From: Zygnema cylindricum
Lineage: Eukaryota > Streptophyta > Zygnematophyceae > Zygnematales > Zygnemataceae
Direction of reading: 5' to 3'
Length of the DNA stretch: 64,000 nucleotides
NCBI GenBank assembly: GCA_037447655.1
Contig: JBBHKE010001760.1
Location: forward strand, 1 to 64,000
In this document: piece after piece, positions 1 to 64,000 of the stretch
Numbering within the stretch: the stretch's first letter is position 1
Layout: each line of letters begins with the position of its first letter
Program-made: the position numbers and the translations under genes
Notes under the pieces: generated by a model
The model's input: only the letters and a program-made list of their open reading frames with translations
Told to the model about the DNA's origin: nothing
Database searches by the model: none

Positions 1-839
1 AAGAAATGGGAGTGTGAGCTAGGCAGCAGAACGCTTAATGACCAAAAAAATAGTCACTAAACTATCTTGACAATTTCACAAGAAAATAATAAAAGAAAAG
101 GTCAAATCTTCCAAAAGAGAAAAAAAAAAGAATGAAAGCATGAATTCTTGTGCTCTTGAAATTGTGAGCACATAATTCATCTAAAATTCACTAAGTACCA
201 AGCCTAAAGCTGAGCGTCTAACTTACTGTACATACATGCGTTCTATGTAGTCGTCTGCGCCTAGTTTGGATTCTGGCCAATAGACGACAAGAATCATATG
301 CCCCGCGTTACAAAATCTACAGCCTAAGGATAAAAACCCTTCCTACGCTACATATGAATGCGTGAGACCTCCAAGGGTCCACGACTTAAAATGGACCAAT
401 CGCGTCGTTGTGCGCAGTTTGACTCTCGTTCGTCCGTTCATCTGCGTCTTTGGCGGTTGTTGATTCGAATTCGTGCTACTGGTACATATTTCCACGTTGG
501 CGCTTCAATTCGCCAATCGTATGTACAAAATCTTAAACTTGTTTGCGTAAATTCCGGCGCCTAACGAATAGACGTACGTACCTAAATCTTGATCACGCGT
601 TTCACGAAGCTTGACAATTTCGCGTGCGGAATCCAATCTGTACGACTTGTCACCACCAAATCGTACTAAACACAAATTAGTGAGGCGTTAGTCTAAAAGT
701 GCCGGTTTTATACGAGTAAGTGCAATAAAATGCAATTAAAATGTGGTTAAGATGCGGCTAAAATGCGACGACGTGATACGACATGACACAGGTCTTTAAC
801 TCAGATTTGGATCTCACTAGTTAACAAATATAAAAGTGG
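1..839. repeat. Old LTR-like sequence, no gene
   Basis: No credible coding region is visible; the short open frames here show no recognisable domain. The stretch at about 180-560 resembles the DNA on both sides of the element at 17557-22028: both contain a 'gataaaaaccc/gtaaaaacc' stretch, then an ACTACAT-like string, then a 'cgacttaaa' motif. I infer a decayed LTR or other dispersed repeat. Around 726-772 there is a short degenerate tandem repeat based on 'taaaatgcggc'. The right boundary is set by the start of recognisable copia gag near 840. Confidence 0.4.
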
Positions 840-2212
840 ATCTTTGCAGCACTAACAATTGGCAGAAAATAAGATTGCAATAAGAGAGGAAGCATGAACA
901 ATTATTGCAATGATCTAGGAGAATTATTTGGAGAGTTAGAGAGAGCAGGTAACTCATGGTCTGATAGACAAAAAGAAAAAACCTAGATGATGAAGTTACC
1001 TGAAGAGTATGAGAATATGATTAACCGGTTGCAGGATATAGGAGATAGTAATTGGAATTGTTATGATTAACCGGTTGCAGGATATAGGAGATAGTAATTG
1101 GAACTGGTATGATACAGTGGGAATGATTTTAGTAAAAGAAAGCACCATAGAACCTAGGAGAGGGAGTCCAAGTGTTCAAGCATTTGCTACAGGATGTGAT
1201 TGGCGGAAGCGTGATGAGGAGAAAAGGAAAGATCCCTATCGAAACTTTGGAGGAAGAGGACAAGGAGGTGGCAAATTTGATCGACAAGGGAGAGGAACTC
1301 CTAGAGGAGGACTATGTCATTTTTGCAAGAAACCAAGACACTATATGGCAGATTGTGTCAAACTTGCAGATCTCCGATTGAAAGATGGACAAGGAACCTC
1401 AAGGGATGGAGGAAATAAAAATGCCTTCTTAACTCAAATTTATGATAAAAAAGAGGAGGATGCGACCAAACCGGAAGAAGAGCTTGAGGAGCTCTTCTCA
1501 ATTCGAAAACCACTGAGAAGCATGTCCACATTCCATAAGAGGGATCAACACGAGGATGGGTGGATCATAGTCTCAGAAGCCTCAATGCATATGTGCAAGG
1601 ATAAGAGGTGGTTTACTAAACTAAGGAAAATCCCAACAGTTGAGATAGATTACAAAGATGGTAGAGTAAAAAACACTAGTCTCGTCGGATCTGTTGACTT
1701 AAAGGTTCTAGTTGATGGGAAAGCCTCAATTGTAACACTCTCAGATGTTCTTTACATTCCACAACTTAGCAAAAACCTAGTCTCTATAGTTGTCCTAGAT
1801 GAAAAGGAGTTTGAGACAGGAACTAAGAAAGGAATTTTCACAGCCAATTTTGATAATGAGGTTTATTTCATAGCTAAGAAGGGTAGTCAAGGAATTTTCA
1901 GAATTGTACTCTATAATGAAAAGAGTGTTTTTTACTCGTGTGCAAGTGATATGATGCTTTAGCACAAAAGATTGGGGCATGTGCATCTAGATAGATTAAA
2001 GAAAATGAAAAAAATGGGAATGGTCGATGGTATTACATTTGAGGATGATGAGACCTCATATGATTGCAGTGGATGTGCCCAAAAGAAGATTCATAGACTT
2101 CCATTCCCAAAGGCAACAACTTTTAGGAGAGAGAAAGTATTGGATCTAATTCACACTGATGTTTGGGGACCTGCTAAGTATACTTCACATGGAGGGAAGA
2201 GATGGATGTTAA
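840..2212 (+). pseudogene. Copia gag-protease-integrase remnant
   Basis: This is the middle of a Ty1/copia polyprotein. Capsid-like sequence runs to about 1190, a CCHC zinc knuckle (CX2CX4HX4C, starting CHFCKK) lies near 1315-1360, a retropepsin-like segment begins near 1558, and the GAG-pre-integrase segment (RLGHVHLDRL) and start of integrase (HTDVWGP) lie at 1966-2180. The protease active site reads VSEA where the family has DSGA, so the catalytic Asp is lost. A TAG at 1960-1962 replaces the Trp expected before HKRLGH; the frame is otherwise shared by 1063-1962 and 1972-2212. A TAG near 986 and a 46-bp tandem duplication also break gag. The frame stops at 2212 because another element inserted there, and resumes at 10867. 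Confidence 0.85.
1017..1108 (+). repeat. 46-bp tandem duplication within gag
   Basis: Two adjacent near-identical copies (1017-1062 and 1063-1108) begin ATGATTAACCGG and differ only near the end of the unit. The period of 46 is not a multiple of three, so the duplication shifts the gag frame. Confidence 0.9.
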
Positions 2213-3384
2213 TGTTAAAATTTAAGTATTTTATAGGTCTAGATATTGTAAAATAAAAGCCAAAACAATGACAACTTGCCTCTAACTCTTCACTTAAGTC
2301 CCCACACTTGCCGCAGTCACTGAAGACTTGAGGAGGAGTTAGATCCATGGCTGCCTAGGGTGTCCAAAACGACAAGAAGGCAAATCTTGATAGAGTTATC
2401 TAAAATATTTGACGGTCGCGTGATTTGATCCGGGTACCTGCCGTCCGTCAAATTAGCGGGTAGCCTTAACTTATAAGTCTAGGATTAATGATAAGATATA
2501 TTAGGTTTGATAAATATTTATTATGTTACACGTAGACTAGTTCATTTCACGGGATATAGATACGTAATGCATTGATACAGTTTTTGTACGATTTTAATGT
2601 ACTATATGAAACGGATAGCTCGCATTTGTTTCGAACACGAAACAAATACCGCGCACGTATTTATGACGGCTACGATCAAAACTCGGTTTTGATCAGACGA
2701 CCAGAAAGGATGCCGAGATCGCGGAAGATGATTTCGGCGGTTTGCGGTCATCGCCACATAGGATGACACGTGGCAAAATGACATTGGATCGCGACATCTC
2801 CGAGGATTACGGGAACGAATTTGGAGATAACATATGTTGACATTTTGGCCATGTTGTATGGTGATGGTACAAAAAGTACATCAGCACAAGTACTTTTCTA
2901 TTCGACACAGTAATTTAATTGGTGCCGTAAGTTAGTAGATAGAGTTTTAGAGAAAGATAGGACTTAGAAAAATTTATTAGGTAGCAGCCTCTTTCCCAAA
3001 GAGCTCCTATACAAAAGGGTCATCTTTGACCATTCATATCTATCAATTTACTTGACCATTTTCAGTGATTCTTTTTGCTGCCGACTCAAGGGAGTCCAAG
3101 CTAAACACGGATGTAGTCGATCAGAGTTTTTGCCTGCAGAGGTGGCTGCATTTCTAAGGGAAAGTCAAAGTGGGTGAATGTGTTTAAAACTTATATTCTA
3201 ACTTTGCATTCTGTGGTGGAACTGAGCACACAGACGGTCTTATTTCACAGGGTGAAATTATAATGGGTTTGTGATGTTTAAGGGGTCAGTCATTTGGGTT
3301 TATATCAACTTAGAGTCAGCACTATCTAGATAAGCTTCTTTTCGATCTGCGATTTCTGTGGGTAATGGAACACATTGAGTTTAA
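2213..3384 (+). repeat. 5' LTR of element A1
   Basis: Begins TGTTAAAATTTAAG after the target sequence GTTAA and ends just before the PBS at 3385. It aligns along its length with the 3' copy at 9693-10866. It contains the G-box 'gacacgtggc' (near 2765) and the GTAC-rich inverted pair (near 2870-2905) shared by the other LTRs. The terminal CA has mutated. Confidence 0.85.
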
Positions 3385-3399
3385 GGTTATGGGCCCACC
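3385..3399 (+). promoter_or_regulatory. Primer-binding site, half initiator tRNA-Met type
   Basis: GGTTATGGGCCCACC directly follows the 5' LTR. It matches the complement of the anticodon stem-loop of plant initiator tRNA-Met rather than its 3' acceptor end. Its last five bases, CCACC, were the target of the nested insertion. Confidence 0.75.
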
Positions 3400-4593
3400 T
3401 AAAACTCTGAGACCTCCATTGGCCCTCTGAGTATGCAGATCCAAAAGAAACTAATCAAGATAGTGCCGACTCCAAGTTGATATAAACCCAAGTGACTGAC
3501 CCCTTGACAGTTAGAACCCCAATATAGATTCACCCTTGTGAAATAACACTTTCTGTTTGCTCAGTTCCACCACAGAATGCAAAGTTAGAATATGAGATTT
3601 AGACACATTCACCCACTTTGACTTTCCCTTAGAAATGCAGCCACCCTGGCAAAAAAAACTCTGACCGACTACACCTCTGTGTAGCCTGGACTCCTTTGAG
3701 TCCGCATCAAATAGAATCACTGAAAATGGTCAAGTAAATTGATAGTTATGGCTGCCCAAAGTTAGCCATTTATACAAGGTGCTCTCTTAGAGAGAGGGTC
3801 CTATCTGCCAAATATTTCTAAGTCCTATCTCCCTCTAAAACTCTATCTACTGAAGTAGGGCACCAATTAAAACATTGTGTCGTACAGAAAAGTACAGGTG
3901 CCGGTGTACTTTATGTACGGCCATAGTACGACATGGCCAAAATGTTGACACGTGTCATATCCGGATTCGTTTCCGTAATCCCCGGAGTTGTCGCAATCCA
4001 ATGTAGTTTTGCCACGTGTCACTCAATGTGGCGGTGATCGCAAACCGCCAAAATCGTACTCCGCGATCTCGACATCCTTCGCGGCCGTCCGATCAAATTT
4101 GGATTTCAATCGTGGCCGTCATAAATACTTGCGCGGTATTCTTTCTGGCGTCAAACAAACTGCGCGGTATGTATTTCGTATCCGTACCGTACGTCGTACT
4201 TTACACAACTGTTTCTATGCAGTATGCATATTGTTCTCGTTAAATGTATTAGTCTTATTCTAACTATTTAAATCAATATCATACCACATATACTCTATCA
4301 TATAACTTAGACTATTTGGATAAGGTTACCGGCTACTGCGGGTTTGACGCATGGCAGGTACTAGGATCAAATCCTGGCTCTGTCAAACTCCCTTTTAGAG
4401 AGAAAACCTTATAAAACAACTGCCTGTCTTTCTCTAGGCAGCACAGGCAGCCATGACTAACTCCTCCTCCAGTCTTCAGTGACTGCGACAAGTATGGAGA
4501 CTTGAGTGAGGAGTTAGAGGCAGGCTGTCAATATGTATTACTTTGCTTTTTATTTTGGAATCTCTAGACCTAGAAAATACTTGAATTCCAACA
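3400..4593 (-). repeat. 3' LTR of element A2
   Basis: Read on the minus strand it starts TGTTGGAATTCAAG after the purine run gtagaaaataaggggag (4594-4610) and ends in a mutated TTTTA. It is about 1.19 kb and near-identical along its length to 6619-7810. Confidence 0.85.
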
Positions 4594-4611
4594 CTCCCCT
4601 TATTTTCTACT

Positions 4612-5109
4612 CTATTTTCCATTCAACTTCGATAAACAAGTAAACAAACACCCCCTCTCATTTTTCTTTTTTTTTTTCCTTTTTCCTTTTTCTTTCATAA
4701 AACTTAAGTATTTAACACAGTGCATTAAATGAACTGAAATAATAATTGCATCACACATTTTATTTAACATCCCACTTTTCATAAATCCGAGCAAAGATTT
4801 TATCCACTTAATCACTTTTTTATCCACACACAAACCGATTTCCCTCTTGCGATCCAAACAGCCAGCCCCATCTCCAATCTGCAACATACACCCAGATGCT
4901 AACCCTTTTACAGGCATATCTTCACAAGTGACATCACACCAAGTAGTGATGTCAAATCCATCCACCCCCAAATATTCCCAAAAAACACTAGTCCGCACTA
5001 AGTTCCTCATAAGATCTACATCTTTTGTACTCATATTTTTATCCATGATAATTACCCCCATTTTCTGAACTTCCCTCACTCTCCCCCATGGAATTCTTTC
5101 CACTATCAC
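4612..5109 (-). pseudogene. Decayed RNase H tail of element A2
   Basis: The frame contains DITTWCDVTCED followed by SGCMLQIGDGAGC and WIKSLLGFMKSG. These match in order the copia RNase H segments TTWSDASYGD, SGYVLQIGDGACCW and MWVKSLL seen intact elsewhere in the window, but the central STMEAEYMA catalytic segment is gone. In A2, A1 and the 37.4-38.3 kb fragment, this remnant follows the charged gag spacer directly, so the loss of protease, integrase and RT predates the spread of these copies. Confidence 0.7.
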
Positions 5110-5696
5110 TTTCTAAATTTAATTCCTTATAAATATTTCTTCTCCCCTAAACCTTTAATCAAATATTTCTCTTCTCCCCTATCTTTAAAAACCCCTTCTA
5201 GTTTCACTTCTCACCTTTCCTCGGAACCCGTTGAGGTCTCCCTTTCAGACCAGTTTTCTAATTCCAAAATACCTATAAAATTATCCTCATTAATTTTATT
5301 TTTCCCGTTTTTACTTATGGATCCTAGATCTGACTTTCTCATTTCTAAGTCATACACTTTACACTCCTCGTTATCCTCAAGTACCTCCTCTCTCTTTACT
5401 TCCCTTATACCTCCAAAAGCACACTGTTGCCTTCGTGGAATTTTTGTGTGCTTTTCTCTCTTCCCCATACTACTAATCCGGAGAAGCTCTAAAATATCTT
5501 CATCCTCTTTCTCCTCTTCCCCTTCTTCCTCCTCATCCACATTCCAACTTCTAAGTTTTTCCAAACAAGGGCATTCCTCCAAATAATGACCCGGTTCCCT
5601 ACAAAAGAAGCAAACCCCCTTTTTCAAAGCTCCCGTTTCTTTTCCCCTCCCTCTATTTCCACCAAAGTTCCGATAAGGTTTACCTTTGTCTTTCTT

Positions 5697-5827
5697 CCTC
5701 TCATCACGCTCTCGCTCGTCACCACCGTTCCTCTCATCACTCTTCCGCTCATCACCACCGTTCCTCTCATCACGCTTCCGCTCGTCACCGTCGTTCCTCT
5801 CATCACGCTTCCGCCAATCACCACCAG
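5697..5827 (-). repeat. 33-bp coding minisatellite in gag
   Basis: About four units with period 33 (5697, 5730, 5763, 5796) encode the repeated 11-residue motif NGGDERKRDER on the minus strand. The same place in A1 has only about one and a half units, so copy number varies between family members while the frame is kept. Confidence 0.85.
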
Positions 5828-6603
5828 TTGAAAATGTATTGACCCTTTCCCTTCCCCTACGAAGCTCCAAAGTGCTTTCCCTCACAAGAATTATCCCCAT
5901 GGTAAAGATCTAAGTCCATGAGGAGCCATCCATTGCCTACATACGACAAATTATGTTTTCGTATTCATTTGGGAGTTTGATAAGTAGTGTATTAATCTTA
6001 CTCTCCTCAGATTCTACATATCGCGCACTAGTAAGCTCAACATATAACGCAACAATATCATTGCAAAACTCTAACATGCTAGCGCCTTTATAAACATAGG
6101 CATCTATTTCCTGTTTTACTAATTACTGCCACTGAATAGTCTCACTCTTATAAATCTGAGTTAGTTCCTCCCATATGTGTGAAGACTTGGTTAGACTTAA
6201 AAGAGTGATAGCTATCGACTTAGACACATATCTAAGTATGAGATGTTTTGCTATAGTGTTTTTGTATTCCCATATTTTTCTGTCATTTTCTTCAGTTTTA
6301 ATCCCTACATGTTGTACCATAGCTGAGAGCCTAGCTCCCCTCACCATAGGTGTCCCTTTTTCCTTCTAACCTATTTCCCCATCCACGGAAAGATTTTTCC
6401 CTTCACCTTCCGTTGCATCTGAACTCCGGTTGATATTATGCGCAACCTCAGATGAATCTCCATAGTAAGCTCCTCCAAAGCCAATTGGCGGACATCTCAC
6501 TTGTCCCGAAAGAATTCCCCATAAGTGCTTCTCGAAAAGCAATCCCGCCATTGTAAACTCCCAATAAGTGAAGTCTGTTCCATCGATCATAGGCACCCTA
6601 GAT

Positions 6604-6618
6604 GGTGGGCCCATAACC
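6604..6618 (-). promoter_or_regulatory. Primer-binding site of element A2
   Basis: On the minus strand GGTTATGGGCCCACC follows the LTR terminus TTTCA directly. It matches the anticodon-arm complement of initiator tRNA-Met, as in A1. Confidence 0.75.
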
Positions 6619-7810
6619 TGAAACTTTGAGACCTCCATTGGCCCTCAGAGTATGCAGATCCAAAAGAAGCTAATCTAGATAGTGCCGACTCCAAGTTGAT
6701 ATAAACCCAAGTGACTGACCCCTTGACAGTCAGAACCCCAATATAGATTCACCCCTGTGAAATAACACTTTCTGTGTGCTCAGTTCCACCACAGAATACA
6801 AAGTTAGAATATGAGATTTGGACACATTCACCCACTTTGATTTTCCCTTAGAAATGCAGCCACCCTGGCAGACAAAAACTCTGACCGACTACACCCCTTT
6901 GTAGCTTGGACTCCCCTGAGTCCGCAGCAAAAAGAATCACTGAAAATGGTCAAGTAAATTGATAGTTATGGCTGCCCAAAGTTAGCCATTTATACAAGGT
7001 GCTCTCTTAGAGAGAGGGTCCTATCTGCCAAATTTTTCTATGTCCTATCTCCCTCTAAAACTCTATCTACTGAAATAGGGCACCAATTAAAACATTGTGT
7101 CGTACAGAAAAGTACAGGTGCCGGTGTACTTTATGTACGGCCATAGTACGACATGGCCAAAATGTTGACACGTGTCATATCCGGATTCGTTTCTGTAATC
7201 CCCGGAGTTGTCGCAATCCAATGTAGTTTTGACACGTGTCACTCAATGTGGCGGTGATCGCAAACCGCCAAAATCGTACTCCGCGATCTCAGCATCCTTC
7301 GCGGCCGTCCGATCAAATTTGGATTTCAATCGTGGCCGTCATAAATAGCGCGGTATTCTTTCCGGCGTCAAACAAACTGCGCGATATTTATTTCGTATAC
7401 GTACCGTACGTCGTACTTTACACAACTGTTTCTATGCAGTATGCATATTGTTCTCGTTAAATGAATTAGTCTTATTCTAACTTTTTAAATAAATATTATA
7501 CCACATATACTCTATCATATAACTTAGACTATTTGGATAAGGTTACCGGCTACTGCGGGTTTGACGCATGGCAGGTACCATGATCAAATCCTGGCTCTGT
7601 CAAACTCCCTTTTAGAGAGAAAACCTTATAAAACAACTGTCTGTCTTTCTCTAGATAACACAGGCAGCCATGGCTAACTCCTCCTCCAGTCTTCAGTGAC
7701 TACGACAAGTATGGAGACTTGAGTGAGGAGTTAGAGGCAGGCTGTCAATATCTATTATTTTGCTTTTTATTTTGCAATCTCTAGACCTAGAAAATACTTG
7801 AATTCCAACA
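6619..7810 (-). repeat. 5' LTR of element A2
   Basis: Starts TGTTGGAATTCAAG at 7810 and ends TTTCA at 6619, 1192 bp. It carries the shared G-box, the GTAC inverted pair and, near its end, the start codon of gag (6636-6638). Confidence 0.85.
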
Positions 7811-9692
7811 CCACCATCTAGGGTGCCTATGTTTGATGGAACAAGCTTCACTTCTTGGGGATTTATGATGGAGGGATTGCTTTTCGAGAAGCACTTATGG
7901 GGATTTTTTTCGGGACAAGTGAGATTGTCGCCACCTGGCTTTGGAGGAGCTTACTATGAAGTTTCATCTGAGGCTGCCCAGAATATCAACCGAAGTTCAG
8001 ATGCAACGGAAGGTGAAGGGAAAACCTAGGCGTGGATGGGGAAATAGGGGAGAAAGAAAAAAAGACACCTATGGTGAGGGGAGCTAGGTTCTAGCTATGG
8101 TACCACTTGTAGGGATTAAAACTGAAGAAAATGACAGAAAAATATGGGAAAACAAAAACACTATAGCAAAGCATCTCATACCGAGAAACGTGTATAAATC
8201 CATCGCTATCACTCTTATAAACTTAATAAAGTCTTCAGAGATATGGGAAGCACTAAGTCACATTTATAAGAGTGAGATTATTCAGAGGCAGCAATTAGTA
8301 AAAGAAGAAATAGATGCTTATGTTTATAAAGGCGGTAGCATGATAGAGTTTTGCAATGATATTGCTGCGTTATATGTTGAGCTTGCTAGTGCGGGATATG
8401 TAGAATCCGAGGAGAGGAAGATTAATACACTATTTATGAAACTCCCAGATGAGTACGAAAACATCATTTGTTTTATGCTGGCAATGGATGTCTCCTCATG
8501 GACTAAGAGCTTTACCATGGGGATAATTCTTGTGAGGGAAAGCACTTTGGAGTTTCGTAGGGGAAGTGACAAGGTGACTCTATTTACAGTTGGTGGTGAC
8601 TGGCGAAAGCGTGATGTGAGGAACGACGATGACAAACGGAAGCGTGATGAGAGGAAGAAAGACAATGATAAACCTTATCATAACTTTGGTGGAAAGGGAG
8701 GGAGAGGAAAAGACACGAGAGCTTTGAAAAAAGGGGTTTGCTGCTTTTGTAGGGAACCGGTTCATTATATAGAGGAATGCCCTTGTTTCAAAGAACTTAG
8801 AAGTTGGAATGTGGACGAGGAGGAAGAAGGGGAAGAGGAGAAAGAGGATGAAGATATGTTGGAGCTTCTCCGCATCGGTAGTATAGGGAAGAGAGAAAAA
8901 CACATAGAAATTCCACGTAAGCAATACTGTGCTTTTGGAGGTATAAGGGAAGTAAAGAGAGAGGAAATACATGAGGGAGTTCAAAAAATTGAGGATAGTT
9001 TCATAGATATTTTGGAAACAGAAAACTGGTCGGAAAAGGAGACTTCAACGGATTCTGAGGAAAGGGGAGACGTGAAACTAGAATGGGTTCTAAAGGAAAG
9101 GGGAGAAGAGGAATGTTTAATGAAAGGTATAGGGGTGGAGAAATATTTATTGGGAATAAATTTAGAAAGTGATAGTGGAAAGAATTCCATGGGAGAGAGT
9201 AAGGAAAGTTCAAAAAATGGGGTGAGAATCATGGATAAAAATATGGGTTCGGAAGATGTAGATTTTGAGGAACTTAGTGGGGACTCTTCATTTAAGGATA
9301 AATTTTGGGGGTAATGTTTTTGACATCACTAATGGGAGTGACACCCTCTATAAAAGTGTGTCTGTAAAAGGGTTAGCATCTGAGTATGTGTTGCAAATTG
9401 GGGATGGGGCTGATTGTTGGAAATAGAAAAGGGAAAGTGGATTTTGGTTGGATGAAAAGGGGAGGAGGTGGATAAAATCTTTGCTCCAATTTTTGAAAAG
9501 TGGCATGCAAAATAAAATGTATGATCGACAAGATGAAATTGTTTTTGGTCATCTAATACACTTTCTTAAATATAAAGGCATTCGCTTCAAGCTTGATGAA
9601 TGAAAAAGAAAAAATGAAAGGAAAATATATATAAATGTATTTGTTGTTTTTGAAGGGAGTTGAAAGTAAAGTAGACTAGAAAATAAAGGGAG
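7811..9692 (+). pseudogene. gag and RNase H remnant of element A1
   Basis: The interior resumes with the duplicated CCACC and then the gag N-terminus (RVPMFDGTSFTSWGF, 7823-8029). After a stop near 8027 and a stop at 8092, a long open frame 8097-9314 (405 aa) gives the rest of the capsid domain, a CCHC knuckle (CCFCREPVHYIEEC, near 8740-8783) and a long Glu/Lys-rich tail. Past the stop at 9312-9314, in shifted frames to about 9600, are RNase H fragments (EYVLQIGDGADCW, RRWIKSLL). The polypurine tract ends at 9692. No protease, integrase or RT motif is present. Confidence 0.8.
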
Positions 9693-10866
9693 TGTTGAAA
9701 TTTAAGTATTTTATAGGTCTAGAGATTGTAAAATAAAAGCCAAAACAATGACAGCTTGCCTCTAACTCTTCACTCAAGTCCCCACACTTGTCGCAGTCAC
9801 TGAAGACTTGAGGAGGAGTTAGATCCATGGCTGCCTAGGCTGTCCAAAGAGGACAGGAAGGCAAATCTCGATAGAGTTATCTAAAATATTTGACGGTCGC
9901 GTGATTTGATCCGGGTACCTCCCGTCCGTCAAATTAGCGGGTAGCCTTAACTTATAAGTCTAGGATTAATGATAAGATATATTAGGTTTGATAAATATTT
10001 ATTATGTCACACGTAGACTAGTTCATTTCACGGGATATAGATACGTAATGCATAGATACGGTTTTTGTACGATTTTAATGTACTATATGAAATGGATACC
10101 TCGCATTTGTTTCGAACACGAAACAAATACCGCGCACGTATTTATGACGGCTACGATCAAAAACTGGTTTCGATCAGACGGCCAGAAAAATGCCGAGATC
10201 GCGGAAGAAGATTTCGGCGTTTCGCGGTTATTGCCACATAGGATGACACGTGGCAAAATGACATTGGATCACGGTATCTCCGGGGATTACGTGAACGAAT
10301 GTGGAGATGATATGTGTCGACATTTTGGCCATGTAGTACGGTGACCGTACAGAAAGTACAACGGCAACTATACTTTTCTGTACGACACAGTAATTTAATT
10401 GGTGCTGTACGTCAGTAGATAGAGTTTAAGAGAGAAATTGGACTTAGAAAAATTTAGTAGGTAGCAGCCTCTTTGCGAGAGAGCTCCTGTACAAAATGGT
10501 CATCTTTGACCATTCATATTTATCAATTTACTTGACCATTTTCAGTGATTCTTTTTGCTGTGGACTCAAAGAGAGTCCAGGCTACACAGGGGTGTAGTCG
10601 ATTATAGTTTTTGCCTGCCAGGGTGGCTGCATTTCTAAGGGAAAGTCAAAGTGGGTGAATGTGTCCAAAACTCATATTCTAACTTTCCATTCTGTGGAGG
10701 AACTGAGCCCACAAAAAGCCTTATTTCACAGGGGTGAAACTATAATGGGTTTGTGATTGTCAAGGGGTTAGTCATTTGGGCTTATATCAACTCGGATTCG
10801 GCACAATCTAGATAAGTTTCTTTTGGATCTGCGATTTCTCTAGCCAATGGAGCACACAGAGTTTTT
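9693..10866 (+). repeat. 3' LTR of element A1
   Basis: Begins TGTTGAAATTTAAG after the purine-rich tract and ends GAGTTTTT before the duplicated target GTTAA (10867-10871). It contains the G-box near 10244 and the GTAC inverted pair at 10346-10386. Confidence 0.85.
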
Positions 10867-10900
10867 GTTAACTATCACATATGATTCGTCTAGATACACT
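10867..10900 (+). pseudogene. Short continuation of the integrase frame split at 2212
   Basis: After the GTTAA duplication the sequence reads, in the frame left at 2212, LTITYDSSRYT. This corresponds to the LTITDDWSRYS step that follows the RWM(L/M) motif in copia integrase, seen at 35.6 kb in this window. The frame is cut again at 10901 by another LTR. Confidence 0.75.
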
Positions 10901-11886
10901 TGTTGAAATTAAATAGATTTTTAGAGTATTTTCTAGGTATAAATATGTTAGTATAAATTGAAAAGAAAAGGGCGGATAACCTGCCTCCACCTCCAGCCTC
11001 TAGCCCCCATACTTGTTGTAGTCACTGAAAGATAGAGAGAGTGGTTTAGCCATGGCTGCCTTAGTTCAGCAAAAAGGACTAAAGAGTGACTAATGTCACT
11101 TTGAACAAAGGGTTGAGTCCGGCTCGACTCAACCTCCGACCGGTAGAGTACGGCGTAGCCTGTAGCTCTAACCAGTCTGTCGTAGAAGTCCATTAAGTTA
11201 CATAGGATTTGAATTATATTTAATGTTATATGTAGTTTTGTAACCAATTCACCAAAATGTAAACAAAGGAACAAAGAAACAATTAAAGTTTCAATGGGAA
11301 CGTCATTTCGCACGAAACAAATGAATCAGACATTTGTTTCGACGACCAACATTCAATGTCGGATTTAATCCGACGGCATATATCTCTGCTGGGATCCCAA
11401 AATGGTCTCTTTGGCGTTAGTGGACATGGCGTGACCTGGCGCCACGTGGAGGGATAACATTTGGTCCTAGGAATTCCGAGGAATGTATAGACGAGTGGAA
11501 AGTTGACAAGCGTCCACTCGGTGGCCTTGTCGTACACATGTCGTATAAAAAGGACATCGGCCGTAGTACCTTTCTGTACGGTACAGTTATTTCATTGGTT
11601 CGTACTGCATTAGAAAGAGATTATGCGAGGGATTAAAACTTAGCATCTTTTTAGACAATCACCTCTCTATTTGAGAGTTTTTGCCACCGCTTAACTTATC
11701 GGCTGGTTGGCCATTTTCAGTGATTTTTTTTGCCACAAACTTAGGGGAGTCCACGCTACACAGAGGTGTTGTCAAACCGTCAATTTGTCTACTTGGGAAG
11801 TAGTGGTTATGGCTGAAAGTGGGTTAGTTAAAAACTATCTAGAGGCTTCCTGAATTGTGTAGTCCAATGGAGGACACACAATTCCA
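10901..11886 (+). repeat. LTR, family B (plus orientation)
   Basis: Begins TGTTGAAATTAAATAG and ends AATTCCA. It matches 28673-29679 in the same orientation and 13911-14885 in inverted orientation, with shared blocks such as 'tagtcactgaaagatagagagag' and 'gaggcttcctg'. No PBS of either type used elsewhere in the window is visible after it. Confidence 0.75.
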
Positions 11887-13915
11887 TCAAGGAGAAGACT
11901 TGGCTCACTGAAAATTTGTGGCAATAATGGGTTGTCCGGAGGATCTTTTCTTCGAAAAGAGTTGCAAATGTCTTCCATAAGGTCGATACTGGAAAATGCA
12001 GGTAGAGCGGAAGCTACATGTGCCATAGTGGGCAAGGGTTTGCGGGTAGAGATAAGAGGAAGGCAGATTTTGTGTTCCGGAAAGTTAGAGGGACGGTAGG
12101 AGAAGGTATGATCATGTATATCTACTCTTCCACCGATTCGAAATAAAACAACCTGTCCCACTAAGCATTCGTAATCATTGTATTTGGTGACCAATGCTCG
12201 GACACAAATTCCCACGGACTTGCTCTCAGTTCCATTTTGGAATCGAAAGACGAGCGGGTCCTTGGTGATTCCAAGCACCGACTTTGTGGTATCGGCTGAA
12301 TTAAGAAGCCGAGTAGCCATGGCTTGGAGCTTGTATGCGGCCAGACCAAGCTTAAGCGCAAATCCGGATCCGATGATCACGGGTTTAGCTCCGGTGTCCA
12401 TGAGAGGGAGAGAAGGAGCAGCACCATTAACGGAAAAGGACTTTTGAGAGATGTCCAAGAAACTAATATGAGGGTCAAGGTTACGACGCTCATCCGCGGT
12501 AATAGGCTGAATAACCAAAAGACTACGGTTCAGCTGCAACGCCCTAAAAGCGGCGGCTGCAACGACTTCGTTAACTAGAGGAGAGGCTTTGGGAACCTCG
12601 TTAACAAGAGGGGAGGCTTGATTATCATCTATCATGACTGAAAGGATGCTTAGCCGTTCTTTAAATCGAGGCGCATCATGGATGGTGGCATCGAGGATGG
12701 TGAGCGCTTCAACCGCAATGGAGGAAGTTGTGTCTGGTAGAGGAGAAAAAGATTTTTTTTCAAACGAGAGTGGAATACGGGAATTCTATAATTTACCGTC
12801 ACGATTGTGATCAGGCAAGCCCATATCAAAAGTAGCTGCCCATTGTTGGACAGTATAATCTCGCAGGATTCGGCCAACTAACGATGGCATGTGGATGACT
12901 GTCTTCACCATCCCCTTGAATTGGGGTTTCATCACGGCCATGAAGGCAGCAAATTGCTCCTTCATCATGGCGGCCATCATGACTTGCAACACGGCCTTTT
13001 CCCTCTCTCGTCGATAGATCTTAGGCGGAGTCGCCTCTTTCTCGGTCTCCATATGAGGAGTGACCGGCTTTGCTGAACGAGCATGAATTCCCTCATTCTG
13101 AATCTGATTCTGATGCGAGAAATTGGGGTTTTTAACGTGGCAACGGTGGACATAATGTCCCCACAATTGGCAAAAAGTGCATGTGGCCGACTGATCTAGA
13201 CACACGCGGGCATCGTGCGCCGTGTTTCCACAACGGAAACGCAATCCGTCTCCGAAATTAAATGGTCGGTTTCCCATGGCCGGCGTCTTTTGAGGCCTAT
13301 TAGGAGGCCACGGGTTCCTCGGAGGTGGTGGGGATTGGTCAAATTGCTCCTCTTGAGATTTGGGTTTTTCATGAGCATCCCACCACGCCAATTGCATCTC
13401 ATACTTAAGTGCGTATTCCGCCGCTTGCTCAAAGGTAAATTTCAGTTCATATAATTGACTAAGACGAGTCTAAATGATTATTTTCGATTGAGGAGGAAAC
13501 TGTCCCACAAATATTTGGACAGCCTCCGCATCAGACATAAGGTGCGACAAAGTTTCTCAAAGGGTTTCCATTCGAGCTCGCAAGGCTGGGGCAGTCTCAC
13601 CTGACTTATGTTTGAAGTTCATAAACTCTTTCATTTGATCCGGATTTTGCATCGGATATTCCTCTTGAATGAGATCGAACATGACCAATAGCAAGTCATG
13701 TAAAAGAATTGTTCCCCGCGATCTACATGGGAACGCCGCTGGGGCAACCACGGCATACAGATGGGGAATCTCGGGACAGCTCGAAATAGCTCATCCCCAT
13801 TAATATCTAATACTGCTGGGACAGCCGCCTTGTAGATTTCTACCCGGCCAATGACCTCAGGTACTCTACCAAACGGGAAGCATACTGTCATAGCCAGAAT
13901 GGTATCATATTGCAA
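11835..13915 (-). pseudogene. gag and aspartic protease fragment between inverted LTRs
   Basis: Minus-strand frames, in order: a gag-like start (13915-13631, QYDTILAM...), a capsid-type segment (13751-13557, QMKEFMNFKHKSGE), a nucleocapsid region with two CCHC-like clusters (13397-12786, ending in CTFCQLWGHYVHRC), and a protease-like frame (12635-11835) whose LMDTGAKPVIIG resembles a retropepsin D-T-G-A active site. Frameshifts separate the parts. The gag style looks more like Ty3/gypsy or another gag-protease element than the copia gag elsewhere here. The last frame reads into the antisense of the left LTR and stops there. No RT or integrase is present. Confidence 0.6.
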
Positions 13916-14885
13916 TTTGTGTCCTCCATTGGACTACAGAATTCAAGAAGCCTCTAGATAGTTGTTAACTAACCCACTTTCAATGGCAGCTATAGCTGCC
14001 CAAGAAAACAAGTTGACAATCTGACTGTACCTATGTGCAGCTTGGACTCCGCTGAGTCTGTCGGAAAAATAATCTCTGAAAACGCACAACCAGGCGATTA
14101 GTTATGAGGTGGCACAGATGCCAAGTTTATACAAACTCTCAAAGGGAGAGAGATCACTACCTACCAAATTCTCTAAGTCCTAAACCCCTCTCACAGCCCC
14201 TATCTATTGACGTACGAACCAATTAAATAAGTGAAGGGTACAGAAAGGTACTACGACCGATGTACTTTCTGTACGGCCTGTGTACGGCAAGGCCATTGAG
14301 TAGACGCGTGTCCACTTTTAACTCGTCCATATGTTCATCGGAATTCCTGCGACCAAATGTTATCCCTCCACGTGGCGCAACGTCATGCCACGTCGTAAAC
14401 GCCAAAGTGACCATTCCGCGATCTTGGCAGTGAATGTCGACTGTCGAAACAAATGTCCGATTCATTTGTTTGGTGCGAGATAATGTTCGCACTATATAAC
14501 ACTTGGTTCTATGTATTTTCGTTCGTCATTCCGTTAATCGAATTCATGGTCTTAACATTGTTTAAATAATTATCAAACCTAATGAATCCTAACAGACTTC
14601 TACGACAGACTAGATAAAGCTAACGACTACGCCGCGCTTTGCCAGTCAGAGGTTTGAGTCTTGCCGGACTCAACGTTTTGTTGAGAGTGACATAAGTCAT
14701 TTTTTAGTCATGCCTGCAGAGCTAAGACAACCATGGCTCAACCACCCTCTCTATCCCTCAGTGAATACAACAACTATGGTGGGTAGAGAGAGGAGGTGGA
14801 GGCAGGCTATCTGCCTTTTTCTTTTTATATTTATACGGAACTACTTAGACCTAGAAAATACCATAAAAATCTAATAATTTCAACA
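13911..14885 (-). repeat. LTR, family B (minus orientation)
   Basis: On the minus strand it begins TGTTGAAATTATTAG at 14885 and ends AATTGCA at 13911. It lies upstream of the minus-strand gag frame and so is placed like a 5' LTR, but its partner at 10901-11886 points the other way. The sequences outside the pair (acact on the left, catac on the right) do not form a target duplication. Confidence 0.7.
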
Positions 14886-16170
14886 CATACTTGCAAGTGT
14901 AGAGGGTGAGGGTCGAACCACGGAGGTATCAACCAAGAAGAGAGAAGGCTACCCGAAGGTCGAACCTGTCTCGGTAACGGAATGCTATTTCTCTCATTTT
15001 TGTGTCATATAACATGTGGAAATGAGATAAAGACATAGTGTCCTTTAGACCGGAAAAGCAAAATTTCATCTTCCCCATGGATCCCTCCGAGGAGGAAGCC
15101 ATGTCGTCAAGAAGTAAAGGAATCGGTCGGGACGAATTTGGACAGGCCGGGAATTGGAAAGTGAGAGGATGGGAAACGATCTCCCCCGAAAATTCTTCTT
15201 CACTTCTATCTAGCAATGACCTAGAGGAAACCGAGGACAATGACAAGGTTGTGGTCAATACTGACCAAACTAATGGAGATTTAGAGGGCGCAACTAAAAC
15301 TGGTGCGTCCGTAGACTCGGAGAAACTAGAAAGCTCTAACTACGGTGGACGGAAAACTATGCCGCTGCGAGTAGATCCGGATTGATAACGTAAGCTATCC
15401 CAATCCTTGGGCATAAACGAAGAGAAAACCTTTGATTATGACTATAAATTTTGGGGCGGCTTAACCAAGGTGCGTCAAATGACAAACCAATCCACAGAAG
15501 ACAAATCAACACACAAAGTCTCTAGCAAGACCCGGTGGTCATATCTAGCAAAAAACCGTATTACCATAACCTTATACCCTACAAACAAGTGGGCAAGGCC
15601 GAAGAGCCAGTTCTATAAAGGCAAAAAAATTGATATCCAAGCACCCACAGGTGTAGATCTAGAGCAACACAACAAGAGAAACATTTATCCAGGGCCACCA
15701 ACGACCAGAACTAAGCAATAAAACCCACTCTAGGCAACAACAAGAAGTGCAAGGCCACTCACGACTAGGTTACAAGCAACGAAAGCCCGAAAATGCGGAT
15801 GCTCAATACAATTGGGTTTAATGGGACCCAATCCACGCACGAAACCCTCTAAACAGTCAACCAGCTATCCTAACACGGGCTTGCACCCGCATGGCATTGT
15901 AATTCTTACACAGAACCTTTAATAATCTTGTGATTGTCAAAGGTGAACCGCAGCTGTTCGCTACAGCTAGGGCTTTGCAGAGCCTCAAAGGGTGAATCCG
16001 CTCCGCAATCCACTCCCAAAATTTCCTTTAAAACGGGTTTCCTCCCAGTGTCCTCCAGGCCGCGCGGGCCCTCACCTCGTGAATGTCCACACCCTAAAGA
16101 AGAGGAAAAAAATATGGAACAAAGAAAAGAAAGGCAAATAAACTTGGAAGGGAGGTAGGATTAGGGAAAA
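14886..16170 (+). pseudogene. Unrecognised decayed coding region
   Basis: A frame open from 15038 to 15385 (starting MSFRPEKQNF, acidic and Ser-rich) continues in the same frame after TGA TAA from about 15392 to 15721. I recognise no domain. Acidic, low-complexity composition and surrounding retroelements suggest the remains of another element's gag or spacer, but this is a guess. Nothing else is supported up to 16170. Confidence 0.25.
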
Positions 16171-16179
16171 AGGTTTCAC

Positions 16180-16352
16180 AAACCCTAATTCTACGTTGCA
16201 AAAACAAAGAATCTGCGACCAAAAGACAGTAATATGCTGAACTAGGGTTAAGAATCCCAAAAAATAACCCTAAATCCGTACAAACCCTAAATCTGCAGCC
16301 CAAACCCTAAATCTGCGGCCAAACCCTAATTCCGCAGATTAACCCTAAAATT
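16180..16352. repeat. Interspersed telomere-type motifs (AAACCCTA)
   Basis: Several AACCCTAA/AAACCCTAAA motifs lie within about 170 bp. In the second half (16262-16350) they form a 19-20 bp tandem array, AAACCCTAAATCTGCGGCC, with three to four units. The core is the plant telomere repeat, but the unit is longer than seven bases, so this is a telo-box satellite rather than a simple telomere tract. Confidence 0.7.
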
Positions 16353-17556
16353 TGACTCAAAGTCAGACATAAATCTGCAGCTCAGAAATAGAGTGGCAAC
16401 AAAATAGGAGACAAAGATTGTAAGCAAGAAAGAAGAAACAAAAACAAAAACAAAATGTGTGTGTTTTTTTTTATGAAGTAAAATTTATAAATTTAATTAT
16501 TTTTATAATATTTTTTTTCAAGGCAAAACTGAAAGCGAAAGCAAAAATGGAGAGAAAATAGGAGGGAAACTCGTAGAATGATAAAGCCGGATCAAAAAGG
16601 AAAAAACCAAATCAAAAATAGGTGGAAGAAAATTTAGAAATGAAAAGATAGATTTTACATTGAAAAAAATGTTTTTTTACATTTTTTTTTCCTTTAGATA
16701 TTTGTTCTCCTACCAAACTGAGAAGTAAAACTGAAAATGAAAAGTTAATTGGAAAGAAAATAGAAAGACCTTCCCAAGAAACAAAACTGAAAATGAAAGG
16801 TGATTTATTTTTTTATAAAATAAATTTTATATTTTTTAATAATATATTTTTATAAAAATAGACTTTTTAGAAAAGTTTTTTCGGACAAGAATACTAAGCC
16901 ACGAGGTAGCCACTAGGCTCTCGAGTCTTCAACGTATTCTTTACAAGAATTATCTCAAAAGAAAGAAACGAAGCAAAATAAACACTTCCAACCAAACCAA
17001 GAAAATCGGATTCGGTCAAAAAGGCACTTTTCCAAACAACCGAAATGCCACACAAACAAATACACTCAAACAAACCCTTCAGCTGTCTAGAGAACGGTGC
17101 ATCCCAATACAAGATGCCACACCTCACGCCTCCACTCCACTAATTGCCGAAAAGACAAATTTGGAGGGAAACCTTCCAGACTTGGCTAAAGCCTTGTGGA
17201 TTAAAAACGAGGCACAACACAAGGAGAGAATAATCCGTACACTAACTAGCATCTATCACTAGCTAACAAGAGGATAAAGAACTAATAGGCAATCGGTAGC
17301 AAGGAGGAAGCAAGTAAACTGCTCCGCTGCCAAGAGAAAATTCTTGTCCGAAAACTAAAATTCTCAAAGTCTGAGAACTAGCCTAAGTAGGAGCTACGCT
17401 AGGCCTAAGCAAAACTAGCTTACGTCTAGCCTACTTTACATGCATAAAACTAACTAAGATGTTGGCCAATAGGCGGCCAACATCGTCTACCGTACGCCTA
17501 ACAAAATCCACCGTCCGCGGGTAAAAACCATCCCTAACTACATGAACGCATAAACC
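16353..17556. other. AT-rich intergenic DNA and old LTR-like sequence
   Basis: 16400-16880 is A/T-rich with homopolymer runs and no open frame worth calling. 17380-17556 resembles 180-360 and appears to be the left part of an old repeat into which the element at 17557-22028 inserted. No gene is supported. Confidence 0.4.
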
Positions 17557-18535
17557 TGTTGTCCATAGCCTTTTTCAGCCATGGATTACTCACGGAAACA
17601 CCCACAGACTACCTCAAAAACAGCTGTGTTTCAGACGACACAGATTACTCCACAATGAACAAAATGATCTCAAACTGCACCAATATGCAGTATACCATAT
17701 ACACTGTAAACTCCCAAAGTTACAGCCAAATCCACCAAGGCATCTAGAAGATATAAGCTTCAGAGTTTCCCAAATGTAGTTGACAACTTCACAAACTAAC
17801 CACTTAGACTGTTCACAGAATCTTACAGAGATACTGGAACACAATGAAACTTCACACACATATATATTATATATCATAGAATAACTCCACAAAGTTTCAT
17901 ATGAAAGCACTAATCAGAGTGATCACACCAACAGGTCAAAGATGCAGAAAACAGTTTGCCATTGCTTTGATTAACTTGACTGCGATACATAAAATAATCT
18001 AAGTCCTGCAAGTTATACTAAGAGTACGGAGGCATACCAGCCGTACTGTATCTACTCTAATAAACTTTTTAGTCAAAAGGACAAACCTATGTTGTACATA
18101 ATATATACACCGTACTCTTCGTATGTCAGAAACCAAGCTACCACTACCGTACAATCATCATTACTCGAGATCTATCCTAGTCATATTATCCGCAGCTGCG
18201 CTAGCTGCGCTGGTTGCGCTGGTTGCGCTGGCTGCGCTTGTCCGTACGGATCATGCAAATAGCCGCAGCTACGTTGACTTAACTGCGTCGCAGCTCCGCA
18301 GTACTGGCGGCGCCTATTCCAACATTCCATTTATTTTACATCGGATCGCTTCGCGATCCGCCGTCCATTTGTCACAGCTTGTTCACACCACTCAATGAGT
18401 ATTTTACATCACTTTAATTATATCAATCCGTTCGCTCCCCCAATCTGTGAATCTATTCAAACCTCCATATTAAATTCAATTAGCAGTTACGGGCAAACTG
18501 TCTCGTACGCACGAAACTGACTTTTCAAAACAACA
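17557..18535 (-). repeat. 3' LTR of element C
   Basis: 979 bp. On the minus strand it begins TGTTGTTTTGAAAAG at 18535 and ends GGACAACA at 17557. It contains a run of GCTGCGCTGG-like decamers (about 18190-18240) with fewer units than the 5' LTR. Confidence 0.88.
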
Positions 18536-19580
18536 CTCTCCCGAAAATTTAGTTTCGTGCACCCAAAAAATATGCAGCGTGTACTGCTATGCTGCTACGC
18601 TGCGCTAGTGTGACATCGCAGCGCAGTATGAATACAAAGTGCAGCGTGTACTGCTATGCTGCTACGCTGCGCTAGTTTGACATCGCAGTCCTAGCTGCTG
18701 CTCTTTTTCGCCTTTAACTTCCTCCTCATAGCCTCATCTACTGAGACTAAAGCTTTTAAACTCTACACTCCCCTAAAGCTTTAGACTCATTAGTCCATAC
18801 TGTATGCAAATATTTCCACTCTAATGGATAAACGAAAGAATAAAAAAAAAATTTTAAAAATTCAAATTTTTGTATCAACCTCCACTGTTCATCATACAAA
18901 GATTTTAGCAAAAACAACACATTACCACTGCTTTGCCGACGTCGCCATTGCTCTTGCTGCCTTCTGCCAATTCCCATTCGCCTTTTTGAAAACTGCCACC
19001 TTGCAAATAGTGTCCTGTAATTGCTCCCCTTACGCCATAAATGCAAAACTGTCCCTTCACTATGGTAATAACACCTCTCCAGTAAATCCGTATTTCCACT
19101 TGTCTTCGTCACTTAGCCATGTTATTAAATTTGCCGAAAATCAACCACTTACACACTTTTATCGAACAGTTGTTGCACATTCTCTCTGGTTAAATACTTG
19201 TACGCCATCCACTTCCTTAGATGTATGTTACTGACGCTACTACACCAAATTCTCATGAAATTTCCTGTAAAATCATTCAAGTCTTCCCATTTTCCCGTTA
19301 CAATTCCCCTCACTGTTTCCGGTTGTGTTCTTCGGTGTGATCGATTTCGTAACATGCTTGTTCTCCAACTATTTTTCCGCAATCTATCTCTCTTTCTTGG
19401 TTTTTTATGACTATCTGATTTGTTCAAAAAATTTCCATGGTTTCCCTTCCCTCTTCCTCTATATAGTGTAGTTTTTCTTACTGATTTTTGGTTTCTTTTC
19501 ATAGATATGGAACTTCTCTGAAGTGTATATATATTCAATATTTTCCGTCTGGCCTTCTTTTCAGTTAGCTGCACTTTCCT
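18536..19580 (-). pseudogene. 3' interior of element C, unrecognised
   Basis: Two basic, Arg/Lys-rich minus-strand frames (19574-19149 and 19112-18756) follow the gag frame. I see no enzyme motif. A short alternative frame near 18950-19090 has Gly-rich text faintly like the end of an RNase H domain, too weak to call. Near 18560-18690 a GC-rich segment containing 'gtgtactgctatgctgctacgctgcgct' type text is repeated twice about 75 bp apart. Confidence 0.35.
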
Positions 19581-21035
19581 CTACCTACGATTCTTTTTTA
19601 AGTTATGACTTTTTTGGCTCTCATGAACTATCTTCCTTAGCCTTATTTTCTGAACACTCTTCCTCGGTTTTTCCTGGATTTCAATAATTTTTAAACCCAC
19701 AGTGTTTTCCACTTCCGATGTTAATTCCCTTTTTTGTGTCAATTCACACTTTCCTATCTGATCATTTACTTCTTCTCTTTCTCTAAGTTCTGTTTGTATT
19801 TTAGTGTTATCTTTTTCTAAGAAATATTCTTCAATCAATTTTAAGTTTACTTTTTTAACTCCCCTTACTTCATGAATCTCTTCTCCCTCTATGCTATTCT
19901 CATACACCAGTTTATCACAATAAGAAGTCACACAACCCGAGTCTTTTTCACACTCGTCTGTTTCCTTACTGTTTTCGGTGATAATAATTTTTCCAGTTTC
20001 TTCCGCTTCCATGTGCCTTTCACTTCTATCGACTTCTCGTATTCTAGTTGCCCCTTCCTTTAGTAAGTTTATGTAACCCACCAATCTGTCATAAGACATA
20101 TTGAAAGTAATCGGATCCTTTTCTGTCACCTCTTTCTCCTCATTCCGAACAACACAAAAGATCGGTAAATAAATAAATTCGTCAACACATGGTGCATGCC
20201 TTTTGTCATCTGTCGAGTCTTGTCCTTCACTCACAAAAGCACTTGATTCCTTTTTTGTTGGGGTACGAACTAGGTTGTTGTCCCATCCATCTCTGAAATT
20301 TCCTGTAACACATGCACTTTTATACGATGGACATACCCTGAAAGTATGTCCTAAATCAATACAGTAAAAACAATTCTTTGGTCGATCTCCGAACTCACTA
20401 TTACTTTTAAATTTCTGAAACTGAGACTTAGATTCCTTTATATTCCTTTCACTTGATAAGACCCTTCTATTATCCTCTTCATCTAAAATAACTCATCTAG
20501 CTACAATTACGCTCCAATCATTTTTATCAATTAAAATCAATCGATCTAGTGCACTCTTATATTCTTTAGGTAGACTTCTCATTAACAAGATAGCTTGTTG
20601 AGCATCTGTAAAGTTGCCTCCTGCCAAATCATTTTCTGCAAATAATACTTGTAAGTAAATACAGTGTTTCTCCATACTACCTCCTACATACTTGTGTTCA
20701 ACTATATTGGTAACACTACTAAGCCAATGATATAAAGAAGTCTTTGCATACATACTTTCTAAGCACTTCCATAATTCAGCTGCCTTTTTAACACTTATGT
20801 ATGACATTACTAAATCCGGAGTCAATGAGTTCTTAATAACCATTAGACACTCATGATTTTTTCTTTTCCATCCATTTGACGTTTCGACCAAGGTACCGTC
20901 CACCACGTCCATTAGTTCCATCATCTCGAAGTAGCTCTCAAGCGCACACTTCCAGTAGTGATATTTTGATCCATCAAATATAGGTAGCCATGGGTGTGGG
21001 CACATAACCTGTTGTCCATAGCCTTTTTCAGCCAT
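19581..21035 (-). CDS. gag polyprotein of element C with one in-frame TGA
   Basis: A single frame runs from the ATG at 21035 to 19581 (about 484 codons), interrupted only by TGA at 20490-20492. The first part (21035-20493) is a copia gag domain: LPIFDGSKYHYWK, then AELWKCLESMYAK and LMRSLPKEYKSAL, typical of DUF4219/UBN2. After the TGA the frame continues through a canonical CCHC knuckle (CFYCIDLGHTFRVC, near 20340-20390) to an acidic tail (20234-19581). The first nine codons lie inside the 5' LTR, before the PBS. Whether the TGA is a mutation or a programmed stop cannot be told from one copy. Confidence 0.75.
20994..21009 (-). promoter_or_regulatory. Primer-binding site of element C
   Basis: On the minus strand GGTTATGTGCCCACAC directly follows the LTR end CAACA. 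It differs slightly from the half-tRNA-Met site of elements A1 and A2 (GGTTATGGGCCCACC), pointing to the same priming mode. Confidence 0.65.
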
Positions 21036-22028
21036 GGATTACTCACGGAAACACCCACAAACTACCTCAAAAACAGTTGTGTTTCAGACAACACAGATTA
21101 CTCCACAATAAACAAAATGATCTCAAACTGCACCAATATGCAGTATACCATATACACTCTAAACTCCCAAAGTTACAGCCAAATCCACCAAGGCATCTAG
21201 AAGATATAAGCTTCAGAGTTTCCCAAATGTAGTTGACAGCTTCACAAACTAACCACTTAGACTGTTCACAGAATCTTACAGAGATACTGGAACACAATGA
21301 AACTTCACACACATATATATTCTATATCATAGAATAACTCCACAAAGTTTCATATGAAAGCACTAATCAGAGTGATCACACCAACAGGTCAAATATGCAG
21401 AAAACAGTCTGCCATTGCTTTGATTAACTTGACTGCGATACATAAAATAATCTAAGTCCTGCAAGTTATACTCAGAGTACGGAGGCATACCAGCCGTACT
21501 ATATCTACTCTAATAAACTATTTAGTCAAAAGGACAAACCTCTGTTGTACATAATTTTTACACCGTACTCTTCGTATGTCAGAAACCAAGCTACCACTAA
21601 GCAACTACTACGCTACCACTACCGTACAATCATCATTACTCGAGATCTATCCTAGTCATATTATCCGCAGCTGCGCTAGCTGCGCTGGCTGCGCTGGTTG
21701 CGCTGGCTGCGCTGGTTGCGCTGGCTGCGCTTGTCCGTACGGATCATACAAATAGCCGCAGCTACGTTGACTTAACTGCGTCGCAGCTCCGCAGTACTGG
21801 CGGCGCCTATTCCAACATTCTGTTTATTTTACATCGGATCGCTTCGCGATCCGCCGTCCATTTGTCACAGCTTGTTCACACCACTCAATGAGTATTTTAC
21901 GTCACTTTAATTATATCAATCCGTTCGCTCCCCCAATTCGTGAATCTATTCAAACCTCCATATTAAATCCAATTAGCAGTTACGGGCAAACTGTCTCGTA
22001 CGCACGAAACTGACTTTTCAAAACAACA
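21010..22028 (-). repeat. 5' LTR of element C
   Basis: 1019 bp, TGTTG...CAACA. It contains the gag start codon near its end (21033-21035), a GCTGCGCTGG array (21668-21728), and short AAGCTACCACTA-like repeats near 21590-21620. Confidence 0.88.
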
Positions 22029-22033
22029 AAACC

Positions 22034-25000
22034 TACATTGGTTCGCGACTTAAATATATAAAATGTGTCGAAGCGTTGCTCGAAAATGGCAATTCGCCTC
22101 CAAACGATACTCCGTGTCCATACTTCGAAATCTCGTGCATACGCACAAAACGAAGCATACCGCACGAAATACTCAAAATCCAAATACCTACGCACGAAAT
22201 GAAAAGTATCGCACGAAATTAGTTCGGTTCAACAAACATCGCACGTGCGAACAAAATAGCTAGACGTGCGTACATGCATGAAATCGCGCGCGCGTGCTTT
22301 AAACCGTGCGTGCATGGGAAATACCGCGCGTGTGTGCAAAATACCGCGTGTGCGTGCGAAATACCAACACGATGCGGCATGACATTGATATATGTCGTGA
22401 GGTAACGCCAAATGCGGATAGACCTCACAAAATAGAATCTTCTTGTACCAATCACATTCGCATTTCCTTTGTCTCGTCGCAGCCGCTCTTTCTTTTTTTG
22501 GTTCCCTGTGGAATCTGACGATTGCGCCGTCATCTTGAAAATCTCTCCATTTTTTCAACAGGGATCTGACATAATTTCGCTTCCACTTTCACCGCCATGG
22601 ATTGCTTCGCCCACGTCATCGCTTTTACACCGTTTTCTTACATTTTTTAATTGTGTAAAACAAAATGGCAAACATTTTGTTGCCCGTCAACTCCACCATT
22701 GATGACGTGGCAAGAGCCTACGCTCTTACTGAAGTGGCTCAGGATGACGTGGCAATTACCATTTTCCTCTAAAATGCAAATAAAATTTTTGGAGACCCAT
22801 GATAGCTTCTGCTTTATTATCTTTTCACTTTTTCTGTCAATTTTTTCCAAGCCGGTTGTGTCTTTACTAATCTTTATTATTTATTCTTGGTTTATGAAAG
22901 CTTATTTGAAGGTAACTCCTATCTTTTTTTTTTTTTTTTTTTGCTTTTGTTTCCCACTTTTCACCTTTTATGTTAACCGTTTTTATTAAGCTTGTTTTTT
23001 TTCCCTCTTATAAATATTCATGTTTTGAGTTTTGAAAGAAATTTTGTGAATGTTTAGAAGGGAAATACAAATTCATTTGTTATGTTTTGGTTGAAGAATG
23101 TTGTCTTTTTTTCGGAAACGGAAACGGTATGCAACTCTTTTTCGTATTTTTTTTACTTTTCTTTACCTTCATTTTATTTTCTTCTTTTCGATTTCAGTAT
23201 ATATGCAAAAGTCAACTTCCAAAAATACGTAAAGGATGGCTTGAGTGTTGGTCTCAAAGTACGTTGCAAAAAAAAAATGAAAAAGTTAATACTAACTCAA
23301 ACTATCCATGTTTTAGTGAACATGTTTCCGTTGTTTATGAATTGACTAAGTCCAAAGTACCTTTGTGTTATACATATGTACTTTTTTTTGAACTAGCAGC
23401 TGTATATCTGTAGTGTACTTTTTGTGAAGGACTCCTCCAACCACAGAGTTCTTTGCTGCCCTTTTATTAGCCGAAATCTCCAATGCAACTTGTAGTTATC
23501 TAGGGTTTGGTAGATTTTAGTCCCTTGCAGCTTTCCTCCATGTATTCTCCCTCTTCACCTCCTGTATTTTTCTCTCTCTACTCCTTTTCCGTCGTTTCAC
23601 ATTTTTTTAGGTTGGCTACCTTTATTTTTTTATGTGAGAGAAAAGTTTCTAGCATATGTTTTTCGCTTACCTTTTGAGGCAGCGTTGTAGAGGTTTTATT
23701 AAAAACCTCTGAAGGCTCTTAACTTTGTTGTTTTTTTAGGTCCAACTTTCTCACTACTTTTTCTTTTTCCTTGTTTTTTCAAAATAGTGTTTGTGTTTAT
23801 CAAAATCAAAAAATTTGGAGCAAATCCTACCAAATACCAAATGATGGGATTGTAACACATCAGAGTGCCTAGCCCGCACAAATATTTACAAGCGAAAGCG
23901 AAAATAAACTCACAACAAAAAACACTCACACTCTCAAATTCACCACCATAAAGTTCTCGGGGAAATAGGTATATATATTAAGCTAAAGCTTTTCTTACTC
24001 ACTTACAAAACTTCTTCTCGTCTCACACTTCTCTCAAAGCTTGGAATACAGTTCATGGATTACGGCCGCGAGGTCAAACCAACATAGTTTAATCCTAGGA
24101 CACAAGTTAACATCACTTTTCCAAAACCATACTAAGAGTCAAACAATTCAATTAACGAAGATAAATTTAATTGAAGCAAAACGTGAGCAAGACCATGTGT
24201 GCTGTATGAAGGCATAACTTCATACACATACTAAAATACCAAATGTTATTTATTGGACTGAACATAAACACTCACATAGACACTTAGACGATTCTCACTA
24301 TGTCAATCCTAACACCCTCTCACTCAACAATTCTGTTCTTCCCTCATTCTCACTTGCGACAATTCCCCAGTCCCTTTCTCTTGTTACCCTTTAAGATTTC
24401 TCTGATAAGCCTTTTACTCTTAACCCATTGCTCGCTTGGTCTCTTTATCCCTCACAAACAAGCCTATTAGTTGTAAGAGAGAGGAGAAAGATCTCTTTCT
24501 AGAAAAGAGATCTCTTCTACATTATTGATAATTACGTGGAATTATGTCATATGCACTATGACGTATAATGTGTCAAAACATATGCACTATAAAACCTCAA
24601 TTTATATCTCACTGGCAGCTAAAAAAAGTGAGTGATCAAAACAAGTACGTCTATCCGTACATGTGGAATAAACAATATACAAAAACCTTTTAAGTGTCGA
24701 CCATTTGTGAAATTATGAATGTTTCATTGAAAATGATACTATTAAGATGGCGAAGAGACATGGTTTACAAGATGGGCTATAAAGTTTAGTTTTATAGCTA
24801 AAACATTTTTTTAGGTTTAAGTTACAGTAGAAGCATCTACGATGCTAATAGAGATACAAACTTTGTTTTTTTTTTGCCGAAAACCATCTATTAATAACTC
24901 TAATAAATAGAGTGGATTACAATCTCCCTCGTCCCCTACACTAAATGAGTATTATGCGTTCTAATATCGCGTAAACGCTTATACTTCCTTTGCAATAATG

Positions 25001-25437
25001 GGCAGTCTTACAGTGTTCTACAGTGTTTGATACCATGGTTGGTGTTGACAGTCGCTTTTAGCAACGTTGCCATTCGTCGACATTTTCCGTAAATACTAAT
25101 GCACATTTGATGCATCATCTAGCAAGACTTTATTACCAACAATGCAATTTTACAGAAATGGAAACATGATAGGACACGAGTGTCAGTAAAACAAACATCA
25201 ACATCTGTCTTTTGTTCAAAGAAATATATTTTTAAATAGTCAATAGGTGCAATTATACATTTTGCACTCAAGCTGCGAATGTACTTGACTCATCAACACA
25301 ACAATACAGTATAAACAAAACAAACTCGGTCATTTTTCCAAACAAGACTACCGTGGCGATGAAATAGATTTACAAAAATCCAAACTAGAATCATTCAAAG
25401 CCTAAAACCCTAATTTTGTGGTAAGGACAAGAATGTC
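22034..25437. other. Intergenic DNA without a supported gene
   Basis: 22034-22400 appears to be the right part of the repeat interrupted by element C. Near 22260-22360 it carries degenerate tandem copies of a roughly 20-bp unit based on AAATACCGCGTGTGCGTGC. 22400-23450 has T-rich tracts (about 20 T at 22923) and short frames without domains. 23450-25437 is AT-rich and holds nothing I can name. Confidence 0.4.
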
Positions 25438-26012
25438 TGTTGTTCTATAACCACCGTTGCAGGTGGAGGAGCAACAGTAGTAGTAGAAATAGACATGATA
25501 CACTCTCAAAAGCTATCAAGAATCATACCAAACAACTGTTCTTAAGTGCTCACCAATTCTTATAAAAGAATCCAAACCTCACAAGACTCTATCAGAATAT
25601 AGAGTAGCATAAACACTGATAACTCCCAAAGTTTCAGCTCAATTGACCCTACAACACTCAAGATATAATACTCAGAAGTTTCCTAAAAACTGTCTGCAGT
25701 TTTACTACTTGGAAGTCTGGATACATAATATGTTCTAAGTCCTAAGTCTTATACTTGTGTTGAACTGGCAACACCAGTGTACTTGAGAGGTACATCAAAC
25801 CACCAAGCTACCACTAATCTGTCAAGCTACCACTGAGCTATCACTAAGCTACCACTGAGTTACCCACTAAGCTACCACTAAGTTACCCACTAAGTTGACT
25901 AGAATCGTATCTATCGCAGTTGCTCTATCCTGTACAGAATCACATTAAGAATATCAGACGATACCTTTTCCGTACGGACCATATCAAATATAATCATGGT
26001 TGCGTTGTCTTG

Positions 26013-26241
26013 TGTTGGATTGGCACGTGAATGCCGGTTCAATACGGGGTAGAATGTGAAATGTCACACTCGAATCCGCCTAAAAGAAATAGGTACGGAC
26101 CCGCCAGGCTCTACATCGAGCTGGTGGCACAGTGGTTAGTGCGCTGACAGCTCAAGTCAGAGGTCCCAGGTTCGAGCCCTGGCCGGCTCACTTTTCCCTA
26201 GTATGGGACATACCGAATCCCGGATTTCACGGAAATCAACA
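26013..26241 (+). repeat. 5' LTR of the miniature element
   Basis: 229 bp, TGTTGGATTGGC...AAATCAACA. It contains the tRNA-like unit 26118-26190 and a T4 run at 26192-26195. It is identical by eye to 26299-26527. Confidence 0.95.
26118..26190 (+). ncRNA. tRNA-like Pol III unit in the 5' LTR
   Basis: All arms of a cloverleaf fold. Acceptor: GAGCTGG/CCGGCTC (7 bp, one G-U). D stem: GCAC/GTGC. Anticodon stem: CTGAC/GTCAG with loop AGCTCAA. Variable loop: AGGTC. T stem: CCAGG/CCTGG with loop TTCGAGC. A box: TGGCACAGTGG (26125-26135). B box: GGTTCGAGCCC (26169-26179). TTTT starts two bases after the end (26192-26195), as in a Pol III gene. Position 33 is G, not U, so a CUC anticodon would be poorly presented. 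I regard it as tRNA-derived promoter or RNA sequence, not a decoding tRNA. Confidence 0.85.
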
Positions 26242-26254
26242 TGGTATCGGAGCC
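26242..26254 (+). promoter_or_regulatory. Primer-binding site of the miniature element (tRNA-Met 3' end)
   Basis: TGGTATCGGAGCC follows the CA end of the 5' LTR with no gap. This is the standard plant Ty1/copia and TRIM primer type with one wobble-compatible change. It differs from the half-tRNA type used by elements A1, A2 and C. Confidence 0.85.
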
Positions 26255-26298
26255 AGCGGGATTGCGGATGGTGTGACCGGCCTTCCCGTGAGGGGGGG

Positions 26299-26527
26299 TG
26301 TTGGATTGGCACGTGAATGCCGGTTCAATACGGGGTAGAATGTGAAATGTCACACTCGAATCCGCCTAAAAGAAATAGGTACGGACCCGCCAGGCTCTAC
26401 ATCGAGCTGGTGGCACAGTGGTTAGTGCGCTGACAGCTCAAGTCAGAGGTCCCAGGTTCGAGCCCTGGCCGGCTCACTTTTCCCTAGTATGGGACATACC
26501 GAATCCCGGATTTCACGGAAATCAACA
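26299..26527 (+). repeat. 3' LTR of the miniature element
   Basis: Identical by eye to the 5' copy. It follows the polypurine tract directly and is followed by the duplicated target TCTTG. Confidence 0.95.
26404..26476 (+). ncRNA. tRNA-like Pol III unit in the 3' LTR
   Basis: Exact second copy, 286 bp downstream of the first, with the same A box, B box and TTTT terminator (26478-26481). Two intact units so close together are the result of LTR duplication. Confidence 0.85.
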
Positions 26528-26641
26528 TCTTGGTTGTGTTGCAGCTTCGCTGTTGCGCTGCTCTGCCGCAGCGCTGCTGCGCTGCTCTGCTGTTTAGCAG
26601 CTGCGCTGCTCTGAGACTGAAAGCTTTCCAAAAAGACAACA

Positions 26642-28060
26642 CTCCCTTAAAGATTTAGACTCAGTATACCGGCGCAGCTGCGGTTATAAACTACCGCAGC
26701 ATCGCAGCATAGCAATAGAGCAATTAGCAAGTCACCTAGTCCCACTACATCTCAATGGTGGACTTATCGCGTAGTGGCACTATAACAATGCAGCAATTCA
26801 ACTATTCACTTAATCCCACTGCGTCCCTACAATACTTCAGCTTAGGAGCAGGAAGAGCTTTAGTGAGTTTATCAACAATCATTTTTGTATCTCGCAAATA
26901 ACATAATTTAATAACTCTAGAGAACACTTTTTCTCTTACAAAGTGTAATCGTTCATCCATGAGCTTGCTTTTGAAGTGATTACTTGGGTTAGAAGCAATG
27001 GCAATGGCAATGGCAACCTGGTTATCACACCAGATCACCTGTGGACCAACTTCTATGTATCCTAGTTCTTATAACATGGATTTTACCAATAAGAATTCTT
27101 TGAGGGCCGAGCTTCCTGCCATATATTCTGACTCCATTGTCGATTGTGCTGTAACCTTTTGAAGTTTGCTGCTCCAGCAGCAAGTACCGTTCCCAATTTG
27201 TAGAACGAATCCCGTGGTGGATTTCCGGCTTGGCATGTCGCCATAGCTTGCATCACTCCATGTTTGTAGCTTGACTTCTCCTCCGCCTAGAGCGAGTTTG
27301 AGGTCTTTAGTTCCTGCCAAATATCTTAAGACTCTCCTTGCTGCATCATGATCAGATTTTCTTGGATTTTCTAGACTCCTGCTCAGTACCCCGACTGCTG
27401 GAGCAATGTCAAGACGGGTACAGTTCATGAAATATATTAGGCTTCCCACTATCTGTCTATAAGGTATTATTGTCATAGGATCATTCTCCTCTGACTCTAA
27501 ATACTTGCTAAAAATGACACCTGGGTCTGTCTCTTCTCCCTTTTACTTCTGCCAAATCTTCATTGGAGTTAAACATCCTTTTGCCCCCCGTATTCTGTAC
27601 TCATCTAACATGTTTCCAATAGCCTCTTTTTGAGTAAATTTTATTTTTTTCATATTTTTGTCCCTCTCTTCCTGGATACCCAAAATATATTTTTTCCTCA
27701 CCGAGGTCTTTCATCTTGAACCGTGAGTTTATAGCAGTTTTGATATTGTTAATTTCAGCCATTGATTTGCTAATTAATAGCAAATCATCTACATATAGTG
27801 TTATATACACTATCCCATTTTCACCCTTTTGAACGTAGATAGAGTGATCAAAACTTATCCTTTGAAATCCTAGGCTAGTGAAGAATTCATCAAGCTTCAG
27901 ATTCCACTGTCTGGGGGCCTATTTTAGGCCGTACAAAGATTTTAGCAACTTGCATACTAAGTGCTCTTTTCGTGGTTCCACATACTTTTCAAGCTCCTGC
28001 ATGTAAATGGTCTCTTCTAGTTCTCCGTGCAAAAAGGTCGTCTTTACATCCATCTGATGT
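26642..28060 (-). pseudogene. RT and RNase H of truncated copia element D
   Basis: Minus-strand pieces, in order. RT palm begins at 28060 ([15 protein letters not shown], then KSLYGLK with a TAG before APRQW), followed by YVDD catalytic text (VYITLYVDDLLLI, 27810-27770). RNase H comprises TWSDASYGD, STMESEYMA (27476-27069) and CDNQVAIAIA (27038-26802), so all three acidic catalytic positions are kept. Frameshifts occur near 27500 and 27690. Everything upstream of RT, including gag, protease, integrase and the 5' LTR, is missing because the element is cut at about 28060. Confidence 0.85.
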
Positions 28061-28672
28061 ATTTCCTCAGTAAGAGTCTTAATGATCCTAGGAAGAGATA
28101 TTGGGAGGCAGCCAAGATAGTCATGAGATATCTGGTAGGAACTAGAGAGTTGTGGTTATATTCGGGAGGGGAGCACAGTGATATCACTACTTGGAGTGAT
28201 GCCAGTTATGGGGATGAACCTATGAGAAGATGCACTTCTGGGTATGTGTTGTATGTGGGGGAAGGTGCTTGTTGTTGGAGTAGTAAACAACAAAAGGTGG
28301 TTACTCTGTCTACTATGGAGGCTGAGGATATGGCCTCTTGTTTGGCTGTGAAAGAGTTTATGTGGGTCAAATCCTTGTTGCAAGAATTAGGGTACATGAA
28401 CGTGGGAGTGCATGAATTTTTTTACCATAATCAGGCTGCCATTGCCATTGCAGCCAATCCAAAACATCATTTCAAGGCTAAACATATGGACATAAGATTG
28501 AGCTTTGTGAGGGAAAAAGTTGAAAATAAAATTGCAAATCTTGTGTATAAATCCGATGAAGAAATGGTGACTGACATGATTACCAAACATGTGCTCTTTC
28601 CAAAGTTAAAATATTGTAGGGAAAAATGCGGGTTGAAAGAAAAGTTAAAATTAGACTAGAAAATAAGGGGAA
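28061..28672 (+). pseudogene. Copia RNase H fragment of element B2
   Basis: A plus-strand frame from about 28061 ([13 protein letters not shown]) to 28659 covers the end of the RT connection and all of RNase H: TTWSDASYGD, STMEAEDMAS and KHHFKAKHMDIR. The FCDNQAA motif reads FYHNQAA, so the third catalytic Asp is His. The polypurine tract (agactagaaaataaggggaa) leads into the LTR at 28673. The open frame begins upstream at 28027, but those codons belong to the opposite-strand element. Confidence 0.8.
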
Positions 28673-29679
28673 TGTTAAAATAAGTAGTTTTTGGTATTTT
28701 CTAGGTCTAAAATAATTAGCGGAAACAGATAAAGAAAATGCAGGCAGTCTGCCTCCATCTCTTCTCTCTTACCCCTATACTTGTTGTAGTCACAGAAGGA
28801 GAGAGAGAGCGATGTAGCCATGGTTGCCTCAGCTCCATAGGAAGGACTAAAGAGTGACTTAAGTCACTCTCAACAAAAGGTTAAGTCCGACAGGACTCGA
28901 ACCATCGACCGGTAGAGCGCTGCGTATCCGTTAGCTCTCACCAGTCTGTCGTAGAAGTCAGTCAGGAGATATAGGGTTTAATAAGTATTTAAACTATTGT
29001 ATAATACTGAAACCATTTAACTAAAATATGGACAAATGAACATAGAACTTGTTAAGGTTTAGTGCGAACGTCATTTCGCACGAAACAAATAAATCGGACA
29101 TTTGTTTCAACGGTCGACATTTAATGTCGGATTTAATCCGACAGCGCACATCATCGTCGAGATCGCGGAATGGTCACTTTGGCTTTTATGGACGTGGCAT
29201 GACCTGGCGCCGCGTGGAAGGATAACATTCGGTCGCGGGAATTCGGGAGAATATACGAACGAGTGGAAAAGTGACACGCGTCCACTCAGTAGCCTTGTCG
29301 TACACCGGCCGTACAGAAAGTACATCGGCAGTTATACTTTTTTTTGTACTTTACAGTTATATGATTAGTTCATACTTCAGTAGATAGGGGTTGTGAGAGA
29401 GGTTTAGGACTTAGGAAATTTTTGGTAGATAGTCGCCTCTCTCTTTAAGAAAACTTTGTATAAATTGGCATTTTTGCCGGCTCATAACTTATCAGCTAGT
29501 TGGTCGTTTTCAATGATTTTTTTTGCTACGGACTCAAAGGAGTCTAGGCTGCACACGAGTGTAGTCAAAGTGTCATTTTGCCTTCCTAGACAGCAGTGGT
29601 TGTGGCTTGAAGTGGGTTAGTTAAACACTATCGAGAGGCTTCCTGTATTTTGTGGTCTAATGGAGGACACAGAATTCCA
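28673..29679 (+). repeat. 3' LTR of element B2 (family B)
   Basis: Begins TGTTAAAATAAG after a purine tract and ends AATTCCA, about 1.0 kb. It is the same family as 10901-11886 and 13911-14885. A GTAC inverted pair lies near 29305-29350. Confidence 0.8.
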
Positions 29680-31813
29680 TCTACAAAATGTGCGACAGTC
29701 TACGAAACGAAATGTAGACGACTACGAAACTATGAAACTTTTTAAAAACGGCGATTGTTGTAGAAAACGAGGTTTTTGTGACGTTGTAGATGTTTAGGGT
29801 TTTGTGACGTAGCGAAGTCATGCTACCATGTGACGTCTTCAAAACGTACATTTTCCGTCATGGCTTCTCGATTTCGTTTTCTTATATTTTATCATTCGAT
29901 ATGCCATCAAACTTAGACCAAAAATATTAAAAAAGGAAAAAGAATACAACTTTCATTTGATACTATTATTTTTACATCTCGTGAAATATGAGAGAAAGAG
30001 GAGTGGTCGAGTGAGAAAGTGGGGGAGAGACGAGGACGACATAAAAATTTGCAAAGGACCTATGAAGGAAAGTGGAGGGCCGAGACCCCTGGAATTTTTT
30101 TCCGTACATGTTTGTCATTTTTTTATGTGCATGCGCGTGACGAGCAGTGAAAAAAATAGCGTGTACTTGTCTTTCTTGCAAATTTTTTTCGAAAACTTTT
30201 GACACGTGCAATCCAAGTTTTCAATTCGTCAATAGGGTAGTATTTTGATTAGAATCAGGTCGCGATTTGATTCCAGTGCAAGTGTGAAGTTGAGCTGGAA
30301 GTGGGTCGCGATGATAATAACGCCAAATTGCCGTACACTCCAAGTTTCAAGAAGACGCAAAATGTACTTGTGTTTTTGCCCATTTTTTGTACGGCGTAAT
30401 ATTTTCTCGTTGCTGGTCCCATTTTTTTTGAAAACGACGAAAAAAAAACCCTTACTTGAACACATGGGGACACGCCCTAATAAAACCAACAACAAGCGAC
30501 GTTATTAGAGTTCAAAAGTACCTTTTTTCATATGAAAATCAAACAACGTAACGGAAGTGCAGTTTACACTCGACTTACAAGCGTAATACATTTGTTCATA
30601 AATGGGGATTTTTAATTATTTAACTGCGCACAATTTATATGTAACCTTTGACGGTGGTCCGACGTAACTGACATTCAACGCGACAAATAGTAATAGCGTC
30701 ATAATGACGTCAAACTGTACTGTCTGTCAGTTTTTTTACGTCTACATAATTTAGTGATCATATTTACAACGCGGATAATTATTACTGACATAACCCAATA
30801 CTGAGTACTTAAACAAATTAGAGTAAACTTCCTCTGTGAAGAAGTTCTCTCATATAAATTAGAGTTAATAACTCTAGTTTTTTTTTTACTCTAATTTTTT
30901 CATTACTCAATTACGATTCGTGGCATATTGTCTTATAGTGTTGTGTATCGAAGTCTCCTAGCCGCTATTCAATATGTACCAAATTTTGGGTACCCGATAA
31001 TCGATATATCTCTTAGATATTATCAAAAAGCTTAATATCGGAGTATATATCCGATATACACTTCGATATTACAACACATTACCATTGCGACGTATCGAAG
31101 TGACCCTGGGTCAACAAGATTCCCCCTCGTCGTGGCGCGCTTTCGAGAGGGGGGGGGGGGGGGGGTTATCTTCTTTACAATTTGTCGTACAAATATGTAC
31201 GGACCCCCACTTCCTACAACATATATGGCTATAATTTTTTATGGTCCCTCAGCAAATATCGTGCTCTATGACCTTTCGTATTCAATGTTTTGAATATCAT
31301 ATTTATTGCGATAGGTTTTTACTGTTACACAACACTACTGTAGTGATAACTACACCATGAATCGTCATTAACGTTAATGTTTTCCTTTACCACTTAAAAA
31401 TTATTTTTTCTTGCACTCTTAGCGATTTGAAGGCTTAGATTGGGAAACAAAAATCTTGCACTCTTAGCGATCCGAAGGTTTAGATTGGAAAACAGGAATC
31501 TTTCCTTCCAGTGTCGATTAATCAGATGTGCGTGCACATAGAAAAACTAGCGAAAATGGCGAAAACGCCATTTGACTCTAATACCGATTTAAGGGGTAGT
31601 CAATAAGAATGCGTGATGTAGTAATCGTAACAAAAAATTGTATCATTTAGGGTACGGCACATTATGGCTAAGTAAAGGTTTTTTTCTGTCGTTTTCCTCA
31701 AAAACTTAGCGTCTTACTGCTAAAGTTACAACCATACAAAAAAATCGTTGGAATGCAGATTATTTCTTTAGTTTCGCTTACATCTTATACCGGAATTTCT
31801 TTATAGGGGTCTT
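29680..31813. other. Repeat-rich intergenic DNA without a gene
   Basis: 29690-30560 resembles, in the opposite orientation, the interior of the Harbinger-like element at 44499-46198 (shared 'tgacgtc...aaaccctaaac' and 'tttgatactatt...gagagaaagag' text). About 30640-30925 matches the right half of the TA-flanked MITE at 56571-58094, ending 'ttacgattcgtgg'. 30936 onward starts TAGTGTTGTGTATCG like the hAT MITEs. 31149-31165 is a run of 17 G. No coding frame is convincing. Confidence 0.5.
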
Positions 31814-33903
31814 TGTATAATTAATGGTTATTTTTAGTATTTTCTAGGTCTAAAATGAAAGGCAAAAAAGAAGCTGAGGCAGTTTACATCTAACTCCTCT
31901 CTTCAGCTCCCACACTTGTCGCAGTCACTGAAAGTTGAAGAGGATGCTAAAGCCATGGCTGCCTATGCTGCTTAAAAGATAGAGAGGCATGTGGTAGATT
32001 TTGGTAGATTTACCAAAATATACTTGACGGACCCATTATTTGATCTTAGTACCTGCCGCCCGTCAAGCCTGAGATAGACGGTAGCTTTATCTTATAGTCT
32101 AGAATCGGTGCTGAGACATATAGGGTTTGACAAATATATGAACTGTGAAGCGAGAACTATTTCATTTAACTGAAACTATAGACGTCGCCCATGGATACAG
32201 GTTTGTAAAGTACGTAGTACGGTAGGGTTCCTAAATTGATACCGCGTATTTTGTTTTGACAATGAAACAAATATCGCGCAACAATTTATGACGGCAACGA
32301 TTAAAACCCGATTTTGATCGGACGGCCGCAAAGGATGCCGTAATCGCGGAATAGGTTTTAAACGATTTTGGTCACGGCCACATCGATTAACATGTGGCAC
32401 GACCACATTGGATTACCGCATCTCCAGGATTACAGGAACAAATCCAAATATAACATGTGTCGACTTGTTGGCCATGTCATACAATGTCCGTACAAAAAGT
32501 ACACCAACACCTGTACCTTTCTGTATGACACAGTATTTTAATTGGTGCCGTAAATCAGTAGATAGTGTTTTAGAGAGAGATAGGACTTAGGAAAATTCGG
32601 TAGATAGGACCTTCTCTCCCAATGAGCCTCTATACAAAATGTCAACTTTGACCCTCCATAACTTACTACTCGAGGAAGCAAATTCAGAGATTCTTTTTTG
32701 TTGTAATTTATAAATCTTTATTTCAGTCAACAGGGGTAAAAATAACTTAGGATATTTTTTCTAGTAGTCTACTATAAGACTTACCTTAATTAGTGTTACA
32801 GTAGCGAGAGGTACAGTAGAGTGTATCGTACTGTATCGTACTTTTGCAGGGACACGTGTCGGCCAAATAACGTATGCAGGTTTTTGGATTAGCGCCGACA
32901 ATCAGCCATACGCATCAAAATGTTGACGATGCGATTCACATGATCGGACGAACAGGATCTGTCCCGAGTATTCCGGAAACATATGGTACATCTCGACGGT
33001 ACCATCGTCGATCGAATTCGTTCCAACGGACGCGATTCACCTGGGACCACAAGCGCGATTCACGAGGGACCACAAGCGTGATTCGCGTGGGACCACAAGT
33101 GACGAAGCACTCAGGTGCTTCGTACTACATGACCACATTGGGCTGGACTTTAGCGGTCACCGCTGACTAAGCATTTGGAACGTTTTGTGTACGGTTAGAA
33201 CGTTTTGTGTACGGTTCAATTTCTGTAAATATCTGAATAACATTAGTTTGTAGTTTAGTGTGATAAAAAATAGTGTTCCGCTAATCAAGTTTTAGAAATA
33301 GTAATTAGGTTTTTAAAGTACAGTAACGTACAGGTAGGATGCTTTGTCGTTAGTCAGGATAATAACCGTAGTAACGGTTACCCGAATTAGTGTAGATCAG
33401 TAGATACACACTGTGAGTATATAACTTAGAACTTAGACAATTTTGTAGTATCCAGTTTTGGGAATATGATTTTCTAAGGGCAGTTTTTGGGAAACTTCTA
33501 GACATCATATCTTATGGTTAACTGGGTCATTTTGGCTGCAATTTTGGGAATTGTCAGTTTGCTGTATTGTGTATCACTGTGGCAAATTTGAATCATATTG
33601 GCTTTATGAGTCATATTTTGTGTCAGATCTAAGTTGGTTGTTGAGTAGGTACTTTGATAATTTCTGTTGTTTTTCATGTCTACTTCCACTACTACTACAG
33701 GTTTACCGCCTGCAGCGGTGGTTGTAGAACAATATTTTTGCTATCGACTCATGGGAGTCTTACCTTCACAGGTGTCGAGGCGGTTAGAGTTTTAGTCTGC
33801 CACGGTAGACGTTATTTTTGCTGAAACAAAAAGGGTTCAGGGTTATCCTAGAGGCTTCGTGTGAGCTGCTTATTCTGAGGGCCAATGGAGGTCTCAGAGT
33901 TTG
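31814..33903 (+). repeat. 5' LTR of element F, with an inserted LTR-like segment
   Basis: 31814-32698 aligns with 40210-41050. The alignment to related LTRs resumes at about 33746 ('tttttgctatcgactcatgggagtc') and runs to the conserved end 'ccaatggaggtctcagagttt'. The 1-kb segment between begins TGTTGTAATTT, lies between two T-rich sites, and contains LTR-like blocks (cagtagatacacac, aacttagaacttag). I infer a solo LTR of another family. Confidence 0.55.
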
Positions 33904-34957
33904 GAGAGTAAGATGACAAGAGCTCTATGTGAGGAATGGTTTTGGGGAATACTGAGTGGATGGGTGAGGCGCCCATCCAGTCTTGGCATCTCTCCAGGGT
34001 TTGGAGGAAGCAGATTCACTAGAGATACAAATCCATCTCCAACAGAGGAGACAAAGGAAGGAGAGGTGGTGGACAAAGGAAAGGAGATAGAGGAGATCAC
34101 ACCGATAGCAACCGATGCGGCATTCATGTCACCTTTTTCGAGGAACGAGGAGAATGATACCGATACCTAGGACTACAACAATATGGTGGCAAAGCACTTC
34201 ATCCTCCATCATCTCACTCAAGGGTTTGCATCTCCTCATTTACAGGTAGAAAGGGTATCCGATCTTTGGGTGGCTCTCATACAGATGTACCAAAGTGGTT
34301 CGATTCAGCAACAGCATTTGGTTGATCAGAAAATTAACGCATACGTATACAAGGGGGGGAAGATGTTGGATTTATTTAATGAGCTCGCAACACTTTTTAT
34401 GGAGCTTGAGAATGTTGGACTGGCTAAAACCTCAAAGATGAAGGTTAACTGCTTGCTCATGAAGTTACCAGATGAGTTCGAGAACATAGTCAACCGTGTG
34501 ATGGACTTGCCAGATTCAAAGTGGATATAGAATTCAGTGGTAGGGATGATTCTAGTTTGGGAGAACACGATTGAGATCCGAAGGGGAGGAAAGAGTGGGC
34601 AAGCCTTGACAGCTGGGACCGATTGGAGAAACAACGATTCTAGGAAACCGGTCGGAATTATGGAGGGGGGGGGCAGAAAAACCAGACCAAGGAGTTTGGA
34701 CCAAAGGCTCCGAAAGGTTTGTGCCATTTTTGTAAGAATCGGGGCACTTTATGGCGGAGTGCACTAAGCTAACCGAACTTTGGTTGAAGGAGGGGCAGAT
34801 CGGTGGACCTCTAAAAGGAAATAAAAAGGTTCTTGTGACTCAAGTACACGAGGAGGAATCCAAGGACATGGACACTGAGCTCTTGTTGGATGAGGAGTTG
34901 GAGGCAAAGATCGAGGTCAAAATCCCCGAAAGCAGAAGTGTGTTTTTTGAGGTTTGA
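33901..34957 (+). pseudogene. gag of element F
   Basis: Three pieces: 33901-34170, 34183-34530 (capsid: DLWVALIQMYQSGSIQQQ, then LLMKLPDEFENIVNRV) and 34537-34767, followed in another frame by a knuckle remnant (CHFCKNRGHFMAEC, about 34720-34760) and an acidic tail to 34957. Stops occur at 34168 and 34528, and a frameshift near 34670. The start is truncated relative to A1 and A2: the LTR is followed directly by capsid text. Confidence 0.75.
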
Positions 34958-35463
34958 AAGGTGAAGGAGGTTGGATTGTGGATTCCGATGCCTCCATGCA
35001 CATGTGTAAGGATAAACACCTGTTCACTAAGATGAGAAAGATTCCCACCATAGAGATAGAGTATGTGGATGGGAGGGTAGTCATTACTACTATGGTTGGA
35101 TCCGTAGATCTAAAAGTCTTACTGGAGAGAAAGACATCCATAGTGACATTCTCTGATGTGGTGTTTATTACATAGTTAAACAAAAACATCATCTCAACGT
35201 TTGTGTTAGATGATAAGGGTTTTGAGAATAACACTAGGAAGGGAACCTTTACTGCTACCATTGAGGAGGAAGTTTATTTCACTGCTGAAAAGGGTAGCCA
35301 ATGGATGTTTAGGCTTTTTTTAAGCAATGAAAAGACAAAACTTTACTATGTTGGTGTTCATGATATTATGTTGTGGCAAAAGAGGCTTGGACATGTGCAT
35401 TTAGATAAGTTGAAAAAAAAAAAAGATGGGAATAGTGGAAGGAATTTTGTTCGGAGAAAGTGA
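34954..35463 (+). pseudogene. Protease and GAG-pre-integrase of element F
   Basis: GGWIVDSDASMHMC at about 34969 corresponds to the copia protease motif WxxDSGASxHM, with the active-site Gly changed to Asp. The frame is cut by TAG at 35173-35175. The rest (35203-35463) gives LWQKRLGHVHLDKLKK, the GAG-pre-integrase signature, then a frameshift in an A-run near 35417. Confidence 0.75.
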
Positions 35464-35469
35464 AAACCT

Positions 35470-36485
35470 AAGTGACTTTAGTGGTTGTGCTCAAGGTAAA
35501 AGCGCATTGATTACCCTTCCCAGAGGAAGCCACTTATAAAGGGGAAAAGGTGTTAGACTTGGTACACACTGATATTTGGGGACCGGCCAAAGTGCCCTCA
35601 TCCGGTGGTAAAAGGTTTATGATGACAATCACAGACGATTGGTCTCGATACTCTAGAGTGTATTTTTTGAAAAATAAATCAAAGGCCTCACAGGTTTTTA
35701 AGGAATATAAGGCATAGAGTGAGAAACTCCATAAAACCCCTATTATGAGAGTAAGGAGTGATAATGGGGGAGAGTATACCTCCAATCAGTTTGAGGATTT
35801 TCAGAGAGAAGATCGAGTGCAACACCAAAAGACAGTTCCTGAAAATCCTGAGCAGAATGGTGTAGCCTGGAGGTTAAATAGAACACTAAGTGATAGTGCC
35901 AGAAGTATGCTCTCATATAAGAAGATACGAAAGAGATTTTGGGCCGAAGCTATGAACTGTGCATTTTATCTCAAGAATAGAGTTGTTACCTTGGCAGTAA
36001 AAGGCCAAACTCCTTATGAGAGATGGACCGGCCGAAAACCAGATGTTTCATACTTAAAGGTTGTCGGTAGTCAAGTATTCAGCCTAAACACAGATCAGTC
36101 AAATTGGAAGTTGGATCCGAAAGGATAACCAAGATATCTGCCAGGATATGATGAAGATGTAAAAGGATATAGAGTCTATGATCTCAAGAGAGAAGATATA
36201 ATCCTAGTAAAGCATCTAGTGGTCATGGATGAAGGGAAATCGATAGATCCCTTTAAGCATATAAAGACAATCAAAATCAGATTTGAGTCACAAAATTCTG
36301 TTGACTTTGAGCTTCCTAACTTTCCAAGTTTTCGAGAAGATGATGAACTTGCAGGTACAAATCAAACCGAGGAGGATTCGACCGTGGAACCCCTAGTGCC
36401 AACTCTATCCGAAGCGGAAGACGTGGTGGAAATAGACCCGGAATCGAGGGATAGGGGAGAAGTCGCAACTATTCGAAAGAAGTAA
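35470..36485 (+). pseudogene. Integrase of element F
   Basis: In order: zinc-binding remnant, HTDIWGPAKV (first catalytic Asp, about 35560), RSDNGGEY (second Asp, about 35757) and ENPEQNGVAWR (Glu, about 35840), so the D,D-35-E triad is intact. A TAG lies near 35716 and a TAA at 36126. The C-terminal part (PGYDEDVKGYRVYDL) and an acidic linker run to 36485. Confidence 0.8.
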
Positions 36486-36597
36486 CGAGAGCCATCCATT
36501 TCGGCATCAAAGTTTGAGGGTGGAACGAGAAGCAGCAAAAGACTGCAAGAGAAACAAGTTAACGACAAGGTAAGCAAACTATCTCATCCTGATGAAC

Positions 36598-37437
36598 CCT
36601 AGACGTATTGTGAGGCAATGAAATGTCCTGAGAGGAACCGGTGGAAGACAGCCATTAATGAGGTGATGGTTTCGATTATGGCAGCCAATACGTGGAAATT
36701 GGTGGATTGTCCCCCTGATCAGAAACCAATCGAGTGTAAGTGGGTATTCAAATAGAATCTCAACCCGGATAACACCATTGAGCGCTACAAGGCTCGGTTA
36801 GTGGCGAAGGGATTTATCTAAAAAGAGGGAATTGGCGATGAGGAGACTTTTGCTCCGGTCATCAAGTTTCCCTCTGTTCGGATACTTCTCAGTATGGCGG
36901 CAGCAGAAGACATGGAAGTGCATCAGATGGACATCAAGACGGCCTTCCTACATTGAGAGTTGGAAGAGAAGATCTTTATGCAACAGCTCGAAGGATTTGT
37001 GGAGCAAGGGGAGGAGAGCAAGGTATGCCGATTGATCAAATCTTTATATAGGCTGAAACACGCGCACAGCAATGGAACAGGAAGCTCGATGGGTTTCTTA
37101 CAGGTTTGGGATACATTTGGATCAGCTCAGATCACTCAATTTATTTGTTTGAAGATGAGGAATGAAATATTTTTATTGCAATTTATGTTGATGATTTGTT
37201 TGTTTTAAGTAAATCTATGGATAAAGTAAATAAGTTGAAAAATGATCTAAAAGAAAGATTTGAGATTTAGGATATGGGAGAAGCAAGGTATATTTTGGGA
37301 ATTCAGGTAGAGAGAGACACAGAAAGAAAGATAATAAGATTAACTCAAAATGAGGCCATAGGAAACATGTTAGAAAGATTCCAAATGGACAAGGCTAATA
37401 GTTATACCACTCCTATGGAACTAAAGAAATGAAGTGA
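36598..37437 (+). pseudogene. Reverse transcriptase of element F
   Basis: Recognisable copia RT text: NRWKTAINEV, NTWKLVDCP, KWVFK then TAG, YKARLVAKGF, ETFAPVIKFPSVRILLS, and VHQMDIKTAFLH followed by TGA where GE is expected. Catalytic YVDD survives in a shifted frame (near 37185-37205, 'tatgttgatgatttg'). Many stops are compatible with C to T or G to A change. The frame ends at about 37437, where gag-family sequence begins. Confidence 0.75.
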
Positions 37438-39506
37438 GGGGAGTGTGGAAGAGGGAGTAATAATCTTGGATGATAAGGTAGGCTCGGAAATTGCACGAAG
37501 GCAACAGTGTGCTTTTGGAGGTATAAGGGAAGTAGAGACAAAGGAGGTACTTGAGGATGTCGAGGAGTGTAAAGTGTATGACTTAGAAATAAGAAATTCA
37601 GATCTAGGATCCATAAGTGAAAACGGGAAAGATAAAATTAATGAGGATAATTTTATAGATAATTGGGAAACAGAAAACTAGTTGGAAAGGGAGACTTCAA
37701 CGAATTCCGAGGAAAGGGGAGAAGTGAAAGTCGAAGAGGTTTTAAAGGATAGGGGAGAAGAGAAATATTTGATTAAAAGTTTAGGGGAGAAGAAATGTTT
37801 ATTGGGAGTTAAATTAGAAAGTGAAAGTGGAAAGAATTCCATGGGAGAGAGTGAGGGAAGTTCAGAAAATGGGGTAATTATCATGGATAAAAATATGAGT
37901 ACGGAAGATGTAGATCTTATGAGGAACTTAGTGGGGACTAGTGTTTTTTGGGAATATTTGGGGGTGGATGGATTTGACATCACTACTTGGTGTGATGTCA
38001 CTTGTGAAGATGAGCATGTAAAAGGGTTATCATCTGGGTATGTGTTGCACGTTCGGGATGGGGCTGACTGTTGGAAATGCAAAAGGGAAAGTAGATTCTA
38101 GTTGGATGAAAAGGGGAGGAGGTGGATAAAATCTTTGATCGGATTTATGATAAGTGGGGTGCTAAATGAAATGTGTGATGTAATTATTATTTCAGTTCAT
38201 CTAATGCATTGTTTTAAATACGAGAGTATTTTTCTTAAGTTTTATAAAAGGAAAAGAAAAAAGGAAATAGGGGAAGGAGTGTTTTGTTTATTTGTTTGTA
38301 AGAGTTGAAAAAGTATACTAGAAAATAAGGGGAGTGTTGATATTTGAGTATTTTCGAGGTCTTTATAGAAAAAGAGCAAAGGCAAGCTCTCCCTGACTCC
38401 CTTCTCCAAGCCCCCACACTTGTTGTAGTCACTGAAGGCTTAATAAGGAGCTAGAGCCATGGCTGCCTAAAGCTCACTAGAGAAGACAAGGGGTGGATTA
38501 GATATATTTACCAAAAGTATTTGACGAACCCAAGAATTTATCCTGGTACCTGCCGTCCGTCAATTTCCATTAGACGTTAGCTTTAACCGTTAGGCCTAGG
38601 ACACGTTAGGCTATATGGGATTTGATAAATATATAAATCGTCACATGTAGATTAATTCGTTTAACGGCGAATAGATACTTAGTGCATGGATACAATTTGA
38701 TTTAGTACCCAGTACGGTATGGGGACAGAACGGATACCGCGAATTTGTTTCGATAGCGAAACAAATACCGCGCGTCGAATTTCAGCGGTTTTCGATTATA
38801 GCCGGTTTTGATCGGACGGCCGCGATACGCGTCGCAATCACGGAAAAGGTACTTTTGGCGTTTTACAATCTTTGCCACATCAGATGACACGTGGCGTGAT
38901 AACATTGGATTACGGTAATTTCGGAGATTACAGGAACTAATTCTGATTTGACACGTGTCGACATTTTGGCCATGTCGTACAATGGCCGTACAGAAAGTAC
39001 ACCGGCACCTGTACTTTTCTGTACGACACAGTAATTTGATTGGTGCCGTACTTCAGTAGATAAAGTTTTAGAGAGGGAATAGGACTTAGAAAATTTTGGG
39101 TAGGTAGCTGCCTCTCCCAGAGAGCACCTTGTATAAATGGCAAACTTTGGCCACCCGTAACTATCAATTTACTTGACCATTTTCAGTGATTTTTTTTGCT
39201 GCGGACTCAGGGGAGTCCAGGCTACACAGGGGTGTGGTCGGTTAAAGTTTTTGTCTGCCAGGGTGGCTGAATTTCTAAGGGAAAGTCAAAGTGGGTGAAT
39301 GTGTCCAAATCTCATATTCTAACTTTGCATTCTGTGGTGGAACTGAGCACACAGAAAGTGTTATTTCACAGGGTGAATCTATATTGGGGTCCTGACTATC
39401 AAGGGGTCAGTCACTTGGGTTTATATCAACTTGGAGTTGGCACTATCTAGATTAGCTTCTTTTGGATCTGCATACTCTGAGGGCAAATGGAGGTCTAAGA
39501 GTTTCA
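37438..39506 (+). mobile_element. 5'-truncated A-family element in element F
   Basis: 37438-38334 matches the charged gag tail and RNase H remnant of A1 and A2 (QQCAFGGIREVE, ERETSTNSEERGE, DITTWCDVTCED, GYVLHVRDGADCW). 38335-39506 is an A-family LTR beginning TGTTGATATTTG and ending TTTCA. There is no 5' LTR or gag start. RNase H of element F resumes at about 39520, so this block separates RT from RNase H. It could be a truncated insertion, or the product of recombination between an F-type and an A-type element. Confidence 0.7.
38335..39506 (+). repeat. A-family LTR within element F
   Basis: 1172 bp, the same length as the 5' LTR of A1. It holds the G-box/ABRE text ACACGTGGC (38887-38895), the best-preserved GTAC inverted pair (38987-39025) and a TATA-like TGTATAAAT (39129). 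Confidence 0.85.
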
Positions 39507-39519
39507 GAGAAAAAATTTA

Positions 39520-40209
39520 TGCAGACTATCCTTTATAGACAAGTAGTAGGCAACCTAATATATTTCATAAATTGTACCCCTCCGGACATAGCCGCAACTG
39601 TAGGAGTACTAAGTAAGAGTCAGAATGCTCCCACTAAGAAAGATTGGGAGGCAACTAAGAGAGTCCTTAGATATCTCATAAGGACTAGAGATCGAAGGTT
39701 CCATTTGGGTGGGAACATTATTGACATCACCACTTAGGGTGATGCCAGCTATAAGGATGCTCCTATGAGGAGATCCACGTCTGGGTATGTATTATATGTG
39801 GGTGATGGGGCTTGCTTCTAGAGTAGCAAGCAACAAAAATTCATTGCTCAGTCCACCATGGAGGCTGAGTATATGGCCTCTTGCTCTGCTTTAAAAGAAT
39901 TGATGTGGGTTAAGTCTTTGCTTGGTCAGCTTGGTCACCTTAACAATTGTGTGCAAAATTTTTTTTGTGATAATTAGGCAGCAATTGCTATTTCTGCAAA
40001 TCCTAAACATCATTTTAAAGCCAAACACATGGACATTACACTCATTTTTGTAAGAGAGAAGGTAGAAAACAAAATAATCAATTTAGAGTACAAACCCAAC
40101 AGCGAGATGGTAACGAATATGATGACCAATGTTGTGCCTTCCCCTAAGCTAATTTTCTGCGGGGAGAAGTGTGGTCTGAAATTAAAGAGTGAAGAGAAAA
40201 TAAGGGGAG
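39520..40209 (+). pseudogene. RNase H of element F
   Basis: Starts LYRQVVGNLIYFINCT and DIAATVGVLSKS, then DITT-TAG-GDASYKD (Trp to stop), STMEAEYMASC, FCDN-TAG-AAIAI (Gln to stop) and KHHFKAKHMDI. The polypurine tract (agagaaaataagggga) precedes the 3' LTR at 40210. Confidence 0.8.
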
Positions 40210-41050
40210 TGTAGAAATGCATGGTTATTTTTAGTATTTTCTAGGTCTAAATGAAAGGCAGAAAAGAAGCCGATGCAGTTTGCTTCTAACTCCTCTCTTC
40301 AGCTCCCACACTTGTCGGAGTCACTGAAAGTTGAAGAGGAAGCTAGAGCCATGGCTGCCTATGCTGTTTAAAGATAGAGAGACATGTGGTAGATTTTGGT
40401 AGATTTACCAAAATATACTTGACGGACCCGTGATTTGATCTTGATTCCTGCCGTCCGTCAAGCCTGAGATAGACGGTAGCTTTATCCTATAGTCTAGGAT
40501 CGGTGTTGAGACATATAGGGCTTGACAAATATACAAACTGTGAAACGTGAACTAATTCATTTAACTGAAACTATAGACGTCGCGCATGGATACAGGTTTG
40601 TAAAGTACATAGTACGGTATGGTTTCGAAACTGATACCGCGCATTTTGATTTCCACAGCGAAACAAATTTCGCGCAACGATTTATGACGGTTACGATTAA
40701 AACCTGGATTTGATTGGACGGCCGCAATGGATGTCGAGATCGCGGAATATGTTTCTGGCGGTTTTCGATCACCGCCACATTGAAAGACACGTGGCACGAC
40801 CACATTGGATTACGGCATCTCCGGGGATTACAGGAACAAATCCAGATATGACATGTCTAGACTGATTGGCCATGTCGTACAATGGTCGCATAGAAAGTTC
40901 ACCGGCACCTGTACATTTCTGTACGACAGAGTATTTTGATTGGTGCCGTACTTCAGTAGATAGTGTTTTATAAAGAGATAGGACTTAGGAAAATTTGGTA
41001 GATAAGACCCTCTTTCCTAGAGAGCCTCTGTACAAAAGGTCAAATTTGAC
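40210..41050 (+). repeat. 3' LTR of element F (truncated)
   Basis: Begins TGTAGAAATGCATGG and follows the 5' LTR as far as 'ggtcaaatttgaccc'. After about 41050 the sequence is unrelated. Confidence 0.75.
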
Positions 41051-42466
41051 CCCCCTGTTTATTCACAAATATCGCTAGTTTTAGCATATAGCTAATTCAG
41101 AGTTTTGTATCGACTATAAAGTTATTGTGATAATCGATACCGATAGTTATCGATTATCAAACGGTGAGGGGTCATGATGTATCGTTGTGAGACCAACAAA
41201 TTCCTTATCAACGATAATTAAGAAAAATGTAGTACCTTATATAATAATACTTTATAATATATCGTATTATATGATTGACCGTATATAGCATGGCATGTCA
41301 TGTATCACAAATTGGTTCCGTACTCTTTATAACGAGAGTTTGATACGAACAGCGCAACACATTAATGTTACAAAAAAAATTTAAATCGGTTGTTTTTTGT
41401 ACTAAAAGAATAGTACAAAAACTAAGGAACTGTCTCGATTTTTTTCCAAAATCAGGGGGAGAAGGGGTTGGCGGCGCGTCCGTGGAATTAATTGTATAAG
41501 TGTAAGGAATACATTACGAATTATCGCCGATACTATCAGACTGGTGTTATCGCGATGAAAAACCGATATAATTTGTTTTTTTATCGCAATAACACTGGTA
41601 CCGATATACCGTGCCAATACATCGATTATTTGTAAGCCAAAAAACCGGGCAAATCGTTTATCGGCAAATCCCAACCGATACACAACACTACATCGTGTAT
41701 CGCTATCAGCGTTAATATTTTTATTGTCACTTAAAATATTTTTTCTCTGTTAAGACCGCCAATTGGAAGTTGAGAACCTTACCTTTCAATTTCAACCGTC
41801 ATATTGAAAATCCAACAAGTGTGTGTGGATAAAAGATGTTTTAAGTGGGGAAAAAAAACATCAACACTAAGAGCGATGCAGTATGTACAGTATTATATTC
41901 TAATATGTAGTGTTGTGTATTGACAAGGTTTTGTCGATAATCGATTTGTACCATTTTTTGGCTTGCCGATAATCGATGTATCGGCACGATATATCGAAAC
42001 AGAAATTATTGACGATAAAAAACCGTTTATATCAGTTTTTATCGCGATAACACCGTTACCGATAACTATCGGCGATAATTGTACTGTTCATACCGTACAT
42101 TTGTACGGATTATTCCGACTTATTGCATCGTCGTTATCTCATTACACAGAGTACGGAACATAAGGTTACACGTGGTATGCCACGCTATATAAAGTGAAAA
42201 ATGTAATACAGTATATTATAATGCACTATTATATAGCATACTATATTTTTTACGTTTATCACCGATATAGGATTTGGTTGTCTGGGAGCAATATATGGGG
42301 ACCTCTAACCGTTTGATAACCGATAACTATCGGTATCGGTGTTATCCCGATAAATTTATTGGTGATACACAACGCAAATAGGCTATATGTTCGATGTACG
42401 GCGATCAGCTGCAATCATTGTGTCAAATTAGTAAATTTTAAACGCACCGTGAGTCGTTACTGACAC
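41051..42466. repeat. hAT-type MITE sequence
   Basis: 41908 begins TAGTGTTGTGTAT, and about 42365-42377 reads GATACACAACGCA, close to its inverse. A second element ends CCGATACACAACACTA at about 41689 with an unclear left end near 41050-41100. Both are filled with self-complementary 'ttatcggtatcg' text able to fold. No gene is present. Confidence 0.55.
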
Positions 42467-42469
42467 TAA

Positions 42470-43180
42470 AGGTGGCGTTCCACCAGTAAATTCTGTAATT
42501 GTACGGCGAACTTTACAGGATGCTACATTTTGAACGATGTTCTATCGCGCAGTCTGATTTTTATGTGCTCAAAATTAAATGGTACCTCGTAAGATAATAT
42601 CGTATATTAAAAATCGTCAAATATTTTTTTCATCGACCAACTTCAACTTGAAATCTTCATTTGTGTACCATGTACGTGTGGACCGGGTCATCATACGACC
42701 TAATTTTTTTACACTTTGCAGACGCCTTGTCAAATACTAGCTCAATTTTTTTTAGGGTTTTTGGACCTTTTGTTTTGGGCGGATAAAAGCACTCAAATAG
42801 TGTAGAGATAAGGCATTAACAAAAAAATAAGCGTGTAGCTTCGTTCGATGTACTTATGATTTCGGTTAGGATTTTTGAATGGATGTATCATGTGCGATAT
42901 TTTTTGATTTCTGTTGGTTGCCGTCTTGACAAGCATGTTCATTATCCAGCGTGTCGCGACTCAAATTTTTATCTAAATGGCCATTTATAGAAACTTTTGA
43001 AACGAATGCATCGCGAAAAAAAATCCAACAGTCATTGTTACTTCCAAAACTTTGGAGAATATTTGCAGGATTCTTTGTAATGTTGTTCGCGCATAAAAGC
43101 AAAATAAGCGGTACAACCTGGTACGGATAGTCGCCGATTTCCGTAAACTACCCCATTTTTCGTCTGATGGAACGCCACCC
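42470..43180. mobile_element. PIF/Harbinger-like MITE, 711 bp
   Basis: Ends GGTGGCGTTCCACCAG (from 42471) and CTGATGGAACGCCACC (to 43179) are inverted copies with one mismatch, flanked by TAA at 42467-42469 and 43181-43183. A 3-bp TAA/TTA duplication is the PIF/Harbinger hallmark. No transposase frame is present. Confidence 0.75.
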
Positions 43181-43183
43181 TAA

Positions 43184-44495
43184 TTCGGTGCCGGATCTTG
43201 TATTCTTCAACATAAAATAGCGTTAGCAATACTAGTTGTTTTATCTAAGTGTTGATTGTAGAAGCGGTTAAAATTCAATCAAAATCCCAAGCGAACCGAT
43301 ATACTCATGAGAAAAACTCTACACTTTCTACGGTAAAAAGTCGAATATGGTGTACTGTCCGGCTCGCTGTTTACGACGTTGTTATACTACAGTGAGGTAA
43401 TTAATCTAAATTAAATTATGGCCCCATGTGGCTAATTTCGAGTTTTTTTCTATCGTTTTTCTTTTTAAGTTGGCGTCGTACTGCCTAAGTTGAAACCGTA
43501 CAAAGAAATCGCAAATTTGTAAGGTACAATTTGCGTCATTCTCAAACTTAGGATGTACGAAATTTGTCGTCTTGTGTTTTTTCGACCCACTGTTACGTCA
43601 TCTTCAAACTTATCATAAACCACATCAGGGATGTGTTTTAAGTTACTTAAAACCGTCTACACCAATAGAAAAGCATATTCCCACGTGTGAAAACTTTTCA
43701 CCGACTGAAAAAAGTACAAGGCTGCTCGTTTTTGTCCGCATTCACCTTGTACAGTTTTTCGTTTTTGTGCGCATGCACCTTGTACGGTTTTTTTTTGAAG
43801 GAGTCTCGATGGTGCAGTGTCATTTCACGTGAAGGTGAAAAATTTGCGAAGGTGAAAAATCTGCGAAGTTATGGCGGCCGGACAGAAGAGGTTTACGCAA
43901 AGGCATGTCGTACAGCCGCGGCTGCAAGGCTGTACGTCTACGATGTCACGCAATGACATGCGACCATAGTTCACAAGTAGGTGTTTTTATGGTAGGATTT
44001 TGGTCGTCGCCTTTATCGTAAGTTGTGTTATGGGCCTTTCATGTGATCTTCTTAGATCGCTACTTTGATCAGCGACCGTCCGATCGTCCGAATTTGACGG
44101 TGTAAATAATTTTTTTTGTCCGAATGTTTTAATTGGTCCAATTTTTGGTTCAAATGTTTTAATTGGTCTGAATTCATTATGTGTCTTAAGGTCATATTGT
44201 ATGTTTTGCATACAACAAGGATAGGGTATGGGCCTACTTTCACCTACTTTTGATCTATGCATGCGACATGCCAAATCGTTTCAAAAATTACGAGGTGTCT
44301 TGCAACGCTTCAAAAAGTTTCGAAAAGTACGGTGCGGCATAACCTATTGTACACGTTGACAGCCGTCACGGGCGTTGTCGACTTATACAATAGTCACAAA
44401 GTTAAGTAACAATTTCGATTAAACATATAGAGACACCCAAAATCCGTGTCCGCCGGATCCGCACTAAAATACAAAGTAAGTTCGCTAAGTTACAA
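43184..44495. other. Intergenic DNA without a gene
   Basis: Only short frames occur (for example at 43572-43832 and 43687-43956) and none has a recognisable domain. 'gcacctTGTACggtttttt' type text repeats twice near 43740-43795. I see nothing else to annotate. Confidence 0.35.
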
Positions 44496-44498
44496 TTA

Positions 44499-46198
44499 GG
44501 GTAACCCTCCATCAGGCGAAAAGTGGGGTTCTTTACTAAAAAAAGTGTACGAGATCTAGCTCATTTCCATACAGAGACGTACTGATTTTTTTTTATTTTT
44601 TTTAGACATGATTACTGTCGGCGCGTCAAGATTCTCCAAACTTTTGGGCGACAACGTCGACCGTCCGATTACGAGTTTTCGAAGCAAGCGGTCGCGTCGT
44701 CCAGTGATTAATTACTCTCCTCGGGAGGAGAGTCATCAATCACCGGGCGTGTTAAATGTTTACGCGTGGAAAGGTGACGCACGGGCCGCGCGCCTTCGGA
44801 CAGGGGGGAATCAAATCCCACGAAAACCACCAAAAAAAATCTTTGTTGAAGAATGTGTCGTGGCGCCTCCTCCATGATCTGTTGACATCCGGAATTTATG
44901 GCGCCACGACGAAACACGAACAACAAAACAGCTACAAAAAAATAAAAAACACGAACGTACAAATTGTACATTCACGTAATATAATTTTGCGGTTGGATGT
45001 ACGGATACAAGTTCAGATATTGTGCTTTTGGAATCTTTGACTGCTCATCGTCATAATATGAACCTACGTGCGTCCAATCGAAAGAAAGCACGTACGCGAT
45101 AGTTTCCATCGCTGACACGACCTGATGGAGAAGTGAACGAAGTATTAGGGCACTTTCCCATGTGCTAAAGTTACAGTTATTTTCTGTCGTTTTCCTTTAT
45201 AACTTGGAAAAAAAGGAAAAAATCTGCAGCCGTACCCAAAAAATTCAAATGACCACCGTACAAGTTACGTTCCATTAAAACTTTAGTTGTACCGCAGTTT
45301 GTCGTCTATCGCGATTCAGTTTATCGTTTAGCGAGTGTCGACCCACTTTCAGATCATCTTCAAACTTTAATAAAACCACCTCGCGAGGTGATTTTAAATA
45401 AAGTTCCACGACGTGGCCGAATATGCATATAATTTCGCACGCGCCGGAGGTTTTGGACAAAATTTTCCTCAAAAAAAATCAGACTGCACGTTTACAGCCT
45501 GTACGTACTTTTTTCCGTGCACCTTTTTTAGTACAGAGGCAGTGGAGGGGTCTCGACCAACGGACGCCATTTCGCAAAAACGAAGTCCGTGAAAGGGCCT
45601 CTCTCTCTCTCCCTCTCCCACTAACGCTTATATCTCACAATTCTTGCAATGAAAAAATGCAAGAAAGGTATCAAATGAAAGATCTATGAAAACGATTTCT
45701 TTTGACTATCTTTGAGCGTATTTTGATGGCAAGTAGAGTAAGAAAAGACAAAAAACAACAATCGGAAAATCATGGCGGAAAGTTTTAGAAATTGTGACGT
45801 GGGCGCTGTCATAGTTGAGCATTACGCGCGTGACGTCACAATGTAACAAACCCTAAACAGCTGCAATACCTCCACGTCGACAATGTGGCGTGCAGATACT
45901 TTGGAAGTGAGAGAAACTGTTCAACGTGCGGGTGGACGTCTGAAATCGAAATTGAGTGGAAGTTTCGCAACATTTTGTGTAACCGTTTATGTGTCACATG
46001 TTTCGTACACGTCTACGCTTGTCACTTTTTGAAGTAACAAGTTATTTGCGATTACATCGGAATGCTCATAAATATGTACGGAGAATCTTCACTAGAAACA
46101 AAGTTACAAGATTAAAGTTTCGGTTACATGGGAAAGTGCCCTAACTGCCTGTAAACCCTTCCGTACGATTACTGTCGGCGCCTGATGGAGGGTTACCC
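44499..46198. mobile_element. PIF/Harbinger-like element, 1.7 kb, non-coding
   Basis: The terminal inverted repeat GGGTAACCCTCCATCAGGCG at 44499 is matched perfectly by its inverse ending at 46198, and TTA flanks both sides (44496-44498, 46199-46201). The interior has no long frame (longest under 100 codons), so it is non-autonomous. Internal text resembles 29690-30560. Confidence 0.8.
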
Positions 46199-46452
46199 TT
46201 ACATGGGGTCGTACCCTTACTGTGGTGCGCGCCTGTCTTGGACAATCCATTTATGTAGCAGCTACATGCACTTAGTTCTAAAGTTGTAAACGTTAACCGC
46301 ACTATATATACGGCACGTAGCCACAAGGGTCTGGCTTGTTCAGCGCAAGTTTTTTTTGACGGTTACACAGAACAGACCAGAAATGTTGGTGCTGTATCGA
46401 AATGTCTTAATGTGGTAACGTACAGTACAATAGTACAGTGCGGACTTTACAT

Positions 46453-46976
46453 TACACCGTGAATCGCTATTAGCGTAATGAAATAGATAGCGTAATGAAA
46501 CAATTAGCGTTATTTACGCTAATTGGGAATGTCGTCTTTTATGGAAATAATTTTTATTCTAATTTTTCGTACACTCTAATTTGCAAACTGCTTTGTAAAA
46601 AATTTCGGTTCAGAATATCTCCACACTACAATATGTGCATGTAAGAAATTGTTCAAATCGTACGCCGTCGCATTTTTTTTTCATCCGCGAATGCCGGAAA
46701 AAATTTACGCAGTTATATGTTAGCGCGATTACGGGACAGCGTGAATATCTTTTCTGTACTTTTCTACTTACAAAGGTACAAAAAAAGTACATCTCTGACA
46801 GACCGTACACCACACTATTTACGATGGCACGATCTTAGAGTCATGAATCCTATTTTATGTAACACCTCAAATAACGTGTAGGAACATTTAGAATGTCTAA
46901 TTCTATTTGAGAATTTGCCCAAAAAAACAGGGTACCTCAATTAGCGACCAACACGCTAATAGCGATTCACGGTGTA
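46453..46976. mobile_element. TA-flanked mariner-like MITE 1
   Basis: TA, then a perfect 22-bp terminal inverted repeat beginning CACCGTGAATCGC, ending with its inverse and TA. No coding frame. The TA duplication suggests Tc1/mariner. Confidence 0.75.
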
Positions 46977-46980
46977 CCAG

Positions 46981-47724
46981 TACACCGCGAATCGTTATTA
47001 GTGTCAAAGTTTAAATAGTGTTGAAGAAAATTTACTGTAATTGATGCTAATTAAGAATTTGAAATTTTTCAAAAAAAGGGTGTATTCTAATTTCGGCGTT
47101 TATTCTAATTTGGGAATAGCAAAAATGGAATATTCGCCGTACGATTATGTACATTAGTATATGTATCCGTACAAAATATTAAAAATAGTACGCCGTCGCG
47201 AATCTAAAATATCCGTACATGCTATACTACACCGCGAATCGTTATTAGCGTTGTGAACTCTATATCGGCACCCCAAAATTTTGACATTAATACCTTAAAT
47301 ATATAAACTACACTATTTAAATACGTGGACCATAATCTGCCACGTCTCCTGGCACTAAATTAGAATGAATGACGCTATTTTTTAATTTACACTAATAATT
47401 TCTCAACGCTAATAACGATTCGCGGTGTACTTTACGTGACAGACTAATCACGTTTTTTGGAGCGCACGTTCCCATGGGTGCTCGTCTGATTTAATTCATT
47501 TTTTGTTAACTTTCACTTGAAAAGGTACAGTTATGTACGGTCTAACATCGACCGTACACCACACTATTTATATTTTATTGTAATTTCGTGCTTTACTTTA
47601 TTTTGTACGGTACCTTAATTAACGTCAAGGAAAAATTAAAATCATGTATCCTGTTTGAAAAAAAAAATCAAAATTTTAAGAACCCAAATTAGTGACTTTG
47701 ACACTAATAACGATTCGTGGTGTA
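46981..47724. mobile_element. TA-flanked mariner-like MITE 2, with MITE 3 nested
   Basis: Terminal repeats CACCGCGAATCGTTATTAG... and their inverse match over 27 bp with one mismatch, with TA at both outer ends. A second copy of the subfamily lies at 58865-59408 in the opposite orientation. MITE 3 (47228-47429) is inserted inside. Confidence 0.75.
47228..47429. mobile_element. Short mariner-like MITE 3 (202 bp)
   Basis: TACACCGCGAATCG ... CGATTCGCGGTGTA. A close relative lies at 58559-58761, sharing 'ctctatatcggcaccccaaaattttgaca' and 'ctgccacgtctcctgg' blocks. Confidence 0.75.
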
Positions 47725-47872
47725 CTGTAGTCCAGTACAGTACATTGCCGCACCGTACTAGTTTCTGGATGAAAAATATTCAGTGAACAGAATTGAATGC
47801 AGTGGAAGTGGACTACAGTAGAGGAGATCAGAGTGTGATGACTTCGGATTTCCCGCGTTAATTCATTGTTTT

Positions 47873-47902
47873 CCTCTTCCTCTTCCTCTTCCCTCTTCCC
47901 GT
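47873..47902 (+). promoter_or_regulatory. Pyrimidine tract upstream of the SOG1-like gene
   Basis: A CTTCCTCTTCC-type run about 150 bp before the start codon. Such CT-rich tracts are common near plant transcription starts; function here is inferred. Confidence 0.4.
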
Positions 47903-47941
47903 CTTTTTGTCACGCCATCTTTCCACACCAGAAACTAGAAA

Positions 47942-47979
47942 GCAGGGTAGGGTTTAAGACGCCTTAAACCCTACCCTGC
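47942..47979. promoter_or_regulatory. Telo-box perfect hairpin upstream of the SOG1-like gene
   Basis: The arms GCAGGGTAGGGTTTAAG (47942-47958) and its exact inverse (47963-47979) are separated by four bases. Each contains the plant telo-box AAACCCTA core. It lies 70 bp before the predicted start codon, in the promoter or 5' UTR. Telo-boxes are known promoter elements of replication and translation genes; the inverted pairing is unusual. Confidence 0.75.
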
Positions 47980-48048
47980 AAATCTGCATTGACTTGATAG
48001 CATAGCTGAGTTTAAACGGTAGTCCTTGTGAACCTGGTGAGATTTACA

Positions 48049-51000
48049 ATGTTGACTCTAAAAGGTTATCCCGAAGGTGTGAAGTTTGAGCCGACTGATG
48101 AACAGCTTGTGAAGCATTTGGCGGCAAAATCGGGAATGGCTGGTTATGTGCCTCATAAGGACTTAGGGATGTTTATTCCTACAATCGATGATGAAGGTGG
48201 CATGAGTAGAATGCATCCTGAACATCTGCCAGGTGAGCGAGTTAGAGAGATAAGAGGGTATCGATATGTACTCTACAACCGAATTTACTACTTGTGCAAT
48301 ATCATAATAATTATACAGAATGCTGTGCGATTTTTAAGAAACGTTCACTTTTATAGGATTACGCTGATTTACTGAAGTAATAGCGTACGTGGAACTGCTA
48401 TAGGAGATGATAGGCAGCTGAAGGCCTTAGGAACTGGTAATTTTGGCTCCATTTGCATGGTATATTCTAGCTGCAAAAGGCATTCAAGTTAAGCCATAGA
48501 TTGACATAAGAAAGATGCATCTAACATATGCTGTTGTGTTTGATGTCCATACTGGTGTTGTTCTTCTAACAGGGCAAGCTTTTGGAATTAGAGAATGATA
48601 TTGCTTTTCTCCTGGAGATTTAAAACTGATGATTTTGTAGATGTTGAAAATGTAATGAAACTGGCCTGTGGTGGCTTCATTTTTCTGAAGTCCTTCTCCA
48701 TCATGATTCAGGAATGTTAACCAGATTTTATCCCCATTCCTCCCCCCCCTCCTCCCCCCTCTCCTCTTTCCCCCCCCCTCTCCCCCCCCTCCCTCCTCCC
48801 CTTCCCCGTTTCTAGCCTCCATTCGGTATCTCCCTCTGTGGCCAGTGACCCTTGCAGGGTTCCAGGGATGGTGTAAGACGCCATTTTTTCCATCACCCGA
48901 TTGGTCCAGTCTTAGCTGGGACACGCAAGAAAAATAAAATACAGAAATTAGAGGATGGGGAAATTCAACAAATGCGGTGGCATAAGACGGGAAAGACGCG
49001 ACCTGTGAAGGTCAATAATAAACAGGTGGGTTAATGTGCTTATGATTGACAAATTGGGTAATTGCATGTTTTGGATTAGTTCATCAGACAATGTTCAGGT
49101 GTGTGATTTCTTGCTTTAATTGTTATGTCTCAGCTTTTTGGTTGTCGCCTTTTGAGCTTTTTGTGCCCTTCCATTCTTGTGTGCAGTTGGGTTGCAAAAA
49201 GATTCTTGTACTGTACAACAGCAAGGGCAGGAAAGAAGGAGAAAAGAGTAAAGAAAAAGATGAGAAAACCAATTGGGTGATGCATCAGTATCACTTGGGT
49301 GAGGAGCATATGGAAAAAAATAACAAATGGCTTGTTTCGAAGGTTTTCTGGCAAACTGAACGCCGTAAATCAACCAGCAGAAAACCTGCAACTAGCAGTG
49401 AGTTTGAGCAAACTGTTGTAGAAGACCAATCTCCGAGTGCTGCAGTGAAGAAAGGCGATGAATCTTCGGTAACATTTTCGGTCGAGTTTGCGCAAGAAAG
49501 GGCCATTAAAGGTCATTCTGCGTCGACAAGAGTGGAATTTAAGACACATGTACAAAAGCGGCTCAAGTTGGGAGATGGAGTGGGTGACAGTGCAATAATG
49601 AATAGACAGGGTTTGAAGTCATGCGAAGAGACGCTCACAACAATGGTACGCACATTTGCCTAGCAAGTTCTGTGTTGGGCTTAGGGTCTCAGTTAACATT
49701 ACTTGCTGTAGAGTTGTTTTTTTAACGAATGCTGATGCTGATGGTTATGCTTATTTGCTGGAGTTTGCGTAGGAACACATTGTGTTTGCTTGCGTCTGGC
49801 TGGACTCAGAAAGAGTTATAGCTAAAGTTGTGTGCTTTTTATTACAGGAGGTTGACAGGCACTCGACTGGTGATAGAGTGGCCTATGCAGACGGGAAGAA
49901 TGGACCGGCTCCAACAGACGAAGATGTAATAGCCAATTCTGTTTGACTCTTTGTTATGTTCTGGGAATTCACCAAAGTCAGTCAATGTTTTGTTTGTTTC
50001 CACAGCAATAGGCCTGCCATCATCAGGATGTTATGTTTGGAAAAACGCGATAATCTGCATTCACGTGGTAGAGTTGCATGGTGTTTGGTTTACAGATCCT
50101 TAAGCATTGGGGCTTTATTGTCTGTGACAAATGGATATTGTGAAGCTCAGCCAGGCAATAGAGTTATGTAACTTTCACCTTCATTGAGCCTTTCTTTTTC
50201 ATTGACGGCAGTTGGTGGGCCTATTGTTTGGATTGCAGCCCTTCTTTGGAGGCTGGAGCAATATGCACGAAGGGAAAGACGCGACAAGTATTTCTGATGT
50301 TGGGTCATCCCAAGAGGTAAGGCTCTGTTTCATCCACTTGAGGTTCATGGCGCATTCTTCTTTAGATTTTAATTTCCTATCAAATGATTCTAAACAGTCT
50401 GTCTATTGAGATGAATGTAATTTGTTGATTTTTCTTCTGCAACTTTGTCTTAGGCTCTGGTCTCAAGTAGATTGTTAGCTTCAGCACTATTTCTCAAGGA
50501 TTTAAAGTGGAAGTGTGAAATTTGGGTGATTTCCTTTCTGTAATTTTATCTTAGGCCATCCTCCCAAGTATATCAGGTATGCCAATGAAGGTATTTAAAG
50601 TAGTTTTGTCATTCTGTTTTGTTGTGTGGTCTCCTTTGATTTATAACCTCCCTGGGTTGCTTTCTAGCAAACTCTTTTCTCTCATTTTGTCGCTGTCAAA
50701 ACAATTGCTGTAATTGCTTTACCATCCGTTTGTTTGTTTTTGTTTTTGTTTATTCTGTTTATCATCAGCCCCCAGCTTACGGTGAGTACGATGATGTGGT
50801 TAGCAAGGAGACTCAACCTCAGGCTGATCGATTTGAAAACTATGAACCAAGTGGAGGAAATATCGATGATTTTCCGTACAGACCAAACACAGACTGCAGA
50901 AATCTGATATGCCATGAAAATGGGGTAGATCTTAACTATTTGGACGATGTAGATGATGTAAGACCTCTAAAGCGATTGCCAATGAATCTTATCCAGTCTA

Positions 51001-51650
51001 CTTTGGAGACTGTTCCTAGTAAGGAAACTATGGAAACGAAGGAAGACACTTTAGGATCTCAAGGAGCTCTAGCATGGCCCCCTTTGGATCCTTTGGTCTT
51101 TGCCGATGATTTTATTTGCACTCCACCAGACGATGCACTAATAACTTCTCAAGGATTGGAGAAAAGACTTGCTTTTGTTCAAGATGAAGGTCGTGAGAAG
51201 GAAACAATTGTTGGGGAATTAGCGGCGGACGGTAAGGACATTTATAACGACCCACGGGGAAAGGAACACCAAAGGGTTTCGCAGGAGGAGGAGCCGTGCA
51301 GTTTACCTCTCTCAGACTTTCATCTTAGCCAATCTTTACCGGTTCTTGACAGCCAAGAAGCAAGGGACATATTTGGTGGGTTCAGCCAATCACAAGGGAA
51401 TAATAACAGTAATAGCCTGGGAAAACAGCTGGAAACGTTAGTGGAAAAACAGAAAAACGATGAGCCACATTTTGGCTGTAAACAACCAGTGTCTGGAGCA
51501 ACACAAAAAGAATCGCAGAACGCTGTCTCAAATAAAATTTTATTGGGAAAGAAGAAGAGGGAGAACCTTCCGACTCTTCGTTCCAGGACACAGCCGAAAA
51601 GGGAGGCAAAGAGTGCATCAAGGCCGATTACCAGCTTCTTTAGTACGTGA
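48049..51650 (+). CDS. SOG1: SOG1-like NAC transcription factor, six exons
   Basis: The predicted product (about 627 aa) is a DNA-damage-response NAC factor acting in the nucleus. Exons: 48049-48240, 48858-49025, 49187-49645, 49848-49925, 50212-50316 and 50769-51650; all introns from the second on have GT-AG ends and phase 0. NAC subdomains appear in order: [23 protein letters not shown] and [22 protein letters not shown] with [19 protein letters not shown] with [22 protein letters not shown]. This combination is specific to the SOG1 subgroup. The tail holds nine SQ sites (one in exon 5, eight in exon 6), the kind ATM/ATR phosphorylate; Arabidopsis SOG1 is shorter (about 450 aa) with five. 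The first ATG after a TAA at 48013 is used; an upstream coding exon is possible. The exon 1 donor is uncertain. Confidence 0.85.
48731..48808 (+). repeat. C-rich tract in intron 1 of the SOG1-like gene
   Basis: About 78 bases of C runs of 6-9 broken by T or TC, ending about 50 bp before the exon 2 acceptor. The minus strand has many G runs of four or more. Confidence 0.85.
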
Positions 51651-54381
51651 GTGTTTTCTAAAAAGTTGAGGTGATAAAAGAAAAAAGGAGATTTTCTGAC
51701 TAAAATCGTGAGTAGTATGTGGCTGTTGATCCTGTACTGATCATTTGTTTAAACTGATTGGAGACTGCAAGTAGGGATGTGAGTAAGATATGAAACAGTT
51801 TATCACTCTCTATGTTCAGGCTTGCATAAAGTTGTAATTCTGTTTATCTTCAGAAACTGCAACGAAGTAAGCTAAAGTTCTGAGATCGTTGTTGCTGTCA
51901 AAGTGAGCCGGTATTTTTCTTTCCAAAGGACAGTATATCACTAATTCTGTGCCACTTTTCTTGTTTCTGGCCACAAAATAGCGCCAATATACGAAATCTT
52001 TTTTTCTCAACGCTAAGTTTTTGACCGGTTCAAAAACAGCCTTGCCTTTCAGAACGAAAACAGGATCAATAACACTAATGTAATCCCCTCGCTAACACTA
52101 TCTTTAATAACGTTCAGCAGTGTCATTTTCCGCGTCAAATTTTTTTTTTTTCATTTATTATTTACAGGTTCCATATTTTTTGTGTGTGGTTTGCAGTACT
52201 CTCGGTCGTTGAACCAAGATAGCAAAGTGGAGCTTTGGAAGTGTGTGGGAACCGCAAAGACTTGGAGTGTAGGAGTTCTGTTAGAGATGTTTTGACTCAT
52301 GGTGAGATGAAAATTTAGACTTAAGTATTCGATGTCGGATAGGACACAAACTTGGTGTGTCAGTTTTCCAAGGAATCAAGTTTCTTTGGTTTATTAGTTT
52401 GGAGGGCTATTGGTTCCTTCTTTGTATAGTAATTATGGTGCGCATGTCACTGTTTCAAATTCTCTGTAGTGTTTATTTAGACTTAAGTGACAAACTGCAA
52501 AGCTGCACAGTGTAGTGAAGACTAAAAAACCCTAAAAAAACCCAAAAAAACCCTAAAAGAAGTGGTTGCTTTGAAATGCCTATTAAAATTCCTGCTATGT
52601 GTCGCACTGTCCGTGGTTGCGACATACAGTATGCAGGTGGTGACATTGGTAGCCTGTAAGGTTGTACAGGGATTGGAAGCAAAGTGAAACGTGTGTTTGC
52701 AATGACACACTGATGGAGTGTTTTTTTGGAGCCTTTTTTTTTTGCCATTGCTCTTCTTTGATATTTGTGTGTCATATATCGCTGTAAATGGTGACTTGCA
52801 CTTTTGGACCTTGTATGCCATGGTTGATTTTTGTAACTTTAAACTTCTTGCTTGCAGTTTGAATTTTTTTTGTTTAATGTCAAGACCTTAAGATCGTTAA
52901 TCTTGGTTTTAGCAAGGCTGTGTTTAATGACCATTCTTACCATCGTGACTTGAAATTCTTTACCTGCAGTAGACTAATACATAACTATTGCGCGCCTTAT
53001 TTTTTAGCATCATCATAGCCAATATGCATACTTCAGCATTGTTATTGCAAGGTCCACTATTTGGAAATTTTGTTGTTTAACTATTTCAGCTAGTGTGGCA
53101 TGTCCACAATGTTTCGTTTTTCCACTTAGAATTAACAAAGCCGCAATGGTAGCTCTACGTCAACGTCAATGTTTTCTTGTACAACAATCAATTTTGGAGA
53201 AATTTATCTGTTCTGTATGAATACCGTTTGTTTCATGAGACTGTTAAACGACGATGTGTGCGTGATTTCGTCAAATAATGCCTAAATGAGGCAGTAAAGG
53301 TGCCACAGAATGCCAAAGTTGTCGTAGGAAATTGTCTGCTGGCCAAGTTCATACAACACGCCACAAGTTCATTGTGCGAAAACTATTTGAAAAGCTATAC
53401 AGTACGCGTACTATAGGACGCGTACTGTAATATTGTACTGTATCCGCTCTTGTTAAAATCGTGCGATTTTTTCAAATTTTCCGATTTCTACGTATAATTC
53501 GTGACTGTTGAAAAAATTGCCAAAAAAGGCAATGTACTTTCTGTCCGGTAAACTGAACGGAAAATTTACGAGTATTTCCCCTAAAATGTACGGTTTTTTA
53601 TTGCAATGTATGGAAATTGACAAAAGCATACGTCGCAGTTATTAGTACTTTCTGTCCAGTAAACTGACCAGAAATTTCATGGAACATGCACGTAACTTTA
53701 ACGAAAATGTACAAACATTTTTGAAAAGAGACGTTGAAATGTCACACTATTTGCGAGCGGTAAGTTTGAAAACTGTACGAACGTCTTCCTCAATATTTTT
53801 CGAAAGAAGCCGCCATGGAATGTTGAGAATCTGCCAGGAATCTGCCTGTCAGATAGTATCAGACAGACGGACTTTGACAAAAATCTTGCATTGGCAGAGA
53901 CTTGAACTTGGCACTTTGCCATCTCGCAGTAACCTGATCCGAAATTGTCTGATACCAGTCGATGCGGAAACTGAAATGATCCCAAGAAGTGTGATGCATA
54001 TCTAAATATTTAAACTTGTTTAGCAATCATCAAAACTTACAAACTCCGCTATATGTAAACTTCATTTTTTTTAACATGCATGGAATAGTACGGATGAAAA
54101 TTCATTAACAATTTTAACGGTTTTTTTCAAATCGTTCAATGCGTTCGCTACGCATAATTCGTCGCGATTGAATCGTTCGCACTAAACGGTTTGAATAACC
54201 ATGACAATAACGTTTACAATTGTTTTCGTACATTAAACCTATGACGGTATATAGTATTGTATCGTAGTACGCTTCTTATTATGCATCGTAAAATGGAACA
54301 ACACGATATTGAAACTTTGGCGCCTGCTATTGTACCCAGTGTACTGTAATGAACTGTATAGTACTGTACTATACCTGCTAC
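51651..54381. other. 3' flank of the SOG1-like gene and intergenic DNA
   Basis: A good donor (TAC|GTGAGT at 51647) overlaps the stop codon, and acceptors exist at 52167 and 52196, so a terminal intron may be used. 52528-52560 has 'aaccctaaaaaaaccc' telomere-like text. 53531-53560 and 53646-53675 are two copies of a 'gtactttctgtcc(g/a)gtaaactga' repeat. No further gene is supported. Confidence 0.4.
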
Positions 54382-55949
54382 TAGTGTCGGGTATCGGGTA
54401 AATTCATATCGAGATAATTTTGATATTCGATACATCGAATATCGATCGAGCAAACTTCTCGATATATCGTACCAGGACCAACATAAATTATCGCGATATA
54501 GATCGCAATATGTAGTATTTTTTTAAATTTAATATTTTATAAATTACGTTTTTTAACTTAAAGGACAAATTGTCAGATACGCCACGTACGACGTGATTTT
54601 CGTTTCGTGGTTCGTTCGTTTTGTGCCATTTGCCGCAGAAATTTTTGGTACTTTGGACAAGTCTTTTGATGATTTCCTTCGTACCTATGCAAAGAAAACA
54701 TTTGAAACCCGGGGTTTTGGGAGCCCTCCCCCGAGCCTTCTCGTTGCGTTTTACCGTCAACGAGTATCAGTAGCTCTTCAACGAGCGCAAGCCGCGGCCC
54801 TTCTACGACGGAGCACAGTGGCGGATGACAGGCGTGGCCTCCCAGATCTTCCACCTAAGGATCCAATCCACATCCACGATCTTCGGGGGTGTGGAGTTTA
54901 GTTTGTTAGGGTTGTGTAGTCGTTTTGTATAGTTTCATCTTTAGTACATTTGCTTGGTTTTGGCTGTTATTCTAGTTAGATTTGGTGTCTTTACATGTTT
55001 TCTTTCCCTAGGTTTTGTTTGGCTATTTTTTAGCATTAAACGTTTTTTCGCTTTTTTTTGAAACCCTTTGTACCTTGATGGTTTTTTCCATCGCACTTTT
55101 TGAAATAAAAGTACTTGTTTGTTTTAAAGGAGACGTCGCAAAATGTAACCGACGAAAAAGTACTAATTCTGTAGCACTAGTACTGGCAGCAGCAGCAGTA
55201 CACCGCTAATCGTTATTAGTGTTAATAACTCTAATTTTGACGCAGCTTTTTTCGGCCCAAAATCATAAGTTTGTGTTATTAACATTATAATATAATTAAA
55301 GCTAATATGGAAACTATTTATTTAGTGTTAACCATTTTATATTACGTTCGTCAAAATTAGTGTGATGTACGAGAAGCTCGTTTACGTACATTGCGTCGCC
55401 GTGACATCTCAATTTTTACAACATTAAAAGCTATTTCAGTACCAATTAGCCGCCGGAAAGAGCGGAACATTACGAAATATGTAGCATAAAATATCGTTAT
55501 TTTTACTCTAATTTACATGTTTCGTACGATTTCCAAACCTTACAAGTACGTATTTCGTCGAAAGCTGTCAGGATAGTACACCTGAACTTGAAATAGTATC
55601 AATGAAAGCTCAGCGTACAACCTATGAACCGACACACAAATTGGCGTTTAGTGCCAAATCAATGTTAATGCTTTTTTTTTTGGGACACAAAATCACAAAT
55701 TAGCGTTATTAACACTATTAGCGTTTCCGCTAATCTTTTTTTTACACTAGTAACGATTAGCGGTGTAGTACTAGCAGCAGTAGCAAGAAGAGTTTCTTTT
55801 TTTTTAAAAAGCCTCAATATATTGGCAATATATCGCGATATTTTCCTTTTCGATATATCGGAGCGATATATCGATTGTCGGGTACCCGAAATTCAATATA
55901 TATATCGAATATCGGCAAATGGTCCTCGATACCCAACAAGCCAACACTA
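54382..55949. mobile_element. hAT-like element (1.57 kb) with a GC-rich core
   Basis: Begins TAGTGTCGGGTATCG and ends CGATACCCAACAAGCCAACACTA. The flanking octamers are CCTGCTAC (54374-54381) and CCTGCTAT (55950-55957), an 8-bp duplication with one change, the hAT hallmark. Inside, 54593-54901 is a GC-richer open frame (ending HIHDLRGCGV) unlike the AT-rich surroundings, with no recognised domain. A mariner-like MITE (55199-55767) is nested near the right end. Confidence 0.7.
55199..55767. mobile_element. TA-flanked mariner-like MITE 4
   Basis: TACACCGCTAATCGTTATTAG at the left, and ACTAGTAACGATTAGCGGTGTA at the right. Non-coding, nested in the hAT-like element. Confidence 0.7.
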
Positions 55950-56570
55950 CCTGCTATGCATCGTCGCACCCCCTCCCCCCTTCGTGAGCTCGTGACTTCG
56001 TGGCCACTGCCTCACGCCCGTGCCAGAGGTCGCAAAGGTCAAAATTTTACATAACCGAAACCGACCGTTTTTTTTTTTCAAAATCTGAGTAACCGACGCC
56101 CGACCGAGTTATGTCACGCTCCAAAATTGTTAACCGTTAACCGACCGGCGTTTACGAAAATAAAAATTAACCGAATCTCGATTTCCCGCGACTAACCGTG
56201 CCCGCCCGTAACCGAAAAAGTACAAAATTTACCAATGTTCGACGTATGAAAGCCAATAATTACGATTTGTCGCGTTCCCTAAGATTTGTGAAATAAATAG
56301 TGTACAGTACCGTGTCAGATTTGCAACGCTAATCATGATGTCACGTACTTCCACGATACCAAAGAGTACAAAGTATTATGATGTTTTCACTACGCGGTTT
56401 GTAAAAATGCATTCCGTCAAAACGTACAGTTTCACGTCATTATGAAGTTTGCACTACGCGGTTTGTGAAAACCACAGGTACATCATAACTGCATGTATTA
56501 AATCATTTTTTGTACATTTTCATTAATACAGTTCTGTACGTGAGCCACACTATTTAAAATAGAAACTTAC

Positions 56571-58094
56571 TACACCGCGAATCGTAATTAGAGTAAATTA
56601 CTCTAATTCAGTCGCTCGAAATTTCGACTCTATCACATCAAATAGAATAGACGATTCTAATTTTTCCATTATACTAATTTTTAGTGTTGTGTATTGGTAA
56701 AAAACTTATTGCGATAACACCGATACCGATAGTTATCGGTTATCGAACGATCACAGTTTCCGATATATCGGTCTCGGACCAACAAATTCCATATCGGTGA
56801 TAACTTAAAAAATATATAGTATGCATACAATAGTACTTTATAACATACTGTATTATTTTATTGATTTTAAATAGCGTGGCATGCCACATATAAAAATCTG
56901 TTCCGTTACCGTTTAACTGGAATTTATTACGGACAGCGCAGCATACAAACGTTGGCCGGTTAACTGGAAAAAAAATTTACGGCGACGTATATAATTTTAC
57001 TAAAAAAACTGGTGAACATGGAACTGGAAAAGGACGGCGGACACAAAAGTACAACGGATGCAAAATAACATTCTGCACGCCGCTGAAATCGAACGGACGA
57101 CTTGGAATGAGAAAACACGAGCGGACGGGCCAGCGTGAGTGCCGACATCCCGGAATGGCTCTTTTGGCAGCTTATGCCAAAAAAGTCGACAGATTGACAC
57201 GTGGCAGGTCCCCGGTGGATCTCAAGGAATAAATGGACAAAGCCATGACGTCGGATGTGAAAGGTACATCGTTTTTACTGGATCCGTATCAAGGCTGTAC
57301 AGATCTCATGGCGCCTACTGTACTTTCTATGCTTGTACACGTCCGGGGAATAAGACGTACAGTTGAGTGTACAGGCCGTACATTTATCTGTACGACCCGT
57401 ACAGTTATCGCCGATAGTTGTCGTTATCGACATTATCGTCGATAAGTACCCGATATTATCGGCTACTTATCGGCGATAAGACTGATGTCGATATATTGTA
57501 CCAATATATCTATTATCGCATACCCGAAAAAAGGCCTATATCGGTTATCGGCAAATCCTTACCGATACACAACACTACTAATTTTGGCAACTTTTATTAG
57601 CGTAAAAAATTGTAATATAGGTTCGTTTTAAATAGTGTGGAATACGGACGACATTCGACCGTGCAAAATTGTACTTTTAAAGTAAAAAGGTACAAATAAT
57701 GATTTAATAGAATTGTGCTCACACGTGAAATCGCACTAAACGTCAAATGAATCACATCGAAAAAAAAGTCGTTCGCATAACTCTAGTTCGTCAACAGCAT
57801 CGTTGTCAGTGTGAACACTAACTGACATTCACCGCGGCAAATATTACTAACGTTATAACGACGTCAAAACTATACCGACTGACAGATTTTGTACGACTAC
57901 GTAATTTAGTGTTCATAATTTCAGCGCGGAAATTTATTGCCAACATAACCCAATATGTAGTTCTTAAATAAATTATAGTAAACTTCCTCTGTGAAAAAGT
58001 TATATCACATAAATTAGAGTTCATTACTCTAATTGTTTTTTTTTTGTTTTTTTACTCTAATTTGTTTACTACTCTAATTACGATTCGCGGTGTA
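56571..58094. mobile_element. TA-flanked mariner-like MITE 5, split by a hAT MITE
   Basis: A perfect 23-bp inverted repeat beginning CACCGCGAATCGTAATTAG lies at both ends, flanked by TA. Removing the inserted hAT MITE and its duplicated octamer leaves about 620 bp. The right half recurs at about 30640-30925. Confidence 0.8.
56682..57577. mobile_element. hAT-type MITE nested in MITE 5
   Basis: The ends TAGTGTTGTGTATTGG and its near-perfect inverse (CCGATACACAACACTA) are flanked by the exact 8-bp duplication CTAATTTT (56674-56681 and 57578-57585). Non-coding, 896 bp, with many TATCGGTTATCG palindromic segments. The TAGTG terminus and 8-bp duplication fit hAT. Confidence 0.85.
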
Positions 58095-58558
58095 GAGTTG
58101 TTAACGCTGATTCAAAGAGTACCTTGAATAATGTAAAGAAAAATTTAGAGTTATTTACTCTTTTTAAGGTTTTTGGGTCAAAATTCGTGGTGACGGAATT
58201 AGCGTTAATAGCGCTAATTACGATTCGAGGTGTAGTGTAAATGGAAAATTATGATTCATAATACTATTTAATGCAAGGAGACGTGACAGGTTATAGTCCA
58301 CGTATTTAAACGGATAGAAGGGCGGCCGAAAAACTCAAAATCTGGACGGTGGAAGTTTTACAAAAAGTTTGGAGAATCTTAACTAATCCCTAGTTAACAT
58401 CTTTTGTAAAAAAAAAAAAAAACAGTACGGCTTAGTACGGAAATGTACTTTCTCCAGTAAGCAACCCCACTTTTCGCTTGATGGAAGGTTACCCTTAGCG
58501 TTAAATACGTTAATAGCGATTGGCGGTGTAGTGTACAGTACAGTACTGTACTGTACAG

Positions 58559-58761
58559 TACACCGTGAATCGTTATTTGCCTTGTGTACTCTATATCGGC
58601 ACCCCAAAATTTTGACATTGATACTTTAAATAGAATAAATTACACTATTTAGGGAAGTGGACTATAATCTGCCACGTCTCCTGGAACTACATTAGAATGA
58701 ATGACGCTAATTTTTTCTTTACACTAATAATTTTTATACCCTAGTAACGATTCAAGGTGTA
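58559..58761. mobile_element. Short mariner-like MITE 6
   Basis: TACACCGTGAATCGTTATT ... AGTAACGATTCAAGGTGTA. Close relative of MITE 3 (47228-47429), as judged by shared internal blocks. Confidence 0.7.
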
Positions 58762-58864
58762 CTGTTCCTGCTACGCACCTTCGCACCCCCTCCCCTTTCG
58801 TGAGCTTGTGACTTCGTGGCCACTGCGCGATTCGCCCGTGGTCAGTACCTTCGACCGCTTACGC

Positions 58865-59408
58865 TACACCGCGAATCGTTATTAGTGTCAATAACTCTAA
58901 TTTGGGTTCTTAAAATTTTGATTTTGTTTTCCAAATAGGATACATGATTTTAATTTCTCCTTGACGTTAATTTAGGTACCATCCAAAATAGCGTAAAGCC
59001 CGAAAGTACAATAAAATATAAATAGTGTGGTGTACGGTCGATGTCAGTTCGTACATAAATGTACCTTTTTAAGTGAAAATTTACAAAAAATGAATTAAAT
59101 CAGACGCGCACGCATAGGAACGTGCGCTAAAAAAACGGGATTAATCTGACACATAAATTAGTATGGCATGTTTGGATATTTTAAAAATAGCGACGGCGTA
59201 CGATTTCTTATATTTTGTTCGGATACATATATTAATGTATATAATTGTTCGGCGAATATTCCATTTTTGCTGTTCCCAAATTAACATTAACGCCGAAATT
59301 AGAATACACCTTTTTTTTGAAAAAAATCAAATTCTTAATTAACATCAAGTACGGTAAATTTTCTTCAACACTATTTAATTTTTGACACTAATAACGATTC
59401 GTGGTGTA
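58865..59408. mobile_element. Mariner-like MITE 7
   Basis: TACACCGCGAATCGTTATTAG ... ACTAATAACGATTCGTGGTGTA. The interior matches MITE 2 (46981-47724) in reverse orientation. MITE 2 additionally carries MITE 3, so this copy shows the uninterrupted state. Confidence 0.75.
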
Positions 59409-59603
59409 CTTGTATTGTACTGGCTTGTAGCGTATCGGAGATCTTCGACACTTCTACGATACGTTACGCATCACTACAGTACAGTACTGTACTGCACTGG
59501 ACTTTACCGTTAAGCTATGCAGTTATGACTAGGCCATAAGCCCACAACCAATGGCCATAGCCAATGTGCTCTCGGTTTTAGAGCCAGACATTAGGGCTAC
59601 GTC

Positions 59604-62600
59604 ATGCATCTCCTCAGAACTCATGCGCTTAGCGCCAGCTGGCATGTCCCTCAACCTATCAGGTTTTCTTCTCCTCTCTCCTCTTCTTGTAGCTTTCGTC
59701 AAAGCCTGCTCAGTATCCGACATTTTCGCTTCATTTGTCCTTCCCGCCAAGCAACTCTTTCATCACGTACAACTAGTTCAACCTTTGGCTCTTCGCTCTT
59801 CCCCTCTCCGTTGTCTTCTACCACCGTTTTTTCTCTCTCTAGTGAATCTGGACAAAAGAAAGATGCTTCTGAAACTGCGTCCAGAGAGCCACCTCCGAGA
59901 TTCTTGGAGGAGCTTCGTCTCCTTCTGGCTCTTCTTCCGGAACGAGTGCGAGTACAGCTCGAGGCTTTGGAGGAAAAGACAGAGAGAGGAGAGGGAGAGG
60001 GAGACCAGAGAGGGATGCAGATAGAGGAGCTGGTGGAAATAGTGTTGGACTTAGGGAGACGGCCCTTGGCAAGGTTTCCGAATGGCGATTGGCACATAGC
60101 GGAGGAGGTTGTGACAGCTGAGGAGCTTGAATTTGCTTCAAAACAGGCTAGTTCTATTCTGTGTTTGGCTGGGTGCATGTATATGCCATAGGTTTTGTGT
60201 GCAAAAACAATTGGAAACGCTATATATTGTAAACCCATGCAGTATTGTACTTTACGGGTACTGGCTAGTACTCGTACTGTACGGGGTCGCTGTTAATAGC
60301 GTTTCCAATTGTTTCGTGCATTAAACCTATGGTATAATTAAAGAAATCATTGCAAATGCTGCACAAATTGGTGCAGCACAGACTGCTACACTGCCCACCC
60401 CTATTATAGTTCCTGAAGTATTAGCATAAACACTTTATATAGTCAACTACACTAAGTTGTGTTTTGCCACATGGTTCATTATGGGCCGCTTCCCTAATCA
60501 GTGTTATTAACACTAATTTATGTTTAAAGACTCACGCGAATAAGAGTATCTAACTCTAATTGCAATGGGCAATTTAGTATATAAGATAGTTGACCTATGC
60601 GTAGCCAGGTAATGATAATATCAACGGTAATAAGTCATTGTGGTGGGTACGATAATGTTGGCTCGATTAGTTTGGATGGAAAACTATACCGCCTATCGCT
60701 ACTTGAGGAAAGAAATTATTAGTGTAAATGCGAAATTATAATGTATAATTCTAGTTTAGTGTAGGGAGATGTGACAGATTGTAGGACACTCCCTTAAATA
60801 GTGTGATGATTTTTGGCAAAAAAGGTGCAGAGTACACTGGATACGTTTATTACGTAAACACATTTTTTTCCGTTTGTTGGAATGTGCATCCAAAGTTTGC
60901 GATGAGAATGTAAGGTTCTCGCCTTCCGATTGATGGTCTCCAAATGAAAACCGGGCTCTTGTGCACAGAGAAAAGCGGATTTAAGTGGCGGAAGGACACT
61001 AGCCTTAATAGCGATACACGGTGTAGTGGATGAATCTTGGTCTAGAGTTGAGGCAATTGAACACTATTTCCTTGCCACTGCATAGACTTGAGCTTATTAA
61101 TTAGTTCGGACGCTTATATTTAGTGTTAATTGAAAAAGTATGTGGATATTAGATTAGTGTAAGATAAGCAGATGGACGAATATGTACATGCAAAACTTTC
61201 ATATAGAGTCTGCACATAGAATGAGCATTTCCCATTGTGGAAATAAAACAGGACCCGAAGAAATTAGCCGTTAATAGGTTTCACTATGGAGAATTTCTGC
61301 ATGGTTTGCTGGTCTCGTGCGACCCAAACTTTTAGAACATAGGTGTAAAGACATCCTTAGAACATAGGTGTGAAAATACCCTAAGGTTTGTGAAGAAATA
61401 AAGAAGCACAAAAAAAAACTGTTGCTGCTCACAAGACAAGTCTATGATTGAGAATGAACGAAGTAGGCTTTTAAAAGAAGTTGGTGCCAATGTACTTGAT
61501 GTGTAAAGTGTCTTATCAGTCCTTGAGCGTCCCTTTATACTTGGGCCTTAGACTTAAATGGGGAAATGAATGTGGAAGAATGCCTTGGCCACACTTATGG
61601 TTGTACTAAGAACCTGTTAAGACCATCTTCCTTTTAGAACCTATACAATCTTCAACTTTTAGTTGAAACGGGTTCGGAAAGTTTGCAATTTTCTGAAGTT
61701 TTAAATAAAAAAGGAACTTGTAAAAGGATTCTTTGAAATGCTCTGCAGAGTGGTGTAGAATGTTGAAGAACTTCTACATTTCCTATCCAGTTCTACTTTA
61801 GAATGTTGTTTCCATTTCTCAAAAATCTAAAATGAATGATTTTTACACTCTCATATTTGGAGCGTTGAATCCCTCTCTCAAAGTTTACTTGTGCAATTAG
61901 TATAGGGCTAACTATATATATATGTGTACACCATGGAGCTTATAAACTGTAAACCATGGAAATTGATAGGACCATGTGACTTTTAGTTTCCACATTTTAG
62001 TCCGTGACATTTAGTTTTGCGTGGACCAGGCTTCTTCTTCATGCCCATTTTATTTTTTCGATTTCTTTTTGGTGTGGACTATTCTTTACCATAGTGATGA
62101 TTGCAATGTATTGTGCTACGATTTTGAGTTGAGTTTACTGGGACCATTTATGTCAAACTCTACACGAGACAACTTGTTCCAGTAGAAATCAATTAATACA
62201 GAGGTGAGTTAAATGTCAGTGACCACTTGTTGGGGAATTACACTATCGAAATCTACTTTCTAGTAAGTAACCGTACGTATGATTGTTCATGAAATTGTAC
62301 AAAGTACCCACAACAATTCATACAATTTGTACACTTCGTACAATTATACTCATGTTTTACCCACAAAACAAGGATAAGTTCCGATAACTGGAATTCCCCT
62401 ATCATCAGAAACCACAAACACGGTTGCAGGTTATTAGCATTTGTTAGGAGCATCTATGAAAATTTATGTGTACATTTTAGATCCTGAACGACTATTTAAT
62501 ATTGCTTGTATCAGCGTGCATTTTGAAACCAACACTAACAACAACAAAGATTAGAGAAATAGGACATAGACTACGTATTATAGCCGATACACAATGTTTA

Positions 62601-63506
62601 TGCACTGCACACCAATTGTTCATCGCCACTGTTAGTTTGTCCATACTAATTTTTAGGGAGGTTGGATTTACTAGGGTTCCACAGGATTCTGAAATTTGGA
62701 TGTTAACAACTCACGAAGTTTATGGGATTATCTGCCTTTTTCTTAGAGCACATGCAGTTTGACTCCTGCTATTCTACTGACATTTAAATTATCATTTGGT
62801 CAAACCTAACAGTTATCATGATCAATAATGCATAGGGGCATTATAATTAGAGACAAATGGTATCGCTTTGCAGTTGTGACCGCCACCAGGTTGAAGTAAT
62901 GGAGTATAGGTCATGGTGAATTTTATGGGTTGTTCTTGATCCTTCGTTAACACAATTGATTATTTCTTGTTTGACATGATCCAGCAGATGCTCTGCATAC
63001 TTACAAATGATGTACAAATAAACTTAATTACAAATAAACTTAGGAGTTGATGCTTTTCTGGTAGGTCAACTAAACCAAACCATTCCTCATAATTTGTCTG
63101 GACCGTATTCCTTCAGTAGAAGCTTGCAGAAAAAAATGATATTCATTGGCTAAAATGTGATGAACTACATGCATCCTCTTCTAAAAAAACACCCTATGTA
63201 ATTAGGTTTGGACTGTGCTATTTGAATCCAGTGTTTTTATCTTCGGTCTATTTACTATGAAAGATGAGATGTTTTTGGTTGCATATTTCAGGTTGGAGAG
63301 TTTGGAGGAGACAATCGGGCCGGAATTGACAGAACTCTTCATCGTGTGAGTGCAATTAGAAACCGATCCGGGAAAATCGTGGGACTCACATGTCGAGTTG
63401 GGAGAGCAATTTCCGGAAGTGCGGAAATGGTTCGGGATCTTGTAGCAACTGGAGGCTCTCTGCTTCTGATGGGTCCTCCTGGGGTGGGCAAGACAACAGC
63501 GATCAG
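59604..63506 (+). CDS. Plastid-targeted SpoIIIAA/Ycf45-type P-loop ATPase, 5' part
   Basis: Exon 1 (59604-60146) and exon 2 (63292-63506) encode the N-terminal part of a P-loop ATPase of the SpoIIIAA/Ycf45 family; plant members include SPD1 (seedling plastid development). Residues 1 to about 85 are rich in Ser, Arg and Thr with almost no acidic residues, typical of a chloroplast transit peptide. The conserved N-domain follows: [17 protein letters not shown], then [20 protein letters not shown], then EELEFASKQ. Exon 2 continues without a gap: [35 protein letters not shown] and Walker [10 protein letters not shown], ending in phase 2 at a GT donor (63507). The rest lies beyond the window. The start is the first ATG after an in-frame TAG at 59592. 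The exon 1 donor reads CAG|GC, the only junction restoring the family sequence. Confidence 0.88.
60147..63291 (+). other. Intron 1 of the SpoIIIAA/Ycf45-type gene
   Basis: 3145 bp, starting GCTAGT and ending TTTCAG. It is AT-rich with no convincing frame. A mariner-MITE-like end, 'ccttaatagcgatacacggtgta', lies near 61003-61025 and may be a fragment. Confidence 0.6.
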
Positions 63507-64000
63507 GTGTGTCTAGATTTTTTTTTTTTTAGTTTTTCCCGGTGTCAATATTATAATTGACCGTATGGTTGTCTACTTAGGTTTCAAAGCTGTAGGTAAA
63601 TTTCGATCAATTGGAGTGTTGCTTGAAAAATTTCGAGATTTTTTTTTTCTTTCGCACAGATAGAACTGCGGTTTTATTCATATTTGTGAGGTTGTGAAAC
63701 TAACTGCTGGGCCAGAAAGGCTGCTTGCGCACCTTGTATCGATATTAGAGTTACTGTTCTTTTTGCCTTTCATTTTTTCTCCATGCACATATGGCGGTGT
63801 CCAATTGAACGGTAAGAATCTTTCCTCTGCATTGTAACCCGATTTTGAAAAACAATAGGTGCGCACCAACAAAAATGAGTTGAAAGAGTGGCAAAATTAT
63901 CGACTCTAATAACGATTAACGGTGTAGTTCTCTGGGTTTAGGTTGTTGCAGATATGTCAATGGTTTACTTTACGAGTCCGTTTATAGGATAATTACACAT
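63507..64000 (+). other. Start of intron 2, no further exon seen
   Basis: After the GT donor at 63507 the family would continue with the residues following Walker A, and no such text appears to 64000. A mariner-type MITE end ('taataacgattaacggtgta') lies at about 63907-63926. Confidence 0.55.

Follow-up and report, generated by a model that had tools for sequence, protein, structure and literature searches.

Non-autonomous LTR retrotransposons (TRIMs) with tRNA-like LTRs have been named Helenus and were reported from fungi, animals and one plant, and the term TRIMp3 was coined in the same work, grouping Helenus with Cassandra and Ajax (Kojima 2024, PMC10886601). Helenus-1_SMo, with an LTR of 120 bp, is the only plant family named there, and in most Helenus families, box A contains TRGCY and YGG and box B contains GGTTC. 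The same paper interprets most of these families as incapable of encoding a functional tRNA and names a few that could. The LTR of Cassandra carries 5S rRNA sequence, and a Pol III-type unit in this TRIM LTR (PMC7215508; PMC10886601) as well as tandem LTR-interior arrays (PMC7215508) have been described. Arrays of the form (LTR-interior)n-LTR inside one TSD are also known from other plant TRIMs (Gao 2016, PMC4717578); in the available portion of that main text, the word tRNA does not occur, and no tRNA-bearing LTR is reported. Besides Helenus, no account naming a tRNA-bearing TRIM appeared among the open-licence papers listed in literature searches.

The element described here, from a 64,000-nt stretch of Zygnema cylindricum DNA (referred to as the window), is assigned here to a new Helenus-type family, placed by its structural marks and set beside the named families by description. 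As in Helenus, which is usually shorter than 1 kb, each LTR carries a tRNA-like sequence, and a PBS and a PPT lie between the LTRs (PMC10886601). It differs from Helenus-1_SMo in its longer LTR (229 bp vs 120 bp) and, with respect to the description of Helenus in the available text, in the full-length tRNA fold that was called here by both ARAGORN and Rfam. The initial annotation had regarded a tRNA-bearing TRIM as an independent second case beside Cassandra. In this it was preceded by Helenus, so the kind of element already has a name, while the family itself is filed here as new. The family widens the occurrence of Helenus in plant-type genomes, for which the available text of PMC10886601 names one family, and, being well populated and split into two subfamilies, it makes testable whether such a unit serves as a promoter only or as folded RNA too.

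Anatomy of the element and its tRNA-like unit

The window copy spans 515 bp (26013..26527, plus strand) and consists of two identical 229-bp LTRs (TGTTG...CAACA; 26013..26241 and 26299..26527) around a 57-bp interior (26242..26298) that is too short for a transposition protein. The element as a whole is without coding capacity and lies within the size range of TRIMs (<1000 bp). A PBS (TGGTATCGGAGCC, 26242..26254) is found behind the 5' LTR and a PPT (GAGGGGGGG, 26290..26298) ahead of the 3' LTR, and comparison of the flanks revealed an exact TSD, TCTTG, at 26008..26012 and 26528..26532. The borders, LTR identity, interior and duplication that had been proposed initially are thereby confirmed to the base. 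We take the PBS to be of the plant initiator-Met type, the common plant one; its motif occurs only once in the window when up to one mismatch is allowed. Short tandem repeats of the GCTGCGCT type adjoin the insertion (26544-26613), and a second set of repeats with 11/23-bp units lies nearby (25824-25894). Furthermore, the window contains Copia-type remnants at 1042-1962 and 20493-21038, recognized by domain matches (Pol_BBD, Retrotran_gag_2).

Each LTR harbors a tRNA-like unit on the plus strand (26118..26190 and 26404..26476), called by ARAGORN as tRNA-Glu(CTC) (26118-26191 and 26404-26477) and matched by Rfam RF00005 (54.6 bits and E 5.4e-9 in each LTR, the gathering score being 29). In the 5' LTR, the unit includes a box A-like motif (TGGCACAGTGG, 26125..26135; motif definition partly after PMC10886601) and a box B-like motif (GGTTCGAGCCC, 26169..26179). 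The Helenus motifs GGTTC and TGG are present, and TGGCA matches TRGCY at 4 of 5 letters. A Pol III terminator-like TTTT directly follows the 5' unit (26192..26195), and a second TTTT lies behind the 3' unit (26478..26481), where it may mark the 3' end of the element RNA. These are the only runs of 4 or more T in the window element; when the letters of one LTR plus interior were shuffled, 1.0% of the shuffles had such a run beginning within 0-5 nt after the unit, and 0.65% had one there and nowhere else. The initial annotation was right in placing a tRNA-like unit of Pol III type inside each LTR. At the Rfam gathering score, a scan of the whole window yielded these two tRNA matches only and no 5S rRNA match, and 5S content as in Cassandra was therefore rejected.

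Working tRNAs carry a U at position 33. Since the unit has a G at this position, as read from the letters, it is tRNA-like and not evidently a translating tRNA; the full cloverleaf that the initial annotation had seen in each LTR holds as a fold recognized by ARAGORN and Rfam, in this restricted sense. That the unit was recently captured from one of the host tRNAs sampled is unsupported, with a best identity of 71% among sequences of 28 of the 30 fetched loci, a sample that covers few isotypes and includes some sequences taken on the wrong strand. The element's own tRNA-like unit was also considered as the primer of reverse transcription and rejected, the longest PBS-complementary run being 6 nt with G-U pairs included.

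A dispersed family with solo LTRs and arrays

Searching the assembly (352.8 Mb, 2689 contigs) with a 30-nt query from the PBS-side end of the interior, allowing up to 3 mismatches, gave 277 matches as compared to 1 for the reversed control, and the 40-nt start of the LTR gave 234 matches as compared to 0. A DNA similarity search gave at least 48 matches, with 40 of 920 candidates scored. Eighty loci were studied, 79 of which were fetched in addition to the window's own; they include only part of the 277 interior matches.

Exact 5-bp TSDs, the length also given for plant and fungal Helenus (PMC10886601), flank 25 of 50 single complete elements. As the pairs L036/L037 and L041/L042 each appear to stem from a duplicated stretch, this corresponds to 24 of 48 independent elements, whereas an exact 5-bp match was found in none of 2438 comparisons between flanks of different elements. 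The exact TSD was present in 12 of 17 elements with less than 2% LTR divergence vs 13 of 33 above this value. Six single elements, including that of the window, have LTR pairs without any substitution, one of them (L062) with a one-base gap. A lone complete LTR was identified at 10 of 20 further loci, which were chosen by eye among the first-listed LTR starts without an interior among the matches listed, and 7 of these 10 solo LTRs are flanked by an exact TSD; two that are alike (L135 and L137) probably represent one duplicated insertion.

Moreover, tandem arrays of the form (LTR-interior)n-LTR occur, with n up to 4. Among the 8 arrays in which both outer LTR ends are complete, 6 are flanked by one exact 5-bp TSD by our reading of the flanks (L044, L067, L068, L076, L082 and L095); of the other two, L026 is one base off, and L028 likewise has no exact TSD. 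In this respect, the family resembles both Cassandra and the arrayed plant TRIMs of Gao 2016, and solo LTRs as well as tandem arrays are also part of the Helenus description, the latter mentioned for LTR-11_DR (PMC7215508, PMC4717578 and PMC10886601). Inverted or scrambled copies side by side were found at L061, L077, L087, L088 and L033, and an inverted TRIM pair is figured in Gao 2016 too. L079, considered as a candidate autonomous element, looks like a decayed copy instead.

The window copy is a non-autonomous LTR retrotransposon, a TRIM, probably of recent insertion, and a member of a multi-copy family. The initial annotation had named as a refuting outcome a single-copy element whose LTR pair arose when a tRNA pseudogene was duplicated in tandem on the spot. 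Such a duplication without transposition would account for the two-copy look within the window and nothing else, and it is refuted by the TSDs, by hundreds of matches spread over many contigs and by solo LTRs with TSDs of their own, as well as being at odds with the PBS, the PPT and the TG...CA ends; the probability that we still assign to it is negligible.

Two subfamilies and the anticodon arm

Most of the fetched copies belong to two main subfamilies, that of the window (A) and a second one (B), whose LTR is approximately 83-87% identical to A and ends in TAACA. The 154 complete LTRs were sorted into 69 A (at least 91% identity to the window LTR) and 69 B (80-88%, taken only from loci L056-L095), with 16 outside these counts. 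It should be noted that the ratio of A to B copies is meaningless, because A was sampled mainly from the best DNA matches and B from interior matches that were exact or had one mismatch.

Comparing the majority bases, A and B differ at 38 of 229 LTR positions. Only 7 of these lie in the 73-nt unit, 6 in the 17-nt anticodon arm and 1 in the other 56 positions, as compared to 31 of 156 positions in the LTR outside the unit (1/56 vs 31/156; Fisher p 0.0004); B has furthermore lost one D-loop base relative to A. Box A and box B are both located inside the conserved part. Within the anticodon stem (CTGAC/GTCAG in A, TTCGC/GTGAA in B), five positions have changed while all five pairs are kept, through double substitutions at pairs 27-43 and 29-41 and a change from A-T to G-T at pair 30-40. 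With five random stem substitutions, all five pairs were kept in 1763 of 200000 trials, and with the changed positions held fixed, in 16 of 243 combinations. L126, an old outlying copy, again has five pairs (TTCAC/GTGAA), together with a damaged D arm and no tRNA call by ARAGORN; a third subfamily founded on this copy found no support, as no other copy exceeded 78% identity (40 scored of 750 candidates).

The fold is also apparent in the individual copies, where cloverleaf cells are paired (A, 1376 of 1446; B, 1408 of 1443), vs 33-38% when the partner was slid. Of the 69 LTRs in each subfamily, T4 or longer is retained in 64 (A) and 65 (B), and ARAGORN called tRNA-Glu(CTC) in 55 A and tRNA-Gln(CTG) in 60 B LTRs. 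No tRNA was called in 13 A LTRs, 6 B LTRs and 14 of the 16 others, nor in 12 of 17 rows that comprise mostly divergent LTRs, several of them with internal duplications or deletions. In three LTR variants (L128, L132 and L133), parts of the tRNA-like unit (24-43 nt) are duplicated internally; L132 and L133 lie on the same contig and have one duplication in common. Because ARAGORN reports a tRNA-Glu or tRNA-Gln in 115 of the 138 A and B LTRs, and thus in the majority of examined copies, such genomes may appear to have more tRNA genes than they do, which calls for caution in annotation.

These calls could suggest that the element disseminates functional tRNA genes. However, the commonest unit of A and that of B both have G at position 33, where working tRNAs have U, and the RF00005 scores of the element (53.6-56.9 bits for the window copy and two B loci, and 41 bits for two older copies) lie below most of those of the host, which range from 45 to 74 bits for 63 scored of 24620 candidates, not singly verified as genes, with 58 of the 63 above 56.9. 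A role in spreading working tRNAs is therefore highly improbable.

The contrast between A and B hints, at the level of sequence, at selection on a folded RNA, with the tRNA shape itself kept besides the promoter sequence. The compensatory changes come from one subfamily contrast that was noticed after the fact, and the whole anticodon arm could have been brought in by recombination with another tRNA-like unit. In the available text of PMC10886601, conservation in Helenus is described around the promoter boxes; paired anticodon-stem changes beside a near-unchanged rest of the unit are possibly a new observation.

Within the subfamilies, stem variation amounts to 0.0446 in A, vs 0.0473 (LTR 1-105) and 0.0522 (LTR 179-229) in the flanks, with 0.0225 in the loops, and to 0.0277 in B, vs 0.0234 and 0.0159 for the same flanks, with 0.0164 in the loops. 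As stems thus vary approximately as much as flanks, fixed copies show no stem constraint, which would be the expectation were constraint confined to source copies. The same figures would suit an ordinary Pol II TRIM that had at some time acquired a tRNA-derived SINE or tRNA pseudogene in its LTR, now a functionless passenger, and a T4 run that would impede Pol III read-through fits this reading as well. However, we consider a passenger unlikely, as, between subfamilies, the part of the unit beyond the anticodon arm is far better kept than the LTR around it, the anticodon stem has changed yet stays paired, and T4 or longer persists in 129 of 138 A and B LTRs.

Proposed transcription and replication

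The explanation that we favor, and regard as probable, is a recently inserted TRIM of the Helenus/TRIMp3 kind that would be driven by Pol III via its tRNA-like unit, with the cloverleaf seemingly kept both as a fold and as a promoter. The T4 run and the two promoter boxes, A and B, are our grounds for inferring Pol III transcription. The unit of the 5' LTR would recruit Pol III, transcription would start approximately 10 nt upstream of this unit (26118), and the transcript would read through the first T4 (26192-26195), the PBS, the PPT and U3 to stop at the T4 behind the unit of the 3' LTR (26478-26481), giving an RNA of approximately 370 nt. The tRNA-like unit would then form the terminal repeat (R, approximately 88 nt), followed by a U5 of 46 nt (26196-26241), with the rest as U3. 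Judging from the PBS type, an initiator-Met-type tRNA may prime reverse transcription, and an autonomous partner would provide the enzymes, most likely a Copia element, given the 5-bp TSD and the PBS type.

The main difficulty is the T4 behind the 5' unit, where many transcripts should end at approximately 90 nt; since it directly follows the unit, a full-length RNA needs read-through. A more specific proposal, which we hold to be rather unlikely, is that the 3' cloverleaf itself sets the 3' end of the RNA, by a Pol III stop or by RNase Z cleavage at the tRNA 3' end. R would then equal the tRNA-like unit, which would act both as a promoter and as a folded RNA element. If true, this would be a terminal repeat defined by tRNA processing signals, which replace the Pol II start and poly(A) sites.

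Elsewhere in the window, two stretches on the plus strand (48070-49300) match Pfam NAM at profile positions 1-59 and 94-122, each with 24.1 bits and thus below the cut-off of 27; these neighbouring matches point to a plant-type host. They are probably exons of a NAC-type gene, whose product, presumably and by eye, recalls SOG1-like proteins.
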